Shown here piece after piece: positions 1-64,000 of a stretch of 64,000 nucleotides of DNA. How positions within the stretch are numbered: the first letter of the stretch is position 1; every line of letters begins with the position of its first letter. This DNA comes from an uncultured Cohaesibacter sp. (GTDB lineage Bacteria; Pseudomonadota; Alphaproteobacteria; Rhizobiales; Cohaesibacteraceae). The position numbers were made by a program, and so were the translations under genes. The DNA lies in NCBI RefSeq assembly GCF_963678225.1, contig NZ_OY782764.1, forward strand, positions 3,539,001 to 3,603,000. The letters run 5' to 3'. The notes below the pieces were generated by a model. It worked only from the letters and a program-made list of their open reading frames with translations. It was not told where the DNA came from and searched no databases.

Positions 1-2
1 AG

Positions 3-1847
3 GGACATCGTTTCAATTCCAATAAACTGTTGCTAGACCCTTATACACGCGAAATTTTTGGCAAGTGGACTCCTTCTGCAACCTTGTTTGGATATCAAAA
101 AGGAGCAAGCGGTGGAGACTTGACCTTTGGCGCGGCAGATAGTGCGGCTTGCGTTCCCAAGTCTGTCGTTTCGGATCCGGCGCTCAATGACTTTCTGCAA
201 ACTGAGGCGCCTGTCATGGATGGGCGCGACTTGATTTATGAGGCCCATGCCAAAGGCCTGACCAAGCTTCATCCCGATGTACCGGAAAATTTGCGTGGCA
301 CTTACGAAGGGCTCGCCAGTGACGCCATGATTGATCATCTTTTGTCGATCAATGTGCGTGCCGTTGAGCTGATGCCGGTGCATCATTTTCTTGACGACGA
401 GTTTTTGCTCGATAAGAATTTAGTCAATTACTGGGGCTATAATTCGATCGGTTTCTTCGCCTTGGAGCCACGTTATCTGGGCCCTGATGGCATTGTCGGT
501 TTCCGTACCATGGTGCAAAAGCTCAAGGCGGCCGGTATCCAGGTCTATCTTGACGTTGTGTTCAACCACACAGCAGAAGGCGACCAAAATGGCCCGACCA
601 TTTGCTTCCGAGGTTTGGACAATGCGACCTATTATCGCCTAATAGCTGGCCAACCACGCTATTATGTCAACGACACTGGCTGCGGCAACACTGTCAACGT
701 TTCTCACCCATATGTTCTGCGCATGGTTCTGGATTCCTTACGCTACTGGGTGCTATGCATGGGGGTTGACGGTTTCCGTTTCGATTTGGCAACCACAGTT
801 GCGCGGGAAGATTATGGTTTTGATCTCTATGGTGGATTCCTTGATGCCATCCGGCAGGATCCCATACTCTCCACCGTGCGCCTGATCGCCGAGCCGTGGG
901 ATATTGGCCCGGGCGGCTATCGACTTGGTGGCTTTCCACCTGAATTTTCCGAATGGAACGATAGCTACCGAGATACCACACGCCGATATTGGAAAGGCGA
1001 TCCGCAAACAACGCCGGATTTGGCTTCCCGTTTGCTCGGTTCAGCCGACAAGTTTGATCGGGCAGGGCGTCGCGCCTGGTCTTCAGTCAATTTCATTTCT
1101 GCCCATGATGGTTTTACGCTTGCGGATATCACGCGCTACAACAATCGCCACAATGACGCCAATGGCGAAAACAACATGGACGGTCATGGTGCCAACTATA
1201 GCGACAATTGCGGCGTGGAAGGCGATACGAAAGATCCTGTCATTCTTGCGCGCCGCAAACGTCGTCAACGGAATTTTTTGGCTACACTGTTTCTCAGTCA
1301 GGGTAGCCCGATGCTGCTGGCTGGCGACGAGATTGCCAATAGCCAAAAGGGCAACAACAACGCCTATTGTCAGGACAACGAAATCGGCTGGGTTGATTGG
1401 GCCAATGCCGACAATGACCTGATGGAGTTCGTGCGTTACCTGAGCAGCTTCCGGCGTGAGCATAAGGCTTTGCGTCAGGACCGCTTTTTGCATGGTGCCA
1501 AGCGTCAGCAGGACGATCTACGCGACGTGGAATGGACCGACTTTGGTGGCTTTTCACTCAAGTGGCGCGACCCAAGCCTCTCAAGCTTCTGCCTGACCTT
1601 GCGTTGCTCTGCCGAAGCACCGTCATATGAAAAAGACAATGATGTTGTATTTATAATTTTCAATCGCAGCAATGTCGCTGCCAGTGTGGTTTTACCCTCC
1701 TGCCCAGATGGGTTTCACTGGGTCAGGGCCTTGGATACCGCACAACAAACCCAACACCCGAGCTTGGAAACACAGCAGGATTCCACCGAAATTTCGGGTT
1801 CCTCCGTCGTTGCCCTGATACTAGAAGCGGATACTGCAAACACATGA
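3..1847 (+). CDS. glgX: Glycogen debranching enzyme GlgX (5' end outside window)
   Basis: This is an isoamylase-type GH13 enzyme that hydrolyses alpha-1,6 branches of glycogen or limit dextrins in the cytoplasm. The reading frame is open to the window edge, and its first visible residues (GHRFNSNKLLLDPY) match the family interior, so the true start lies upstream. The TTG at 30 is not a start. The GH13 catalytic triad is present: nucleophile Asp in FRFD (codon 783-785), acid Glu in AEPWD (891-893) and Asp in SAHDGF (1107-1109). About 615 residues are visible, whereas family members usually have 650-700. It overlaps malQ by 4 bp (ATGA), so the two are translationally coupled in a glycogen/maltodextrin operon. 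The identification is secure. Confidence 0.93.
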   Translation, partial: GHRFNSNKLLLDPYTREIFGKWTPSATLFGYQKGASGGDLTFGAADSAACVPKSVVSDPALNDFLQTEAPVMDGRDLIYEAHAKGLTKLHPDVPENLRGTYEGLASDAMIDHLLSINVRAVELMPVHHFLDDEFLLDKNLVNYWGYNSIGFFALEPRYLGPDGIVGFRTMVQKLKAAGIQVYLDVVFNHTAEGDQNGPTICFRGLDNATYYRLIAGQPRYYVNDTGCGNTVNVSHPYVLRMVLDSLRYWVLCMGVDGFRFDLATTVAREDYGFDLYGGFLDAIRQDPILSTVRLIAEPWDIGPGGYRLGGFPPEFSEWNDSYRDTTRRYWKGDPQTTPDLASRLLGSADKFDRAGRRAWSSVNFISAHDGFTLADITRYNNRHNDANGENNMDGHGANYSDNCGVEGDTKDPVILARRKRRQRNFLATLFLSQGSPMLLAGDEIANSQKGNNNAYCQDNEIGWVDWANADNDLMEFVRYLSSFRREHKALRQDRFLHGAKRQQDDLRDVEWTDFGGFSLKWRDPSLSSFCLTLRCSAEAPSYEKDNDVVFIIFNRSNVAASVVLPSCPDGFHWVRALDTAQQTQHPSLETQQDSTEISGSSVVALILEADTANT

Positions 1848-3919
1848 ATCAAGACAAGCTGAACGCTCTTGCTGGTTTTTTTGGAATTCACACTGCTTAC
1901 AACGATTTTGACGGCAATCTGGTTCAGACGTCAGTTGAAACTCAGCTAGCCCTACTGCGCGCCAATGGTTTGCATCTGGATAATGATGCAATGCTCGATG
2001 AAGCCATTGAATCCTATGTGGTGGCTGAACAGGACCGATGGTTTCCTCGTGAATTGATCACGGGGACAGGCTTTGACTACCAGTGCAATTTCGGGCTCGG
2101 TGCCCGTTGGCATATCGAGTTGGATGAAGACCTCCCTGATGACGCTAAACACAGCATACCGGATGAAGTCTTGTGCGGTATTGCCGAGACGCATATCTCC
2201 TTGCCACCTTTACCATCGGGAATTCATCAGCTGGTCTGCGAAGTGGGGGGACGGGTCGAGATCGTAACGCTCATCACTGCCCCGCTTAAGGCACCATCTG
2301 TTGAGCAATTGACAGGAAAGAGCCGCGTTTGGGGGATCAATGCGCCGCTATATGGTTTCCGGTCACATCGCAATTCCGGCATTGGCGATTTTGAAGACCT
2401 GGCCCAGTTTTCCGAGTATGTGCAATCCCTTGGCGGGAGTTTTGTCGGCATAAATCCCGTGCACGCCTTGGGCTTTTCAGATCAATATGCCATGAGTCCG
2501 TATTCGCCGACGCACCGGGGCTTTCTGAACACCCAGCATATCGCTCTCGATCAGTTTTCCGGCATGCCGGCTTCACCTCAGCTTCATGCGTTGTTACAGG
2601 CGGTGGAAACGCAATGGTCAGAGTTAAGAGTAAGTGATCAGGTCGAATATCAATCCCATCGCGTATGCCACAATGCGGCTTTGCGCGATTTGCATTCGCT
2701 CTTCCTTGACCATGCCGATCAGGCGTCTCTCGACGCCTTGGCTGCCTTCAGAGCTGAGAAAGGCTCCTATCTTGAGCGCTTCGCGCTCTATGAGGCTCTC
2801 TCAGATCATTACGGCCCAGAATGGCACCGTTGGCCAGTGCAGTTCAGAGATCGCCATGAAGATGCTTTACGCGCTGCAAGAGAACTTTATGCCACGCGGA
2901 TTGACTTCCATGTCTGGCTTCAGTGGATTGCAAGTGTACAGCTGACGCAAACACAGCAACGGGCAAGCGGCAATGGTGGCTTGGGGCTCTATCTGGATCT
3001 TGCGGTTGGCGCACGTCGCGGAGGCGGTGAAAGCTGGTGCGAGCATGATAGTGTCGCTCAGGGCATCTCTCTGGGCGCACCTCCTGATCAGTTGGGGCCT
3101 GATGGACAGAATTGGGGGCTCGTTGCCTATGCCCCCAAAAAGTTGGCCGCGAACAAATACAAGTCTCTACGCAATATCTATCGCTCGGCCATGCAATATG
3201 CCGGTGTGCTGCGCATTGATCACGTGCTTGGTTTGAACCGCAGCTTCTGGATTCCCGATGGTGGCATTCCCGGTGCGTATGTAACACAACCACTCGATAC
3301 TTTCCTATCCATCCTTTCCATCGAAGCCGATGCTTCCAACACAGCGGTGATTGGGGAAGATCTGGGATTGGTGCCCGATGGTTTCCGCGATGCCGTACAA
3401 GCACATGGCATTTATGGCTACTCGGTGCTGCAATATGAAAAATGGCCGGATGGGCGTTTCAAGCATCCCAATGAACTAAGAGAATTTAGTCTCGCCAGCT
3501 TCAGTACCCATGATACGCCGACACTCAAAGGGTTCATCTCTGGATGTGACATCAAGTGGCGAGACCGGATTAGGGGCTCAGAGCATCCTTCTACCGGAGC
3601 GCTGGAAGCGCGTGCACATGATGTCGCGGCACTCGCCAAACTGGATCCGGATGAAAGCACGCATGGCGATCTGAGCTTTGATCATCTCTTTAACACGATC
3701 CATGGGAGTTTGGCGCACTCGCCGGTTGCCATGTTGGCTGTGCAGCTGGATGACATTCTGGCTGAGGAAGAAGCCCAGAACCTGCCCGGGACCGTCGATC
3801 AGCATCCGAATTGGCGCAGAAAATGCTCACTGGAACTGGAGGATCTGCCCAAGGACAAAGCCTTTGATGAGGTTGCTCAGATGATGAAAGAAAGCGGCCG
3901 AAGTCTCGGTGAATTGTGA
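1844..3919 (+). CDS. malQ: 4-alpha-glucanotransferase (amylomaltase) MalQ
   Basis: This GH77 amylomaltase transfers maltodextrin segments between chains and releases glucose, working on the linear oligomers left after debranching by GlgX. The protein has 691 residues, normal for the bacterial type with an extra N-terminal beta domain (here about residues 1-150). The catalytic core shows the nucleophile Asp459 in RIDH, acid/base Glu505 in GEDLG and Asp557 in THDTPT. The ATG overlaps the glgX stop (ATGA). A hairpin terminator follows about 30 bp after the stop. The identification is secure. Confidence 0.94.
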   Translation: MNQDKLNALAGFFGIHTAYNDFDGNLVQTSVETQLALLRANGLHLDNDAMLDEAIESYVVAEQDRWFPRELITGTGFDYQCNFGLGARWHIELDEDLPDDAKHSIPDEVLCGIAETHISLPPLPSGIHQLVCEVGGRVEIVTLITAPLKAPSVEQLTGKSRVWGINAPLYGFRSHRNSGIGDFEDLAQFSEYVQSLGGSFVGINPVHALGFSDQYAMSPYSPTHRGFLNTQHIALDQFSGMPASPQLHALLQAVETQWSELRVSDQVEYQSHRVCHNAALRDLHSLFLDHADQASLDALAAFRAEKGSYLERFALYEALSDHYGPEWHRWPVQFRDRHEDALRAARELYATRIDFHVWLQWIASVQLTQTQQRASGNGGLGLYLDLAVGARRGGGESWCEHDSVAQGISLGAPPDQLGPDGQNWGLVAYAPKKLAANKYKSLRNIYRSAMQYAGVLRIDHVLGLNRSFWIPDGGIPGAYVTQPLDTFLSILSIEADASNTAVIGEDLGLVPDGFRDAVQAHGIYGYSVLQYEKWPDGRFKHPNELREFSLASFSTHDTPTLKGFISGCDIKWRDRIRGSEHPSTGALEARAHDVAALAKLDPDESTHGDLSFDHLFNTIHGSLAHSPVAMLAVQLDDILAEEEAQNLPGTVDQHPNWRRKCSLELEDLPKDKAFDEVAQMMKESGRSLGEL

Positions 3920-3948
3920 CGTCTCGCAATAAGAAACAGGATGTAGAA

Positions 3949-3981
3949 ATGGCCCGACGGCACATTGCCGACGGGCCATTT
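3949..3981. terminator. Probable bidirectional rho-independent terminator
   Basis: An inverted repeat GGCCCGACGGC / GCCGACGGGCC has one mismatch and a 4-nt loop. It is flanked by AT-rich ends, with a TTTTCTTTT run on the plus side. It lies between malQ and the convergent YARHG gene. Confidence 0.7.
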
Positions 3982-4008
3982 TCTTTTGAACCCTATTTAT
4001 CAACCGCG

Positions 4009-4317
4009 TTAGCGACGGCAGCCAAATCGTCTTTCCCAATAGACAATGGTGTCAACGCGTCTCTGCTGCCCAGGCGTCAATCGCCCCCATGGAGCATAGC
4101 ATCGCGGGCCGAAAACCTGACGGGCTCTTGCTGTTTTAAAACAATAACCTTGCCGCGCGAAAATCGCATTCCGCGCATACCAAAGCTCACCACAGGTCAT
4201 ATTGCGATAGCCCTGCGCAGCGGCCTTGTTTGGCCCCAATTCTCCGTCCAACAATGGTGATATGAACATGATGCCAGCAGCCATCATGATAGAATATAAT
4301 AACCGAGCCTTTTTCAT
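4009..4317 (-). CDS. Small secreted YARHG-domain protein
   Basis: This 102-residue protein begins with a positively charged, hydrophobic segment (about residues 1-35, ending in AAAQG) that looks like a cleaved signal peptide. The rest has the features of the YARHG domain of extracellular proteins: CGELWYARNAIFARQGYCF, then an aromatic- and Arg-rich tail ending in WERRFGCRR, with four Cys that could form disulfides. In this copy the YARHG signature itself is degenerate (YARNAIFARQG). The molecular function is unknown. It probably acts in the periplasm or at the cell surface. It is convergent with malQ. Confidence 0.75.
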   Translation of the reverse strand: MKKARLLYSIMMAAGIMFISPLLDGELGPNKAAAQGYRNMTCGELWYARNAIFARQGYCFKTARARQVFGPRCYAPWGRLTPGQQRRVDTIVYWERRFGCRR

Positions 4318-4455
4318 TAATCTGTCCCCTTGATCAATGGCACCGTGGCCGCAATCCGCTTACCTTCTTGAGTTGACAGTATAACCCGAAACGGATTGGG
4401 TTAACATTGATCACCTGTACTAGCCTTTCAAAATGAAGGGGAACAGGAGGGCAAT

Positions 4456-4485
4456 AAAAAAGCCAGCTTTTCGGGCTGGCTTTTT
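4456..4485. terminator. Rho-independent terminator
   Basis: A hairpin AAAGCCAGC-TTTTCGG-GCTGGCTTT has A-runs on the left and T-runs on the right, so it can work in both directions. It sits about 20 bp beyond the stop of the minus-strand flavoprotein gene and ends the gltB-flavoprotein unit. Confidence 0.85.
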
Positions 4486-4505
4486 GTTGGATATTTTCAA
4501 CCGGA

Positions 4506-6260
4506 TCAATAGACGTCACGAACGTAACGCTTTTCCTTTTTCATCAAGTTGACATAGTCCATGGCACCATCTTCACTGAGACCAGCCTGTTCTGAAATCA
4601 CCTCGTGCAAGGCGCGGTCGACATCTTTGGCCATGCGAGATGCATCACCACAGACATAGAAATGCCCACCTTCTTCAAGCGCAGCATAAAGATCCTTGGC
4701 GTGCTCCTTCATGCGCGTCTGGACATAGATCTTCTTAGCCTGATCACGCGAGAAGGCAAGGTCCAGACGGTTCAGAACGCCGTCAGATTGCATCTTGGCC
4801 AATTCATCCTTGTAGATGAAATCTGACTTTTCATGCTGGTCGCCAAAGAACAGCCAGTTATAGCCCTTGGCACCAATTGCCTGACGTTCCTGAAGGAAGG
4901 CGCGGAACGGTGCAATACCGGTGCCCGGTCCAACCATAATCATGGGAACATCGTTATTCTCCGGCACGCGGAAGCTCTTGTTGGGCGAAACAAAGACCTT
5001 GGATTTTTCTTTGCCGACACGATCAGCAAGGAAGCAAGATGCAACACCACCATGTTTGCGCCCATGGCTTTCATAGCGCACGGAAGCAATCGTTAGATGC
5101 ACGCTATCTGCAAACATCTTTGAGCTGGAGGAGATGGAATAGGCACGATGCTGCAAAGGTTTGAAGAGCTTGATCAGCTCATCAACCGAAAAACGTGCTT
5201 TCGGGTGCAGTCGTGCAATATCCAGAGCGTCCTTGGACCACAAATAGGCTTCCATCGCCTCTTTGTCGTTAAAATCGACGATATGCTGGAGATGCTCATC
5301 ATCCGTGCGAGCCGCAATGGCCTTGATGAATTCGCTAGACGGCGTTGAAATCTCCAACTGACTGAAAAGCAGGTCTTCCAGCGACTTGTCTTTGCCGGAT
5401 ACAGCGGTATCTCCGGACACACCCAAATAGTCCAGCCACTCGGAGACGAGGGCAGGGTCGTTGGTCGGGATGATGTTGAGGGCATCGCCTGCAACATAGT
5501 TCGGTCCATCGTCGGAAAGATCAAATTCGTAATGGCGAATTTCTTTAGCCGATCCTTCACCAGAAAGAAGATGATTAACCGTAACCGGCGCTTCAAACGG
5601 GTTCTTGCGCGTCCATTTGGATTTGGCCGGCTTGGCTGCCGCCGCAGCACTATGCGGGATCGGACCACCGGCATCTTCCGGCTTGTGTTTTGCCAGTTCT
5701 TCACGCGCTGAAGCCATCCAGCCGTCAGCACTTTCTTCAAAGTCAACGTCGCAATCCACACGAGCCGCCAGTCGCTTGGCGCCCAACTGCTCGAAACGAA
5801 GATCAAACTGCTTACCGGCTTCGCAATAGCCGTCATAGGCGGTATCACCCAGCGCCAGAACCGAGAAATGCATATGTTCAAGGCGAGGGGCGTCCGCCGC
5901 CTTAAGGGCATCCCAGAAGAGCTGCGCGTTATCAGGCATCTCCCCTTCGCCATAGGTGGATGTGATCAGGAAAACATAGTTCATTTCAACCAGTGCTGAG
6001 ACTTCCACATCATCCAGCGAAGCGACAACGGCGTTGACGCCTTCTGCCTTGAGCGTGGCGGCGAAGTCTTCGGCCAATCCTTCCGAATTCCCCGTCTGGG
6101 TGCCGAAAAGAATGTGAGCAGTGATGGTCGATTGGGACTCGGACGTAGAGGACTTCTTGCCGGCAAGCATCTGGGTGTGCAGCCCCGCATAGAAGCCAGC
6201 CAACCAGGACTTCTGGTCTTCAGAAAAGGGAGAGTCATCAGGAAGGAAAGGTATGGTCAT
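4506..6260 (-). CDS. CysJ-like NADPH diflavin reductase
   Basis: This 584-residue protein has the layout of sulfite reductase flavoprotein and cytochrome P450 reductase. A flavodoxin/FMN domain covers about 48-195 (FGTQTGNSEG at 52-61, STYGEGEMPDNA at 101-112). A linker and FAD domain follow (RAYS at 372-375, GVAS at 405-408), then an NADPH domain (GPGTGIAP at 444-451, SRD at 504-506, CGD at 537-539) and the typical aromatic end KRYVRDVY. It moves electrons from NADPH through FAD to FMN. No cysI hemoprotein gene is near. Instead it lies 58 bp downstream of, and co-oriented with, the long glutamate synthase gene. Homology gives sulfite reductase alpha subunit. Context suggests it may instead, or also, reduce the glutamate synthase. 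Confidence 0.85.
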   Translation of the reverse strand: MTIPFLPDDSPFSEDQKSWLAGFYAGLHTQMLAGKKSSTSESQSTITAHILFGTQTGNSEGLAEDFAATLKAEGVNAVVASLDDVEVSALVEMNYVFLITSTYGEGEMPDNAQLFWDALKAADAPRLEHMHFSVLALGDTAYDGYCEAGKQFDLRFEQLGAKRLAARVDCDVDFEESADGWMASAREELAKHKPEDAGGPIPHSAAAAAKPAKSKWTRKNPFEAPVTVNHLLSGEGSAKEIRHYEFDLSDDGPNYVAGDALNIIPTNDPALVSEWLDYLGVSGDTAVSGKDKSLEDLLFSQLEISTPSSEFIKAIAARTDDEHLQHIVDFNDKEAMEAYLWSKDALDIARLHPKARFSVDELIKLFKPLQHRAYSISSSSKMFADSVHLTIASVRYESHGRKHGGVASCFLADRVGKEKSKVFVSPNKSFRVPENNDVPMIMVGPGTGIAPFRAFLQERQAIGAKGYNWLFFGDQHEKSDFIYKDELAKMQSDGVLNRLDLAFSRDQAKKIYVQTRMKEHAKDLYAALEEGGHFYVCGDASRMAKDVDRALHEVISEQAGLSEDGAMDYVNLMKKEKRYVRDVY

Positions 6261-6318
6261 CTCTCATTGATCCGTCAATTGAAATTGATATCGAAAGGAC
6301 GTCTTGGAAAGCAGGTGC

Positions 6319-9300
6319 TCATGGCACCTGCTTGACCAGTTCCTGGCTGGAAGTCGCAGCAAACAAGCTTTCGAAATCCGGCAACTCGCCCATGGCTTTG
6401 CGGTTCAACCGATCCTGAAGCAGGATCCAGCCGTAGGTCCCGATGGAATCCATCAGGCGAACGTTCCGGTTGGACAGAGCCGTTTTATAGTCCTTCATGC
6501 GCTTGTCAGAAACCAGCACGGCCAGTTCCAGATCGGAATAGTCTTCCAGAGCCTTGCGCGCAATGCCGGACAATTTCGTCATCAGGGTGAAATCCTCGGT
6601 GAGGATCAGCTTGCGCACACCGCTATTGAGGGTTTCCGCACTGATTTCAGCGCCGCGATAGCGCCCTTTGACGATCTGCTGGGCCATGTTGATCACGGTG
6701 AAATTGTTAATCAGCTCATACATCAGCTTGGTGTCGGTTTCACCTTGCTGAGGAATGATGCCATTCGCAATCACCTTGCCATCACGATAGGCCAGCTTGA
6801 ACTTGCGCAGTTGGTACGAGACCAGAGCGTTTGCGAGCTCTTCGGTCAGTTCCTTGCGCGGTTTGGCCTTCAGAATAGCTTCATAATTCTGATAGGTTTC
6901 AAGCGCCAACGGCGTGGCGAACTTGAAGTTAGCCATTTCGGTATCGAAATTTTCCAGAAGGAACTTGGCTTTTTCCGAGCCGGTAAACTTCACATGATGA
7001 CGCAGCAGGCGCTTCACGGCGATCTGGTGCAGCTTGGCGCGGTCGCTGTCGCCGTCAAGACGATGCAGCTTGACCGAGTCATGGCTGTAAAGGGATTCCA
7101 GCTGATCATATGGATCATACTGGTAGGCAACACCACCGGACATGCCGTTGCAGAAGCCCTTGCCAAAGCCGCCAAGGTTCATGATGGCTCCGTTGGTCAT
7201 ATATTCGCCGCAGAAGTCGCCAACCCCTTCGACAACAGCGGTTGCACCGGAGTTACGAACGCCGAAACGGTCGCCAGCGCCCCCTTCAACAAACAGAGAC
7301 CCGCCAGAGGCACCAAAGAGCGCGAAGTTACCGATCAAATAGTTTTCTTCTGATCCACCACCCGGCGTGTGGATTGCGATATTGCCACCGGATGCGCCCT
7401 TGCCGACACCATCGTTACAGGTGCCAACATGATGGAACACCATGCCAGAGTTACAGAAGGCCGCATAAGACTGACCTGCCGAACCATGGGTATGGATTTC
7501 CAAAGTCTCGGGCTTGAGCATGTTGCGCCCGCGATCGTCGGTATAGACCATCGGCATTGACTTCACATGCTTTTCAGAAATCTCATGCTGCAGCATGCGT
7601 TCGATATCAATCGCCAACTGACCACCAACGGTCTTGTTGCGGTTGTCCAGTTTCTTCTCAACAACGAGCTTGGCGTTTCTGTGGTGGCGCTGAACTGCCT
7701 TATTCTTGAATTCCTTCAAGAGCATGTCGTCAATTTCAAAATGCGCTTCCAGATAAACCGGCTCTTTGATGTGAACCTCTTTGACAACCTGAAGCATATT
7801 ACGGAGATCCATCTGCCCGATGGCACTCGGATGCTTGACCAAATGCAAATAGTCTGATCGACCGCGCGCTTCGCGCATGCTCTTGAATCCGAGATTTGCG
7901 AGAATCTCACGGCACTCATGGGCGATATTCATCAGATACTGACCAAGAGCACGCGGGTCACCATCGAACACTTCAGAGTTCGTGGTCAGACCAGCAGGGC
8001 ATTTGACGTTGCAGTTTTTCGCCATAACGCATTTGAGCATCATTAGCGCTGTGGTGCCGAACTCGAAGCTGTCACCACCAAGCAGGCAGGACTTGATTAC
8101 ATCCGTGGCGGTCTGGTGCGCACCGGAACAACGCAGGATAACCTTGTCGCGTAGACCGTTAGCGCAGAGTGCCTGATGCACTTCGGCAAGGCCGATCTCG
8201 GCTGCACGGCCGGTGTTTTTGAGCGAGGTAACCGCCGCAGCACCCGTGCCGCCGGTGTTACCGGCAATGTTGATGACATCAGCACCAGCCTTGGCAACAC
8301 CGACAGCAATTGTGCCGATGCCTTCAGAGGATACGAGCTTGACGATAACTCTTACGCGAGCCGCCTTGGCGTCATGAATGAGCTGAGCCAAATCCTCAAT
8401 GGAATAGGTATCGTGATGCGGTGGAGGTGAGATAAGCTCAACCCCCGGCGTGCCACCACGCGCAGCAGCAATCTCAACCGTTACCTTCTTGCCCGGCAGC
8501 TGACCACCTTCACCCGGCTTGGCTCCCTGAGCAATCTTGATCTCAATTTCTTCCAGAGTCGGGTCGGCCAGATAGCCAGTCCAAACGCCGAAGCGACCGG
8601 AAGCAAGCTGCTTGATGCTCGAAGAGCGGATCGTGCCATAACGGGAATAATGCTCACCACCTTCACCAGAGTTGGAGAAGGCGCCGACCATGTTTGCGCC
8701 ATGGGCAACGGCTTCATGAGCCGGCGCCACCAGAGCCCCATGAGACATGGCGCCAGAGGCAAGCATCGCCGTAATTTCGTGAGCAGGCTGAACTTTGTTT
8801 AGAGCCAGCTTGCCATTCGGGCGTTTGTGGTTTGCCAGATAGTTATGAGCGAGCCCCTTGGCGGTAATATGAATATGTTCGCCTTCAGTTTCCATGGTAA
8901 GCAACTCGTCACCGAACTGTTTCTTCAGGGCAACAGACAGGGCAACCAGTCTTTCATGGCTATATTTGCTCGCAAAGAAGGCCGTAAAGCTGTCATCCTT
9001 GTTGTGATGGACCCGCAAACCGCGAACGTAGAAGTTGTTGTTGCCGATCAGATCGTGCCGGAACAGTTCGTGTTGGAATTCATCCGCCGTGGTTGCCCAG
9101 CTGATATCAGTTGGGAAGCACAGCACATCACGCAAAGCGGCAGGGCGGGCTTCACGTTCCTTGGCCAGTTCCAGAGCAAACTTGCGATAGTTTGGCGTGA
9201 TCTTGAAGGCGTCGATTTCCTCTGGCGTACGGCGTCCAAAACTGGTGTTCCGATAGGAATCCGAGCTCTTGCCATAAGCATCCTTGAGTTTCTCGACCGG

Positions 9301-11814
9301 CAGAAGGCGCAAATCATTGACGTTTGCGTCGCCCTTTTCCGGAGCTGACAAATCCGACTGGATCGGCTCTTCGGTCATTTCGACAAATCCGCGAACAGCC
9401 AACGTACCATAGGTATGACCAGCCCCCTCGGAACGCTCTTTAAAGAGGCCGAGCAGAGGAATGTCATCTTCGGTTTTGACTTCGCACGCGCGAATGTGCC
9501 AATCAACAACGCTTTTTGCAACAGAAGCAAAGTCAACGCCACCAACCGTGTTCTTCATGTTGGGGAAGTAGCGTTTCAGAATGGCTTCGTCCGTATCAAG
9601 GAAGTTTGGCTCAAAGAATTCACCGCCAATGTAGCTCTCCGCGGTGCAGAGGCCCACTTTACCCATGGTCTTCATGAGGGACTTGTTGGCGGCGTAGATG
9701 AACTGCTTGATGTTTGCCTTGGCTGCGTCCAGATCACCCTTTGCAAACTCCATGGCACGGGCTTCCACGACGATCGGCATAACAGCCGAGGCACCAAAGC
9801 CCAGAGCCGTCGCGATCTGATGGGCAGAGGCTATCTGACCACTTTCCGCAACAAGAGATACGCGGAAGCGCACGCCCTGTTCAATCAGGCGCTGGTTAGC
9901 AGCTGAAATCATCAAAGGCAGCGGAATGGCAGCTCTTTTCTCGTCCACCATCGCGTCAGACAGAATGACGATGCCACCCTTTTCGCGCGCAGCTTCTTCT
10001 ACCTCATCACAAACAGCATCAACGGCGGCGATGAGATCGTCCTGTGCCTTTGACTTGTTGGCTTTGTGATCAACAAGGAAGGTCATGGCGATCTCGGTGA
10101 CTTCTACATCGCCTTGCGCCCGAATGGCAGACAGATCATCAGGCGAAAGCACTGGCGTTGGAACAACCAGCTGCTTGGTTTCACCCTTGTTGAAATGCGG
10201 CTTCGCACCCAAGGCAACGCGCAAGGTCATGCCGTCTGCTTCACGCAGACTGTCGAGCGGCGGGTTGGTGACCTGAGCAAAGCGCTGGGAGAAATATTTC
10301 GACATGCCGCCTTCCTGATCGGTTAGCGCATTGATAGCTACGCCGTAGCCCATTGCCGAAATCTTTTCCTTGCCGGTCTGCATCATCGGGTCCAGCAGGA
10401 ACTTGAAGCTCTCCTGGTTGAGGCCATAAGCAACCGAACGCTGAACATCGGTGAAGGATTCCGCAACCTTGGTCTTGCCATCTGTGCGCGGCAGATCATC
10501 GAGGTTTTTGCGTGCTCTCTCAAGCAGCGAACGATAGTCGCGCTTTGATGCAAGCATTTTGAGAGCTTCATCAGAGGTGTAGGATTGTTTGGTCTCATGA
10601 TCATAATAGAGCATGCCACCAGCTTCGATGCGTCCACGCCGCAGGATGCTTTCAGGATCAAAATCAACCTGACCGGCTTCTGACATCACACAAAGATACT
10701 CGTCCGTCTCCACAGAACGGAGAGGGCGCAGGCCCAAGCGGTCAAGACGCGCACCGACAACCGTGCCGTTCCCGAAGATCAGAGCGGCTGGCCCGTCATT
10801 CTTCTCTTCATAAAGAGAGAAATATTCAAGCATCACGCGAACATCCTCAGGAAAACGCGTGTCATTCTCCCAAGCCGGCGGCATCATGGCCACAACAGCC
10901 GTGATCAGATCAAGATCGTCCTCAATCAGACGGCGCTCAAGCGTCTGGTCAAGACGCGCAGAGTCAGACTGCCCGGGAGGGGAATAGATCTGCTGGTTCT
11001 TCATCTGGGCAATTGTTGCTTCAGAGAGGCGGTTCTTCTTGTCCGTGTTGAGCTCGCCGTTATGCGCCATCAAACGGAACGGCTGCGCCATAGAAGGCTG
11101 CGGCTCGGTGTTGGTGGAAAAACGCGTATGGAAGAACAGCGAGTGGATCTTGTGATCCTCATCGGTCAGATCGTAGAAATAGGGGATGACCTCGTTCGAG
11201 TTGAGACGGCCCTTATAGACCTGCGTATGCGCAGACATGGAAAGCGGGTAAAGCCCCTTGAGATCAGGATCCAGATAAGCCACGGCTTCAATGGCCATCA
11301 GCGCATCATGAATCTTGCGGTCAAAAGTCTTGGCATCCATCGTTTCATCTTTAATGAAAACGACCTGGTGCACCGTCAGCATATATTTCAAGGCTGCTGG
11401 GCGAATGACCGAGTTGTTCACCGGAGCATCGCGCACAAGAACGATGCGCAAACCATTTTTCTCAAGGCTTTCCTTGATCAGCTTGTCTGCCGCATCCCAG
11501 TTTTTTTTCAGCTCTGGCAGAAAGAAGTTGCCAACGCCGAATTCGCCCAGTTCCAGAGTGGGGAGGCCTGTGATCTTGCGGAAGAAAGACAGAGACAAAT
11601 CAACGCAAACGCCAGCGCCATCGCCGACACCTTCCGCGCTCATGCCGCCACGATGGGGAACGGTGCACAAAGCTTCGTTCGCCTTCAAAAGAACATCATG
11701 GGTTTGAACGCCGGATTTGTAAGTCAAGAAGCCAACACCGCAGCTGCTTTTTTCAAAGCTATGGTCATACAGGCCGAATTGATTCTGAGACTGTTCCAAA
11801 CCGCTTATCCTCAC
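6319..11814 (-). CDS. gltB: Long-form glutamate synthase, large-subunit type
   Basis: This enzyme makes two glutamates from glutamine and 2-oxoglutarate. Its 1831 residues exceed the usual 1480-1550. A 24-residue propeptide precedes Cys25 (SSCGVGF), the N-terminal nucleophile of the class II amidotransferase domain (25 to about 430). A central domain follows, then the FMN-binding synthase domain (about 1005-1380) with a cysteine cluster at 1262, 1268 and 1272, and a GXGXG beta-helix domain (about 1440-1590). Two additions stand out: about 100 extra residues at 905-1005 and about 190 after 1640. The cysteine spacing is C-x5-C-x3-C, not the usual C-x5-C-x4-C. Translation starts at GTG. No gltD is in the window; a diflavin reductase follows. 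It is clearly of the family but divergent. Confidence 0.88.
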   Translation of the reverse strand: MRISGLEQSQNQFGLYDHSFEKSSCGVGFLTYKSGVQTHDVLLKANEALCTVPHRGGMSAEGVGDGAGVCVDLSLSFFRKITGLPTLELGEFGVGNFFLPELKKNWDAADKLIKESLEKNGLRIVLVRDAPVNNSVIRPAALKYMLTVHQVVFIKDETMDAKTFDRKIHDALMAIEAVAYLDPDLKGLYPLSMSAHTQVYKGRLNSNEVIPYFYDLTDEDHKIHSLFFHTRFSTNTEPQPSMAQPFRLMAHNGELNTDKKNRLSEATIAQMKNQQIYSPPGQSDSARLDQTLERRLIEDDLDLITAVVAMMPPAWENDTRFPEDVRVMLEYFSLYEEKNDGPAALIFGNGTVVGARLDRLGLRPLRSVETDEYLCVMSEAGQVDFDPESILRRGRIEAGGMLYYDHETKQSYTSDEALKMLASKRDYRSLLERARKNLDDLPRTDGKTKVAESFTDVQRSVAYGLNQESFKFLLDPMMQTGKEKISAMGYGVAINALTDQEGGMSKYFSQRFAQVTNPPLDSLREADGMTLRVALGAKPHFNKGETKQLVVPTPVLSPDDLSAIRAQGDVEVTEIAMTFLVDHKANKSKAQDDLIAAVDAVCDEVEEAAREKGGIVILSDAMVDEKRAAIPLPLMISAANQRLIEQGVRFRVSLVAESGQIASAHQIATALGFGASAVMPIVVEARAMEFAKGDLDAAKANIKQFIYAANKSLMKTMGKVGLCTAESYIGGEFFEPNFLDTDEAILKRYFPNMKNTVGGVDFASVAKSVVDWHIRACEVKTEDDIPLLGLFKERSEGAGHTYGTLAVRGFVEMTEEPIQSDLSAPEKGDANVNDLRLLPVEKLKDAYGKSSDSYRNTSFGRRTPEEIDAFKITPNYRKFALELAKEREARPAALRDVLCFPTDISWATTADEFQHELFRHDLIGNNNFYVRGLRVHHNKDDSFTAFFASKYSHERLVALSVALKKQFGDELLTMETEGEHIHITAKGLAHNYLANHKRPNGKLALNKVQPAHEITAMLASGAMSHGALVAPAHEAVAHGANMVGAFSNSGEGGEHYSRYGTIRSSSIKQLASGRFGVWTGYLADPTLEEIEIKIAQGAKPGEGGQLPGKKVTVEIAAARGGTPGVELISPPPHHDTYSIEDLAQLIHDAKAARVRVIVKLVSSEGIGTIAVGVAKAGADVINIAGNTGGTGAAAVTSLKNTGRAAEIGLAEVHQALCANGLRDKVILRCSGAHQTATDVIKSCLLGGDSFEFGTTALMMLKCVMAKNCNVKCPAGLTTNSEVFDGDPRALGQYLMNIAHECREILANLGFKSMREARGRSDYLHLVKHPSAIGQMDLRNMLQVVKEVHIKEPVYLEAHFEIDDMLLKEFKNKAVQRHHRNAKLVVEKKLDNRNKTVGGQLAIDIERMLQHEISEKHVKSMPMVYTDDRGRNMLKPETLEIHTHGSAGQSYAAFCNSGMVFHHVGTCNDGVGKGASGGNIAIHTPGGGSEENYLIGNFALFGASGGSLFVEGGAGDRFGVRNSGATAVVEGVGDFCGEYMTNGAIMNLGGFGKGFCNGMSGGVAYQYDPYDQLESLYSHDSVKLHRLDGDSDRAKLHQIAVKRLLRHHVKFTGSEKAKFLLENFDTEMANFKFATPLALETYQNYEAILKAKPRKELTEELANALVSYQLRKFKLAYRDGKVIANGIIPQQGETDTKLMYELINNFTVINMAQQIVKGRYRGAEISAETLNSGVRKLILTEDFTLMTKLSGIARKALEDYSDLELAVLVSDKRMKDYKTALSNRNVRLMDSIGTYGWILLQDRLNRKAMGELPDFESLFAATSSQELVKQVP

Positions 11815-12460
11815 TTTTTAAGGGCGCGACCTCTAAGTCCGGTCCAAAATATGGACCAAAGTGCGAGATCGTCGTCTTTATCCGAAACCGGACCAATGCA
11901 GTGATCCGTAATGACGACGAGCATACCGCTCGACGGTTCCGTTTTGCATTGCACCTTGGAAGGTGCCTGCGCCATTGAACTATCGCGTAATAAAAGGCTG
12001 TGAAACCTGAGTTATACAGACAATTATAGCTCAACTCTTGCAAAAAGGGGCGCAAAAATCCCGATCATCTATTTTACTCTTTAAAACAGATGCCGAGAAT
12101 TCATGTCACAGAACTAAGGCTGTGCGTAAATGGTATGGGGGAATGCGTCAAGCTCATAAAAGATGAAAACGGACGATTTTTTCGTTTGTTGGTCATTTTT
12201 CCGTACATTCTGCGCAATTGTTTCTTCAGGTCCGTGTATTAAATACAAACGTTCCAAAGCTGAAAATATTTGATAAAACGCAGTAAAGCCTGCAAAATTG
12301 CGGCGATAGGCCCCATGATTGGTTTCTCACAAACGTGTTGGACTGTGGGACGAAGAAAAACACCATGCGCCCTGTCATTCGCCACCATGCTTTCGTGAAA
12401 CACCATCGTTCCGCTTGGATAGACTATCTGCGATTTGAGACTAAACAGGCGAGATCTGTT
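11815..12460. promoter_or_regulatory. Intergenic upstream region of gltB with several inverted repeats
   Basis: This 646-bp gap separates gltB (reading left) from the end of the ABC ATPase gene. I see no credible gene in it. It holds three inverted repeats close to the gltB start: GGTCCA-N5-TGGACC at 11841-11857, CGAGC-N5-GCTCG at 11918-11932 and GCACCTT-GG-AAGGTGC at 11951-11966. These are candidate operators or leader hairpins for gltB. The rest (about 12000-12460) is AT-rich with nothing I can name. Confidence 0.4.
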
Positions 12461-13513
12461 TTAAATCGCCCACGCATCGTCAAAGGTAAAGCGTATATTG
12501 GCGCCTAACCTTGCGGGTTGCCCGCTATAGGCAACCACTTCCGCTCCATCGCTCATCTCAAGGCAAATGCGATATCTCTCGCCTAGATAGGTGGAGCCGA
12601 CAACACGCGCGGGCAATCCGTTCTCCTGATCGAGCCTGATATGCTCGGGGCGTACGCACAAGCTAACCGGACAGGCCTCCAGCTGTGATGCAACACATTG
12701 ATCCTGTCGCGTGCGGAACTCCTGTCCATGAACAACCACATCGCGCCAGCATCCATCCTGTCGCTTTTCCAGATAGCCCGTCAGGATGGAACTCTGTCCG
12801 ATAAAACGGGCGACGCGTTCGGTTTTGGGCTGGCTATAAAGATTTTGCGGCTTATCGACCTGCGCCAATTCACCATCAAACATCACGGCAATGCGATCGG
12901 CCATGGCCATGGCCTCAGACTGATCGTGCGTTACATAAACCATGGTGGCGCCAGATCGCTCGTGGAATTCGACAAAGGAATTCTGCATCACCTCACGCAA
13001 ATGAGCATCAAGGTTGGAAAGGGGCTCATCAAGCAACACTGCATCTGGCTGCATGACAAGACAGCGAGCGAGTGCCACCCTCTGCCGTTGCCCGCCAGAA
13101 AGTGTCGCGGGTTCCTTGTCCGCAAAGTCTAGCAACGAAACCATATCGAGTGCATCGAAAAGAATTGCCTCCATCTGCTCTTCGGGCATCTTGCGTATCT
13201 TGAGAGGATAGGCGACATTCTCGGCCACCGTCATATTGGGCCACAGCGCATAGGACTGAAACACAATGCCCATATTGCGTTTTTCTGGCGCCAAATGGCA
13301 TCGTGCATCGGATAAGACGCTGCTGCCTTTATAGATGGCGCCAAAGTTGGGGCGCTCAAACCCCGCCGTCAGCCGCAGCATGGTCGTCTTGCCGCATCCG
13401 GAAGGACCGAGTAGGGCAATCATTTCGCCATCTTCAATATCGAGTGAGACGGATTTCAGAACCTCGATATTGCCGAAGCTTTTAGAAACATTGTCGTATG
13501 TCAGCTTCGCCAC
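12461..13513 (-). CDS. Orphan ABC transporter ATPase (iron/polyamine type)
   Basis: This 350-residue ATPase has Walker A GPSGCGKTT (about 36-44), a Q-loop in FQSYALWPNM, signature LSGGQRQR, Walker [12 protein letters not shown] and an H-loop in VTHDQ. A TOBE-type C-terminal domain follows (about 240-350). The FQSYALWPNMTV wording is that of the Fe3+/polyamine/2-aminoethylphosphonate ATPase group. It would energise import, but no permease or binding-protein gene is next to it. The partner must be encoded elsewhere, and the substrate cannot be told from here. It starts at GTG with GGAG 6 bp ahead. Confidence 0.8.
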   Translation of the reverse strand: MAKLTYDNVSKSFGNIEVLKSVSLDIEDGEMIALLGPSGCGKTTMLRLTAGFERPNFGAIYKGSSVLSDARCHLAPEKRNMGIVFQSYALWPNMTVAENVAYPLKIRKMPEEQMEAILFDALDMVSLLDFADKEPATLSGGQRQRVALARCLVMQPDAVLLDEPLSNLDAHLREVMQNSFVEFHERSGATMVYVTHDQSEAMAMADRIAVMFDGELAQVDKPQNLYSQPKTERVARFIGQSSILTGYLEKRQDGCWRDVVVHGQEFRTRQDQCVASQLEACPVSLCVRPEHIRLDQENGLPARVVGSTYLGERYRICLEMSDGAEVVAYSGQPARLGANIRFTFDDAWAI

Positions 13514-13839
13514 GGTAGTCTCCTATAGCTATCAAATCGCCACGGGGTGCCGCAGAGGATAGCGACATATCTCTTCTTGCTATCGATGCTGCTAGATGTG
13601 GCGAACGAGTCGTAATCCACCATTTAAAAAGCTGAATATTACGGTTCGATGACGCTTAAATGAAACTAATGTAGCAAGTTGCATGCTTGCACCATCGGGT
13701 TCCCTTTGTCAGATGGATATGGCAAGGCATTGAAAATGTGCGATGTTTTAAGGAGCTATAGGAACGACAAAGGATATGAAATGGGAAGCGCGACCCGTTT
13801 CATTTGAAACAAGAAAGTCTGCAACGAAAAAGTCCGTAG
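13514..13839. promoter_or_regulatory. Intergenic region, ABC ATPase promoter side
   Basis: This is a 326-bp gap between phaC (which ends here) and the ABC ATPase gene, both on the minus strand. No gene is seen. It contains GATAGC-N15-GCTATC (13558-13584) and another GCTATC at 13528-13533 just ahead of the ATPase GTG. These could be repressor half-sites. Confidence 0.25.
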
Positions 13840-15723
13840 TCAGTATGTCTGTTTCACATAGCTGCCCGGAGCGTCTTCGAGCGGTGGAAACTGTTCCGAA
13901 CCGACCGGGCGGGCGTCGACGCGGAATGTTTCTTTGGAAACGATCCACTCGTCCCAATCCGGCCACCAAGAGCCTTGTGTTTCCTGCGCACTTTCCAGCC
14001 AGTCGCTTAGCGCGCCTTCTACAGGGCCGCCACGCCAGAATTGATATTTGCGACGCTCTGGCGGATTGACAACGCCTGCAATATGTCCCGAGCCGCCCAA
14101 TCTAAAATCCACCGGACCACCAAAGAGCTTGCAACCCTTGAATACGGAGCGGGCAGGGGCGATGTGGTCTTCCTTCATGGCAAGGCAATAGATTGGTGAC
14201 CGGATTGCTGAAAGTTGAAGCTGCACACCATCCAATATCATGGTTCCCTTTGCCAGTGCATTCTCCAGATAGCACTTGCGTAAATAATAGGAATGACAAG
14301 CCGCTGTCATGCGCGTGCTGTCCTGATTCCAAAACAGAAGATCGAAGGGAAACGGCTCAAGCCCACGCATATAGTTGTTGACGAAATAGGGCCATATCAG
14401 ATCGTTTGGTCGCAACATGTTAAAGACATTGCCCATCGACATGCCATCCAGATAGCCTTGCGCATTCATGACCCTTTCGAGCTCGGTGAGCTGCTCTTCA
14501 TCGATGAATATCTTGAGGTCTCCCGCTTCGGTGAAATCCACCTGCGCAGCAAAGAGCGTTATGCTGTTGATCCAATCAAGATTTTTGGCTGCAAGATAGG
14601 CTGCCGCAGCAGAAAGCAAGGTGCCACCAACGCAATAGCCAACTGTATTGACGCGATCTTCGCCTGTTATCTGCCGAATTGTTTCAATGGAATTGATGAC
14701 ACCATCCTGCATATAGTTTTCAAAGGTCTTGTGCTTCAGACTTTCATCAGGATTGACCCATGAGACAGCAAACACAGTGTGGCCCTGTTCCACACACCAT
14801 TTGATGAAGCTTTTGCGCTCATTGAGATCGAGAATGTAATATTTATTGATCCATGAAGACAGGAGGAGAAGAGGCGTTTTCAATACCTTGTCGGTATTGG
14901 GTTCATATTGGATAAGCTGGCAGATATCATTCTGGGCGACCACCTTGCCCGGCGTGATGGCTATATTCTCTCCCAGACCGAACACAGAGATATCCGTCTG
15001 CCGGATGAGCAAATTGCCGCCGCCCGCCTGAATGTCCTCGGCCAGCATCTGCATGCCGCGTATCAAATTTTCTCCGTCATTCTCAAGCGTTTCCCGCAGC
15101 AGTTCAGGATTGGTCATGACATAATTGGAGGGCGAGAGCGCATTGAATATCTGATTGACATAAAACAGTGCTTTGAGCCGGGTGTGATCATCAACTGTCT
15201 CTGCCTCGCTCACCATTTCATTGGCCCACCGAGACGCAATGAGATAGAGCTGCCTAACGAATGAGAAGAAAGGATTGCTCTGCCATTCCGGATCATTGAA
15301 ACGCAAATCATCCTCGCTGGCAAAGGCGACATCCTCGACATCTTCTCCGAGCATCTTACGGCAGGATGTCCCCCACAATTCGAGACAACGCCCCCAAAGC
15401 CGCGTTTGTGCTTCCATCGCACGCGCCGGATCTGAGGACCAGTAATGCGTCACTTCACCAAAGGTGCGGACCATTTGGTTTACATAGTCAACCGTATGTG
15501 CATCCATGCCATGTTCACGCGGTCGAAGATAAGCGGAAGCAACCTTGCCAGCTTGTTCAACAACCTTGGCGATGTTGGCGGCAAATTTTTCTGGATCGTG
15601 GATCATGAAATCGGCGAAGTGCCTCGGCCCCGCACCGCCACTGCTTGAGGAAGAAGAGCCAGCGGTGCTGTCCTTCCCGCGCGTATCGGCCGTATCATCA
15701 TCCTTGTCTTTGTCATCAACCAT
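13840..15723 (-). CDS. phaC: Class I poly(3-hydroxyalkanoate) synthase PhaC
   Basis: This enzyme polymerises (R)-3-hydroxyacyl-CoA into PHA storage granules. I chose the ATG at 15723 (627 aa) because the frame upstream does not resemble the family, while the charged start MVDDKDKDDD is followed by a Ser/Gly linker and then family sequence. The lipase-like box GYCVGG puts the catalytic Cys at 364, with Asp519 (KEDHIAP) and His547 (GSGHIAG) completing the triad. The length is in the class I range, and no PhaE or PhaR partner is needed. phaA, phaB and phasin genes are not in the window. It is divergent from a small lipoprotein gene. Confidence 0.93.
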   Translation of the reverse strand: MVDDKDKDDDTADTRGKDSTAGSSSSSSGGAGPRHFADFMIHDPEKFAANIAKVVEQAGKVASAYLRPREHGMDAHTVDYVNQMVRTFGEVTHYWSSDPARAMEAQTRLWGRCLELWGTSCRKMLGEDVEDVAFASEDDLRFNDPEWQSNPFFSFVRQLYLIASRWANEMVSEAETVDDHTRLKALFYVNQIFNALSPSNYVMTNPELLRETLENDGENLIRGMQMLAEDIQAGGGNLLIRQTDISVFGLGENIAITPGKVVAQNDICQLIQYEPNTDKVLKTPLLLLSSWINKYYILDLNERKSFIKWCVEQGHTVFAVSWVNPDESLKHKTFENYMQDGVINSIETIRQITGEDRVNTVGYCVGGTLLSAAAAYLAAKNLDWINSITLFAAQVDFTEAGDLKIFIDEEQLTELERVMNAQGYLDGMSMGNVFNMLRPNDLIWPYFVNNYMRGLEPFPFDLLFWNQDSTRMTAACHSYYLRKCYLENALAKGTMILDGVQLQLSAIRSPIYCLAMKEDHIAPARSVFKGCKLFGGPVDFRLGGSGHIAGVVNPPERRKYQFWRGGPVEGALSDWLESAQETQGSWWPDWDEWIVSKETFRVDARPVGSEQFPPLEDAPGSYVKQTY

Positions 15724-16131
15724 TGAAAGCCGCCGATCCACACAATCCAGTAAACGGAAACAACCCCGATCCACCTTCTCAATAAAAGATAGGCCGGGAA
15801 GGTCAAGATAATCGCTTGCATGCTTTAGACAACACTGACAAGCACATATTAACAAGCCTATTGGCCTTAGAGCGAAGGACACTCATCGCACGATGGTCGA
15901 CAGGTTAAAACGTCTAAAAACCCGATGAACTCTTGAATTTACAGGCGATTGGCATAAATAGATCCGGTAATGCGACAATTCGGAGCAGGATGAGTCTGTT
16001 GATTGTATTATCATGCAGATCATGTTGATCTCTTAGAATAGGAAGCATGATTGGCTTCCTTATCAGTCTGTATCTTTTCCCTGGATATACAGATCCATAA
16101 AGCGAGCCCGCTTCTGACAGGAATGAAACCG
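15724..16131. promoter_or_regulatory. Divergent promoter region between phaC and the lipoprotein gene
   Basis: This 408-bp region must carry the promoters of both phaC (left) and the lipoprotein gene (right). I cannot assign clear -35/-10 boxes or an operator. A reading frame extending phaC upstream to 15882 exists but has no family similarity. Confidence 0.3.
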
Positions 16132-16503
16132 ATGAATGAGAAAATCAGCCTTGCTCTTAGTGCTTCTCTCGTTTTGTTTTTGGCAGGATGTTCTGCGACG
16201 CACTCCGATCTGGCGAGTGGGAAATTGACCGATACCAATGACGTCTATGCCGCATCAACTCCTGATGCAGCCAATGCTCAATCTGGCGAGATCTCTAACG
16301 CGCAAGCCTCAACAATCGAACGCGTACCTTTCGCGCCAAGTCAATTGGGTTATTCTCTCGACCTTCTCAATGAAGGCCCAGACACAACGGACTATCCGAC
16401 GATCACCAATCTCAAAGACAAAGATCCTTCTTTGTTGACGCCCGAAGAAAGAAAAAAATTAGAAGAAGAGCTCCTGCAACTTAACGCACGAGCGCGGCGG
16501 TAA
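16132..16503 (+). CDS. Small lipoprotein of unknown function
   Basis: This 123-residue protein has a lipoprotein signal peptide with the lipobox LAGC (Cys20), so it should be anchored in a membrane facing the periplasm. The mature part is Ser/Ala/Asp-rich and probably disordered. It ends in a charged helix (TPEERKKLEEELLQLNARA). The ATG at 16132 is preferred over those at 16123 and 16051 because AGGA lies 9 bp ahead and the signal peptide then begins correctly. I do not recognise a family. It stands alone between phaC and the aminotransferase gene. Confidence 0.7.
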   Translation: MNEKISLALSASLVLFLAGCSATHSDLASGKLTDTNDVYAASTPDAANAQSGEISNAQASTIERVPFAPSQLGYSLDLLNEGPDTTDYPTITNLKDKDPSLLTPEERKKLEEELLQLNARARR

Positions 16504-16733
16504 ATCCCATTGTCAGCGCTTGGCATCTGAGCATTTGAACAGAGCAACCGAATTGCCAAGAATCTTCTCCGGGGTCGGGCTTCTCATTTGATGTGGCCAT
16601 CTTATTGACTAATTCCCATGTGCAAAAACTGAATTAGATCTGGCAAACCAATCCGGTTAGCGCCATTTTCACCAACACTTCACAAGGCTAAGCCTTCAAT
16701 TCTGTCCCAGTCCTAATATCAAGGAGCCTAACT

Positions 16734-17909
16734 ATGGATGAGTTCCATAAAATACGCCGTCTCCCTCCTTATGTCTTTGAACCGGTTAACCGGATTAAGG
16801 CGAAGGCGCGAGCGGCGGGCGCGGATATCATCGATCTGGGCATGGGTAACCCGGATTTGCCAACACCAAAGCATATCGTGGAAAAGCTCACCGAAACGGT
16901 TCTGGATCCTAGGACACATCGCTACTCGACGTCGCGCGGCATTCCCGGCCTTCGTCGTGCTCAGGCCGCATATTATGAACGCCGGTTCGGTGTGAAACTC
17001 AATCCCGAAACCGAAATTGTTGCCACCCTCGGGTCGAAAGAAGGCTTTGCCAATATGGCTCAGGCCATCACCAGCCCTGGTGACGTGGTGCTCGTGCCAA
17101 ACCCGACTTACCCGATTCATTCTTTCGGTTTCATCATGTCCGGCGGTGTGGTTCGCTCCATGCCCGCTGAGCCTAATGAGGAATTTTTCCGGTCCATCGA
17201 CCGTGCTGTGCGCCATTCGATTCCAAAACCGATCGCGCTCATCGTCAATTATCCGTCCAACCCGACGGCATATACGGTTGATCTCAATTTCTACAAGGAA
17301 GTCGTCAAAATCGCCAAGGAACACGACATCATGGTTCTGAGCGATCTGGCTTATGCAGAGATCTATTTCGGCGACGATCTGCCGCCGTCAATTCTGGAAG
17401 TGGAAGGGGCCAAGGATATCGCGGTTGAGTTCACCTCGCTATCAAAGACCTTCTCCATGCCGGGTTGGCGCATGGGCTTTGCCGTCGGCAACGAGCGGAT
17501 GATCCGCGCACTGACACGCGTCAAGTCCTACCTTGATTATGGTGCCTTCACGCCCATTCAGGTCGCCGCAGCAGCTGCCTTGAATGGGGCGGAAGACTGC
17601 ATCAAGGAAGCACGTGAAGTCTACAAATATCGCCGTGATGTGATGGTTGAGAGCTTTACCCGAGCTGGCTGGCCGATACCAAGTCCGGACGCCACCATGT
17701 TTGCCTGGGTGAAAGTGCCTGAGCAATTCCGCGACATCGGATCTCTGGAATTTGCCAAGCGACTGGTTGAAGAAGCCCATGTTGCGGTCGCTCCGGGTGT
17801 CGGGTTCGGAGAATATGGGGATGACTATGTTCGCCTTGCATTTGTAGAAAATGAGCAACGCATCCGACAGGCTGCCCGCAACATCCGCCGTTTCATGGCC
17901 TCTGCTTGA
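16734..17909 (+). CDS. AlaC/LL-DAP-type class I aminotransferase
   Basis: This 391-residue PLP enzyme is of the aspartate aminotransferase fold. The PLP lysine is Lys238 (SLSKTF); Asn176 (YPSNPT), Asp204 (LSDLAY) and Arg246 fit the cofactor and carboxylate contacts. The start (RRLPPYVFEPVNRIKAKAR) and MGNPDLPTP match the AlaC / LL-diaminopimelate aminotransferase branch, which uses glutamate with pyruvate or related oxoacids. It sits 223 bp ahead of homoserine dehydrogenase, an order I know from many Alphaproteobacteria, so a role in aspartate-family or alanine metabolism is plausible. The exact substrate is not fixed by sequence. Confidence 0.85.
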   Translation: MDEFHKIRRLPPYVFEPVNRIKAKARAAGADIIDLGMGNPDLPTPKHIVEKLTETVLDPRTHRYSTSRGIPGLRRAQAAYYERRFGVKLNPETEIVATLGSKEGFANMAQAITSPGDVVLVPNPTYPIHSFGFIMSGGVVRSMPAEPNEEFFRSIDRAVRHSIPKPIALIVNYPSNPTAYTVDLNFYKEVVKIAKEHDIMVLSDLAYAEIYFGDDLPPSILEVEGAKDIAVEFTSLSKTFSMPGWRMGFAVGNERMIRALTRVKSYLDYGAFTPIQVAAAAALNGAEDCIKEAREVYKYRRDVMVESFTRAGWPIPSPDATMFAWVKVPEQFRDIGSLEFAKRLVEEAHVAVAPGVGFGEYGDDYVRLAFVENEQRIRQAARNIRRFMASA

Positions 17910-17949
17910 GTATAAGTCCTCAGGATCGTTTGTAGATAGAAACAAAAAT

Positions 17950-18004
17950 GCCATCCGCGAATGCACACAATTCTGGCAAAAGCCAGATTGCTCTTGCGGA
18001 TGGT
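17950..18004 (+). terminator. Nested stem-loop between aminotransferase and hom
   Basis: An outer stem CCATCCGC (17951-17958) / GCGGATGG (17996-18003) encloses a perfect inner hairpin TCTGGC-AAAA-GCCAGA (17972-17987). A T-run follows only about 55 nt later (18059-18068), so it is not a textbook terminator. It could end the aminotransferase transcript or act in the hom leader. Confidence 0.45.
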
Positions 18005-18132
18005 CGTTGGCTTGCGTATTTATTCTAAACAACAGCCGTTTTGCTCTTGAATTTCATGATTTTTTTTCTTTCGGAAATTAATTTGACAAAACAGCAAGCA
18101 CAACAAACTCGACTTATCGGACTACAAACTAA

Positions 18133-19461
18133 ATGAGCGATCCTCTCAAGCTCGGCCTTGCTGGTCTCGGCACAGTAGGCATTTCAGCCCTTAAACGTCT
18201 CGTCTCCATGGAAAACGAACTGGCCATCAAATCCAGTCGAGCACTCCGTGTAGAAGCGATTTCCGCAAAAAACAAAAACAAGGATCGAGGCATCGACCTG
18301 ACTGGGTTCGATTGGTTCACAGATCCGGTTGAAATGGCCACAAGCGATAAAATCGATGTTTTTGTCGAATTAATCGGGGGCGATAGTGGCCCCGCAGAAG
18401 ATGCTGTAAGAGCTGCCATAAAGGCTGGTAAACACGTCATCACGGCCAACAAGGCCCTGCTTGCCAAGCATGGCAACGAGCTGGCCAAACTCGCCGAAGA
18501 GCATAATGTCTCCATCAACTTCGAAGCCGCAGTTGCAGGTGGAATTCCGGTCATCAAGGCGATCCGCGAAGGCTTGACGAGCAACAATATCACCCGGGTC
18601 TATGGCATTTTGAACGGCACCTGCAACTACATTCTTACACGGATGGAAGATGAAGGCCTGTCCTTTGAGGAATGCCTCAAGGATGCCCAGCGTCTGGGAT
18701 ATGCCGAAGCCGACCCGACATTCGATGTCGAGGGCAACGATACCGCACACAAATTGGCGATCCTTACCAGCCTTGCATTCGGCCATGAAATTGAAGCGGA
18801 TTCCATTTTCCTTGAAGGTATCACCACCATTACACCTGCCGATATCGCTGCTGCCGAAGAACTTGGCTATCGCATCAAGCTGCTTGGTGTGGCGCAAAAG
18901 ACCGATACCGGCATCGAACAGCGCGTACATCCAACCATGGTGCCGCAGGATTCCGCTATTGCCCAGATCGATGGCGTGACCAACGCCGTAGCAATCGAAG
19001 GCGACGCAATCGGCTCCATTACTCTGTCTGGACCGGGAGCAGGGGGCGAAGCAACCGCCTCGGCCGTGATCGCGGACATCGTGGATATTGCCCGTGGTCT
19101 TGAGGTGAAACCACTCGGACGTCCGGCGTCTGTGTTGGAACCCTACAAGCGCGCACGCATGCGTGCCCATGAAGGTGGATATTACATACGCCTTAAGGTT
19201 AGCGATGAGCCGGGTGTCTTTGCGTCCATCGCAAATCGCATGGCTGAACAGAGCATTTCACTCGAAAGTATAGTTCAAAGAAAAGCAAAATATAAAGTAG
19301 AACAGAAAAGTGAAACAAACTCAAAGGATAAGAACCATCAGGATGTTGTTCTTATCACCTATGAGACAACAGAATTAGCTATTCGCACAGCGATTGAAAC
19401 GATCGTTAGTGACGGACATGTGGTAGCATCTCCACAAGTAATCAGAATTGAGAGATTGTGA
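18133..19461 (+). CDS. hom: Homoserine dehydrogenase
   Basis: This enzyme reduces aspartate semialdehyde to homoserine in threonine and methionine synthesis. The 442 residues show an N-terminal NAD(P)-binding Rossmann site (GLAGLGTVG, 8-16), the catalytic homoserine dehydrogenase domain with ANKALLAKHG and the GILNGTCNYILTRM segment, and a C-terminal ACT domain from about residue 350 (YYIRLKVSDEPGVFASIA). The ACT domain implies amino-acid feedback, typically by threonine. No aspartokinase is fused or adjacent. There is no clear Shine-Dalgarno before the ATG. Confidence 0.95.
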   Translation: MSDPLKLGLAGLGTVGISALKRLVSMENELAIKSSRALRVEAISAKNKNKDRGIDLTGFDWFTDPVEMATSDKIDVFVELIGGDSGPAEDAVRAAIKAGKHVITANKALLAKHGNELAKLAEEHNVSINFEAAVAGGIPVIKAIREGLTSNNITRVYGILNGTCNYILTRMEDEGLSFEECLKDAQRLGYAEADPTFDVEGNDTAHKLAILTSLAFGHEIEADSIFLEGITTITPADIAAAEELGYRIKLLGVAQKTDTGIEQRVHPTMVPQDSAIAQIDGVTNAVAIEGDAIGSITLSGPGAGGEATASAVIADIVDIARGLEVKPLGRPASVLEPYKRARMRAHEGGYYIRLKVSDEPGVFASIANRMAEQSISLESIVQRKAKYKVEQKSETNSKDKNHQDVVLITYETTELAIRTAIETIVSDGHVVASPQVIRIERL

Positions 19462-19520
19462 AATTGGAATAATTTCAATTCAATGGCTTTATCTTGAATG
19501 CCGATTTCATTGAACATATC

Positions 19521-19532
19521 GCCCCGCGGGGC
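19521..19532. promoter_or_regulatory. GC-rich 12-bp palindrome in the glpX leader
   Basis: GCCCCGCGGGGC is a perfect palindrome ending just before the AAGGGGAA ribosome binding site of glpX. It could be an operator or a small leader hairpin that covers the ribosome site. Confidence 0.3.
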
Positions 19533-19547
19533 AAAAGGGGAATTTGA

Positions 19548-20537
19548 ATGAGTGAAATCAGAGAAGCACCGGTCCTTGACCGTATCCTGACCTTGGAAAT
19601 TGTTCGCGTTGTTGAACGTGCAGCTGTTTCCGCAGCACGCCTAAGAGGCAAGGGCAACGAAAAAGCCGCCGACCAGGCTGCCGTTGATGCCATGCGTCGC
19701 GAGCTGAACCAGCTTCCCATCACCGGACGGGTCGTCATTGGTGAAGGCGAACGAGATGAAGCGCCGATGCTCTATATCGGTGAAGAGGTCGGTAACAAAC
19801 AAGGGCCGAAAGTTGATATCGCTTTGGATCCCCTTGAAGGCACAACCTTGTGCGCCAAGAACCAGCCAAACTCCCTTGCGGTCATTTCGATTGCAGATGA
19901 AGGCAGCCTTCTGAACGCTCCAGACGTCTATATGGACAAGATAGCGATTGGGCCGGGATACCCCAAAGGACTTGTCGATCTCGACCGTTCCCCGGCCGAT
20001 AACCTCAATGCTCTGGCAAAGGCCAAAGGCGTGGATGTTGCAGACCTCAATGTCTGCATTCTTGACCGTCCTCGCCATGCAAAACTCATTGAAGATGTGC
20101 GCGAAACCGGCGCGGCCATCCGCTTGATCGGTGATGGTGACGTACAGGGCATCATCCATATCACCGACCCAGACCAATCCGGCATGGATATCTATATGGG
20201 TATTGGCGGTGCACCTGAAGGCGTGCTGGCAGCTTCTGCTTTGCGCTGTATCGGTGGGCAGATGCAGGGTCGTCTGGTCATCAACAATGATGAACAGCTG
20301 CAGCGTGCCATTCGCATGGGCATCGAAGATCCGTCCAAGAAATTCGATATGATGGAATTGGCTGGTGGTGATGTCACCTTCGCAGCTACGGGTGTAACCG
20401 ATGGCAACATGCTCTCTGGCGTAAAGTTCGGCAAGGAAGTCATCCAGACCCAAACGGTTGTGATGCGTTCTTCCACCGGCACCGTGCGCTGGGTTGAAAC
20501 CGAGCACCGCCAGTTCGAGAAGTTCCATCTCGATTGA
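19548..20537 (+). CDS. glpX: Class II fructose-1,6-bisphosphatase GlpX
   Basis: This enzyme hydrolyses fructose 1,6-bisphosphate to fructose 6-phosphate in gluconeogenesis. The 329 residues match the GlpX family: RVVERAAVSAARLRGKGNEK near the start, the metal/active-site segment GEGERDEAPML (about 65-75), DPLEGTTLCAKN (about 93-104) and the inner GGAPEGVLAA. It lies between hom and recJ, an arrangement common in Rhizobiales. A strong terminator directly follows, so it is probably expressed separately from recJ. Confidence 0.95.
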   Translation: MSEIREAPVLDRILTLEIVRVVERAAVSAARLRGKGNEKAADQAAVDAMRRELNQLPITGRVVIGEGERDEAPMLYIGEEVGNKQGPKVDIALDPLEGTTLCAKNQPNSLAVISIADEGSLLNAPDVYMDKIAIGPGYPKGLVDLDRSPADNLNALAKAKGVDVADLNVCILDRPRHAKLIEDVRETGAAIRLIGDGDVQGIIHITDPDQSGMDIYMGIGGAPEGVLAASALRCIGGQMQGRLVINNDEQLQRAIRMGIEDPSKKFDMMELAGGDVTFAATGVTDGNMLSGVKFGKEVIQTQTVVMRSSTGTVRWVETEHRQFEKFHLD

Positions 20538-20560
20538 GATATACTCATATCGCATTTGAA

Positions 20561-20589
20561 AGAGGCGGGGCAAGACACCCCGCCTTTTT
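20561..20589 (+). terminator. Rho-independent terminator of glpX
   Basis: The hairpin AGGCGGGG-CAAGACA-CCCCGCCT is followed by TTTTT, 24 bp after the glpX stop. Confidence 0.92.
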
Positions 20590-20665
20590 CGTGGTTCCCC
20601 TGCACGAACATGCTAAATTGTCATCCGAAAACTGATTCCTGCAATCGAGAGACTAGATTCAGCAA

Positions 20666-22480
20666 ATGCTATCCGACTATCAAACCAGCAAAAGCTATTT
20701 GGGCGTTGATAAATCCGCAAAAGAACGAAGATGGGTAGAAAGCTTGGATCTGAGGGGCGTTGAGCTGGCAAGCGCCATTGCGCAAGGGGAAGATATTCCC
20801 GACATCGTCGCACGGGTCATGGTCGCCCGCGGACAGGATAGCGAAAGCGCTGCGCATTATCTGGACCCGAGCATCAAGCGTCTCATGCCAGATCCTTCCA
20901 CCATGACGGATATGGACAAGGCCGCAGACCGGATCGTCCACGCCATTCAAAACCGGGAAAAGATCGCGATCTTTGGCGACTATGATGTGGATGGAGCCAC
21001 ATCAAGCGCCCTTATGGCTCTGTTTCTGCGCCATTGCGGATGCGAGGCAACGATCTATATTCCAGACCGCATTTTTGAAGGCTACGGCCCAAACCCCGAT
21101 GCCATGGACCAATTGATCGAACAGGGGCACACCCTGATTCTCACTCTAGACTGCGGTTCGACCTCCTTCGATGCCCTGCAACGCGCCCATGAGCGCAAGA
21201 CCGATGTCGTAGTCATCGACCACCATCAGGTGGGGGAGGAGCTTCCCCGTTGCGTTTCGCTGGTCAACCCAAACCGGCAGGACGATCTTAGTCAATTGGG
21301 CCATCTGGCAGCTGTCGGGGTCACATTCATGACGCTTGTTGCGGTGAACAGAGCGCTACGACAGATCGGCTTTTACAGAAGTGTGTGTCCTGCACCCGAT
21401 TTGCTTGGCTGGCTGGATCTGGTGGCGCTGGGAACCGTGTGCGACGTCGTTCCCCTCATTGGTCTCAATCGGGCCTTCGTCGTCAAGGGGCTCATGGTCA
21501 TTCGCGCCAACCGAAATCTCGGTCTAAACGCACTTTTGGCTGTCTCTCGCGTTTCCGGTCCTGTCAGTCCCTATCATCTGGGCTTCATGTTGGGGCCGCG
21601 CATCAATGCGGGTGGCCGTATCGGTGACGCAGCGCTTGGTGCAAAGCTTCTGACGAGTCAGGATCAGTCCCAAGCAGAACATATTGCTTCAGAACTTGAA
21701 AGACTGAATAAGGAACGTCAGGCGCTTGAACAGATCATGCTGGAAGACGCCATCGCGCAGGCTGAAAGGCAGCTGATGGAAGACCCCGACGGGGCGGGCC
21801 TTGTTACCTTCAGTTCAGATTGGCATGCAGGGATCGTCGGGTTGCTGGCTTCGCGTCTCAAGGAGAGATTCCGGCGGCCTGCCTTTGCCATTGCACTCGG
21901 CCCCGACGGGACAGGCACGGGCTCAGGCCGCTCTATTGCTGGTTCCGATCTGGGGTCAGCTGTGCGCGCAGCCCATGCGGCAGGTATACTCGTTAAGGGC
22001 GGAGGCCACGCCATGGCCGCCGGTTTGACAATCGAAACCGACAAAATCAGAGAATTTCGCCATTTTCTTCATGAGCGCCTCAGTGAGCAGGTGGAAGAGG
22101 CGCGCGCCAATGATGAGCTCAAAATCGATGCCGCCCTGACAGCGACAGGAGCAACCGAAGATCTTGTCAAAACGCTCGAAAAAGCAGGCCCGTATGGGGC
22201 AGGCAATCCCGAGCCGATCTTCGTGTTTCCCTCTCACAAAATTTCTTTTGCTGACGTCGTCGGGCAGGGGGGGCACATACGCTGTACCCTGTCAAACAGT
22301 TCAGGAGGCAAGCTGAAAGGCATTTGTTTTAAAGCAGCCGAAGAACCAATCGGCAAGTTATTGCTTGAGAATAGAGGCAATAGCCTGCATGTGGCAGGCA
22401 GCCTTTCCCTCGACTATTGGCAAGGAAGGCCCTCAGTCCAGCTACGCATCATTGATGCCGCCGAAGTCAAAGGGCCATAA
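20666..22480 (+). CDS. recJ: Single-stranded-DNA-specific exonuclease RecJ
   Basis: This 5'-3' ssDNA exonuclease acts in recombination and mismatch or base-excision repair. The 604 residues show the DHH phosphoesterase motifs GDYDVDGATSS (about 105-115), LDCGS and VVIDHHQ, then the DHHA1 domain with GRSIAGSDLG and GGGHAMAAGL, and a C-terminal OB-like domain. Length and motif order are normal. It ends 22 bp from the convergent MarR-GNAT gene. Confidence 0.95.
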   Translation: MLSDYQTSKSYLGVDKSAKERRWVESLDLRGVELASAIAQGEDIPDIVARVMVARGQDSESAAHYLDPSIKRLMPDPSTMTDMDKAADRIVHAIQNREKIAIFGDYDVDGATSSALMALFLRHCGCEATIYIPDRIFEGYGPNPDAMDQLIEQGHTLILTLDCGSTSFDALQRAHERKTDVVVIDHHQVGEELPRCVSLVNPNRQDDLSQLGHLAAVGVTFMTLVAVNRALRQIGFYRSVCPAPDLLGWLDLVALGTVCDVVPLIGLNRAFVVKGLMVIRANRNLGLNALLAVSRVSGPVSPYHLGFMLGPRINAGGRIGDAALGAKLLTSQDQSQAEHIASELERLNKERQALEQIMLEDAIAQAERQLMEDPDGAGLVTFSSDWHAGIVGLLASRLKERFRRPAFAIALGPDGTGTGSGRSIAGSDLGSAVRAAHAAGILVKGGGHAMAAGLTIETDKIREFRHFLHERLSEQVEEARANDELKIDAALTATGATEDLVKTLEKAGPYGAGNPEPIFVFPSHKISFADVVGQGGHIRCTLSNSSGGKLKGICFKAAEEPIGKLLLENRGNSLHVAGSLSLDYWQGRPSVQLRIIDAAEVKGP

Positions 22481-22501
22481 CGAGGGGCTTTAGTGAGGAG
22501 G

Positions 22502-23446
22502 TTATTCGGCGCGTTTGCGCACGAACTGCTGCTCGATGACTTCCTTGCCCCACGTCGTGTCCGGCTTTTCCTCGACAAGTTCGAAGCCGTATGACTCATA
22601 GATATGGCGCGCCGCATCCAGGCCCTTGAAAGTGGAGAGATGGGTTTCCTTGAACCCGGCCTCATCAGCAAAGGCCACTGCACGACTGAACAGCTGACGC
22701 CCGACGCCTTTGCCGCGTAAGCTCCCATCAACGATAAACCACCGCAGATGCGCAATATTATCGCCTATATCTTCTCCATCCAGAGCAAGACTTGCCAAGA
22801 ACTTACCGTTCTCTTCGACATACCAGAATTGATTGCAAGGCTTGTCCAACCTCTGCACGAATTCGCTCATTCCGCTCGCAACAATAGCCTCGAATACAGC
22901 GCCAAAACCAACCAAATCAAAATAGAATTGGGAATGCAGCGCTGAAATCTGGCCAATGAGGCCCGCACTATAGCCCGTTTTGATCTCAACGCGTTGGTGA
23001 TTTTCTGCAGTTTCTGTATGCCCTAGAGCATTGGCATAGAGCCTCAAGCCCTCGACGATTTTCACAACACTCGACCGGTTTACAGAATCAAGTGCGTCCC
23101 GAACCTGTTCGTTGGCATGCAAGTTGATAGCCTCAAAAAGAGCTTTCCCGCTCTCGCTGAGTGATAACCCCTGCTGACGCCTATCAGCCTCGTCGTTCAT
23201 CTTGACAACCAGACCCTGTTCAACAAGGCTTTTGACAAGTCGACTGATGGTCGACTTCTCCAATATCAGGGCATGAGCCAAATCTTTTGACTTGATACCG
23301 TCGGAAAGGCCGATTTCCAATACGGCATGCACAGCGCTAAGAGAATAGTCGGTTCCAGCCACATGCTTGGCAAGAACACCCCATTGGCGTACGAGTTGCC
23401 GCGAAGATGTGCGGATATCATTAACGAGGTTGTCCCTGACATACAT
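22502..23446 (-). CDS. MarR regulator fused to a GNAT acetyltransferase
   Basis: This 314-residue protein has an N-terminal MarR-type winged helix (about residues 10-145). The recognition helix is in EKSTISRLVKSLVEQGL and the wing in NDEADRRQQGLSLS. A C-terminal GNAT domain (about 155-310) carries an acetyl-CoA site (GSLRGKGVGRQLFSRAV). The fused architecture is known in bacteria, but substrate and target genes are unknown. It may sense a small molecule and acetylate it or a protein. An inverted repeat just upstream suggests autoregulation. It is convergent with recJ. Confidence 0.88.
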   Translation of the reverse strand: MYVRDNLVNDIRTSSRQLVRQWGVLAKHVAGTDYSLSAVHAVLEIGLSDGIKSKDLAHALILEKSTISRLVKSLVEQGLVVKMNDEADRRQQGLSLSESGKALFEAINLHANEQVRDALDSVNRSSVVKIVEGLRLYANALGHTETAENHQRVEIKTGYSAGLIGQISALHSQFYFDLVGFGAVFEAIVASGMSEFVQRLDKPCNQFWYVEENGKFLASLALDGEDIGDNIAHLRWFIVDGSLRGKGVGRQLFSRAVAFADEAGFKETHLSTFKGLDAARHIYESYGFELVEEKPDTTWGKEVIEQQFVRKRAE

Positions 23447-23476
23447 TCTGTTTCACCGCTGTGTTATCTTAATTTT

Positions 23477-23497
23477 TTAGTTCGATTAAGCAACTAA
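23477..23497. promoter_or_regulatory. Candidate MarR operator
   Basis: TTAGTT-N9-AACTAA is a perfect 6-bp inverted repeat in the AT-rich stretch 31 bp upstream of the MarR-GNAT start. Size and location fit a MarR autoregulatory site. Confidence 0.45.
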
Positions 23498-23642
23498 TTA
23501 CGCCTTAAACACCCCTTTGTGCAAGGAGAAATGAAAAGTCTTTGGACAAACTGTCATCGGAATAAAAAAAAGTCTAAAAAGCGAAATTTGAGGCTTGCGC
23601 TTTAGGACAAAGCTTTTTATAAACCGCCTCACCGATTGATGA

Positions 23643-23717
23643 GCGCCCTTCGTCTAGCGGTTAGGACGCCGCCCTTTCACGGCGGTAACACGGGTTCGAG
23701 TCCCGTAGGGCGTACCA
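23643..23717 (+). tRNA. tRNA-Glu (anticodon TTC)
   Basis: The cloverleaf folds: acceptor GCGCCCT pairs with AGGGCGT, the anticodon loop CTTTCAC lies inside the stem GCCGC/GCGGT-like pairing and gives anticodon TTC, and the T arm CGGGTTCGAGTCCCG is standard. The CCA end is encoded (23715-23717). A terminator follows within 15 bp. No integrase or duplicated 3' end is seen beside it. Confidence 0.95.
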
Positions 23718-23728
23718 ATCCTTTACTA

Positions 23729-23765
23729 AAAGCCCTTGCAACGCGGGTCGTTGCGAGGGCTTTTG
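23729..23765 (+). terminator. Terminator of tRNA-Glu
   Basis: The hairpin AAGCCCTTGCAACG-CGGGT-CGTTGCGAGGGCTT is followed by TTTTG. It is long and nearly perfect. Confidence 0.92.
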
Positions 23766-23986
23766 TGTATTATGAGGAAATTGGAAACACGCCTCTTTGT
23801 ATTTCCCATGACCAGCATCAATCTTTTAACAATTGCCTTCCATCTGAGCCAATGTTTTGCCTTTGAAGCACGCACCTCATCCAAATATGCGGGCTACAGG
23901 CGTGACAATATTATGTGAGATGCACACATAGTTTGCATTTTTGTGCGATGGTTTGGTGAGGAAGCTATATTTGAGGAAATATTAAA

Positions 23987-24000
23987 ATTGCGCGCGTAAA
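23987..24000. promoter_or_regulatory. Imperfect LacI-type operator at the regulator's own promoter
   Basis: ATTGCGCGCGTAAA differs at two positions from the perfect palindrome TTTACGCGCGTAAA found at 25089. It lies 45 bp ahead of the LacI start. The pair suggests that the regulator controls itself and the polyol operon. Confidence 0.5.
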
Positions 24001-24044
24001 GATTTTGTGCTTCCCTTGTCCAGACAAGAATGAGATGCAGACAA

Positions 24045-25079
24045 ATGGCCCGCACACCAAAAATCCGCAATATGGAACAGTTCGCCGAGGCGAGTGGCTT
24101 GTCGCGTCCGACTGTTTCCAAATTCTTCAATGACCCGAGTAGTGTCAGACCCTCGACACGCAAAAAGATAGAGGAGGCGCTAGAACGGTTTGACTATCGC
24201 CCCAACATCTACGCCATCAATCAGAACCGGCGATTGACGAAAACCATTGGCATCGTCGTTCCCTATCTATCGGATCCCTTTTTCGGGGAAATGGTTCGCA
24301 ATCTTGAGCAGAAATGCGTTGCCGCAGGCTACTCGCCATCACTTTTTAGCTCAAATGGGTCTGCTGAGCATGAGGGCAAGATATTTGATGCCCTTCGTTC
24401 AATGAAGCCATCTGGAGTGTTGTTGGCACCTCTAGGCCGTCTATCAAACCAAGACGCTGTTGCTGCCTTTTGTCGCGATGTGCCTACCGTACTGTTTGAT
24501 AGCAATATCAGTGATGTAGGGATGGCATTCGTTGGGTCCGACAATGCCCAGTTTACGACCTTGATGGTTGAATATCTCTATCGCAGTGGCGAGCCTCCGG
24601 CATTGTTGGAAATGAAAACACCCCCGAACCCCAACTCTCGCAAACGCAGGCAAGGCTATATCAATTCCATGAAAGCTCATGGGCTTGAGCCCGAAATTGT
24701 CCAGATTGAAGGAGAGGGATGGGCGCTTGAAGATATAGGATATGAGGGCGGACTGCGCACTCTCGGCTCGGGGGCTTTCAAATCCCGGACGGTATTGTGC
24801 AGCAATGATCGTCTGGCTATCGGGTTTCTTGCTGCCTGTCATGAAAAGGGACTGAAGGTCGGCTTGGCCCCGGATGCGGATATCCGTGTAGCAGGGCAGG
24901 ACGATCACCCCTTTTCCCGTTTTACTTATCCACAACTCACAACAATAGCCCAAGACTATGATGCAATTTCTAGTCGTTCCGTTGAAGTCCTTCTGGAATC
25001 TGTCAAAAGTGATACGCCGCCTGAAATCAGACCCGATACTTTCTTCGAAGGTAAATTGATTATGCGCAAGTCAGCCTAA
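24045..25079 (+). CDS. LacI-family regulator of the polyol operon
   Basis: The protein has an N-terminal helix-turn-helix (about residues 8-55: MEQFAEASGLSRPTVSKFF then RPSTRKKIEEALE) and a periplasmic-binding-protein-like sensor domain (TIGIVVPYLSDPFFGEMVRN onward). It has 344 residues from the ATG at 24045; an ATG at 24030 would add five. It directly precedes and is co-directional with the ABC/dehydrogenase operon and very probably represses it until a polyol or its product binds. The presumed operator is TTTACGCGCGTAAA. Confidence 0.88.
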   Translation: MARTPKIRNMEQFAEASGLSRPTVSKFFNDPSSVRPSTRKKIEEALERFDYRPNIYAINQNRRLTKTIGIVVPYLSDPFFGEMVRNLEQKCVAAGYSPSLFSSNGSAEHEGKIFDALRSMKPSGVLLAPLGRLSNQDAVAAFCRDVPTVLFDSNISDVGMAFVGSDNAQFTTLMVEYLYRSGEPPALLEMKTPPNPNSRKRRQGYINSMKAHGLEPEIVQIEGEGWALEDIGYEGGLRTLGSGAFKSRTVLCSNDRLAIGFLAACHEKGLKVGLAPDADIRVAGQDDHPFSRFTYPQLTTIAQDYDAISSRSVEVLLESVKSDTPPEIRPDTFFEGKLIMRKSA

Positions 25080-25088
25080 TCCTAAATG

Positions 25089-25102
25089 TTTACGCGCGTA
25101 AA
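25089..25102. promoter_or_regulatory. LacI-type operator (perfect palindrome) of the polyol operon
   Basis: TTTACGCGCGTAAA is a perfect 14-bp palindrome with a central CG, typical of LacI-family sites. It lies next to a possible -35 (TTGACC, 25110-25115) with a weak -10 (TCTATT) 17 bp further, ahead of the binding-protein gene. Confidence 0.65.
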
Positions 25103-25175
25103 TAAATAGTTGACCGCGCGATATTGTCGTGTTCTATTTCCTTCCTATTCACCACAATCTAGGGAGGAAGATTGG

Positions 25176-26471
25176 ATGTTTAGCAAAAGACTTTTGGGCC
25201 TATCGACGGCCATGACACTCGTCGTAACCGCAGCCATCGCCGCGGACGAGGATAAATCATTGACGATTGCGATCGTGAATAACGGTCACATGATCAATAT
25301 GCAGAAAGTGGCTGAGGCCTACACCGAGAAAACCGGGGTAGCATTGAATTGGGTCTCACTCGAAGAAGGGGTCTTGCGTGAGCAGGTAACCTCGGACACG
25401 GCGACCGGTGGTGGCCAGTATGATGTCATCAATATCGGCATGCAGGAAGCACCGATTTGGGGGGAAGCCGGTTGGATCGAACCGCTGAATTTCGGTGACG
25501 ATTACGATATCGATGATATGCTTCCGGCCATTCGCAACGGCCTGTCTTACAATGGTCAGCTATATGCCGCTCCATTTTACGGCGAGTCCTCGATGGTCAT
25601 GTATCGCAAGGACCTGACGGATGCCGCAGGCGTAACGATCACCGACAATGATAGCTGGGACAACATAATGGCCGCCGCCAAGGCTATCCATGATCCCGAT
25701 GCCGGAGTGTATGGTGTCTGCTTGCGCGGTAAACCGGGGTGGGGCGACAATATGGCCTTCATTACGGCCATGGTGAACTCGTTCGGCGGCGCATGGTTCG
25801 ACAAGGACTTCAAGCCAACGATCGACACCGAAGCGTGGCACAAAGCGATCAATTTCTATGTTGATTTGCTTGGAACCTACGGCCCTCCAGGCTCGGAAGG
25901 CAATTCCTTCAATGAAATCCTTGCTCTTTACAATGAAGGCAAGTGTGGCATGTGGATCGATGCGACGATTGCTGCCTCTTTCCTTGAAGTAGACGGGGTT
26001 GCCTACGCGCAGTCACCGAATGCAGGCAACCCTGTTGGAGCCAACTGGCTCTGGGCATGGGCAATGGCTGTTCCTACCGGTACTGATAAGGCAGAGGAAG
26101 CCAAAGCCTTTATCGAGTGGGCAACATCCAAGAACTATATTCAGGCTGTTGCCAACCATCCAGATTTTGGCTGGGGATCTGTGCCTACCGGTACGCGCAA
26201 GTCAACCTACACAAATCCTGAATTTCAGGCGGCAGCAAACTTTGCTTCAGCTGAACTTGCCGCGATTGAATCCGCTGCACCTGAAGCAACGGATCTGAAG
26301 CCATATGTCGGTGTGCAGTTTGCCGCAATACCTGAATTTCCCGAGGTCGGCTCCGCTGTCGCCCAAGAAATGGCCGCCGCTCTCTCTGGTGCGAAAACCG
26401 TCAATGAGGCTTTGGAAGCCTCTCAAGATGCGGCGGAATCCATCATGAAAGAAGCCGGATACTTCGAGTAA
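25176..26471 (+). CDS. smoE: Polyol ABC transporter substrate-binding protein (SmoE-like)
   Basis: This 431-residue family 1 solute-binding protein would capture sorbitol/mannitol-type polyols in the periplasm. The ATG at 25176 follows GGGAGGAAG and begins a signal peptide (MFSKRLLGLSTAMTLVVTAAIAAD). The mature part has the usual features: GGGQYDVINIGMQEAPIW, and GKCGMWIDATIAAS near residue 270. It is first gene of an order (binding protein, two permeases, ATPase, SDR, mannitol dehydrogenase) matching the smoEFGK-smoS-mtlK operon of Rhodobacter sphaeroides, on which the names are based. Confidence 0.85.
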   Translation: MFSKRLLGLSTAMTLVVTAAIAADEDKSLTIAIVNNGHMINMQKVAEAYTEKTGVALNWVSLEEGVLREQVTSDTATGGGQYDVINIGMQEAPIWGEAGWIEPLNFGDDYDIDDMLPAIRNGLSYNGQLYAAPFYGESSMVMYRKDLTDAAGVTITDNDSWDNIMAAAKAIHDPDAGVYGVCLRGKPGWGDNMAFITAMVNSFGGAWFDKDFKPTIDTEAWHKAINFYVDLLGTYGPPGSEGNSFNEILALYNEGKCGMWIDATIAASFLEVDGVAYAQSPNAGNPVGANWLWAWAMAVPTGTDKAEEAKAFIEWATSKNYIQAVANHPDFGWGSVPTGTRKSTYTNPEFQAAANFASAELAAIESAAPEATDLKPYVGVQFAAIPEFPEVGSAVAQEMAAALSGAKTVNEALEASQDAAESIMKEAGYFE

Positions 26472-26487
26472 ACATCTCCTCACATCA

Positions 26488-26515
26488 GTGAAGGTCGCCC
26501 ATAATCGACCTTCAC
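26488..26515 (+). other. Stem-loop between binding-protein and permease genes
   Basis: A perfect 10-bp stem GTGAAGGTCG / CGACCTTCAC with an 8-nt loop lies 17 nt after the binding-protein stop, with no T-run. It most likely stabilises the upstream mRNA or partly terminates, so that the binding protein is made in excess over the permeases. Confidence 0.65.
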
Positions 26516-26630
26516 ATTGACAAGACTATCAGGGCGAAAGGCTCCAGCGATTGCGTTGCGCTATCAGTTCGAGCCCAACGTGCCCGCACTATGGAATGCG
26601 AATGGAGCCATTCGCAGGGACGGGTGAGAT

Positions 26631-27569
26631 ATGTCCAAAAGAAAGCTTGCGAGGTTTCTTCAGGCACCGGCAGTTTTGCTGTTGTTGGTCTGGATGCTGG
26701 TGCCTTTGAGCATGACGCTTTACTTCTCGTTCATTCGGTACGTTCTCAATAATTTGCGGCGTCCGGAGTGGACAACCCCTTCGCTAAGTAACTGGCGCGG
26801 GTTGGGCAATTATGAGTTCGTGCTTGATGCAAAAGACTTCTGGTTTGCCGTGCAGAACAGCTTGCTCATTGTTGGCAGTATTCTGTTTCTAACCGTTACG
26901 CTCGGCGTTGTAATTGCCATTCTGATCAATCGGGCCTTCCCTGGACGGGGGATTGTAAGGGTTTTGCTAATCTCCCCCTTCTTTGTGATGCCTGCCGTCA
27001 ACGCGGTTCTCTGGATCAACATGATTCTGGACCCGGTGCTGGGGCTACAAGGGATTGCCATCGGCGGAATCAACGACCTGATCACTTCGCTCAAGGATGC
27101 GCCGCTTGTTGGTTGGTTCTTTTCGCTTTGGCCAACATTGGAGCCGATTTCCTTCAGAGCCACGCAAACCTCAGCCTATGCGGTGATCATCATGGTCACA
27201 TGGCAATGGACGCCCTTTGCGGTTTTGATTTTCATGACGTCTTTGCAGTCTGAAGATCAGCAGCAGAAAGAGGCTGCAGTGCTGGATGGCGCTGGCGCAT
27301 GGTCGCAATTCCGTTTTCTGACCTTGCCGCATCTTGGGCGTCCGATTGCGATTGTCGTGATGATACAGGCAATTTTTCATCTCTCGCTCTATGCAGAAAT
27401 CGAGATCGTCAGCCGCGGGAACGGAAACAAGAATCTTCCCTATCTGATCGGCGAGTTCGCTAACAACAATATCGGCGCAGCCAGCGCGACAGGAATTTTT
27501 GCCGTCATTCTAGCAAATATCGTGGCGATTTTTCTGTTGCGCATGATTGGCAAGACATTGATGGATTAA
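26631..27569 (+). CDS. smoF: Polyol ABC transporter permease 1 (SmoF-like)
   Basis: This 312-residue inner-membrane permease of the MalF group shows about six hydrophobic segments, from LARFLQAPAVLLLLVWMLVPL near the N-terminus to IFAVILANIVAIFLLRMI at the end. The EAA loop that docks the ATPase is EAAVLDGAGAWSQFRFLTLPHLG. It pairs with the next gene. Confidence 0.88.
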   Translation: MSKRKLARFLQAPAVLLLLVWMLVPLSMTLYFSFIRYVLNNLRRPEWTTPSLSNWRGLGNYEFVLDAKDFWFAVQNSLLIVGSILFLTVTLGVVIAILINRAFPGRGIVRVLLISPFFVMPAVNAVLWINMILDPVLGLQGIAIGGINDLITSLKDAPLVGWFFSLWPTLEPISFRATQTSAYAVIIMVTWQWTPFAVLIFMTSLQSEDQQQKEAAVLDGAGAWSQFRFLTLPHLGRPIAIVVMIQAIFHLSLYAEIEIVSRGNGNKNLPYLIGEFANNNIGAASATGIFAVILANIVAIFLLRMIGKTLMD

Positions 27570-27580
27570 GGAGCTGTCTC

Positions 27581-28417
27581 ATGGCTATCGTTGCTGAAAC
27601 GAACAAATTCTTTAAGACAAGTCGTACTGTTCTGGCCTGGTTTGTCGGCCTGCTATTTTTCTTTCCCATCTTTTGGATGATCCTGACAAGCTTCAAGACG
27701 GATGCCGTTGCCGTTAAGCCGGAGTTTCTTTTCTTCTTTACGCCAACGCTCGATAACTACATCAACATGACCGAGAATTACGACTATTGGCGTTTTGCGG
27801 CCAATTCGGTCATCACATCGGTTTTTGCAACAGTTTTTACACTGGTTGTCGGCATCCCTGCGGCCTATGCAATGGCCTTCAATCCAAGCCGGCGCACCAA
27901 GGACGTGCTGATGTGGATGCTATCCACCAAGATGTTGCCTGCTGCTGCCGTTCTCTATCCGATGACTTTTCTTACCAAGAACTTTCTTGGCATCTTCGAT
28001 ACGCACTTCTTGCTGATACTGGTGCTCAGCCTCATCAATCTGCCGATCGTTGTCTGGATGTTGTTTACCTATTTCAAGGAAATCCCTAGAGAGATCATTG
28101 AAGCGGGCAAGATGGACGGAGTGAGCACATGGGGTGAGGTGAGGGAGATCCTCATTCCGCTGGCATGGGGTGGTATCGCCTCTACCGCGCTGCTCTGCTT
28201 CATCTTTTGCTGGAATGAGGCCTACTGGACCGTCCGGCTAACCACAACGGAAGCTGCCACCCTTTCCAAACTAATCGAAGGCAACCGCGCACCTGAGGGG
28301 CTTTTCTTTGGGCGTCTGTCGGCAGTGTCTGCCGCGGCAGTCGGTCCGATCATCGTGCTGGGATGGTTCTGCCAAAAACAGCTGGTCCAGGGTTTGACCT
28401 TCGGTGCCGTGAAGTAG
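27581..28417 (+). CDS. smoG: Polyol ABC transporter permease 2 (SmoG-like)
   Basis: This 278-residue MalG-group permease has about six membrane spans and the EAA-type loop EAGKMDGVSTWGEVREILIPLAWGG. It begins 11 bp after permease 1 with a good ribosome site (AAGGAG). It forms the membrane channel together with permease 1. Confidence 0.88.
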   Translation: MAIVAETNKFFKTSRTVLAWFVGLLFFFPIFWMILTSFKTDAVAVKPEFLFFFTPTLDNYINMTENYDYWRFAANSVITSVFATVFTLVVGIPAAYAMAFNPSRRTKDVLMWMLSTKMLPAAAVLYPMTFLTKNFLGIFDTHFLLILVLSLINLPIVVWMLFTYFKEIPREIIEAGKMDGVSTWGEVREILIPLAWGGIASTALLCFIFCWNEAYWTVRLTTTEAATLSKLIEGNRAPEGLFFGRLSAVSAAAVGPIIVLGWFCQKQLVQGLTFGAVK

Positions 28418-28426
28418 GAGGAAGTG

Positions 28427-29437
28427 ATGGGACGTATAGTCTTGGAGAATGTTACCAAAAAATTTGGTGAGCTGGAGGTGATCCCACCCTTAAACCTGAC
28501 CATCGAGGATGGTGAGTTCGCGGTATTTGTCGGGCCATCGGGATGCGGAAAATCAACTCTCTTGCGCCTGATTGCAGGCTTGGAGGAGGTGACCTCTGGC
28601 CGCATTCTGATCGACGGGGAAGACGTTACCACTGTCCCACCTTCAAAACGCGGGTTGGCCATGGTCTTCCAGACCTATGCTTTGTACCCGCATATGTCGG
28701 TGCGCAAGAACATTGCTTTTCCCTTACGCATGGCCGGAATGAGCGAGGCCGATCAAAATACGCGAATTGAAGCGGCGGCGACGGCTCTCAACCTTACCGA
28801 CTATCTCGACCGTAAACCGGGCCAGCTTTCAGGCGGGCAACGGCAGCGTGTAGCGATCGGCAGGGCCATTGTGCGAGATCCTACTGCCTTTCTGTTTGAT
28901 GAGCCCTTATCGAACCTTGATGCAGCCTTGCGGGTGGGGATGCGCCTCGAGATCAGTGAAATGCATAAGAAGCTCAAAACAACCATGATTTACGTAACCC
29001 ACGATCAGGTTGAGGCCATGACCATGGCGGACAAGATCGTTGTGCTGCAATCAGGCAAGGTTGAGCAGGTCGGCTCCCCACTCGATCTTTATCGGGAACC
29101 TCGCAACGCATTTGTGGCCGGATTCATCGGGTCTCCCAAGATGAATTTCATCGATGGAGCAAAAGCCGAAACCTTGGGCGCTCATAAAATAGGAGTTCGC
29201 CCCGAGCATGTTCAGATTTGCGCCAAAGGCGAGGGCGATGTCTGGCAAGGCAAGGTGGGCGTCGCTGAGCATCTTGGATCAGATACCTTTATCCATGTAC
29301 ATGGGATCGACGGGTGCGACCCCATGACCGTTCGGGCCGGCGGAGAAGTAAAGATCAACCATGGGGATACCGTTTATCTCTCTGCTGAAATGGAGCAGAT
29401 CCATAAATTTGACAGCGAGGGGCATCGGGTCTCATGA
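28427..29437 (+). CDS. smoK: Polyol ABC transporter ATPase (SmoK-like, MsmX/UgpC type)
   Basis: This 336-residue ATPase energises the polyol importer. Seen are Walker [11 protein letters not shown]-loop [10 protein letters not shown], signature LSGGQRQR, Walker [12 protein letters not shown] and the H-loop THDQ. A C-terminal TOBE/OB regulatory domain carries GVRPEHV. The ATG at 28427 is preferred to the GTG at 28424 because AGGAGG is then 5 bp away. Its stop overlaps the start of the SDR gene (ATGA). Confidence 0.9.
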
Positions 29438-30207
29438 GCCGTCTTGAAGGAAAAAAGGCGCTGATCACCGGTGCTGCGCGCGGTATCGGGCTCGCCTTTG
29501 CCAAGGCCTATGCAAGCGAAGGGGCAGAGGTGGTCATTGCCGATATTGATATCGCTCGGGCCAGACGTAGCGCGCAAACCATTGGTACGAAGGCACATGC
29601 CGCTGAAATGGATGTGGCCAGTCAGAAAAGCATCGAAAGCGCCGTCGGAAACGCGGTTAAGCTTATGGGACAGATCGACATCCTGATCAACAATGCAGCG
29701 ATTTTTACTGCAGCACCTATTACGGAGATCAAACGAGAGGACTTTCAAAAGGTCTTTGATATCAATGTCGCTGGAACGCTCTTTGCGATGCAAGCCGTCG
29801 CTCGCCACATGGTCGCGCAGGGCATCAAGGGCAAAATCATCAACATGGCCAGCCAGGCAGGGCGACGCGGCGAACCTCTGGTGTCCGTCTATTGCGCATC
29901 CAAGGCAGCAGTGATTTCGCTCACCCAATCTGCCGGGCTTAATCTCATCCAACACGGTATCAACGTGAATGCCATTTCACCCGGCGTGGTCGACGGAGAG
30001 CATTGGGATGGTGTCGACAGTTTCTTTGCCGAACTTGAGCACAAGGCTCCCGGCCAGAAGAAAAAAGAGGTCGATGCCGCTGTTCCCTATGGGCGCATGG
30101 GGCGTGCGGATGATCTGCTCGGAATGGCCATCTTCCTCGCAAGTGACGAAGCAAATTACATTCTCGGACAAACCTATAATGTGGATGGTGGACAATGGTT
30201 GAGCTGA
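29434..30207 (+). CDS. smoS: Sorbitol dehydrogenase, SDR family (SmoS-like)
   Basis: This NAD-dependent short-chain dehydrogenase of 257 residues probably oxidises D-sorbitol to fructose or galactitol to tagatose. It has the nucleotide motif GAARGIG (13-19), Asn111, Ser140 and the YxxxK pair Tyr153/Lys157. The C-terminal half ([27 protein letters not shown]) closely resembles R. sphaeroides SmoS as I remember it. It overlaps the ATPase gene by 4 bp and the mannitol dehydrogenase gene by 13 bp, so the operon is tightly coupled. Confidence 0.85.
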
Positions 30208-31673
30208 TCCCGCTTAGAAATGAAACTCTTGGAGATATTCCTTCGGGCGTTAAAACACCGACCTACGATCGTTCGACCCTCTCTGCAGGAATAGTACATA
30301 TCGGACTTGGCAATTTTCATCGCGCCCATCAGGCCTGGTACCTGCATCGTTTGATGGAGATGGGGCTCGCCAAGGACTGGGCGATTGTTGGTGCTGGCGT
30401 ACGCGAGCATGACAGAGAGCAAAGGGCGCGCATGGTCACACAAAACTTCCTGACCACGCTCATCAGGTTGGACCCCAAGGAGAAGTCTGCCGAGATCACC
30501 GGCTCCATGATTGACTATGTGTCTGTCGAAGACGGAAATCGTCCGCTTATCGAACGCATGTCCCAATCCGATATCAGGATTGTTGCATTGACCGTGACAG
30601 AGGGGGGCTATTATCGCGATCCGGCGACAGGACTGTTTGACGCCACTCATCCTGATATGGTGCATGATGCTGCCAACCCAGATCGCCCAATTACCGCTTT
30701 TGGGGCCATGATTGCAGCACTTAAGCTGAGAAGAAACGCAGGCACCGGACCCTTTACCGGTTTGTGTTGTGACAATCTGCAAGGCAATGGAGGCATACTA
30801 AAGCGTACCCTTGTCTCGCTTGCCAGGTTGTCTGACGATGATCTCGCCGACTGGATCGAGATGCATTGTTCTTTCCCGAATTCGATGGTTGATTGCATCG
30901 TTCCAGCCACAGGGGCCAAAGAGTTGGCGTTGGTTCAATCCTTCGGCATCGATGATGCGGTGCCGGTAACCCATGAAAGCTTCAGGCAGTGGGTTATCGA
31001 AGATAACTTTTGCAAAGGCCGCCCAGATTGGGACAAGGCCGGGGCCACCTTTTCCCCGGCAGTTCATGATTATGAGACCATGAAATTGCGCATCCTAAAT
31101 GGAGGCCACCAGATGATCTCCATGTCGGGGGATCTGCTGGGTATTGAAACCATATCGGGATGTATGGCGCATGAACATATTCGCGCATTCTTGCAGACTA
31201 CGATGAAGCGTGAGGTACTGCCCAATGTGAAGCCTGTGCCTAACATGACGCCATCTTCTTATCTCGAGCTTATTGAAGGGCGTTTTTCAAATCCTGAAAT
31301 TGTCGATACGACGCGACGCGTTGCCTTCGACGGCTCCAGTCGCCAGCCCGGCTTTATCATTCCATCCATTCGGGATGCTCTATCAAATGGCCAACCAATA
31401 GACGGGTTGGCTCTGATGAGCGCTTTGTGGATGCGCTATTGTCTTGGCACGCGAGAAAACGGCTCAGCGATTGAACCAAACGACCCTAACTGGGCAACAC
31501 TGAACAAGGTGGCAGAAGAATCAGTTGATGACCCTGAAAACTGGTTACACCAACGTCAATATTACGGGGACATCGCCCAGCACCATTCTTTCCGGGATGC
31601 TTTTGTCAAATGGGCAATATGTCTCGCTGAAGAGGGAGTAGAAAGCACCTTTCAGACTTTTTTGCATCGATAG
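30195..31673 (+). CDS. mtlK: Mannitol 2-dehydrogenase (polyol long-chain dehydrogenase)
   Basis: This 492-residue enzyme oxidises D-mannitol (often also D-arabitol or D-sorbitol) to the 2-ketose with NAD. Typical family segments are GLGNFHRAHQAWY (NAD domain), TVTEGGYY, CDNLQGNGG and the catalytic helix region KLRILNGGHQM. The last of these normally reads KLRxLNGxHS in the family. It is last gene of the polyol operon. A fructokinase, which would be needed next, is not in the window. Confidence 0.92.
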   Translation: MVELIPLRNETLGDIPSGVKTPTYDRSTLSAGIVHIGLGNFHRAHQAWYLHRLMEMGLAKDWAIVGAGVREHDREQRARMVTQNFLTTLIRLDPKEKSAEITGSMIDYVSVEDGNRPLIERMSQSDIRIVALTVTEGGYYRDPATGLFDATHPDMVHDAANPDRPITAFGAMIAALKLRRNAGTGPFTGLCCDNLQGNGGILKRTLVSLARLSDDDLADWIEMHCSFPNSMVDCIVPATGAKELALVQSFGIDDAVPVTHESFRQWVIEDNFCKGRPDWDKAGATFSPAVHDYETMKLRILNGGHQMISMSGDLLGIETISGCMAHEHIRAFLQTTMKREVLPNVKPVPNMTPSSYLELIEGRFSNPEIVDTTRRVAFDGSSRQPGFIIPSIRDALSNGQPIDGLALMSALWMRYCLGTRENGSAIEPNDPNWATLNKVAEESVDDPENWLHQRQYYGDIAQHHSFRDAFVKWAICLAEEGVESTFQTFLHR

Positions 31674-31684
31674 CCAAGTCTAAT

Positions 31685-31722
31685 GAGCCCCGCCTTAGCT
31701 TTCGTGGCTACAGCAGGGCTCT
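31685..31722. terminator. Possible terminator of the polyol operon
   Basis: GAGCCC (31685-31690) pairs with GGGCTC (31716-31721), with an inner TAGC/GCTA. A weak pyrimidine run (CTCTTGTCTT) follows. It lies between the convergent mtlK and aldolase genes. Confidence 0.45.
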
Positions 31723-31808
31723 CTTGTCTTATGAGTTTGCGAAAATACCGCAATTACAACGAAAAGCCTTTCTGCTTTCAGGCTTTGCGCTTGTCACATT
31801 TTTGGGGG

Positions 31809-32444
31809 TTATGCTTGGAGCATGGCATCAAGAGATTGTCTCATTGTCTCTGTCATGTCTGATGCCTCACGATAGCGACCATTTTGGGCATACATCCATG
31901 AGCCCCCAACAGACAGAACAATTGGTATAGCTGCATAGCCCGGAAGGTTTTCAAAGCTAATGCCACCAGAAGGCATGACCATGATATCCGGAAAAATGTG
32001 TCCATAATCCTTGAGGGTTTTTGCGCCCCCCATGGCCTCGGACGGATAGAATTTGAGAAGGTGGAACCCATCAAGTCGCGCTTGAATGATTTCGGAGGGC
32101 GTTACGATGCCGGGCACATGGACAATAGATCGCCCCTTTGCCCGTTCCTCGACATCAAAGCACCGCCCCGGGGCAATCGTAAAGTCAGCTCCTAGGGATT
32201 CCGCCTGATCATAGCGCTCGACATCCATCACGCTACCAGCCCCGATGACAATATCCGGATGAGCCTTGCGGCATGCTTCTAGGGCTTTGGGGGCTATGTC
32301 TGAGCGCAGGGTGATCTCAATGGCGATAGCACCACCAGCAACGAGCGCATCGGTCGCGTCAAGACAAGCCTTCACGGATACTGGGTTGATGACGGGGACG
32401 ACAGGACCGGTCTTCAGTTTGGAAATCAGGGTTTGCTCATCCAT
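31809..32444 (-). CDS. KDPG-type aldolase (Eda family)
   Basis: This 211-residue class I aldolase probably cleaves 2-keto-3-deoxy-6-phosphogluconate (or the galactonate isomer) into pyruvate and glyceraldehyde 3-phosphate. Glu43 (EITLR) and the Schiff-base Lys131 (HLLKFYPSEAMGG) are present, as are the phosphate-site segments GAGSV and PSGGI. The ATG at 32444 overlaps the kinase stop by 8 bp (ATGGATGA); a longer frame upstream is inside the kinase gene. It is last gene of the TRAP/dehydratase/kinase/aldolase unit. Confidence 0.9.
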   Translation of the reverse strand: MDEQTLISKLKTGPVVPVINPVSVKACLDATDALVAGGAIAIEITLRSDIAPKALEACRKAHPDIVIGAGSVMDVERYDQAESLGADFTIAPGRCFDVEERAKGRSIVHVPGIVTPSEIIQARLDGFHLLKFYPSEAMGGAKTLKDYGHIFPDIMVMPSGGISFENLPGYAAIPIVLSVGGSWMYAQNGRYREASDMTETMRQSLDAMLQA

Positions 32445-33366
32445 GATAGGTTTCCTCCATGAGCTTGATGGTTTCTTCGCGTCCGGGCGCACCAAGGCGT
32501 CCTCCGAACACGGTGCATTTGAGTGCCGCAGCAGAACTGGCAAAACGGATGGCGTCTTCCATTGGCTGGCCTTCGCAAAGGGCTTGCGCTATGGCTCCGT
32601 GGAATATGTCTCCGGCAGCCAATGTATCAACGACCTTGACCTTTGGGCCCGCAACATGTTGGACGCGGCCTCCTTGTGCTGGACACCAATAGGTGCCATC
32701 GCCACCAGCTGTTACACAGACAACCACGCCGTAGCGCTCATTAAGAGCAGTAACAGCATTTTCAGGAGAAAGATCTCTGTCACATAGAAGGGAGGCACCG
32801 GGCTCTGATGCGATCAAATGGGTAGCTCGCTTTGCCAAATCCAACAGCACCTCTCGGGGGGCAACGTCTGCATCAAGAATGGCCATCGCTCCTGCTTCTC
32901 TGGCTGCGTCTAAAGCAATCGCAGCGGCTCCCGGCCAGCGTACATCGCACATCACCGCCTCAAATTGAGAAAAGTCGCCAGTCGGCAAACATTCCGGGGG
33001 AGATTGAGTGACCGGATCATAATCGACGACAATCCAACGCTCTCCTGTTTCATCGACGATAATAATCGCCCTAGCGCTTTTGCCCCCTGACACCGTGCGA
33101 ACAAAACTGCAATCAACGCCTTCTGCCTGCAAATCCCTAATCAGTTCCTTCCCCGAGGCGTCATCGCCAACACTGGCCCAGAGTACGGTTTTGCCGCCAA
33201 GACGGGCGGCAGCCGTTGCTGCGCTTGAAGCCATGCCTGCAGCGTTGCGGGTAGCCTTCTCGGCGATAAACTTTCCTGACCCGCGGGAAAATCCACTCAC
33301 ACGAAAAATACTGTCTTCAGTGAGAGCTCCAACGAAGAGAATAGGTTTATGTGGTGCTGACGTCAT
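32437..33366 (-). CDS. PfkB-family sugar kinase, probably 2-keto-3-deoxygluconate kinase
   Basis: This 309-residue ribokinase-fold kinase would phosphorylate the 2-keto-3-deoxy sugar acid made by the dehydratase. The first motif is NAAGMASSAATAAARLGG and the anion-hole/catalytic motif is DTLAAGDIFHGA, with Asp253 as base; AAGD replaces the common GAGD. The ATG at 33366 (MTSAPHKPILFVG) fits the family start. Placement between the dehydratase and KDPG-aldolase genes is the main ground for the KDG-kinase call. Confidence 0.8.
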   Translation of the reverse strand: MTSAPHKPILFVGALTEDSIFRVSGFSRGSGKFIAEKATRNAAGMASSAATAAARLGGKTVLWASVGDDASGKELIRDLQAEGVDCSFVRTVSGGKSARAIIIVDETGERWIVVDYDPVTQSPPECLPTGDFSQFEAVMCDVRWPGAAAIALDAAREAGAMAILDADVAPREVLLDLAKRATHLIASEPGASLLCDRDLSPENAVTALNERYGVVVCVTAGGDGTYWCPAQGGRVQHVAGPKVKVVDTLAAGDIFHGAIAQALCEGQPMEDAIRFASSAAALKCTVFGGRLGAPGREETIKLMEETYHG

Positions 33367-33486
33367 AAATGGCTCCGGTGATAAAAACCAATTTGGCAAG
33401 TGGCTGCTAGAAGAGGATCGTTCTGATCTGGGATAAACGATTACCGAAGAGCTGTTATTGTCTCTCCGGCAATCATCTCCTTAGGC

Positions 33487-35286
33487 TTAGTGGCTGTGGC
33501 GCGGCACTTTGGTATTGCCAATATCCCGATAGCTGTCGGCACCTTCCAGAACCATGCCTTCTGAGAAGGGGCGTACATGCTTGCGGAACATTTCCTGCCA
33601 AGGTGTCTGGCTTTCAGGTACGTTCGGGCCGCCATTGGCGAGCAAGTCTGCTCGCCGTTTGGCTATTTCCTCGTCTGAAACCTGAAGCATGACCGTGCGC
33701 TTTGTTAGGTCGACACGCAGAAAATCTCCGTCCTTGATAATCGCAAGGTTGCCACCGGCAGCGGCTTCTGGTGATACGTTAAGGATGGAGGCAGAACCGG
33801 AGGTTCCCGACTGTCTGCCATCGCCAATGCAAGGCATAGCGTGGACATCCTGCTTGATCAGGTAAGACGGCGGCCGCATGTTCACGACTTCCGCACCTCC
33901 CGGATAGCCGATTGGACCAGCACCTCGCATGATTAGAATGCTGTGCGCCGTTATCCCCAGTTCGGGATCGTCAATACGATTGTGAAAATCCTCGGGGCCG
34001 TCAAAGACAAAGGCAGGCCCCTCAAAGGCATTGGGATCCTCCGGATTTGATAGATAACGGGAACGGAATTCATCGTCGATAACCGATGTTTTCATGATCG
34101 CAGTATCGAACAGGTTGCCACTCAAATTGAGGAACCCGGCCTGAGCCGCTAGTGGGGCGCTTATTGGGCGAATGACTTCCGTTTCTTCGATTTCGCACTC
34201 CTGATAAAGAGCACCGAATTTCTTTCCTGTAACGGTGAGTGCATCCGGGTGAGGGATAAGACCTGCGCGAAGCAGTTCGCCGATAACAGCAGGCAGCCCT
34301 CCTGCGCGGTAGAAATCTTCACTGAGATACTCCCCGGCTGGCTGAACGTTGGTCAACAGAGGGATATCATATCCGATAGAATCCCAATCCTGATTAGAAA
34401 GTTCAACACCCAAATGACGGGCGATGGCATTGAGATGAATAGGCGCGTTGGTGGACCCGCCGATAGCCGAGCAGACCACAATGGCATTTTCGAAGGCTTC
34501 GCGGGTCATGACATCGGCAGGTTTGAGATCATCAAACACCATGTCCACGATGCGTTCTCCCACGTCGTAAGAAATCTGCGACCGTTCCCGATACGGGGCA
34601 GGAATGGAGGCAGAACCGGGCAGCTGCATGCCAAGGGCTTCGGCTAGGCTATTCATGGTCGAAGCTGTGCCCATGGTATTGCAATAGCCGACAGACGGAG
34701 CTGAGGAAGCGGCCATCTGCAGGAACTGTTTGGCGTCGATAGCACCGGCAGCAAACTGTTGACGGGCTTCCCAGATGATCGACCCCGAACCGGACCGTTC
34801 GCCCTTATACCAGCCATTGAGCATCGGACCGACCGAAAGAGCTATGGCCGGAATATTAACAGTCGCTGCAGCCATGAGTAGAGCAGGAGTGGTCTTGTCA
34901 CAGCCGATATTTAGAACCACTGCGTCAATCGGATAGCCATGCAGAGCTTCAACCAGACCGAGATAGGCAAGGTTGCGGTCAAGCATGGCTGTGGGACGTT
35001 TGCCGGTCTCCTGAATAGGATGAACCGGAATTTCCATCGGGATGCCACCAGCGGTGCGAATGCCATCACGGACCCGCTTCGTTAGTTCAAGATGGTGCCG
35101 ATTGCAGGGTGACAGGTCTGATCCGGTCTGGGCGATGCCGATAATCGGTTTGCCAGACTGCAATTCCTCTAGCGTCATTCCATAATTCAGGTAGCGTTCA
35201 ATATAGATGGCCGTCATTTCGGGGTTGGAGAGGTCGTTGAACCAGAGCTCCGAACGAAGAGGGCGGCGTTTCTTTTCATTGGACAT
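33487..35286 (-). CDS. Sugar-acid dehydratase, IlvD/Edd family
   Basis: This 599-residue iron-sulfur dehydratase converts an aldonate to its 2-keto-3-deoxy form. It lies in the xylonate/arabonate/gluconate dehydratase branch and resembles the Caulobacter xylonate dehydratase along its length ([29 protein letters not shown], ending KVPRHSH). Cluster ligands are probably Cys61, Cys129 (GCDKTTP) and Cys202 (YCNTMGT). True IlvD is unlikely given the context: TRAP genes upstream, sugar-acid kinase and KDPG-type aldolase downstream. The Eda-type aldolase argues for a six-carbon substrate such as gluconate or galactonate over xylonate. Confidence 0.85.
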
Positions 35287-35315
35287 AGCGAATTCCTTAT
35301 TGGCTCTTCATCTAC

Positions 35316-36635
35316 CTAGCGGCCGGTAATGCCTGGAAAGATAAGCAAGGTGGCAACCGCCAAAATCTGGAGGCAGATGAACGGTAAGAGCGATTTGAAG
35401 ATTTCACCCAGAGAGATATCCGGTGGTGTGACCGACTTTAAATAGAAGGCGGCAGGACCGAATGGTGGGGAGAGGAAACTAACCTGCATGTTCATGGCGA
35501 AGACGACGCCAAACCAAACCGGGTCATAACCAAGGTCTTTGACGATTGGAACAAAGATTGGCATGCAGAGCAGTGCGATCCCGACCCAGTCGAGGAACAT
35601 ACCAAGCAGGAACAGAATGCCCATCATGAAGAGGATGATCACAATCGGTTCGTTCGATACGCCCTGAATAAGAGCCGAGACAAACCGTGTGCCTCCCATA
35701 AGGTTGAACACACCCACAAGAGCAGATGCGCCGATGCCAATCCAGACGATCATGCCCACGGTCGCAAGCGTTTGACGGATAGCGCCAAGTAACAATGTCT
35801 TGTTAAACTCACCGCGAATAACCGTCGAGAGAAGGACGCCTACCACGCCTACCGCAGAAGCTTCCGTTACAGAGGCAATGCCGCCGTAAATGGATCCCAA
35901 AACGAAGATCACAACCATGACCGGAAGAAACAGCGCTTTGAGAAGGCGTAGTTTTTCTGCTTTGGTCATATCCTCTGGCTCGGCGATCGGTGCAAGCGCA
36001 GGATTGGTATAGGCACGAAAAAGAATGTAGGCAGCATAAAAACTGGCCAGCATGAAGCCGGGAAGGAAGGATGCTGTAAACAGATCTCCAATGGAGACGT
36101 TGGCTGTCAGGCCATAGATAATCAGCACAATGGATGGTGGAACCATGGTCCCTAACGCGCCGCCGGCACAACAGACACCAATGGCCAGTTTGCGGTCATA
36201 ACCAAGCCGCAACATTTGCGGCAAGGCAAGCATTCCCAGCAGGATGACCTCACCACCGACGATGCCAGACATGGCAGCCAGAATGACAGCAACCAGCAAG
36301 GTCTGCAACGCAACGCCGCCACGAATGCGACCCGCAAGCAGCTTCATGGCATCGAACAAGTCCCTCGCTATGCCCGATCGGTCCAAAATGGCGGCCATGA
36401 GAACAAACATAGGCACCGAAACAAAGACGAAGGAATTGACGAAGCTGAAAATGCGGCTTGAAATCAGCGGCAGGACCATCGGGCCCATCCAGCCAAGTGC
36501 GAAGATTAGAGCAACCAGCAAGGTAACGAAAGCCAGCGGCATACCGGTCAAAAGCAGGCCCACAAGTGTGACGAACATGGCGAGTGTGGCACCTTCAATG
36601 CCCAACGCCTTGATATTCATGAGGAAGTCCATCAT
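35316..36635 (-). CDS. dctM: TRAP transporter large permease DctM (sugar acid system)
   Basis: This 439-residue membrane protein of the DctM family has 11-12 strongly hydrophobic segments. It shows family features such as GMPLAF, SGIVGGEVI and PPSIVLIIYGL. It carries the Na+-coupled transport path of the TRAP system. It starts at ATGATG overlapping the dctQ stop (ATGA) and is followed 30 bp later by the dehydratase gene. Confidence 0.93.
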   Translation of the reverse strand: MMDFLMNIKALGIEGATLAMFVTLVGLLLTGMPLAFVTLLVALIFALGWMGPMVLPLISSRIFSFVNSFVFVSVPMFVLMAAILDRSGIARDLFDAMKLLAGRIRGGVALQTLLVAVILAAMSGIVGGEVILLGMLALPQMLRLGYDRKLAIGVCCAGGALGTMVPPSIVLIIYGLTANVSIGDLFTASFLPGFMLASFYAAYILFRAYTNPALAPIAEPEDMTKAEKLRLLKALFLPVMVVIFVLGSIYGGIASVTEASAVGVVGVLLSTVIRGEFNKTLLLGAIRQTLATVGMIVWIGIGASALVGVFNLMGGTRFVSALIQGVSNEPIVIILFMMGILFLLGMFLDWVGIALLCMPIFVPIVKDLGYDPVWFGVVFAMNMQVSFLSPPFGPAAFYLKSVTPPDISLGEIFKSLLPFICLQILAVATLLIFPGITGR

Positions 36636-37207
36636 TTAGCTCCCGCTTTGAAGGCAAACTTGAGGGTGTAGATGAAAAACTGGATCGTCAGGGCAATCAT
36701 GATGACGAACAGGAACACCTTTAGAGTGCCGGGGAAGGGCGGATTCCATGCTGATCCGCTCGTTTCCAGATGAAATTGTCCCTGCGGGGTCCATATCGCG
36801 CGCTGGATGCTTGACCATGATGCAAAGGCGAAAAAGCCTGTAGACACCATGCAAACAAACGAAATGACGGCATCAAGATAGCGGCGGGGCCCATCCGGAA
36901 TCATGCTGTAAACCAGCACCACTCGAATGTGTTTGTTATGGGCGGCAACATATAGGCCGCCAAAGATAAAGGCGCATGCATTGAGAAATACAACGGTTTC
37001 ATGCGCCCATGTTGTCGGACTATTGAAAACATAGCGCATGACAACTTCGATAAAAAGAATACCAGCCGAGACGAGAATACCGACAGAGAATATGATCCCC
37101 ATCCGGTTGACGATCCTGCCGAACAATCCTGCCTCTGGGCAAGCCTTCGGGGGCTTCTTGTGGTCAGCGATACTGGCCTCTTCGTTGGGTTTTTCTAATC
37201 CAGTCAT
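36632..37207 (-). CDS. dctQ: TRAP transporter small permease DctQ (sugar acid system)
   Basis: This 191-residue protein has four membrane segments (about 45-65, 80-100, 120-140, 160-185) with the DctQ feature EVVMRYVFNSPTTWAHE. The ATG at 37207 (MTGLEKPNEE) is chosen; a longer frame to 37420 runs through the intercistronic hairpin and has no family similarity. The long tail before the first span is hydrophilic and cytoplasmic. Confidence 0.88.
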   Translation of the reverse strand: MTGLEKPNEEASIADHKKPPKACPEAGLFGRIVNRMGIIFSVGILVSAGILFIEVVMRYVFNSPTTWAHETVVFLNACAFIFGGLYVAAHNKHIRVVLVYSMIPDGPRRYLDAVISFVCMVSTGFFAFASWSSIQRAIWTPQGQFHLETSGSAWNPPFPGTLKVFLFVIMIALTIQFFIYTLKFAFKAGAK

Positions 37208-37322
37208 TTGACACCTGTAGGTGATCAAGGGGGGAGAGGGACCCGGCCAGAATCGCCAGGATCCGTGCCTCATCGGGGAGGCATTTTTGACAATCGGGGT
37301 CTGTGCGTCAGGTGGGGCACGC

Positions 37323-37355
37323 AACGGGAAGACGTCAAATAGACGCCTTCCCGTT
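37323..37355 (-). other. Stem-loop between dctP and dctQ
   Basis: AACGGGAAG (37323-37331) pairs with CTTCCCGTT (37347-37355), with an inner CGTC/GACG and a 5-nt loop. It lies 25 nt past the dctP stop on the transcribed strand, without a T-run. It is probably an mRNA-stabilising or partial-termination element that favours the binding protein. Confidence 0.65.
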
Positions 37356-37379
37356 GGACGTATTTTGCCGTCCGGAGCC

Positions 37380-38405
37380 TTATTCGGCGCCCATAAGTCC
37401 CTTTGATTCCAGATAGGCAATCAGAGTGTCATAAACCTTCTGAGAATAGGGAGATGCCTTGGCAGCTTCAGCCCACTGTTTCTTTGCGATGGAACGGAAC
37501 TTGGCGCGCTCCGCTGCTGGCCAGTCGTGAATCACAACATCGGAAGCGGAATTGGCAACGGCTGCCTGATCGCGTTCATTCAGTTTCTGGATCTGATATT
37601 GCGCAAAGTCCTTGGTAGCCTTGGCTACCTGTTCTTGCACATCTGCAGGCATGGAATCCCAAGTCGCCTTGTTGATACTGACCTCGATCAACGGCAGGGA
37701 ATGGAAGCCGGGATAAACCGGATGCTTGGCGATATCATGTAGACCTTGCGACTGGTTGGTCGAGAAGGTGTTGTAATCGGCCGCATCAATAACGCCTTTG
37801 TCGAGTGAAGTGAACACTTCCGACCCGGGCAGGTTAACCGGCGCGGCTCCTGCAGCGGCAAAAACTTTCTGCACCATACCTTCCGGCGCACGAAGTTTGA
37901 GGCCCTTCAGATCGTCGACACCATCAAGAGGCACCTTGGACACGAAAGCTTCCAGACCAGGAGTGGTCGGGCCGATAAAGTGAAGTCCATAAGGCTCAAG
38001 AATCTCGTTCATAAGTTCCTTGCCACCGCCGTTATAAACAAAGTCGAGCATCTGGTTCGGATCGGACCAAGCTCCGACAGGGTTGGCGATAAGACCGAGA
38101 GCCGGTTCCTTGCCCGCGAAATAAGATGTGTCTGTGAAGTGACCGTCGATAATCCCCGCAGCCACAGCATCCTGCGTTTCACTATGAGCGACGATGGTTT
38201 CAACAGGCATCATCTCGATGGTGACCTTACCGTCTGTTTGCTCTGCAACCATTTTGGCCCAGTCTTGCTGTAGTCCGAAATTGGGGTTGCCGGCCGGGTC
38301 TGATGACTGGAAGCGCAGAGCATAGTCTTGCGCAAAAGCACCAGAAGCCAATGCCACGATAGAGACGGCGCCAAGGGCTAGCGCGCGAACAGTAACAAGC
38401 TTCAT
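37380..38405 (-). CDS. dctP: TRAP transporter substrate-binding protein DctP (sugar acid system)
   Basis: This 341-residue periplasmic protein has a clear signal peptide (MKLVTVRALALGAVSIVALASGAFAQ). The conserved TRAP arginine is in LKGLKLRAPEGM, where it would bind the substrate carboxylate. It is first gene of the operon, divergent from a LacI regulator. Neighbouring genes imply a sugar-acid ligand (gluconate-like). Confidence 0.9.
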   Translation of the reverse strand: MKLVTVRALALGAVSIVALASGAFAQDYALRFQSSDPAGNPNFGLQQDWAKMVAEQTDGKVTIEMMPVETIVAHSETQDAVAAGIIDGHFTDTSYFAGKEPALGLIANPVGAWSDPNQMLDFVYNGGGKELMNEILEPYGLHFIGPTTPGLEAFVSKVPLDGVDDLKGLKLRAPEGMVQKVFAAAGAAPVNLPGSEVFTSLDKGVIDAADYNTFSTNQSQGLHDIAKHPVYPGFHSLPLIEVSINKATWDSMPADVQEQVAKATKDFAQYQIQKLNERDQAAVANSASDVVIHDWPAAERAKFRSIAKKQWAEAAKASPYSQKVYDTLIAYLESKGLMGAE

Positions 38406-38513
38406 TGTATGATTCCTCCCGTGAATCCTTAAATGGCTTTCCCATTCTGTGATGGGTAGGCAGGACTTTCCCTTCCTCCAAAGCGAATTGTCGTTGCCTC
38501 ATTGTCAGTGATA

Positions 38514-38531
38514 AATGATTGCGCAATCATT
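38514..38531. promoter_or_regulatory. LacI-type operator between dctP and its regulator
   Basis: AATGATTGCGCAATCATT is a perfect 18-bp palindrome with a central CG, in the 181-bp divergent gap. It is the obvious binding site for the neighbouring LacI/GntR-like protein. A second palindrome TGTCTATAGACA lies at 38547-38558. Confidence 0.7.
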
Positions 38532-38586
38532 AGTCAATCAACCAAATGTCTATAGACAGAAATACGCTATAAGTTATGATAAAGTC

Positions 38587-39630
38587 ATGGCTAAGAGACG
38601 ATCATCCTCATCTAGAAAACCGACACTTGTTGATGTAGCAAAAGCAGCAAATGTTAGTGCAATCACCGTTTCCCGAACCATTCGTTCGCCGGAACTCGTG
38701 TCACCACAGATGCGCATCAGGGTGGAGGCTGCAATAGAGAAGCTAGGGTACAGCCCAGACCCGGCTGCCTCTGCGCTTGCCTCCAAAGTCACACACAATA
38801 TTGGTTTGTTACTTCCATCCCTGACCAACACTGTGTTCGAGGATGTGCTGGATGGTATTTATGAAGTCAGTGAAGAGACTCGGTTCTTTATTCAGATTGG
38901 CGATACCCGTTACAGCGCACTCAAGGAAGAAGCGCTGATTGGCACTTTTCTGCGCCAAAAACCGGCAGGGCTCATATTGACCGGCTTTGAACAGACAGAA
39001 AAAGCAAGAAAGATGCTGTCTACTGCAAACTGTCCGGTGGTTCAGATCATGGACTATGGCGGAACTCCGATCGATATGGCCGTGGGATTTGATCATGAAG
39101 CGGCAGGGTATAAAGCAGCAGCCCACCTAATCGAATGCGGGTATCGCAATCCGGGTTGTGTCGGAGCGCGGCTCGATGCCCGGTCTCGCCGGCGGCTGGA
39201 TGGATTCCGCAAAGCCTGCCAAGAGGCAAATCTTTGGGATGAACATAGAATGGTGACGACCCCCCAGTCATCTTCGGTGGGGCTCGGCCGTCATCTGCTT
39301 GAGGAAATGCTTTCAAGAGATGAAAGTATTGACGCTATCTTTTGCAACAACGATGACATCGGCATAGGTGTCCTTGTTGAGGCCCAGAGACGACTTATTT
39401 CAGTGCCTGATCAACTTGGTATTTGTAGCTTCCACGACATGGAAATGACCAAGCATATGCATCCGTCACTCACAGCCATAGCCACGCCTCGCTATGAGAT
39501 CGGCAAAATGGCATTTGAAATGCTGTTGGCTGAAATAGACCAACCTCAAAGCGTCAAGAAACGAATTGTGGACTCAGGCTTTGAGCTTAAAAAGCGATCA
39601 TCGACCAAAAATCCGGCGAGCTTATTTTAG
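38587..39630 (+). CDS. LacI-family regulator resembling gluconate repressor GntR
   Basis: This 347-residue regulator has a helix-turn-helix (LVDVAKAANVSAITVSRTI) and a sensor domain. Long stretches resemble E. coli GntR as I recall it: IGLLLPSLTNTVFEDVLDGI, VGFDHEAAGY, VGARLDARS, FCNNDDIGIG. This supports an aldonate such as gluconate as inducer and as substrate of the divergent TRAP operon. The ATG at 38587 is preferred; an in-frame ATG at 38515 lies inside the operator palindrome and cannot be the usual start. Confidence 0.85.
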   Translation: MAKRRSSSSRKPTLVDVAKAANVSAITVSRTIRSPELVSPQMRIRVEAAIEKLGYSPDPAASALASKVTHNIGLLLPSLTNTVFEDVLDGIYEVSEETRFFIQIGDTRYSALKEEALIGTFLRQKPAGLILTGFEQTEKARKMLSTANCPVVQIMDYGGTPIDMAVGFDHEAAGYKAAAHLIECGYRNPGCVGARLDARSRRRLDGFRKACQEANLWDEHRMVTTPQSSSVGLGRHLLEEMLSRDESIDAIFCNNDDIGIGVLVEAQRRLISVPDQLGICSFHDMEMTKHMHPSLTAIATPRYEIGKMAFEMLLAEIDQPQSVKKRIVDSGFELKKRSSTKNPASLF

Positions 39631-39667
39631 ACAAGTAAAGCGGCATGCGCGCTTTTTCTCCGCGCAA

Positions 39668-40561
39668 TCAATTCAGCAAATTCTCGATTGCCTTTTTAAA
39701 ACTGGCTTCGAATAAAGCTGAAGGGCCAGTCGGTCTTGCTTTTTCCAATCTGACCAACTGGTATGAGACTGACATTGCGGGCTCAAGTTTGAGAATCTTG
39801 ACTTTTGCAGATGAGGTTTTCGCCACAAGCGGATCGGTGATCGTAACACCCAGATTGGACGAGGCCAGCCGACAACCATTGGCCAATGACGCTTCAATGG
39901 AATTGCTCGTGTTGATGTCGGCCGCGTTGATCGTCTTTTCCAAAGAAAGGCGCAAGGGCGATGTTCTGCCCGGGAGAATGAGGCGTTCCTTTGAAAGATC
40001 TTCCATTGAGACGCTTTCTCTTTGCGCCAGCGGATGCTCTACAGCCACAACAGCAACAGCATCGCCTCTACCCAGCAACACGCTAAACAAGCCAGTCGGC
40101 ACATATTCGCTACAAATCAGACCGATATCATAATGTCTTAAGCTGACAAGATCCAAAACACGTTCAGTGCTTTCTGTATCGAAAATGACGCTTAAACGGG
40201 GATGCGCTGCAAGAACCTCAGGCAAAACGACAGAAGCACACAACTTGTTTAGCGAGCTCACTGTACCAAGACGAATGAACCCTTCGGATTCCGCATTTAT
40301 ATCCTGCGCAACACGAGAAATGTGATCGAGCCCTACAAAAACCCGCTCAACTTCGTGAAAAAGCTTAGACGCCTGTGTTCGGGGAACCAGTCTACCACGC
40401 ACCCGATTGAAAAGCAGAAAGCCGATTTCCGCCTCAAGATCCCGGATCAATCGGCTCACTGCTGGTTGGGTAATATTGAGGTTGGCGGCAGCGGCGCTGA
40501 TTGATCCTGCGATCATAACGGCGCGAAATGCCTCTATCTGGCGCTGTTGAATGTGATGCAT
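39668..40561 (-). CDS. LysR-family regulator of the nucleoside operon
   Basis: This is a LysR activator of about 297 residues. It has an N-terminal winged helix (QRQIEAFRAVMIAGSISAAA, TQPAVSRLIRDLE) and a substrate domain (about 90-295). The start at 40561 (MHHIQQRQIEAF) fits the family; a frame to 40588 adds nine residues. It is divergent from the ABC/nucleoside hydrolase operon and probably controls it. Confidence 0.85.
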   Translation of the reverse strand: MHHIQQRQIEAFRAVMIAGSISAAAANLNITQPAVSRLIRDLEAEIGFLLFNRVRGRLVPRTQASKLFHEVERVFVGLDHISRVAQDINAESEGFIRLGTVSSLNKLCASVVLPEVLAAHPRLSVIFDTESTERVLDLVSLRHYDIGLICSEYVPTGLFSVLLGRGDAVAVVAVEHPLAQRESVSMEDLSKERLILPGRTSPLRLSLEKTINAADINTSNSIEASLANGCRLASSNLGVTITDPLVAKTSSAKVKILKLEPAMSVSYQLVRLEKARPTGPSALFEASFKKAIENLLN

Positions 40562-40647
40562 AAATGGCAGCATATAACATTTCGGCATAGAGCGGCAAGA
40601 AAATTTGAATTGTGTTCTAGTGTTTTGCGGCGTTAGGCTGATCTTAC

Positions 40648-40671
40648 CCGGACACCGTGGAGGTGCTCCGG
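40648..40671 (+). promoter_or_regulatory. Leader hairpin of the nucleoside operon
   Basis: CCGGA-CACC-GTGGA-GGTG-c-TCCGG folds into a 9-bp stem with one bulge, 26 nt ahead of the binding-protein ATG. It may lie in the 5' leader and affect RNA stability or translation, or it may be a DNA site. Confidence 0.4.
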
Positions 40672-40696
40672 AACATAATTTTCGGGAGGAAAATAC

Positions 40697-42262
40697 ATGG
40701 TATCTAAACCATGCGTCGCGATGACACTCGCTGCAGGCTTGCTGGCAACCTGTTTCTCTGCCCCTGCAGCTCTTGCTGCTGATCTGAAGATCGGGATCGC
40801 CGGTTCACCAACATCAATGGACCCCCAGTTCTATGTTATTGGCACCAACAGTGCCATGGCACGCAATATCTTTGATGGACTGGTCAATCAGGATGATCGT
40901 CAGCAACTCAAACCCGCCCTTGCAACCGAATGGACTGCCGTTGACGACACGACCTGGCAGTTCCATTTGCGCGAAGGCGTAAAATTTCATGATGGATCAG
41001 ACTTCGATGCTGATGATGTTGTGGCCTCTATTGCTCGCGTAAAGCTGGCCTCGGAAAATAGCCCAAGCTCTTTCATGCCTTACGTGAAAGGCATCACTGC
41101 GGTTACGGCGATTGACCCGATGACGGTCGAATTCAAGACCGAAACAGCCATGCCGCTTCTGCCCAACAACCTGTCGCGCATTGCTATTTTGCCATCAGAA
41201 GAGGGGGAGACCCCAAGCTCTGAACTCAACACCGGTAAGGGCGTGATCGGTACTGGACCATTCAAATTCGTTAGCTGGATTCCGGATAGCACCATCGAGC
41301 TGGCACGCAATGATGACTATTGGGGCGACGTTTCGGAGTGGGATAATGTGACCTATAAGGTCTTTTCCAACCCGTCCGCTCGCGTTGCTTCTCTTCTCTC
41401 AGGCGATGTTGACATGATCGAGCAGGTGCCGCCTGCTGATATCGGAACGCTGGAGAATAAAGACGGCGTTGGCATCGTAAGCAACAGCTCCAACCGCGTC
41501 ATGTATCTGCATATGGATCAGGACCGCGATGATTCCCCATTCGCCAAGGGCCCAGATGGGCATAACCCGCTCAAGGATGTTCGCGTCCGCCATGGACTCT
41601 CTTTGGCCATCAATCGTCAGGCGATTATCGATCGCATCATGGACAAACAGGGTGTGCCCGCCGGTCAGCTGGTACCTGAAGGCTATACAGGTTATGTCGA
41701 TAGTCTGAAGCCGGATCCGTATGACCCCAAGAAAGCCAAGGAGTTGTTTGCAGAAGCAGGCTATCCTAATGGCTTTGATCTGACCTTCCATGCCTCCAAT
41801 GACCGCTATCCCAATGATAGCCTCGTTGCTCAGGCCATCGGACAGATGTTCACCCGTGTTGGCATCAATACAGACATCGTGACCCTGCCGAAAAGCGTTT
41901 ATTTCTCACGCGCTTCAGCGCTGGAATTCAGCTTTATCATGGGTGGCGCTGCCGTGGAAACCGGTGAAGCATCCGGCGTTCTGGGGCCTCTGCTTGAGAC
42001 CTACGGTGACAATTCCGGACGAGGAAACCGCGGTCGCTATAGCTCCAAGGCTTTCGATGAAGCCCTGCAGCGTGGCCGTAGCCTCCTGGATGCAGATGCG
42101 CGAGACGAAGCGCTGCAGGAAGCCATGAAAATCGCTATGGATGATATGGGTGTAATCCCTGTCTTCTTCCTGGCGCATACATGGGGGCTGGAAAACAGTC
42201 TGACCTACAAAGGCAGAACAGACGGCTATACGCTCGCAGCCAACGTCCATTCGGCCAAGTAA
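40697..42262 (+). CDS. ABC transporter binding protein, peptide/nickel class (family 5)
   Basis: This 521-residue family 5 solute-binding protein (DppA/OppA class) has a signal peptide (MVSKPCVAMTLAAGLLATCFSAPAALAAD). The family segments LREGVKFHDGSDFDADDVVASI, GTGPFKFVSW and VRHGLSLAINRQAII are present. The start is supported by GGGAGG 7 bp ahead. Although the class is best known for peptides, it is followed by nucleoside hydrolases and ribokinase, so a nucleoside or nucleoside-like ligand is inferred. No other family 5 binding protein is in the window. Confidence 0.88.
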   Translation: MVSKPCVAMTLAAGLLATCFSAPAALAADLKIGIAGSPTSMDPQFYVIGTNSAMARNIFDGLVNQDDRQQLKPALATEWTAVDDTTWQFHLREGVKFHDGSDFDADDVVASIARVKLASENSPSSFMPYVKGITAVTAIDPMTVEFKTETAMPLLPNNLSRIAILPSEEGETPSSELNTGKGVIGTGPFKFVSWIPDSTIELARNDDYWGDVSEWDNVTYKVFSNPSARVASLLSGDVDMIEQVPPADIGTLENKDGVGIVSNSSNRVMYLHMDQDRDDSPFAKGPDGHNPLKDVRVRHGLSLAINRQAIIDRIMDKQGVPAGQLVPEGYTGYVDSLKPDPYDPKKAKELFAEAGYPNGFDLTFHASNDRYPNDSLVAQAIGQMFTRVGINTDIVTLPKSVYFSRASALEFSFIMGGAAVETGEASGVLGPLLETYGDNSGRGNRGRYSSKAFDEALQRGRSLLDADARDEALQEAMKIAMDDMGVIPVFFLAHTWGLENSLTYKGRTDGYTLAANVHSAK

Positions 42263-42291
42263 TAATACCCCGCAGTAAGACCCCAAGAGCC

Positions 42292-42329
42292 AAGGGCGAA
42301 GCGGTGACATTCAGTCATCGCTTCGCCTT
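42292..42329 (+). other. Stem-loop after the binding-protein gene
   Basis: AAGGGCGAAGCGGTGAC-ATTCA-GTCATCGCTTCGCCTT forms a long stem with one G-T pair and one bulge, starting 30 nt past the stop. There is no T-run. It is a probable processing/stability element that separates binding-protein from downstream expression. Confidence 0.65.
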
Positions 42330-42346
42330 AACAGAGAGACTATGCC

Positions 42347-43324
42347 ATGTCTGCGAAGGCATCCCCGACCAAGAAGAAATCCATCATCATCGATTGCGAC
42401 CCCGGCGTTGATGATACGTTGGCCATCCTTTTCGCGCTGGGCTCTCCCGAGCTGGATGTAAAAGCGATTACCACCGTTTGCGGCAACGTGCCGCTTGAAG
42501 TCTGCACCAAAAATGCACTGAAGATACTGGAGCTTGCCGGTAGAACCGATATCCCAGTTCATGCGGGTTGCGATGGTCCGATGATCGGCGAGCCGATCTT
42601 TGGCAAATTTCACGGAGCAGGCGGGCTGGGCAAGCTGGTTTTACCTGATCCGGTGACGCAGCCTTCTCCCAAGCATGCGGTGGGTAAAATGGCAGAATTG
42701 TTGCGCGCAGCAAAAACCAACAATGAAAAACTGACCATCTGCACACTGGGGCCGATGACCAATCTGGCTCTGCTGATCAAGCTGCATCCTGAACTGCTTT
42801 CTTCAATCGAATGTGTTGTCTCTATGGGCGGCGCTTACCGGATTGCAGGCAACCGCACCCTGACATCGGAATTCAACATGCTGGCAGATCCCCACGCTGC
42901 CCGCATAGTCTATTCCGCAGGCCTTGAGTATGTCGCCCTTCCGCTTGATGCCACGCACCAGGCGATGACATCGCCCGAGCGGATCTCATGGTTTAAGGGC
43001 GGGGAGGCAGGTTCACCGCTCGCAGCGACTTATGAGCTCTTGAGCGGCTGGTCGCGCAACGATCCGCGTCGCTATGGCTCGGATGGCGGCCCCATGCATG
43101 ATCCTCTGGTAACCATCTATCTGGTTGCGCCACATCTGTTCCAGACCGAACTCGCAAAGGTCTTCGTCGAATGCGACAGCCAACTCTGCTATGGTCAGAC
43201 AGTGGCAGACTGGTACGGCCAAACCGGAGAAAAAGCGGATGCGCAAATCGTGCAGAAGGTAAATGCAGACGGTGTCTTCTCCATTCTGAGCGAGCGGATC
43301 AGATCGCTCTCCCAAGCAGGGTGA
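42347..43324 (+). CDS. Inosine-uridine-type nucleoside hydrolase 1
   Basis: This 325-residue enzyme of the nucleoside N-ribohydrolase family splits a ribonucleoside into ribose and base. The calcium/ribose motif is complete: Asp16-x-Asp18-Pro-Gly-x-Asp22-Asp23 in IIIDCDPGVDD. The second metal/active site segment is GGPMHDPLVTIYLV, and the TLGPMTNLAL and EFNMLADPHAA segments are also typical. A hydrophilic N-terminus without signal peptide indicates cytoplasmic action after uptake. Base preference cannot be read from sequence. Confidence 0.9.
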   Translation: MSAKASPTKKKSIIIDCDPGVDDTLAILFALGSPELDVKAITTVCGNVPLEVCTKNALKILELAGRTDIPVHAGCDGPMIGEPIFGKFHGAGGLGKLVLPDPVTQPSPKHAVGKMAELLRAAKTNNEKLTICTLGPMTNLALLIKLHPELLSSIECVVSMGGAYRIAGNRTLTSEFNMLADPHAARIVYSAGLEYVALPLDATHQAMTSPERISWFKGGEAGSPLAATYELLSGWSRNDPRRYGSDGGPMHDPLVTIYLVAPHLFQTELAKVFVECDSQLCYGQTVADWYGQTGEKADAQIVQKVNADGVFSILSERIRSLSQAG

Positions 43325-43328
43325 AGTG

Positions 43329-44375
43329 ATGAGCAAACGGATATTCCTTTCTTCGGACCCCGGTATCGATGACATGGCAGCTATCCTGTTTGCCCTTGCA
43401 GACAGAGACATAGACCTCATCGGCATAGGCGCCGTGGCTGGCAATGTTGCCATGGAAACGGCACTGGAGAATGCACGCTTCACATGCGCGCTGGCCGCAT
43501 CCTCTCGCGAGGTGCCGTGCTACGACGGCTCTGGCGGCCCAATATTGCGCGACCAGATTTTTGGTGCACACAAGGCGCTCGGCTCTTTTCGCGATCATCT
43601 CAAAGATCTGTCCGCCCATTTGCCATCGCTTGACCCCGCCAATATTGTGCCCGAGCAAACTGCGGCTGAGGTCATGGCCGAGGCCATTCGCGATGCTGCT
43701 CAGAGGCAAGAGCCTGTAAACCTTGTCGTAACCGGGCCGATGACGGATGTTGCTCTAGCCATAAAGCTAGCAGGCAAGTCAAACTGTCAGACAGGGATCA
43801 AAACCATCGTTGCCATGGGTGGTGCGTTCAAAACCCTTGGCAATCGTGCTCCTTATGCTGAAATGAACATGTTGAGTGATCCTCATGCAGCCCGCATTGT
43901 CTGCGAAAGCAATATCAGGCTTATACTCTTTCCTCTGGATGTTACGTGGCAGTGCCGATTGACACATCAGGATCTTGAGCAGATGGAAAGGGAAGCGGGG
44001 TTGATCGGTAAGGTATTCTCAAAACTCTTCCAAGTCAGTGATCGCGAAAATCCTTCGCTATATGGCGGACCGGGCGGACCGGTGCATGATCTTCTGCCCG
44101 TTGTCTGGCTTGTGGCAGATGCTTTATTCGAAGGCCGCAACGCTCTCGTTTCGGTCGCTACCGGTCCTGAGCTGGCAGGCCATACCAGTCGATTACAACA
44201 AAAATTACATGATGAAGAGGGGTCCCCATTGCCTCATTTCATCGTTGAGGGCGTGAACCGCGACGCTGTACTGGCGCTGTTTCTCGACCGTTTGAAATCG
44301 CTCGCAAATGGGCTGAACGGGGCCGAAACCAGCGCCCCTTGCAATAAAACAAACAGGGAGGAAGACCTGCAATGA
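43329..44375 (+). CDS. Nucleoside hydrolase 2 with altered metal motif
   Basis: This is a second nucleoside hydrolase (348 aa from the ATG at 43329; a GTG at 43326 is also possible), starting 4 bp after the first. The motif reads LSSDPGIDD: Asp10, Asp14 and Asp15 are kept, but the usual first Asp (position 8) is Ser. The C-terminal GGPVHDLLPVVWLV segment is retained. It is clearly not a recent duplicate of gene 1. It may have a different nucleoside range. Its stop overlaps the permease start (ATGA). Confidence 0.88.
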   Translation: MSKRIFLSSDPGIDDMAAILFALADRDIDLIGIGAVAGNVAMETALENARFTCALAASSREVPCYDGSGGPILRDQIFGAHKALGSFRDHLKDLSAHLPSLDPANIVPEQTAAEVMAEAIRDAAQRQEPVNLVVTGPMTDVALAIKLAGKSNCQTGIKTIVAMGGAFKTLGNRAPYAEMNMLSDPHAARIVCESNIRLILFPLDVTWQCRLTHQDLEQMEREAGLIGKVFSKLFQVSDRENPSLYGGPGGPVHDLLPVVWLVADALFEGRNALVSVATGPELAGHTSRLQQKLHDEEGSPLPHFIVEGVNRDAVLALFLDRLKSLANGLNGAETSAPCNKTNREEDLQ

Positions 44376-45349
44376 CAGCTTATCTTCTTCGCCGTGGCGG
44401 ACAGACCCTTCTCACCTTACTGGTGATGTCAATCCTCGTCTTCGTTGGCGTGTATCTGGTTGGCAACCCGGTGGATGTCATGATCTCCGCAACGGCAACG
44501 CCCCAAGAACGCGCCGAACTGATCGTGCGCATGGGACTTGACCAGCCGGTCTGGGTGCAATATTGGCACTTCCTCAAAGGAGCGCTATCGGGTGATTTGG
44601 GAAATTCCTTTCTCTATAACCGCCCCGCGCTGGGCCTCATTTTCGAGCGCATGCCCGCCACTCTGGAACTGGCCTTCAGCGCCCTGTTTCTCGGGTTGGT
44701 CTTTGGCATCCCGCTTGGCGTGATTGCCGGCCTACGTCCATCGAAGCCGGAATCGCGCGGCATTATGGCTTTTTCTATCCTTGGTTTCTCGCTGCCCACT
44801 TTCTGGGTCGGGCTGATGATGATCCTGCTCTTTGCTGTCAAACTTGATATCCTGCCAGCCTCAGGCCGTGGAGAGACAATCAATGTCCTGGGTGTGCCAT
44901 TGAGTATCTTCACCACCGACGGCCTATCCCATATCTTCCTGCCTGCGCTCAATCTGGCCCTGTTCAAGATATCGCTTGTCATCCGCCTGACCCGAGCAGG
45001 CGTATCCGAAGCCTTGCAGTCTGAATATGTGCGCTTCGCGCGGGCCAAGGGGGTGAGCGAGTGGCGGATCGTCTTCTTGCATGTTTTGAAGAACACGCTC
45101 ATTCCACTCATCACCGTCGTCGGTCTGGAACTTGGCGCTTTGATTGCCTTTGCCGTGGTTACCGAAACCATCTTTTCATGGCCCGGAATGGGCAAACTGA
45201 TCATCGATGCCATCACGACGCTCGATCGCCCGGTTATTCTCGCTTACCTGATGATTACGGTGCTCATGTTTACAGTGATCAACCTGATCGTGGACCTGAC
45301 CTATACGCTGGTTGACCCACGCGTTAAAATCGATGGGGGATCAGAATGA
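44372..45349 (+). CDS. ABC transporter permease, DppB class
   Basis: This 325-residue inner-membrane permease of the peptide/nickel class has about six spans (YLLRRGGQTLLTLLVMSILVF at the start). The signature DppB segments include GDLGNSFLYNRPALGLI and the ATPase-docking loop YVRFARAKGVSEWRIVFLHVLKN. It overlaps both its neighbours by 4 bp. Confidence 0.92.
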   Translation: MTAYLLRRGGQTLLTLLVMSILVFVGVYLVGNPVDVMISATATPQERAELIVRMGLDQPVWVQYWHFLKGALSGDLGNSFLYNRPALGLIFERMPATLELAFSALFLGLVFGIPLGVIAGLRPSKPESRGIMAFSILGFSLPTFWVGLMMILLFAVKLDILPASGRGETINVLGVPLSIFTTDGLSHIFLPALNLALFKISLVIRLTRAGVSEALQSEYVRFARAKGVSEWRIVFLHVLKNTLIPLITVVGLELGALIAFAVVTETIFSWPGMGKLIIDAITTLDRPVILAYLMITVLMFTVINLIVDLTYTLVDPRVKIDGGSE

Positions 45350-46311
45350 CCGATATGACCAGCAACATGAACGCATCGGGCCCGTCTGAAGACCTTGCCG
45401 CCCAGATTGCCGCGGCCAACAGCTTCCCGCCCGAGCCACCTGCGCGGCCCATTCGCAGCGCCATCAAGCGCGTATTGACAGACCCCTTGGGTCTTGTGGG
45501 TACAGTGATTGTTGTGGTGATGCTTCTGGCCGCTCTCTGCGCCCATTGGATTGCACCGCAAAACCCTTATGATCTGGCAGTGCTGGATATCCTGGATAAC
45601 CGCCTGCCGCCCGGCTCGGAGAGCTTTTCGGGCATGACCTATTGGCTGGGGACGGACGATCAGGGGCGCGACCTTTATAGTGCCATTCTCTATGGTCTAA
45701 GGACCAGTATCTTCGTTGGCATTGCCTCTGCAGGTATCGCGCTGGTGATTGGCTCTGTGATGGGGCTCATTAGCGCCTATTTTGGCGGTCGCACCGACAC
45801 CCTGGTTATGCGTCTGGTCGACATCCAGCTCAGCTTTCCTCCCATTTTGGTGGCGCTTATTCTGCTGGCCATTCTGGGACAGGGCGTTGACAAGATCATC
45901 GTCGCCTTGGTTGTGACCCAATGGGCCTATTATGCTCGAACCGTGCGCGGCGCGGCGCTTGTGGAGCGCGGGCGAACCTATGTGGACGCGGCCCGCTGTC
46001 TGGCCCTGCCTTCGCGCATGGTGACGATGAATCACATTTTGCCAAACTGTCTGCCGCCGTTGATCGTTGTTGCTACCATGCGTGTGGCCTATGCGGTCAG
46101 TCTGGAAGCCACTCTGTCCTTCCTAGGCATTGGTTTGCCGGTGACTGAGCCGTCGCTTGGTCTGCTCATTTCGAACGGCAACAAATATATGCTCTCTGGT
46201 GACTGGTGGATTTCAGTCTTCCCCGGCGTGGCCCTGTTGTTGCTGATCGTCGGCATCAACCTTGTTGGCGACCGCCTGCGCGATGTGCTCAATCCCAAGT
46301 TCAAGGACTAG
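45346..46311 (+). CDS. ABC transporter permease, DppC class
   Basis: This 321-residue permease has a hydrophilic N-terminal tail of about 45 residues, then six spans. It shows the DppC features HWIAPQNPYDL, LGTDDQGRDLYSAILYGLRTS and the EAA-type loop YVDAARCLALPSRMVTMNHILPN. It pairs with the DppB-class permease. Confidence 0.92.
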   Translation: MTDMTSNMNASGPSEDLAAQIAAANSFPPEPPARPIRSAIKRVLTDPLGLVGTVIVVVMLLAALCAHWIAPQNPYDLAVLDILDNRLPPGSESFSGMTYWLGTDDQGRDLYSAILYGLRTSIFVGIASAGIALVIGSVMGLISAYFGGRTDTLVMRLVDIQLSFPPILVALILLAILGQGVDKIIVALVVTQWAYYARTVRGAALVERGRTYVDAARCLALPSRMVTMNHILPNCLPPLIVVATMRVAYAVSLEATLSFLGIGLPVTEPSLGLLISNGNKYMLSGDWWISVFPGVALLLLIVGINLVGDRLRDVLNPKFKD

Positions 46312-46314
46312 ATC

Positions 46315-47322
46315 ATGACCACAAATATGACCAGCCGATCTGACTATGCTCTTGAATTGCGCGGCCTTGAAACCGTTTTTGACGGCGACAAGGGAGCTGT
46401 TGCCGCCGTGCGCAACGTCAATCTGGCCATCAAGCCGGGTGAAATTGTAGGGTTGGTGGGCGAATCCGGGTCCGGCAAGTCGGTGACAGGCCTCTCTATC
46501 ATGGGCCTCATTGACCGGCCGGGTCGGGTATCAAAAGGCGAAATCCTGCTCAATGGTGAGGATCTGCGCAAAGTGTCCGCCAAGCGTCTGCGCTCTCTCA
46601 GGGGTGATCGCATGGCGATGATCTTTCAGGACCCCATGATGACCCTCAATCCGGTGCTCCGGATCGATACGCAGATGATTGAGGCCATCACCGCCCATGA
46701 TCCCCGCATTGACAAGACGGTCGCCCGCAACCGTTGTCGCGATGCGCTCGGTATGGTGGGGATTCCCGACCCCGAAGAGCGGCTCTATGCCTATCCGCAT
46801 CAATTCTCCGGCGGTATGCGTCAGCGTGTCGCCATCGCGATTGCCATGCTCAACAATCCCGATCTGATCATCGCTGATGAGCCGACAACGGCGCTTGATG
46901 TGACCATTCAGGCGCAGATCATTGCCGAGATGCAAAAACTCTGCAAAGAGCGCGGCACGGCCCTCATCTGGATCACCCACGATCTCACCGTGGTGGCCGA
47001 ACTGACCCAACGTGTCTATGTGATGTATGCGGGATCAGTTGTGGAAGAGGGCCCACTGGATGATGTTTTGGATCATCCGCTTCATCCCTACACGCAAGGA
47101 CTTATCCGGTCCATTCCATCGGACAATGACCCCGGTGCGCGTTTGTTCCAGATACCGGGCATGACGCCCCCCATTGACCGGATGCCCAAGGGGTGCCGGT
47201 TCCATCCGCGGTGCCCTTATGTTCAGCTTGATTGCCTGAACGACATAGAGCTGACCCAGACCAGCGCGGCGCGCTCGGTGCGGTGTGCGCATCCGATCAA
47301 TCAGGGAGAACAGGTCTCATGA
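46315..47322 (+). CDS. ABC transporter ATPase, DppD class
   Basis: This 335-residue ATPase has Walker A GESGSGKS, Q-loop FQDPMMTLNP, signature FSGGMRQR, Walker B LIIADEPTTALD and the H-loop THD. The C-terminal oligopeptide-ATPase tail carries GCRFHPRCPYVQLDC, whose Cys residues in this class can hold an Fe-S cluster. It overlaps the next ATPase gene by 4 bp. Confidence 0.92.
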   Translation: MTTNMTSRSDYALELRGLETVFDGDKGAVAAVRNVNLAIKPGEIVGLVGESGSGKSVTGLSIMGLIDRPGRVSKGEILLNGEDLRKVSAKRLRSLRGDRMAMIFQDPMMTLNPVLRIDTQMIEAITAHDPRIDKTVARNRCRDALGMVGIPDPEERLYAYPHQFSGGMRQRVAIAIAMLNNPDLIIADEPTTALDVTIQAQIIAEMQKLCKERGTALIWITHDLTVVAELTQRVYVMYAGSVVEEGPLDDVLDHPLHPYTQGLIRSIPSDNDPGARLFQIPGMTPPIDRMPKGCRFHPRCPYVQLDCLNDIELTQTSAARSVRCAHPINQGEQVS

Positions 47323-48368
47323 TCTCCAATAACGAAAAACAAGAAGCGCAGGTAAAGGCTTCCCCGGATCAGCAGGCGCCTTTGCTGGAAATCGATCATG
47401 TCACGCGCCGCTTTGAGCGTAAGCCCGACTTTGCCGCCAAATTGGCCGCCCGGTTGGGGGCGCCCATCAACCGCCGCACGGTGCATGCCGTAGACGATGC
47501 CTCCTTTGCCATTCATCAACGTGAAGTGGTCGGGCTGGTCGGAGAATCCGGCTGTGGCAAGTCGACCCTCGGGCGTATCGTCGCGGGCATTGATGACCCG
47601 ACAGAGGGCCGCATTCTCTATCGGGGGCAGGATGTTGCCCATGCTTCAGGGGAAGCGACCAGAAAATTCCATCTCAAGATCCAGATGATCTTTCAGGATC
47701 CGCTCGATTCTCTTAATCCGCGCTACCGCATCGGCAAGTCCGTTTCCGAGGCTGCCCGCTATCACAAGGTCGTGCCAGAAGAGAAGATGACCGAGCATAT
47801 CGAGAAGGTGCTCCTGCAATGCGGTGTTGATCCCACCACCCAGAACCGCTTTCCGCACCAGTTCTCCGGAGGTCAGCGACAGCGGATCGGGATTGCGCGT
47901 GCACTGGCATTGCGTCCGGATATGGTGGTTTGTGATGAAGCCGTGGCATCTCTAGACGTCTCAATTCAGGCCCAGATCATTAACCTGTTCATGGATCTGC
48001 GTGATGAATATGATCTGGCCTATTTGTTTGTCAGCCACGATATCGGTGTTGTGCGTCATATCTCCGACAGGGTTGTGGTGATGTATCTGGGCCGGATCGT
48101 GGAGCAGGGGACAACGGCGGAATTGTTCGCCAAGCCAAACCATCCCTACACTCAGGCACTCTTAAGTGAAGTCCCCAGCCTGAAACGGCGGCATTCCTCT
48201 TTCCATACCATCAAGGGAGAGATACCTTCGCCTTTGAAACCACCCTCGGGCTGTCACTTCCATCCGCGGTGCCCTCATGCCATGGAACGCTGCAAACTGG
48301 AACGGCCAATGCTCAAGGCGGTTGCTTCAGGGCATATGTCTGCCTGCCACCTCAATGATGAAGGATAG
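47319..48368 (+). CDS. ABC transporter ATPase, DppF class
   Basis: This second ATPase of the importer has 349 residues from the ATG at 47319, which overlaps the previous stop (ATGA); a longer frame to 47232 lies within the previous gene. Walker A is GESGCGKST, the signature FSGGQRQR, and Walker B MVVCDEAVASLD. The usual DEPTSALD/DEPVSALD is here DEAVASLD. The tail GCHFHPRCPHAMERC matches the class. Confidence 0.92.
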   Translation: MISNNEKQEAQVKASPDQQAPLLEIDHVTRRFERKPDFAAKLAARLGAPINRRTVHAVDDASFAIHQREVVGLVGESGCGKSTLGRIVAGIDDPTEGRILYRGQDVAHASGEATRKFHLKIQMIFQDPLDSLNPRYRIGKSVSEAARYHKVVPEEKMTEHIEKVLLQCGVDPTTQNRFPHQFSGGQRQRIGIARALALRPDMVVCDEAVASLDVSIQAQIINLFMDLRDEYDLAYLFVSHDIGVVRHISDRVVVMYLGRIVEQGTTAELFAKPNHPYTQALLSEVPSLKRRHSSFHTIKGEIPSPLKPPSGCHFHPRCPHAMERCKLERPMLKAVASGHMSACHLNDEG

Positions 48369-48436
48369 GGCGGGCTCCCATCGCCAATGGGACAATGTGC
48401 CCCCAGCTTAGTGCCGTGACGAAAAGGACAAGCAAA

Positions 48437-49321
48437 ATGATTACGGTTTTCGGTTCCATCAATCTCGATATGGTGATCCGTGTTGCGGATTTTCCCCGCC
48501 CCGGCGAGACCATCACCACCCATGGTTTTGACATGTCCGCTGGTGGCAAGGGCGCCAATCAGGCGCTTGCCGTGCGTCGGGCTGGGGGCTCCGTGCGCAT
48601 GGTAGGGCTGACCGGAGCGGATAGTCATGCTCAGCTTGCACTTGCTTTGCTTGAGGAAGCCGGTGTTGACCTCACACGCACGAGGGCCTGCAAGGAAAGC
48701 ACCGGACTGGCCTTCATTCAGGTGGAAGACAGCGGCGAGAATACCATCGCCATCGTCAAGGGTGCCAATGGGGAGGTTACTCCTCAAACCGCAGACAATA
48801 CACTTGGTGATCTCGCAAAGGGTGACCTTTTGCTATTGCAGCAGGAAATCCCCTTTACAGCCATCGATCAGGCCCTTGATCTGGCAAAAAAGGCCGGTGC
48901 CAAAAGCGTGCTCAATACCGCACCCTTTCAGGACGCCTACCTGCCTCTGGCCAATAAAGCCGATGTGGTTATTTCCAACGAAACCGAATTCGATGCTCTC
49001 ATGCCTGGAGCCGACCCTATGCAACAGCGGGCAAAGGCTTTCGTGGCTCAAAAGGATCGCTTGTTGATCGTGACGCTGGGTGCCGAAGGTGCGCTGGTGG
49101 TTGAACCGGGTAAGGAACCAGTTCAGGTGCCATCCCCCAAGCTGGAGAAGGTGGTCGATACCACAGGAGCTGGCGACACCTTCTGCGGCTATTTCTGCCA
49201 GATGATGGCCGATGGAGCTGATCCCGTCACCGCCACTCGCAAGGCGGTCAAGGCGGCCAGTCTGGCCTGTTGCAAGAACGGGGCTCAACCGTCCATCCCG
49301 CTCGCGGCAGATGTGGCCTGA
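48437..49321 (+). CDS. rbsK: Ribokinase
   Basis: This 294-residue enzyme phosphorylates ribose to ribose 5-phosphate. Family motifs are GSINLDMVIRV at the start, GGKGANQALAVRRAG and DTTGAGDTFCGYF with the catalytic Asp. The start at 48437 (MITVFGSINLD) is the family start, and AAGGACAAGCAAA lies upstream. Placed after two nucleoside hydrolases, it would use the ribose they release. Confidence 0.9.
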   Translation: MITVFGSINLDMVIRVADFPRPGETITTHGFDMSAGGKGANQALAVRRAGGSVRMVGLTGADSHAQLALALLEEAGVDLTRTRACKESTGLAFIQVEDSGENTIAIVKGANGEVTPQTADNTLGDLAKGDLLLLQQEIPFTAIDQALDLAKKAGAKSVLNTAPFQDAYLPLANKADVVISNETEFDALMPGADPMQQRAKAFVAQKDRLLIVTLGAEGALVVEPGKEPVQVPSPKLEKVVDTTGAGDTFCGYFCQMMADGADPVTATRKAVKAASLACCKNGAQPSIPLAADVA

Positions 49322-49381
49322 GTTTTTTCTCGGATCTATAGGCTAGTCAGGTCCGGTTCCACTCTCTAATGGAGTTTGATC

Positions 49382-50266
49382 ATGTCTTTTCGTGGTGTGT
49401 TTCCCTATCTCGTCTCTCCTGTCACCTCTGATGGTGTCGTGATGAAAGGCATACTGACTGATCTCGTTGATCATCTCATCGAGGCCGGCGTGCATGGGCT
49501 GACCCCGCTGGGCAGCACTGGCGAATTCGCCTATCTCTCGCAGCAGCAACGCAACGAAGTCGTTGATACGGTGATCAAGGCGAACAATGGGCGGGTGCCT
49601 GTCATTGCAGGCGTGGCCTCAACCTCGACCGCAGATGCGGTCGCCCAGACCCGCCACATGATCAATGCCGGAGCGGACAGTATTCTTGCCATTCTGGAAG
49701 CCTATTTCCCGGTCAGTGAAGCCGGGGTCGAGAGCTATTTTACCCAGATTGCCAAAGCAGCCGATGGCAAGCCCGTTGTGCTCTATACCAACCCGCAATT
49801 CCAGCGCTCAGACCTGACCCTGCCGGTTATCGAGCGCTTGAGCCAAATCGATAATATCCGCTATATCAAGGATGCCTCAACCAATACCGGGCGACTGCTT
49901 TCCATCATCGAACGCACCAGAGGGCGTATGGAAGTATTCTCCGCCTCCGCGCATATTCCTGCCTGTGTCATGATGATTGGTGGCGTGGGCTGGATGGCTG
50001 GCCCCGCCTGCATCGTGCCCAAACAGAGCATCGCGCTCTATGAAGCCGCCCAGATGGGCGACTGGGACAAGGCTATGGAGCTGCAACGCCCTCTCTGGCG
50101 GATCAATGAAATCTTTGCCAAATACTCCATAGCGGGATGCATCAAGGCCGCGCTAGATCTGCAGGGCTTCAAGGTTGGCGACCCCATTGCGCCCCAGGCA
50201 CCCTTGGGTAAAGAAGCTCGCCATGAAATTGCTGCGGTTTTGCGAGAAGTCGGTGCTTTGACCTAG
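49382..50266 (+). CDS. DapA/NanA-superfamily aldolase of unknown substrate
   Basis: This 294-residue class I aldolase/lyase of the dihydrodipicolinate synthase family has Thr-Thr-like site TPLGSTGEF (41-49), Tyr135 and Schiff-base Lys163 (YIKDAS). The region after Tyr reads [10 protein letters not shown] and lacks the Arg that dihydrodipicolinate synthase uses to bind aspartate semialdehyde. It is therefore probably not the lysine-pathway enzyme but an aldolase or hydratase for a sugar-acid-like or pyruvate-derived substrate. It starts at ATG 49382 with GGAG 7 bp ahead and is last in the nucleoside operon direction. Confidence 0.78.
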
Positions 50267-50328
50267 AACGTCAAGTACACATTAAGGCAATACGAACAGC
50301 ACAAAGGCATTCACCGCCATGGGGTTTT

Positions 50329-52941
50329 CTACTTCCTGAAGAGTTTACTCGCACCGCCTGATATGACCAGGGTTACATCTTTAAGCGCCGAAATAGGAGA
50401 AACCCCGGGAGGAACCGCGACAAAACGGGGTTGCCAGTCGGGATGGAATTTCTGCTTGAAGGCACGTAGTCCTTCAAAATTATAAAATGACCGTCCGTGC
50501 CGATACATAATGGCGCCGAAACGACTCCAAAGACGGGCACCCTTGCGCACTTGGAGACCCGCAAGCGGAGCAAGGCTGAGACTGAATTCCTCTGCGCCGG
50601 TTCTTCTGGCATATTCGATCAGTTCAATGAAGAGAAATTCCATCACGCCGTTGGCCTGTTCAGGCGGGTAGCGCATCAGGTCAATTGAAACGCGGGAACC
50701 GTCTCCCGGGCGAAGTATATTGGCAAAGGCCAAAATTTCGCCATGGCGTTTGATGGTGGCTATGGAGAAATTCTGCAAATAGCCAGGGTCGAACCGCCCC
50801 AGCGAGAACCCTTTTTCCCCGCCAACCTTATCTGCAATCCACGCATCTGAAATTGATTTCAACTGGCCCATCAGAGACAGATCATGAGGGGCATCGTTGA
50901 TCGTCAATTCGAAGCCATCCTTCAAAGCCTTATTGTGTGCTGAACGCATAGATTTGAACTTGCTGCCAGCAAGGGTGAAATCGCGCAATAGAATTTCAGC
51001 TTCTTCACCGATCTTATGGAGTGAAAAGCCCATTTCTATCCAGAGCGAAAGATAGGCTTTGCTCACCTCGAACATGACCGGGTGGGCGCCGTTGTCGTAA
51101 GCTTCCTCCCAGAATGACCAGACGAGGGCCTCAATAGATTCCTTCGGCCCAACCGGGTCCGAATAGGCAATCCATTTGTTGCCTTGTACCGCATACATGA
51201 TGAAAGCATCTTCGCTGTCGTTAAAGAACAGCTCCTTGTCTCCGGTCAGAGCCAAACAGGCTTTTGGGTCATTCTGCTGATCAATGATGGCGCGGGCTTT
51301 CTTAAGGGCCGATTTATCAGGAGGCCTAGTATGGAAAGTTGCGGGCTGAATGGCGAGCCAAACAGTTACGAACAAAAAGAAAGATGACCCGGCCAATCCG
51401 GCGCGTAAAGCACGGGAAGTGTTTGCTATGCTCGAAAAATCAGTCCAGAGATCTGTGCTATATGGGGTCGCTTCATGCATGAAGAAAAACACAGTCGCGG
51501 CACTGACCGCTATTCCGCCCGCAAGAGCGAACCATCCCGGGCTCAGCACACTGCGGGTCAATTTGGCCGAACGGTTGAAGAAGCTTCGAAAAGGCCAAAG
51601 GACAATCGCCGTAGTTAGCAGCAACAGGACGCTATCCAGATCCAGCTTGTTCATCAAAGCTGCACCAGAAGCTACAGCGAGAGCAGTTAAAGTGAGCCAG
51701 TAGGCTCCGGATATCCTGCGCACAAGTCCTTGGCTCAAGATGACCAACAAGACACCCAAAACAGCAGAGAGGAGGGCGCCACCCTCAAGAAGGATCGTCG
51801 CCAGCAAATCGTCAGGGTCTATCTCATCCGGCCGGACCGATGGCATGAGTGCGATAAGAACCAGATAACTGCCTATGCCAAAGACGGCAAGGCCAATCAA
51901 GGTAGGCGCAACGCCACTGGCTGCCTTCATGACCGGTCGGAGCGGTTCAGACACATCGCCAAACAGTCTGGTGATAAAACCACCGGCAAAGCGGGCTTCA
52001 TTGATCGCGACAAAGACAAGAGCAAGCGCAAAGGGTAAGAGATAATAAATAAGCCGATAGAGAAGCAACGCAGCCGCGATCTGATCAAGCGGCACACCCT
52101 TGGGGAGGGCCGCGATGATGATGGTTTCGAAAACACCGACACCACCAGGCACATGACTGAGCACACCCGCCATTGATGCGGCAGCAAAGACCGGCAGGAA
52201 GGTGAGAAAATCGGGGCGAGCGCCCGGGAGCAAAACATAGAGCGTTAGCGCTGCCATTGAGGTGTCTATAAGGGTAAAAGCCAGCTGTGAAAAAAGCACT
52301 CCCGGCGTTGGGGCCGATAGTTCGAACTTGCCCAACCGAAAGCTTTTTCCGTTCAGAGACATAAGCAACAGGAACAACACGACGGCCACAGCGGCAACCC
52401 CAGCCCAAATTCTCAGACTAACTGGCGCGATTGGCAAGATATTGACTAGCGCATAAGGGTGAATTGCTAACGCTGCAAGGCCAATCACCGTTATGCCAAA
52501 GCCGAATGCAAGTGCGGCAAAGGTCGAAACGCTTGCAATCTCGAACAGGCTCAATCCAAAAGCAGAATAGACCCTATAGCGTACGGCACCGCCGGAAATC
52601 ACACTAACACCGATCGTGTTGCCGAAGCTGTAGCCGAGAAATCCGCCCACAGCGATGGCACTTGCGGGCACTTTCTTGCCAAGGGACCGCAAAGCTGACC
52701 AGTCATAACCGATCAATGCAATATAGCCCGCAGCCGTTGCCAAAAGAGCTGACAACAATGTCAACCACGGGGTCATGCGCACCTGAGCAATAACGTCCGT
52801 CGCCTTGACGGGTTTGAGCAAATGATAAAGCGCGTAAATACCGAGCACAAACAAAATAAGAGCAAGCAGGATCGGCGCAGACTTTCTTGCGTAGGAAGCC
52901 CAATCTGATTGAGCGAGGCTATCGGAGTTTGAACTGGACAA
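50329..52941 (-). CDS. mprF: Phosphatidylglycerol lysyltransferase/flippase MprF
   Basis: This 870-residue bifunctional membrane protein attaches an amino acid (typically lysine or alanine) from tRNA to phosphatidylglycerol and moves the lipid outward, lowering surface charge. The N-terminal about 540 residues hold 13-14 hydrophobic segments (flippase part: SVISGGAVRYRVY, SHVPGGVGVFETIII). The C-terminal part from about 560 is the soluble DUF2156/GNAT-like synthase domain (GDKELFFNDSEDAFIMY, VSIDLMRYPPEQANGVMEFLF). It is encoded alone, with no hydrolase neighbour. The lipid amino acid cannot be told from sequence. Confidence 0.9.
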   Translation of the reverse strand: MSSSNSDSLAQSDWASYARKSAPILLALILFVLGIYALYHLLKPVKATDVIAQVRMTPWLTLLSALLATAAGYIALIGYDWSALRSLGKKVPASAIAVGGFLGYSFGNTIGVSVISGGAVRYRVYSAFGLSLFEIASVSTFAALAFGFGITVIGLAALAIHPYALVNILPIAPVSLRIWAGVAAVAVVLFLLLMSLNGKSFRLGKFELSAPTPGVLFSQLAFTLIDTSMAALTLYVLLPGARPDFLTFLPVFAAASMAGVLSHVPGGVGVFETIIIAALPKGVPLDQIAAALLLYRLIYYLLPFALALVFVAINEARFAGGFITRLFGDVSEPLRPVMKAASGVAPTLIGLAVFGIGSYLVLIALMPSVRPDEIDPDDLLATILLEGGALLSAVLGVLLVILSQGLVRRISGAYWLTLTALAVASGAALMNKLDLDSVLLLLTTAIVLWPFRSFFNRSAKLTRSVLSPGWFALAGGIAVSAATVFFFMHEATPYSTDLWTDFSSIANTSRALRAGLAGSSFFLFVTVWLAIQPATFHTRPPDKSALKKARAIIDQQNDPKACLALTGDKELFFNDSEDAFIMYAVQGNKWIAYSDPVGPKESIEALVWSFWEEAYDNGAHPVMFEVSKAYLSLWIEMGFSLHKIGEEAEILLRDFTLAGSKFKSMRSAHNKALKDGFELTINDAPHDLSLMGQLKSISDAWIADKVGGEKGFSLGRFDPGYLQNFSIATIKRHGEILAFANILRPGDGSRVSIDLMRYPPEQANGVMEFLFIELIEYARRTGAEEFSLSLAPLAGLQVRKGARLWSRFGAIMYRHGRSFYNFEGLRAFKQKFHPDWQPRFVAVPPGVSPISALKDVTLVISGGASKLFRK

Positions 52942-53216
52942 GCTGGTCTCTCGTTTTCAAATTTGCAAAATCAGGACCAACTAAAGGAGGTGTGTTGATT
53001 CGGCCCGATTAGAATCGCCTACTTACTGAGCATTTTCGACAGTTTATTGGGCAAATTTCTTACAAATTTGTAAGAACATCTCAATATTTTCGGCAAATAT
53101 CGATGACAAAACAGACGATAATCCATAGCGCATGAGTTGGAGATACAAAAATCGTAACAAACGCGCTCCTACACCAATGTTTAGCACATCAATGAAGCGA
53201 CCTAAAAAATGGTGAG

Positions 53217-54134
53217 CTACTCTACCGGCTCAAATCCAAACTCCGGTGTAAACGACTGAATAGCTTCAATAACTTCAACAATCCTCGGATCTGATTTGCG
53301 CTCGAGCAAAACATAGATCCCCATAAGCCAGCGAGGGATTTCCTCATCGGGAGTCATTTCGATCTGAACAAGGCCTTTGCTTCCTAGAAAACTATTCAGC
53401 TGTGTCGAATGAACCAGAACCATATCGGTTTCCAGCACCATATCAACACAAGCCGTCATGGAGTTTGACATGAAGGTGTGGCCAAACCAGTCAGACCGCG
53501 GCTCATTTGCATCTGCACGTTGTCCAAGTTGTCGGTCTTCGGGTTGAACAGCGATGCATGTTGGCCATTGGGTGATCTCGTCTCGGTGACGCGGCTGTTC
53601 AAGCAGAGGATGGTCAGGCCGGACATAATAGGCATCGGCGGCCATCCCAAGTGGAATGAATTCCACTTCACTGCGTTTATTGAAATCGGGAATAATGTGC
53701 CCGACAAATAATGAAATATCACCAGCAAGCAGATGGTCCATGCAGGCCATCATGTTGCCAACACTGACATTGATAGAAACCTTTGGAAAAGCCTGATGAT
53801 GCTTGATTAAATAATCTTTGAAGAATTGCGTCCAGGTAGAATACCCCGTACCAATACTTATGCCATGCTCGCGTTCTTCACGAAGTTGATCAATATTGTC
53901 TATCGCATTTGCATAAATCCGGCGCATAAGATGCGCACTTTTATAGAGAGTCTCACCATAAGTGGTCAAGCGCACCCCGCGAGAAGATCGTTTGAACAGT
54001 TTGACCTTCATCTTCTCTTCAAGCTTCTTTATGTTGTATGTCAAAGCAGGCTGAGATATCAACAACTTACTGGAAGCCGCCGCAAAAGAACCTGCATCTG
54101 CGACTTCAAGAAACTGCTCTAATGTGCGATCCAT
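53217..54134 (-). CDS. LysR-family regulator of the TRAP/GH4 operon
   Basis: This 305-residue LysR regulator has a winged helix (LEQFLEVADAGSFAAASSKL, SQPALTYNIKKLEEKM) and an effector domain. The ATG at 54134 follows GGGAG by 9 bp and gives the standard family start MDRTLEQFL; a longer frame to 54248 is not family-like. It is divergent from the TRAP and GH4 genes and is their likely regulator. Confidence 0.85.
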   Translation of the reverse strand: MDRTLEQFLEVADAGSFAAASSKLLISQPALTYNIKKLEEKMKVKLFKRSSRGVRLTTYGETLYKSAHLMRRIYANAIDNIDQLREEREHGISIGTGYSTWTQFFKDYLIKHHQAFPKVSINVSVGNMMACMDHLLAGDISLFVGHIIPDFNKRSEVEFIPLGMAADAYYVRPDHPLLEQPRHRDEITQWPTCIAVQPEDRQLGQRADANEPRSDWFGHTFMSNSMTACVDMVLETDMVLVHSTQLNSFLGSKGLVQIEMTPDEEIPRWLMGIYVLLERKSDPRIVEVIEAIQSFTPEFGFEPVE

Positions 54135-54432
54135 TTTCCGATTTCTCCCGAATAAACGCCACCCTTTTCTATAAAATTCATTTATATTAGCGCCGTTTTT
54201 TTGTATTGGATTTAAAGCCTCGAGAAATCTATATTCGCGCCAAGCCATTTGTCAATTCCAGTAAACCTGAAATTGCCAGGTGCAAAAAGAGGGTATTTTT
54301 GCGAGTGATTGCACTATAACACTCCATTGTCCGACCATGGTGGAGGCTTCAAAAAGTAGTCATGCCGGACAATACGTAAAAATACTTTCTTTGTCTCAAG
54401 TTTAAAATTCTCGTTTCGAAAGGGAGAAAGTC

Positions 54433-55413
54433 ATGAGACTTGGAAAGATCGGAACACTTCTGGTTGCTTCAATCGCATTCGGGGCTCTTAGCTCTTCTGC
54501 ATCTGCTCTTACACTTAAAGTGTCGGATTCTCACAACAACAATCACTCAACCGTTGTCGCTCTGAACGAGTTTAGCTCTGCGATTGAAGAGCGCACGGGT
54601 GGTGACGTTGAAGTGCAGGTATTTGGCGCAGGCGTGCTCGGTACCGAATCCGAAATGATCAACCAGCTGCGCATGGGCATTCTGGACATGGTGCGGACAG
54701 CGCCAACTGATCTGGAAAAATTCAACCCAGTCTACAGTGCTTTTTTGCTTCCTTACCTCTTCAAGGATGACGCTGGCGTTGAAAAGGCCATGAGCGAAGT
54801 CAAAGATGATGTGTTCCACTCTCATCCGGATTCCGGTTTCATGGGGCTTGCCTGGAATACAGCAGGGGCTCGCAGCTTCTATACCGTGGACAAGGAAATC
54901 AACAGCCCAGCCGATCTGGAAGGCCTGAAAATCCGCGTTCCGAACAGCCGTTCCATGACACAGGCTGTTGAAATGCTCGGCGCAACGGCAACGCCTGTGC
55001 CTTGGGGTGAAGTTTACACGGCTCTGCAGCAGGGCATCGTTGATGGCGCCGAGGGAAGCCCGACTTCTCTGATTGACGGTAAATTTGTTGAAGTCATTCG
55101 TCACTTCTCCTTCGATCGTCACTTTACCATTCCTGACGTTCTGATCATCAGCACCAAAACCTGGGACAAGCTGAACGACGAACAGAAAGCGATCTTCAAG
55201 GAAGAAGCAGAAAATTACACCAAGCGTGTTGCTGTTCTTGAAGAAGAGAAGGTTGCCAAAGCGATCGCTCTGTCCAAAGAGCAGGGCGTAGCCTTCAAGG
55301 ACGTTGATCTGGCCCCCTTTAAAGCGCGCGTTATGCCGCTCTATGACGAGCTGCGCGCCAACAATGAAGAAGCTGCCGAGATCGTATCTCGCATTGAAGC
55401 AGCTCAAGAGTAA
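54433..55413 (+). CDS. dctP: TRAP transporter substrate-binding protein DctP (GH4 system)
   Basis: This 326-residue periplasmic protein has a signal peptide (MRLGKIGTLLVASIAFGALSSSASA). It keeps the carboxylate-binding Arg in LEGLKIRVPNSRSM and the TRAP features WGEVYTALQQGIVDGAEG. It belongs to the DctP group that binds sugar acids and uronates. A GH4 glycosidase gene lies downstream, so a uronide is inferred. Confidence 0.9.
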   Translation: MRLGKIGTLLVASIAFGALSSSASALTLKVSDSHNNNHSTVVALNEFSSAIEERTGGDVEVQVFGAGVLGTESEMINQLRMGILDMVRTAPTDLEKFNPVYSAFLLPYLFKDDAGVEKAMSEVKDDVFHSHPDSGFMGLAWNTAGARSFYTVDKEINSPADLEGLKIRVPNSRSMTQAVEMLGATATPVPWGEVYTALQQGIVDGAEGSPTSLIDGKFVEVIRHFSFDRHFTIPDVLIISTKTWDKLNDEQKAIFKEEAENYTKRVAVLEEEKVAKAIALSKEQGVAFKDVDLAPFKARVMPLYDELRANNEEAAEIVSRIEAAQE

Positions 55414-55443
55414 GGTGAGCGGTATCTAACCCTCGTATGATGT

Positions 55444-55465
55444 GTTTCCGGCTCTAGCCGGAAGC
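55444..55465 (+). other. Stem-loop between dctP and dctQ
   Basis: GTTTCCGGC-TCTA-GCCGGAAGC forms a 9-bp stem with one G-T pair, 31 nt past the dctP stop and without a T-run. It occupies the same position as the stem-loops after the other three binding-protein genes. Confidence 0.65.
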
Positions 55466-55500
55466 ACTGCCTTTCTCCTCTAATTAAGGCACAAACCTTC

Positions 55501-55992
55501 ATGGTGAAATTTCGGAATTATTTGGAAAAGGCTGTGTTGTCTCTGATCACGGTCTTTCTGGTCCTGCTCGTTGTGATGGCATCCTGGCAGGTCTTCGCAC
55601 GTTACATTCTCAATGCTCCGCCCCAATTTACAGACGAAGCCATGCGGTTCACGATGATCTGGTTGGTGTATCTGGGGGCAGCTCTCGCCTTCGGTATCAC
55701 TGATCGCCATATGTCACTTGGCCTATTCAAGGACATGTTCAAGGGGCGGACCCGCATCATGTTCGAGGTGTTCAGCTTCGCATCCGTGCTGGTGTTCTGC
55801 CTGATCGTCATGATCAAGGGCGGCATCGCGTTGGTCCTCATCGGTGAGGGGCAGTATTCGGACAGCATGAACCTACCAATGAACTGGGTGTATGTGATTA
55901 TTCCCTTCTCGGGTTTCCTTTCGATCCTGCTCAAAACACAAAATTTTGTTGAGGTCTTAAAAGATATAAGGAGCGGTTCGGATGGATACTAA
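55501..55992 (+). CDS. dctQ: TRAP transporter small permease DctQ (GH4 system)
   Basis: This 163-residue protein has four membrane spans. The family feature FARYILNAPPQFTDEAMRFTMIWLVYLGAALAF contains the conserved WxxE-like acidic stretch. It overlaps dctM by 11 bp. Confidence 0.92.
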   Translation: MVKFRNYLEKAVLSLITVFLVLLVVMASWQVFARYILNAPPQFTDEAMRFTMIWLVYLGAALAFGITDRHMSLGLFKDMFKGRTRIMFEVFSFASVLVFCLIVMIKGGIALVLIGEGQYSDSMNLPMNWVYVIIPFSGFLSILLKTQNFVEVLKDIRSGSDGY

Positions 55993-57286
55993 TCTTGTCA
56001 TTATGATCCTGTTGCCGTTGTTTCTGGTCTTCATGTTTTCTGGCATTCCGATTGCAATCGGTATCGGCCTAAGTTCTCTGGCGGCAATCCTCGTTATTCT
56101 GCCCTTCGACATGGTGGCCTTTCAGGGCGCCCAGAAGATGTTTGGCGGCATCAACAGTTTCGGCATGCTAGCCGTGCCTTTCTTCATGCTCGCCGGCAAC
56201 ATTATGAACCATGGCGGCATCGCAAGAAAACTAATCGATCTTGCGCTTATGTTTGGTGGTCGCATGCCAGGTGCTTTGGCGCACGCCAACGTTATGGGCA
56301 ACATGCTGTTTGGCACATTGTCCGGTTCCGGCATGGCTTGTACGGCAGCCATCGGCGGTACCATGGCCCCGATTCAGAAAGAAAAAGGCTATAACCCGGC
56401 ATTCTCCGCTGCGATCAACATCGCATCTGGCCCCGTCGGCATGCTTATTCCACCAAGCGGACTATTGATCCTGTTCTCGATTGTCAGCGGTGGCGTTTCT
56501 GTTGCGGGCTTGTTTATGGGCGGCTGGATTCCCGGCATCCTGTGGGGTGTAGCCGTGATGGTTGTTGCCTACTTCATGGCAAAGAAGCACAACCTGCCAA
56601 CCGAGAAGTCCGACCGCACGTTCGGTCAGAAACTGAAAGTCTTCTGGGACGCAGTACCAGCCCTGATGCTGATTGTCATCGTGATGGGCGGCATTGTTGG
56701 CGGCGTATTCACCGCTACCGAAGGTGCTGCGGTTGCTGTTGTCTACAGTCTACTGCTTTCTTTCTACTACAGAACCATCAGTGGCAAAATGCTACTGAAA
56801 ACCCTGAGCGATACCGCCCTTACAACCGGCGTTATTCTCTTCTTGGTGGCTGTTTCGAGCTTGATGAGCTGGATCATGGCTTATGCTCAGATCCCGCAGA
56901 TGATCGGCGAAACGCTTCTGCAACTGACCGATAACCGTATCGTTCTGCTGCTGATCATCAACATCTCCTTGCTCATTCTGGGCACCTTCATGGACGCCAC
57001 ACCGGCGATCCTGATTTTCACACCGATCCTGATGCCAATCTGTACCGGCATGTTCGGGATGGACCCGATCCACTTTGGCGTAATGATGATTTTCAACCTT
57101 GGTATCGGGAACATCACTCCGCCTGTTGGCTGTGTGCTCTTCGTGGGCGCGGCAGTGGGGGATACTAAGATCGAAAAGATCATTCCGTTCCTTCTCCCGG
57201 TCTTCGCGGTTCTGTTCGGTGTGCTGTTGCTTGTTACCTACGTTCCGTCCCTGACGCTGTTCCTGCCACGCCTTATCGGGCTCTGA
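55982..57286 (+). CDS. dctM: TRAP transporter large permease DctM (GH4 system)
   Basis: This 434-residue membrane protein has 11-12 spans and the DctM segments LAGNIMNHGGIARKL, GTLSGSGMACTAAIGG and IPPSGLLILFSIVSGG. A good ribosome site (AAGGAG) lies inside the dctQ end. It is followed by a short hairpin (57322-57335) and then the GH4 gene. Confidence 0.94.
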   Translation: MDTNLVIMILLPLFLVFMFSGIPIAIGIGLSSLAAILVILPFDMVAFQGAQKMFGGINSFGMLAVPFFMLAGNIMNHGGIARKLIDLALMFGGRMPGALAHANVMGNMLFGTLSGSGMACTAAIGGTMAPIQKEKGYNPAFSAAINIASGPVGMLIPPSGLLILFSIVSGGVSVAGLFMGGWIPGILWGVAVMVVAYFMAKKHNLPTEKSDRTFGQKLKVFWDAVPALMLIVIVMGGIVGGVFTATEGAAVAVVYSLLLSFYYRTISGKMLLKTLSDTALTTGVILFLVAVSSLMSWIMAYAQIPQMIGETLLQLTDNRIVLLLIINISLLILGTFMDATPAILIFTPILMPICTGMFGMDPIHFGVMMIFNLGIGNITPPVGCVLFVGAAVGDTKIEKIIPFLLPVFAVLFGVLLLVTYVPSLTLFLPRLIGL

Positions 57287-57407
57287 TTACAGGTTCCTCG
57301 TCACTGAAAATGGCTCTTGGCCGCCAATCTTGGCGACCAGGGTCTACGGTGCTGGCCGCATCTCAGTTTAACTCATTCACATGATTGCAAACTCGAAAGC
57401 CTAGCTT

Positions 57408-58757
57408 ATGAAAAACGTAAAAATCGCATATATCGGAGGAGGCAGCCAGCAGTGGGCTCTGCACCTCATGGCCGACCTCGCTCTTTCCAAAACCCTCAGC
57501 GGCAGCCTCGTTCTGTATGACATCAACAATGAAGCTGCTGAAAAGAACAAAGAAGTCAGCAAGCACATCTTCTCCCGTCCGGAAGCGACCGGAAAATTCG
57601 AAGTTGAAGTCGAAGCCGATCTCGACCGCGCACTGGCTGGTGCGGATTTTGTTGTTATTTCCATTGAACCCGGTCCGACCGAAAACCGCTTCATCGACCT
57701 CAAGATCCCCGAAAAATATGGCATCTACCAGAGCGTTGGAGACACGACGGGCCCTGGTGGCATCGCTCGCGCCATTCGTTCTATTCCAGTCATGGCCGAT
57801 TTTGCCAATCACATCATGGACGTTTGCCCTGATGCATGGGTCATCAACTACACCAACCCGATGGCATGGTGCACCGCAGCCCTTGTAGCAGCTCAGCCAA
57901 ACATCAAGGCTGTCGGTTGCTGCCACGAAGTGTTCCACACGCAGGAAATGCTCTGCAAGTGGGTAAGCGAGCATTACGATGTGCCGCTTCCTGCGCGTCA
58001 TGACATCAAACTCGACATTGCTGGCGTGAACCACTTCACCTTCGCAACAGGCGCTCAGTGGAACGGCAAAGACATCTTCGAAGAATTCAAGTCGGCCATG
58101 AAACCTCTTGATGTTGATACCCTGAAAGCCAATGCTGCAAACCGCACCAAGGAAGAGCTTTGGTTTGACTCGGACTTCGAGATCGCCAAGGATCTGTTCA
58201 AGCGCTTTGGCGTACTTGGCGCTGCGGGTGACCGCCATCTGGCAGAATTCATTCCATGGTATATCACGAGCGGTGAAGAGCTGAACAGCTGGGGCGTTGT
58301 GCTCACACCATACGAATGGCGCGTCAAACGTCAGGCAACGCAGGACGAAGCCCGTCAGGAATTCCTCGATTCCGACCTCAAACCTTCGGGCGAAGAGGGC
58401 GTCTTGATGATTGAAGCGCTCAGCGGGGCTGCCGATAAGCCTTGCCGTACACAGGTGAACATGCCGAACACAGGCCAGAACAACTTTGCTCCTTTGGGCA
58501 GCATCGTGGAAAGCTACGGTCTGGTCAGTGAAAACAAGATCGAAACCGTGTCCTGCGGTATTCTGCCTGCTGCTGTGCAATCCCTTGTGAGCCGTAACCT
58601 TACGGTACAGGGGCTTGTTCTGGAAGGTGTTATGGAAAATGACAAGGACAAGATCTTCAGTGGCTTCATGATTGACCCGCTCGTCTCCAACTCTCCACGC
58701 GACTGCGAAGCCCTTTTCGAAGAGCTATGGACAGCGCTGGAACAGCTAAAGGATTAA
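57408..58757 (+). CDS. GH4 glycosidase, probably alpha-galacturonidase
   Basis: This 449-residue glycoside hydrolase uses the GH4 NAD+/Mn2+ redox-elimination mechanism. The NAD site is IAYIGGGSQQW (6-16), the sugar site includes INYTNP (146-151), and metal ligands are probably Cys172 and His209. The sequence after the metal Cys is CHEV (172-175). As I recall, this variant marks the LplD-type alpha-galacturonidases, whereas alpha-galactosidases have CHS. With a TRAP transporter in front it would cleave imported pectin-derived alpha-galacturonides in the cytoplasm. Alpha-glucuronidase is the main alternative. A strong terminator follows. Confidence 0.8.
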   Translation: MKNVKIAYIGGGSQQWALHLMADLALSKTLSGSLVLYDINNEAAEKNKEVSKHIFSRPEATGKFEVEVEADLDRALAGADFVVISIEPGPTENRFIDLKIPEKYGIYQSVGDTTGPGGIARAIRSIPVMADFANHIMDVCPDAWVINYTNPMAWCTAALVAAQPNIKAVGCCHEVFHTQEMLCKWVSEHYDVPLPARHDIKLDIAGVNHFTFATGAQWNGKDIFEEFKSAMKPLDVDTLKANAANRTKEELWFDSDFEIAKDLFKRFGVLGAAGDRHLAEFIPWYITSGEELNSWGVVLTPYEWRVKRQATQDEARQEFLDSDLKPSGEEGVLMIEALSGAADKPCRTQVNMPNTGQNNFAPLGSIVESYGLVSENKIETVSCGILPAAVQSLVSRNLTVQGLVLEGVMENDKDKIFSGFMIDPLVSNSPRDCEALFEELWTALEQLKD

Positions 58758-58790
58758 GGCGCAAGGCGTCATCTGAACCTATAGAGATTG

Positions 58791-58829
58791 GCGCTGGGGC
58801 GGTATAACAGACCGCGCCAGCGTTTTTAT
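58791..58829 (+). terminator. Rho-independent terminator of the TRAP/GH4 operon
   Basis: GGCGCTGGGGCGGT-ATAACAG-ACCGCGCCAGCG forms a strong stem with one bulge, followed by TTTTTAT, 34 bp after the GH4 stop. Confidence 0.9.
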
Positions 58830-58973
58830 ATGTGCAGTCAAGTCCCGCGTAAACCGATGAGCACCTGCTTACTCTATATGTGAGTATGGAAATAAATACG
58901 GGCAAGACTGCCTTCAAAATGGCGCTAACGCCAGGTCTCAGATCATGACACCCGAGACATCTGCACTGTCCGA

Positions 58974-59150
58974 TTAACGCATTTCAATATCAATATGCGC
59001 CCCATATCGAGCCTTGAGCTGATCTATTTCCTTGCCCGAAAAACCCAAACTGGATGCCTTGCGCAAAAACTGCGCCAGTTCATCCTGTTCTGACAATTCA
59101 GGTTTCATACGCTCACCCATAATGGTCGCATGTTTGTTTGGTGTACCCAT
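58974..59150 (-). CDS. Small hypothetical protein
   Basis: This is a 58-residue hydrophilic protein with no signal peptide or membrane span. The C-terminal half (ELSEQDELAQFLRKASSLGFSGKEIDQLKARYG) looks like two helices. The ATG at 59150 (MGTPNK) has AAAGGAC 6 bp ahead; a longer frame to 59192 exists. I recognise no family. It stands alone beyond the GH4 terminator. Confidence 0.5.
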   Translation of the reverse strand: MGTPNKHATIMGERMKPELSEQDELAQFLRKASSLGFSGKEIDQLKARYGAHIDIEMR

Positions 59151-59331
59151 AATTTGTCCTTTGCCAGACAATGAGGAATGCTTTCGCAACATGGCCTTAA
59201 GGCATTCTACGCATCAACATACGACGCACACGACTTTAAGAGGCCTTACTGCAAGATAGAAAGTCACTACGAACGCGATTGACGCCACTTCCTAAAAGGG
59301 GCGCTAAACACGAACAGAAATTCTCATGTCA

Positions 59332-59664
59332 TCAGGAAATGGGAGGAGGGGTGTCAGGTGGAATGGTCGACCCTCTGAGATCTATCTCGACGATAGAGTA
59401 GGGGACGATATGAAAGGGTTCGATATGCGTATCAAGGTCGCTTTTTATCAGGAAGAATGAAAACGCACCATCTGAAGAGCAGGTTTGATACTGCTGATCT
59501 TCCCCACACCCTATTAGCTGCGTACCATCAGATGCAGAAATTTTAGAAGCTTCGCTGCAAGACAGCGGCTTTTTGTGATCAAACGCAAATGTCTTACCTG
59601 TCCCGGCAAAAAGCCCGAACAACAAAAGCATGATAACAAGAATGCTTTGCAGTTGGCGTGACAT
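59332..59664 (-). CDS. Hypothetical secreted protein
   Basis: This 110-residue protein starts with a signal-peptide-like hydrophobic segment (about residues 7-27, ending TGKTFAFD). The mature part has four Cys in the first half (LSCSEAS, LIGCGEDQQYQTC), suggesting disulfides, and a Pro-rich end. There is no recognised family. The start is uncertain because the AGGGAAG upstream is 13 bp away. Confidence 0.5.
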   Translation of the reverse strand: MSRQLQSILVIMLLLFGLFAGTGKTFAFDHKKPLSCSEASKISASDGTQLIGCGEDQQYQTCSSDGAFSFFLIKSDLDTHIEPFHIVPYSIVEIDLRGSTIPPDTPPPIS

Positions 59665-59804
59665 GTGCGTGAAGACACTTCCCTAAGCGAACCCGTTGAT
59701 TGATACGGACTCATTATAGCCTAGGTAGGAACAAGATCAAATTTCTGCAAGAGGAAACAAAAAAATAAATAAAAAAAGAGAGAGATGCTGCCAAATAAAT
59801 GCAG
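59665..59804. other. AT-rich gap before the cspA terminator
   Basis: This short A-rich non-coding region includes a long poly-A/T-like tract at 59757-59780. I see no gene in it. Confidence 0.3.
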
Positions 59805-59833
59805 CAAAAAACCCCGATGCAGGCACCAGGGTC
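59805..59833 (-). terminator. Rho-independent terminator of cspA
   Basis: Read on the minus strand, ACCCTGGTGC-CT-GCATCGGGGT folds into a stem with G-T pairs and is followed by TTTTTTG, about 40 nt after the cspA stop. Confidence 0.75.
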
Positions 59834-59872
59834 TCAAGATTGTTTAAGCCTTCAATGGACTGTTAGATCGCT

Positions 59873-60082
59873 TTAGCCTAGCACTTTCAGGCTATCGGCA
59901 TTTTCCTTGCCGTTGCGACCTTCAACCATTTCATATTCAACCTTCTGACCTTCGGTAAGGGTTGTTAGGCCGGAACGTTCAACCGCAGAGATGTGAACGA
60001 ACGCATCTTTTCCACCTTCAGCTGGCTCAATGAAGCCATAGCCCTTGGTTGGGTTGAACCACTTAACAGTTCCGGTTGCCAT
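59873..60082 (-). CDS. cspA: Cold-shock protein (CspA family)
   Basis: This 69-residue single cold-shock domain protein binds single-stranded RNA and DNA. The RNA-binding motifs KGYGFIEP (RNP1-like) and DAFVHIS (RNP2) are intact, and the start [18 protein letters not shown] is typical. AAGGAAA precedes the ATG by 9 bp on the minus strand. A hairpin at 60122-60144 would lie in the 5' leader. Which of several Csp paralogues it is, and whether it is cold-induced, cannot be decided here. Confidence 0.95.
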
Positions 60083-60121
60083 TTCAAAATTTCCTTTTGA
60101 CTTAAGGGTCTTGTCCCTGGG

Positions 60122-60144
60122 TACCTCATGTACACCATGGGGTA
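60122..60144 (-). promoter_or_regulatory. Leader hairpin of cspA
   Basis: TACCTCATG-TACAC-CATGGGGTA forms a 9-bp stem (one G-T type pair), 40 nt upstream of the cspA ATG. Leaders of cold-shock genes often form temperature-sensitive structures, so this may be part of one. Confidence 0.4.
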
Positions 60145-61106
60145 GTCATCTTCTTCGTGAGGCCTAGAGTATCCGCTTGCGCTCGCGGCAAACCAAACGC
60201 TTCAGAAAAACCAACACCTAAAGATTACATCACAAAAAACAAAACTCAAAGATTAGATTTGCGTCTGTTTGGAAATTTCACATTAATGTTACAAATATCA
60301 TTTCTAATCTAAAATAATTTCATCTAAAAGCATGAAATTACTTAGAAAAACGTCACATATCGTAATTTGAGAACCGATTTTAGTGAAAGTAATTTAAACG
60401 AATTTACAATTTAAATTGCAAAAACTCGTGTCACTGACGAAATATTTGCCACAAAAATTCCCCATTTGCTCGAAAATCAATCAGGACCAAGTTAGCACAC
60501 GAACCGTGTCAGAATTAAAGAAGAAATCGCGAAGAAAAAGAATATATATTTGCGCACCCAAGTAACACATGCGATTTACTCAGATAGTCTTAAAAATCGT
60601 CACAATAGACCATCTTTTCGCGCCAAACGGCTACAAAATAGCGTGTTCTCACACATCGTGAAGATCTGTCCAATATCCGTATTCACCTTACAGACAAGGG
60701 CTCCAAACTGAGCACCATCCTGCCAACGCTTTGCCGTTTGCTGAGCGAATAAACAAACGCGTGCGGATGTGAAACTCCTTGGTCTTGATAGTCCCCAATC
60801 GGCGGCTGGCTCATTTCCCCGAAGGTTGAAATTGGTCTAAAAACGAGTCTGTTTGTTTGCTCAGATTCTAGACGACTTCTAAATGCATAATAAATAAATA
60901 CCCTAATTATAATTTATGGTAAGTATTATTTCGCCAAATAATTACGAACTGTATCGACTATTTGCATAAAATACCAAAAAAGCGCACGAAAGCATTATCT
61001 TGTCTGGGTTGATTTAGACATCACGGTCGGCTTCCATACCATTAAGGGAAAGAACTGATTCAATAGGACTAAGCCGCTGACCAGCATTCATCATTGAGGC
61101 AATTCA
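60145..61106. promoter_or_regulatory. Long AT-rich non-coding region between cspA and soxB
   Basis: Nearly 1 kb without a convincing gene in any frame. It is markedly AT-rich, especially 60220-60440 and 60870-61000. It must hold the cspA promoter and leader on the left and the soxBDA promoter on the right. I cannot assign boxes, and I see no tRNA or known RNA. The soxB ribosome site GAGG lies at 61095-61098. Confidence 0.4.
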
Positions 61107-62354
61107 ATGCGCTTTTCATTCGCATCTCTCGCTCGCAACGCCATGACCTACCATCAGAATTGGCCTCGGCAATGGCGAAGCCCTTCTCCAAAAAATCACT
61201 ACGACGTCATTATTATTGGCGGAGGAGGGCATGGTCTTGCCACGGCCTATTATTTGGCCAAAAACCATGGTGTCCAAAGAATAGCTGTGTTGGAAAAGGG
61301 CTGGATCGGCGGCGGCAATACCGGTCGCAACACAACCATCGTGCGTTCCAACTATCTATGGGATGATGCTGCCCATTTATATGAAAAGTCGTTGCAGCTC
61401 TATGAAGGGCTCTCAAAAGATCTCAATTACAACATCATGCTTAGCCAAAGAGGCGTTCTCAATCTGGCCCATAGCCAGCAGGATGTCCGAGATACAAAGC
61501 GTCGCTTGAATGCCAATAAGCTCAACGGTATCGATGCCGAATGGCTCGACGCAGAAGCGGTGAGGGCCTTCTGCCCGATTATTCGCACAGACAAGAAAGC
61601 CCGTTATCCGGTTCTTGGGGCATCACTACAAAAGCGGGCAGGTACAGCGCGCCATGATGCCGTTGCCTGGGGCTATGCGCGCGCAGCCGATATGCGAGGC
61701 GTTGATATTATCCAGAATTGCGAAGTCACAGGCATCACCAGGCAAGGCGACCGCGTAACTGGCGTTGAAACCAATCGCGGTACCATCACGGCTCACAAGA
61801 TAGGTATCTGCACTGCTGGGCACTCTTCAGTGCTAGCAGAAATGGCTGGCTTCGCTGTGCCTATCACCAGTCATCCCCTGCAAGCCATGGTTTCCGAGCC
61901 AATCAAGCCCGTGCTTGATACAGTCGTCATGTCGAACGCTGTCCATGTCTATGTTAGCCAATCAGACAAAGGAGAACTTGTGCTGGGAGCAGGCATCGAC
62001 GCCTACCAATCTTATGCTCAGCGGGGCTCGTTCCATGTGGTGGAGCATCAGATTTCTGCCTTGTTGGAACTTTTTCCCATCTTTTCGCGGCTGAAATTGA
62101 TGCGCATGTGGGGCGGCATCGTAGACACCACTCCAGACGCCTGTCCGGTCATCTCAACCACGCCTGTCAAGAATCTTTACCTCAACGCAGGCTGGGGCAC
62201 CGGAGGGTTCAAGGCCATACCCGGATCCGGTTTTGTCTTCGCACACACCATCGCAAATGAAGCGCCACACGCGTTGAACGCAGCCTTCACGCTCGATCGT
62301 TTTTCGACCGGTCACTTGATTGATGAACATGGCGCCGCTGGCGTCGCGCATTAG
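61107..62354 (+). CDS. soxB: Sarcosine oxidase, beta subunit SoxB
   Basis: This 415-residue subunit of the heterotetrameric enzyme oxidises sarcosine (N-methylglycine) to glycine. The FAD-binding motif is [16 protein letters not shown] (about 35-50), followed by [17 protein letters not shown], and the C-terminal [15 protein letters not shown] segment is also family-typical. The start at 61107 has GAGG 8 bp ahead and gives the family N-terminus. It is first of soxBDA. The pathway is glycine-betaine, creatine or sarcosine catabolism with tetrahydrofolate as methyl acceptor. Confidence 0.95.
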
Positions 62355-62368
62355 AGGGAACTGAGCAT

Positions 62369-62680
62369 ATGTTGAAAATCAAATGTCCCTATTGCGGTGA
62401 CCGTGACGAAACTGAGTTTTCCTATGGTGGTGAGGCTCATATTGAACGCCCTGACACCCCTGCCGAGGTTTCTGACGAAGCGTGGGGCGCCTATCTCTTT
62501 GGCCGCCCCAACAAAAAGGGGCTTATGCGCGAACGTTGGTTCCATGCACATGGCTGTCGCCGATGGTTCAATCTTTTGCGTGACACGAGCAATCACACAA
62601 TCATCGGCTCCTACAAGGCTCTTGAAAAACCGTCTATTGCGGAACTTAGAAAAGAGAGCCGGAAAGGAAGCGCAAAATGA
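62369..62680 (+). CDS. soxD: Sarcosine oxidase, delta subunit SoxD
   Basis: This 103-residue zinc-binding subunit has the start MLKIKCPYCGDRDETEFSYGGEA, with Cys6 and Cys9, and the further likely ligands His and Cys in FHAHGCRRWF. Its stop overlaps the soxA start (ATGA). Length and sequence are standard. Confidence 0.95.
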   Translation: MLKIKCPYCGDRDETEFSYGGEAHIERPDTPAEVSDEAWGAYLFGRPNKKGLMRERWFHAHGCRRWFNLLRDTSNHTIIGSYKALEKPSIAELRKESRKGSAK

Positions 62681-64000
62681 ATGTCAATCGACTGCCTTCT
62701 GGTGGGCGGATCAATCGCGACGTTCCGATCCGGTTTCGCTTCAATGGCACCTACTATTTGGGATATGAGGGCGACACACTGGCGTCCGCATTGCTCGCCA
62801 ATGATATCCATCTCGTTGCACGCTCTATGAAATATGCCCGGCCGCGCGGTATCATGGCGGCTGGCCCGGAAGAACCCAACGCGATAGTGCAAATCAATGT
62901 GTCCAATCGCAGCGAACCAAACCCCAAAGCGACGGAAACTTATCTGCATCCGGGGCTCATCGCCGCCTCAGTCAACGCATGGCCGTCCTTACGACATGAT
63001 GCAAGACGGCTGAGCAGTATCGGCGAGCGCTTGATGAGTGCCGGCTTCTATTACAAGACAATGTTCGGCTCGAGCACGCTATGGCAGAAGGTGTTTGAAC
63101 CAATCATCCGCAGATCAGCAGGACTGGGAAAAGCGCCGAGCGATCCAGATCCCGATGTCTATGATCATATGCACAGACATGTTGATCTGATGGTTGTCGG
63201 TGCAGGGCCCGCAGGGTTGGCAGCCGCCAGAGACGCCGCGCTTTCCGGGGCACGGGTTATCATTGCAGACGCTTTGCCCGAGTTCGGCGGCTCACTGCTT
63301 TCCCAAAACCGAACCATCGACAAGATGAGCGGCATGGATTGGGTTTCTGGCGTCACTTCAGAGTTGGAAACCTGTGACGACACGCTTCTTTTGCCCAATA
63401 CCACAGCGATTGGCTATTTCGACCAGAATTATATCATTGCCATCGAAAGACGTCTTGATCACAAGGGAGAGGCATCCTCGCCAGCCAATGTGAGAGAACG
63501 CTTGTGGCACATACGCGCAGACAAGGTCATTCTGGCCACCGGTGCACATGAAAGACCTCTGGTCTTTTCAGACAATGACCGGCCGGGCATCATGCTCGCT
63601 GGAGCAGTACAAAGCTATGTCAATCGCTTCGCCGTACTGCCGGGCAAAAGCGCCATCCTGTTTGCCAATAATGACGCGGCCTATGAGGCGGCTCTGGATT
63701 TCAAAAAGGCTGGTGGCGATCTTGTCGCCGTCATCGATCCCAGACAGGAACCACAAGGCCCTCTGGTCGAAGAGCTGTTTGCGACTGGAACGCGCTTACT
63801 ATCTGGCCATGTGGTAACAGCGACGCTCGGCACCAATCGTTTCAAGGGGGGTGACGCTGCGCCATGGGACGGCCATGCGATTACAGGTAAGGCCGAGCGG
63901 TTTGAAGCCGACATTCTGATGATGTCTGGCGGCTGGAGTCCGGTCGTGCATCTCTTTAGTCAGGCGTCAGGCAAGCTGCGCTATGATAGCGAGACATGCG
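62677..64000 (+). CDS. soxA: Sarcosine oxidase, alpha subunit SoxA (3' end outside window)
   Basis: The frame from ATG 62677 (overlapping the soxD stop) stays open to the window end, giving 441 of about 1000 expected residues. The N-terminal part (MNVNRLPSGGRINRDVPIRF, ALLANDI, RSMKYARPRGI) is the 2Fe-2S-ferredoxin-like domain of the family. A dinucleotide-binding domain follows with VVGAGPAGLAAARDA (about 170-184), ATGAHERPL and DRPGIMLAGAVQSYVNRF. The aminomethyltransferase-like C-terminal domain and probably soxG lie beyond the window. Confidence 0.93.
   Translation, partial: MNVNRLPSGGRINRDVPIRFRFNGTYYLGYEGDTLASALLANDIHLVARSMKYARPRGIMAAGPEEPNAIVQINVSNRSEPNPKATETYLHPGLIAASVNAWPSLRHDARRLSSIGERLMSAGFYYKTMFGSSTLWQKVFEPIIRRSAGLGKAPSDPDPDVYDHMHRHVDLMVVGAGPAGLAAARDAALSGARVIIADALPEFGGSLLSQNRTIDKMSGMDWVSGVTSELETCDDTLLLPNTTAIGYFDQNYIIAIERRLDHKGEASSPANVRERLWHIRADKVILATGAHERPLVFSDNDRPGIMLAGAVQSYVNRFAVLPGKSAILFANNDAAYEAALDFKKAGGDLVAVIDPRQEPQGPLVEELFATGTRLLSGHVVTATLGTNRFKGGDAAPWDGHAITGKAERFEADILMMSGGWSPVVHLFSQASGKLRYDSETC

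Follow-up and report, generated by a model that had tools for sequence, protein, structure and literature searches.

A variant glutamate synthase paired with a CysJ-like diflavin reductase in Cohaesibacter, a probable further class of glutamate synthase

The window analysed here is a stretch of 64,000 nucleotides from a Cohaesibacter genome (G000; 4.94 Mb in 2 contigs, 99.74% complete), whose named near relatives are Cohaesibacter, C. marisflavi showing 100% identity across the C-terminal extension of the synthase described below. The minus strand of the window carries a gene coding for a GltB-like variant of the glutamate synthase large subunit, of 1831 aa with a GTG start (positions 6319..11814), and a gene coding for a CysJ-like diflavin reductase of 584 aa with an ATG start (4506..6260, minus strand), the proposed electron-input subunit. 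A preliminary description of this DNA had reported the two genes as following each other on one strand, and both open reading frames were recovered in this arrangement, with 58 bp between the synthase stop and the reductase ATG. The terminator that it had placed after the pair corresponds to a terminator-like hairpin (4454..4485, minus strand), with a GCCAGC/GCTGGC stem and then a T run after the reductase stop, which closes the two-gene unit and is absent from the output of the automatic terminator scan. No GltD gene was found among the open reading frames next to the synthase. Pfam assigned alpha-amylase-like and 4-alpha-glucanotransferase genes, on the plus strand, to one flank, and to the other a PhaC-type gene together with one for an ABC-transporter ATPase, so that the unit consists of the two genes.

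The synthase shows the GltB set of Pfam domains, GATase_2, Glu_syn_central, Glu_synthase and GXGXG, and narrowly missed the NCBIfam GltB equivalog cut-off, with a score of 1019.3 against 1047. The solved structures related to it are chains of GltB and Fd-GltS, 1472-1520 aa long, and its identity with canonical GltB is 32-46% over the matched stretches. An alignment was built of 55 variants (the window synthase and 54 relatives) with the GltB of E. coli and of genome G018 as canonical pair. The class-II glutaminase domain (PF00310, residues 25-429, positions 10528..11742, minus strand) begins with Cys25 (codon 11740..11742, minus strand), which aligns with the cysteine of both canonical GltBs and is kept in all 9 variant rows printed from this alignment. 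From the established knowledge of GltB, we take this residue to be the glutaminase nucleophile, predicted to become N-terminal after propeptide removal. The glutaminase motifs HNGE, RFSTNT and GQSDS and the synthase motifs GAKPGEGGQLP and SPPPHHD are kept in the variant rows shown, the glutaminase and FMN-domain motifs being retained in the 9 printed rows and also, where covered, in a 14-row genus-level alignment. The GYDGGTGA sequence of canonical GltB is replaced in the variant by GNTGGTGA, and neighbouring residues are altered as well.

The iron-sulfur cluster loop of the window synthase (C1262-C1268-C1272, positions 7999..8031, minus strand) has the spacing CX5CX3C, which is present in 55/55 variants, whereas both E. 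coli and G018 GltB have CX5CX4C. A variant-specific insert (residues 905-1003, positions 8806..9102, minus strand), defined by the alignment and predicted by modelling to be alpha/beta, lies in the N-terminal portion of the FMN domain and is 98-106 residues long in all 55 variants; the two canonical GltBs have 5 and 9 residues there. Beyond the GXGXG beta-helix domain (PF01493, residues 1424-1590, positions 7045..7545, minus strand), the protein ends in a variant-specific C-terminal helical domain (residues 1645-1831, positions 6322..6882, minus strand), a proposed docking module. This extension has 183-188 residues in 55/55 variants and is nearly absent from both canonical GltBs. It was predicted to be all-helical by AlphaFold2, with a mean pLDDT of 85.6, and a PDB fold search with the model of the domain gave no confident match. 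By these alignment features, the window synthase belongs to a distinct variant subfamily of GltB.

The reductase is complete, as had been claimed, with a flavodoxin (FMN) domain (Flavodoxin_1, PF00258, residues 50-174, positions 5739..6113), a FAD-binding domain (FAD_binding_1, PF00667, residues 217-409, 5034..5612) and a NADP(H)-binding domain (NAD_binding_1, PF00175, residues 442-548, 4617..4937), all on the minus strand and in the order found in CysJ. Residues 47-584 align with the sulfite reductase flavoprotein subunit, CysJ and P450 reductase being the solved relatives, and the N-terminal motif W..G...G resembles that of CysJ. CysJ was the best-scoring named model, yet the score remained below the cut-off of the cysJ equivalog TIGR01931 (606.9 against 668.15 bits); NF004859 (sulfite reductase subunit alpha) was passed with 448.7 for a cut-off of 432. 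When seven patterns were scored in 55 partner reductases, five informative cofactor motifs and one trivial two-letter pattern were present in 55/55, and the seventh pattern in 53/55.

We then considered a tree of 37 reductase sequences, among them 23 pair members, 11 NIR_SIR-linked reductases and 1 unpaired reductase from Paracoccus. The pair reductases were set apart from the 11 NIR_SIR-linked ones with a support of 100/99, the unpaired Paracoccus row falling inside their group. They do not form one clade in the best tree, and the single-clade grouping appeared in 0% of 200 bootstrap trees, because the long-branched Paracoccus row sits inside the pair group; a constrained tree with the pair reductases as one clade was not rejected (AU p = 0.111). 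In this sequence phylogeny, the lineage of the pair reductases is separate from that of the CysI-linked CysJ. The Paracoccus reductase is encoded on plasmid NZ_CP098363 (L156:6034-7737) near genes of the glutamine-synthetase family; its synthase may have been lost, or it may serve another acceptor.

Synthase loci were searched for in 84,980 species genomes with the C-terminal extension only, via two short peptide patterns, a search that relatives without those peptides escape and in which the reductase sequence played no part. It recovered 64 loci, and a reductase match lay directly downstream of the synthase, on the same strand, in 64/64, an adjacency far beyond chance; the reductase adjoins the synthase downstream in 18/18 relatives as well. 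The carriers named include Cohaesibacter, Pseudovibrio, a Rhodobacteraceae strain, Hyphomicrobium, Agrobacterium, Rhizobium, Neorhizobium, Shinella, Azorhizobium, Ancylobacter, Hansschlegelia, Methylopila and the betaproteobacterium Methylobacillus. Over 58 intact loci and 5 plasmid loci, the gap between the two genes had a median of 10 bp (range -4 to 154); one of these 63 pairs scored as intact, L083, is without its N-terminus at a contig end. The six loci of the 64 that are not intact comprise L095, truncated at contig ends, and loci in which the frame of the synthase (L086, L118, L136 and L137) or of the reductase (L086 and L122) is broken, either by decay or by sequencing errors.

The same association was found on plasmids. 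A scan of 72,556 plasmid records found the extension in 9; these nine are also the ones with a reductase of at least 52% identity (44.5% for the next match), which lay directly downstream of the synthase in 9/9. These carriers include a conjugative Ketogulonicigenium plasmid and one from Tsukamurella, an actinobacterium. The genes around the pair vary among four annotated plasmid regions, a fifth record being without annotation there, and since the flanks differ around a constant pair, we read the two genes as moving together. Of 385 genomes drawn across the class, 3 contained the extension, G000 included, and both others have the reductase next door; the system is patchy and rare. In a set of 61 genomes (G000, 17 of the same genus, 2 of the same family and 41 of the same order), the variant synthase was present in 19, namely all 18 of the genus and G019. 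The reductase was present in all 19, with 63-100% identity, and the other 42 genomes had no match above 43%. The distances between synthases and between their partner reductases were correlated (r = 0.939, n = 54; the highest of 999 permutations was 0.378), a correlation also expected from plain co-inheritance. Linkage of this strength shows functional coupling, and does not in itself imply the direction of the electrons.

GltD has FAD and two 4Fe-4S clusters as cofactors. Diflavin reductases are well known to pass single electrons to metal centres, such as the heme of CysI and P450, so that the chemistry proposed here would be ordinary and the acceptor new. From the sequence comparisons, we consider it probable, at roughly 80%, that the pair constitutes a further class of glutamate synthase, with a diflavin reductase in place of the iron-sulfur GltD. 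This corresponds to the third arrangement put forward in the preliminary description, a flavodoxin-domain reductase paired with the synthase, and the genomic tests agree with it, none giving a result against it. The gene pair is intact, it is strictly linked over distant hosts and keeps its motifs, and canonical gltB is missing in several carriers; we infer that the two proteins form a complex in which the reductase transfers electrons to the synthase and the product is glutamate. Because its domains and motifs are conserved, the large subunit would hydrolyse glutamine, channel the ammonia to 2-oxoglutarate and reduce the imine on FMN, as in GltB. The electrons would come from the partner diflavin reductase, neither from GltD nor from free ferredoxin, and would pass from NADPH via FAD and the flavodoxin-type FMN of the reductase to the synthase, where the Fe-S cluster and then the FMN would carry them to 2-iminoglutarate. 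Adaptation to the new partner would likely account for the altered cluster loop, the insert and the helical C-terminal domain. Weighing against this reading are the CysJ-like N-terminal motif, the score over the NF004859 cut-off, the lack of a single clade for the pair reductases, the canonical gltD in 23/27 carriers and the GDH-like proteins (at least 177 bits) in 8/25 genomes.

Compared with GltBD of Azospirillum brasilense and E. coli, the pair is likewise organised as a large subunit and a reductase gene, and its large subunit shares the four Pfam domains, an N-terminal Cys and the FMN and cluster region. It differs by its flavin-only diflavin partner and the lack of GltD, and its synthase by the CX5CX3C loop, the insert of about 100 residues and the C-terminal domain of about 185 residues. 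With Fd-GltS of cyanobacteria and chloroplasts it shares a large subunit without GltD, a one-electron donor feeding the 3Fe-4S cluster in Fd-GltS, and it differs by a dedicated adjoining NADPH reductase gene and by the extra domains. With CysJ, the reductase has in common the FMN-FAD-NADPH architecture and the N-terminal motif; it differs by being GltB-linked, not CysI-linked, by its place in the tree and by its score under the cysJ equivalog cut-off. The Paraburkholderia plasmid AP028202 (L155:3610-7773) encodes, beside nirBD, an annotated nitrate reductase fused to a CysJ-like diflavin reductase. This is one fused polypeptide, unlike the pair, and its acceptor is annotated as a nitrate reductase; by annotation, it is a precedent for a CysJ-like reductase feeding another acceptor. 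No description of the pairing of a glutamate synthase with a diflavin reductase was recognised in the open-licence PMC full-text literature, and we know of no earlier report of it. As far as the excerpts of one account go (PMC8097209), the electron inputs described for glutamate synthase are GltD, using NADPH (in some eukaryotes NADH, in a fused form), or ferredoxin, and Fd-GltS is similar in size to bacterial GltB and receives electrons from reduced ferredoxin. The excerpted part of a paper on the Brucella ovis flavoproteome presents an ordinary gltB-gltD and a reductase of another kind, attached to the membrane.

Other genes for glutamate formation were searched for in the carriers. In the whole G000 genome, no second GltB-like protein was found beyond the variant. 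The GltD-type domain Fer4_20 occurs in four G000 open reading frames (two given only in part), none of which passed the NCBIfam GltD cut-offs TIGR01317/TIGR01318, and no second gltBD was found in this genome. One of the four, L005, passed TIGR01316 (NADPH-dependent glutamate synthase); since it adjoins an open reading frame of 322 aa that resembles NfnA by eye, it is probably Nfn rather than GltD. Canonical GltD (full length, 56-75% identity) is present in 23 of 27 carrier genomes tested, drawn from the 64 loci, and the pair would therefore be accessory there. The remaining four are two Pseudovibrio, the Rhodobacteraceae strain NBU2976 (with a 31% match only) and Methylobacillus rhizosphaerae (G065), in which the pair is present and no GltD-like match was obtained at E 0.001. 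Canonical GltB was present in 4/13 genomes tested and absent from 9/13, which include G000, the two Pseudovibrio, NBU2976, M. rhizosphaerae, G019 and two further class members; in these nine, the variant is the sole glutamate synthase large subunit found. Conservation of the pair extends to genomes lacking canonical gltB or gltD.

Alternatively, the synthase might be fed by ferredoxin, flavodoxin or a GltD-like paralogue (e.g. Nfn-like), and the reductase serve another acceptor, for example in heme handling via a HemS-like neighbour. The GltD-like paralogues of G000 and the HemS/ChuX-domain gene just downstream of the pair in some carriers are compatible with this division, which we nevertheless consider unlikely: L005 has its own NfnA-like partner, M. 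rhizosphaerae keeps the pair with no GltD-like match, and tblastn places the HemS-like gene after the pair in 11/69 loci, with weak partial matches in two, whereas the reductase is there in all. The HemS-like gene is also absent from the near-identical locus L075 and from the neighbours in the window.

The complex could also depend on the diflavin reductase and yield a different product, using another 2-oxo acid or amide donor, so that it would not function as a glutamate synthase. The modest identity with canonical GltB, the change of GYDGGTGA and nearby residues and the canonical gltD found in many carriers point that way, but the glutaminase and synthase motifs are kept in the rows shown and the variant is the sole GltB in 9/13 genomes. 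In a search of 25 genomes for the glutamate dehydrogenase type PF00208, a match of at least 177 bits was obtained in 8, five being Cohaesibacter; G000 gave a sub-cut-off match only, within a frame of 1623 aa, and G191, G397 and the Cohaesibacter genome G005 gave no match. In these three the variant would be the likely route to glutamate. We give little credence to a different product.

The relation of the pair to sulfite reductase was addressed with PF01077 (NIR_SIR). The profile search of G000 gave 0 matches, with no CysI or NirB found, for a family detected in 11/14 known genomes used as control; the absence of cysI, noted at first for the window, holds for the rest of the genome. NIR_SIR proteins are present in 40/42 genomes without the variant synthase and reductase and in 16/19 with them, so the reductase tracks the synthase, not sulfite reductase. 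Within the genus, 15/18 genomes have a NIR_SIR match, and G000, G009 and G013 carry the pair with none, in line with the suggestion that the pair is conserved where cysI is lacking. In five others (G001, G007, G011, G014 and G016), the pair is accompanied by a second reductase, of 39-41% identity, beside a NIR_SIR open reading frame, which is the expected CysJI layout. Because G000 is without NIR_SIR and a separate CysJ lies beside NIR_SIR in five sisters, the reductase of the pair is no ordinary CysJ. That it should be the CysJ of a sulfite reductase, acting in trans with a distant CysI and only incidentally beside gltB, is very improbable: the CysJ domain order, the common N-terminal motif, the 606.9 bits of the top named model and the NIR_SIR proteins in 16/19 carriers of the relatives set, where it could moonlight and serve both enzymes, are outweighed by the absence of NIR_SIR from G000 and two sisters, the separate CysJ in five sisters, the 40/42 relatives that have NIR_SIR with none having the pair reductase, and the 64/64 linkage to the synthase.

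A search of G000 for PAPS_reduct gave three matches, two CysD-like copies and one distant protein, and for this reason sulfate assimilation may be lost in this genome. The CysD-like copies (G000:C2:571947-572630, plus strand, and 583108-583791, minus strand) have identical scores and opposite orientations about 10.5 kb apart, the first adjoining, by eye, a CysN-like gene and a gene like an ABC-type polysaccharide export permease. The genome also encodes a second flavodoxin/FAD/NADPH reductase (L003:61-1944, on G000:C2 near 617 kb), with a membrane part by eye, and the open reading frame after it looks ApbE-like. In Caulobacter, a 'sulfite reductase flavoprotein' beside ApbE was strongly induced under iron limitation, according to the excerpted part of the report (PMC3751524).

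A link of the pair with iron can be proposed more tentatively. The pair may be a glutamate synthase class that spares iron and moves horizontally. In many rhizobia and methylotrophs it would accompany a normal gltBD as the option for low iron, whereas it would have taken over fully in Cohaesibacter, in both Pseudovibrio, in a Rhodobacteraceae strain and in Methylobacillus rhizosphaerae; we hold this view as speculative and rather doubtful. If true, the diflavin reductase would save, relative to GltD, two 4Fe-4S clusters (8 Fe) per protomer; the replacement of ferredoxin by flavodoxin is a parallel for such a swap. Behind the pair, HemS/ChuX-like genes occur in several methylotroph and Xanthobacteraceae loci; the matches are in L110 (12628-13617), L120, L122, L123, L133, L089, L130 and L119 and, more weakly, in L142, L141 and L138. 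When five of these HemS-like proteins were examined with Pfam, four scored over the HemS cut-off and the Ketogulonicigenium one below it. The HemS/ChuX-like gene is a possible third component, and it hints at a connection with iron or heme in some of the carriers. Siderophore genes follow the pair in Ketogulonicigenium, and a TonB-dependent receptor gene lies upstream of it in M. rhizosphaerae. In Caulobacter, the canonical gltBD was lowered when iron was limiting, in the same excerpted report (PMC3751524), a response of another organism and another system which would fit an iron-sparing role of a flavin-only partner.

Glutamate synthase is one of the central points at which ammonia enters metabolism. 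If the proposed reading is true, a diflavin input to its Fe-S/FMN machinery would represent a further class of the enzyme, and the electron-input module would be swappable between unrelated reductases. Annotations would also be corrected, since the plasmid records name the two proteins 'glutamate synthase-related protein' or gltB and 'sulfite reductase subunit alpha' or cysJ.
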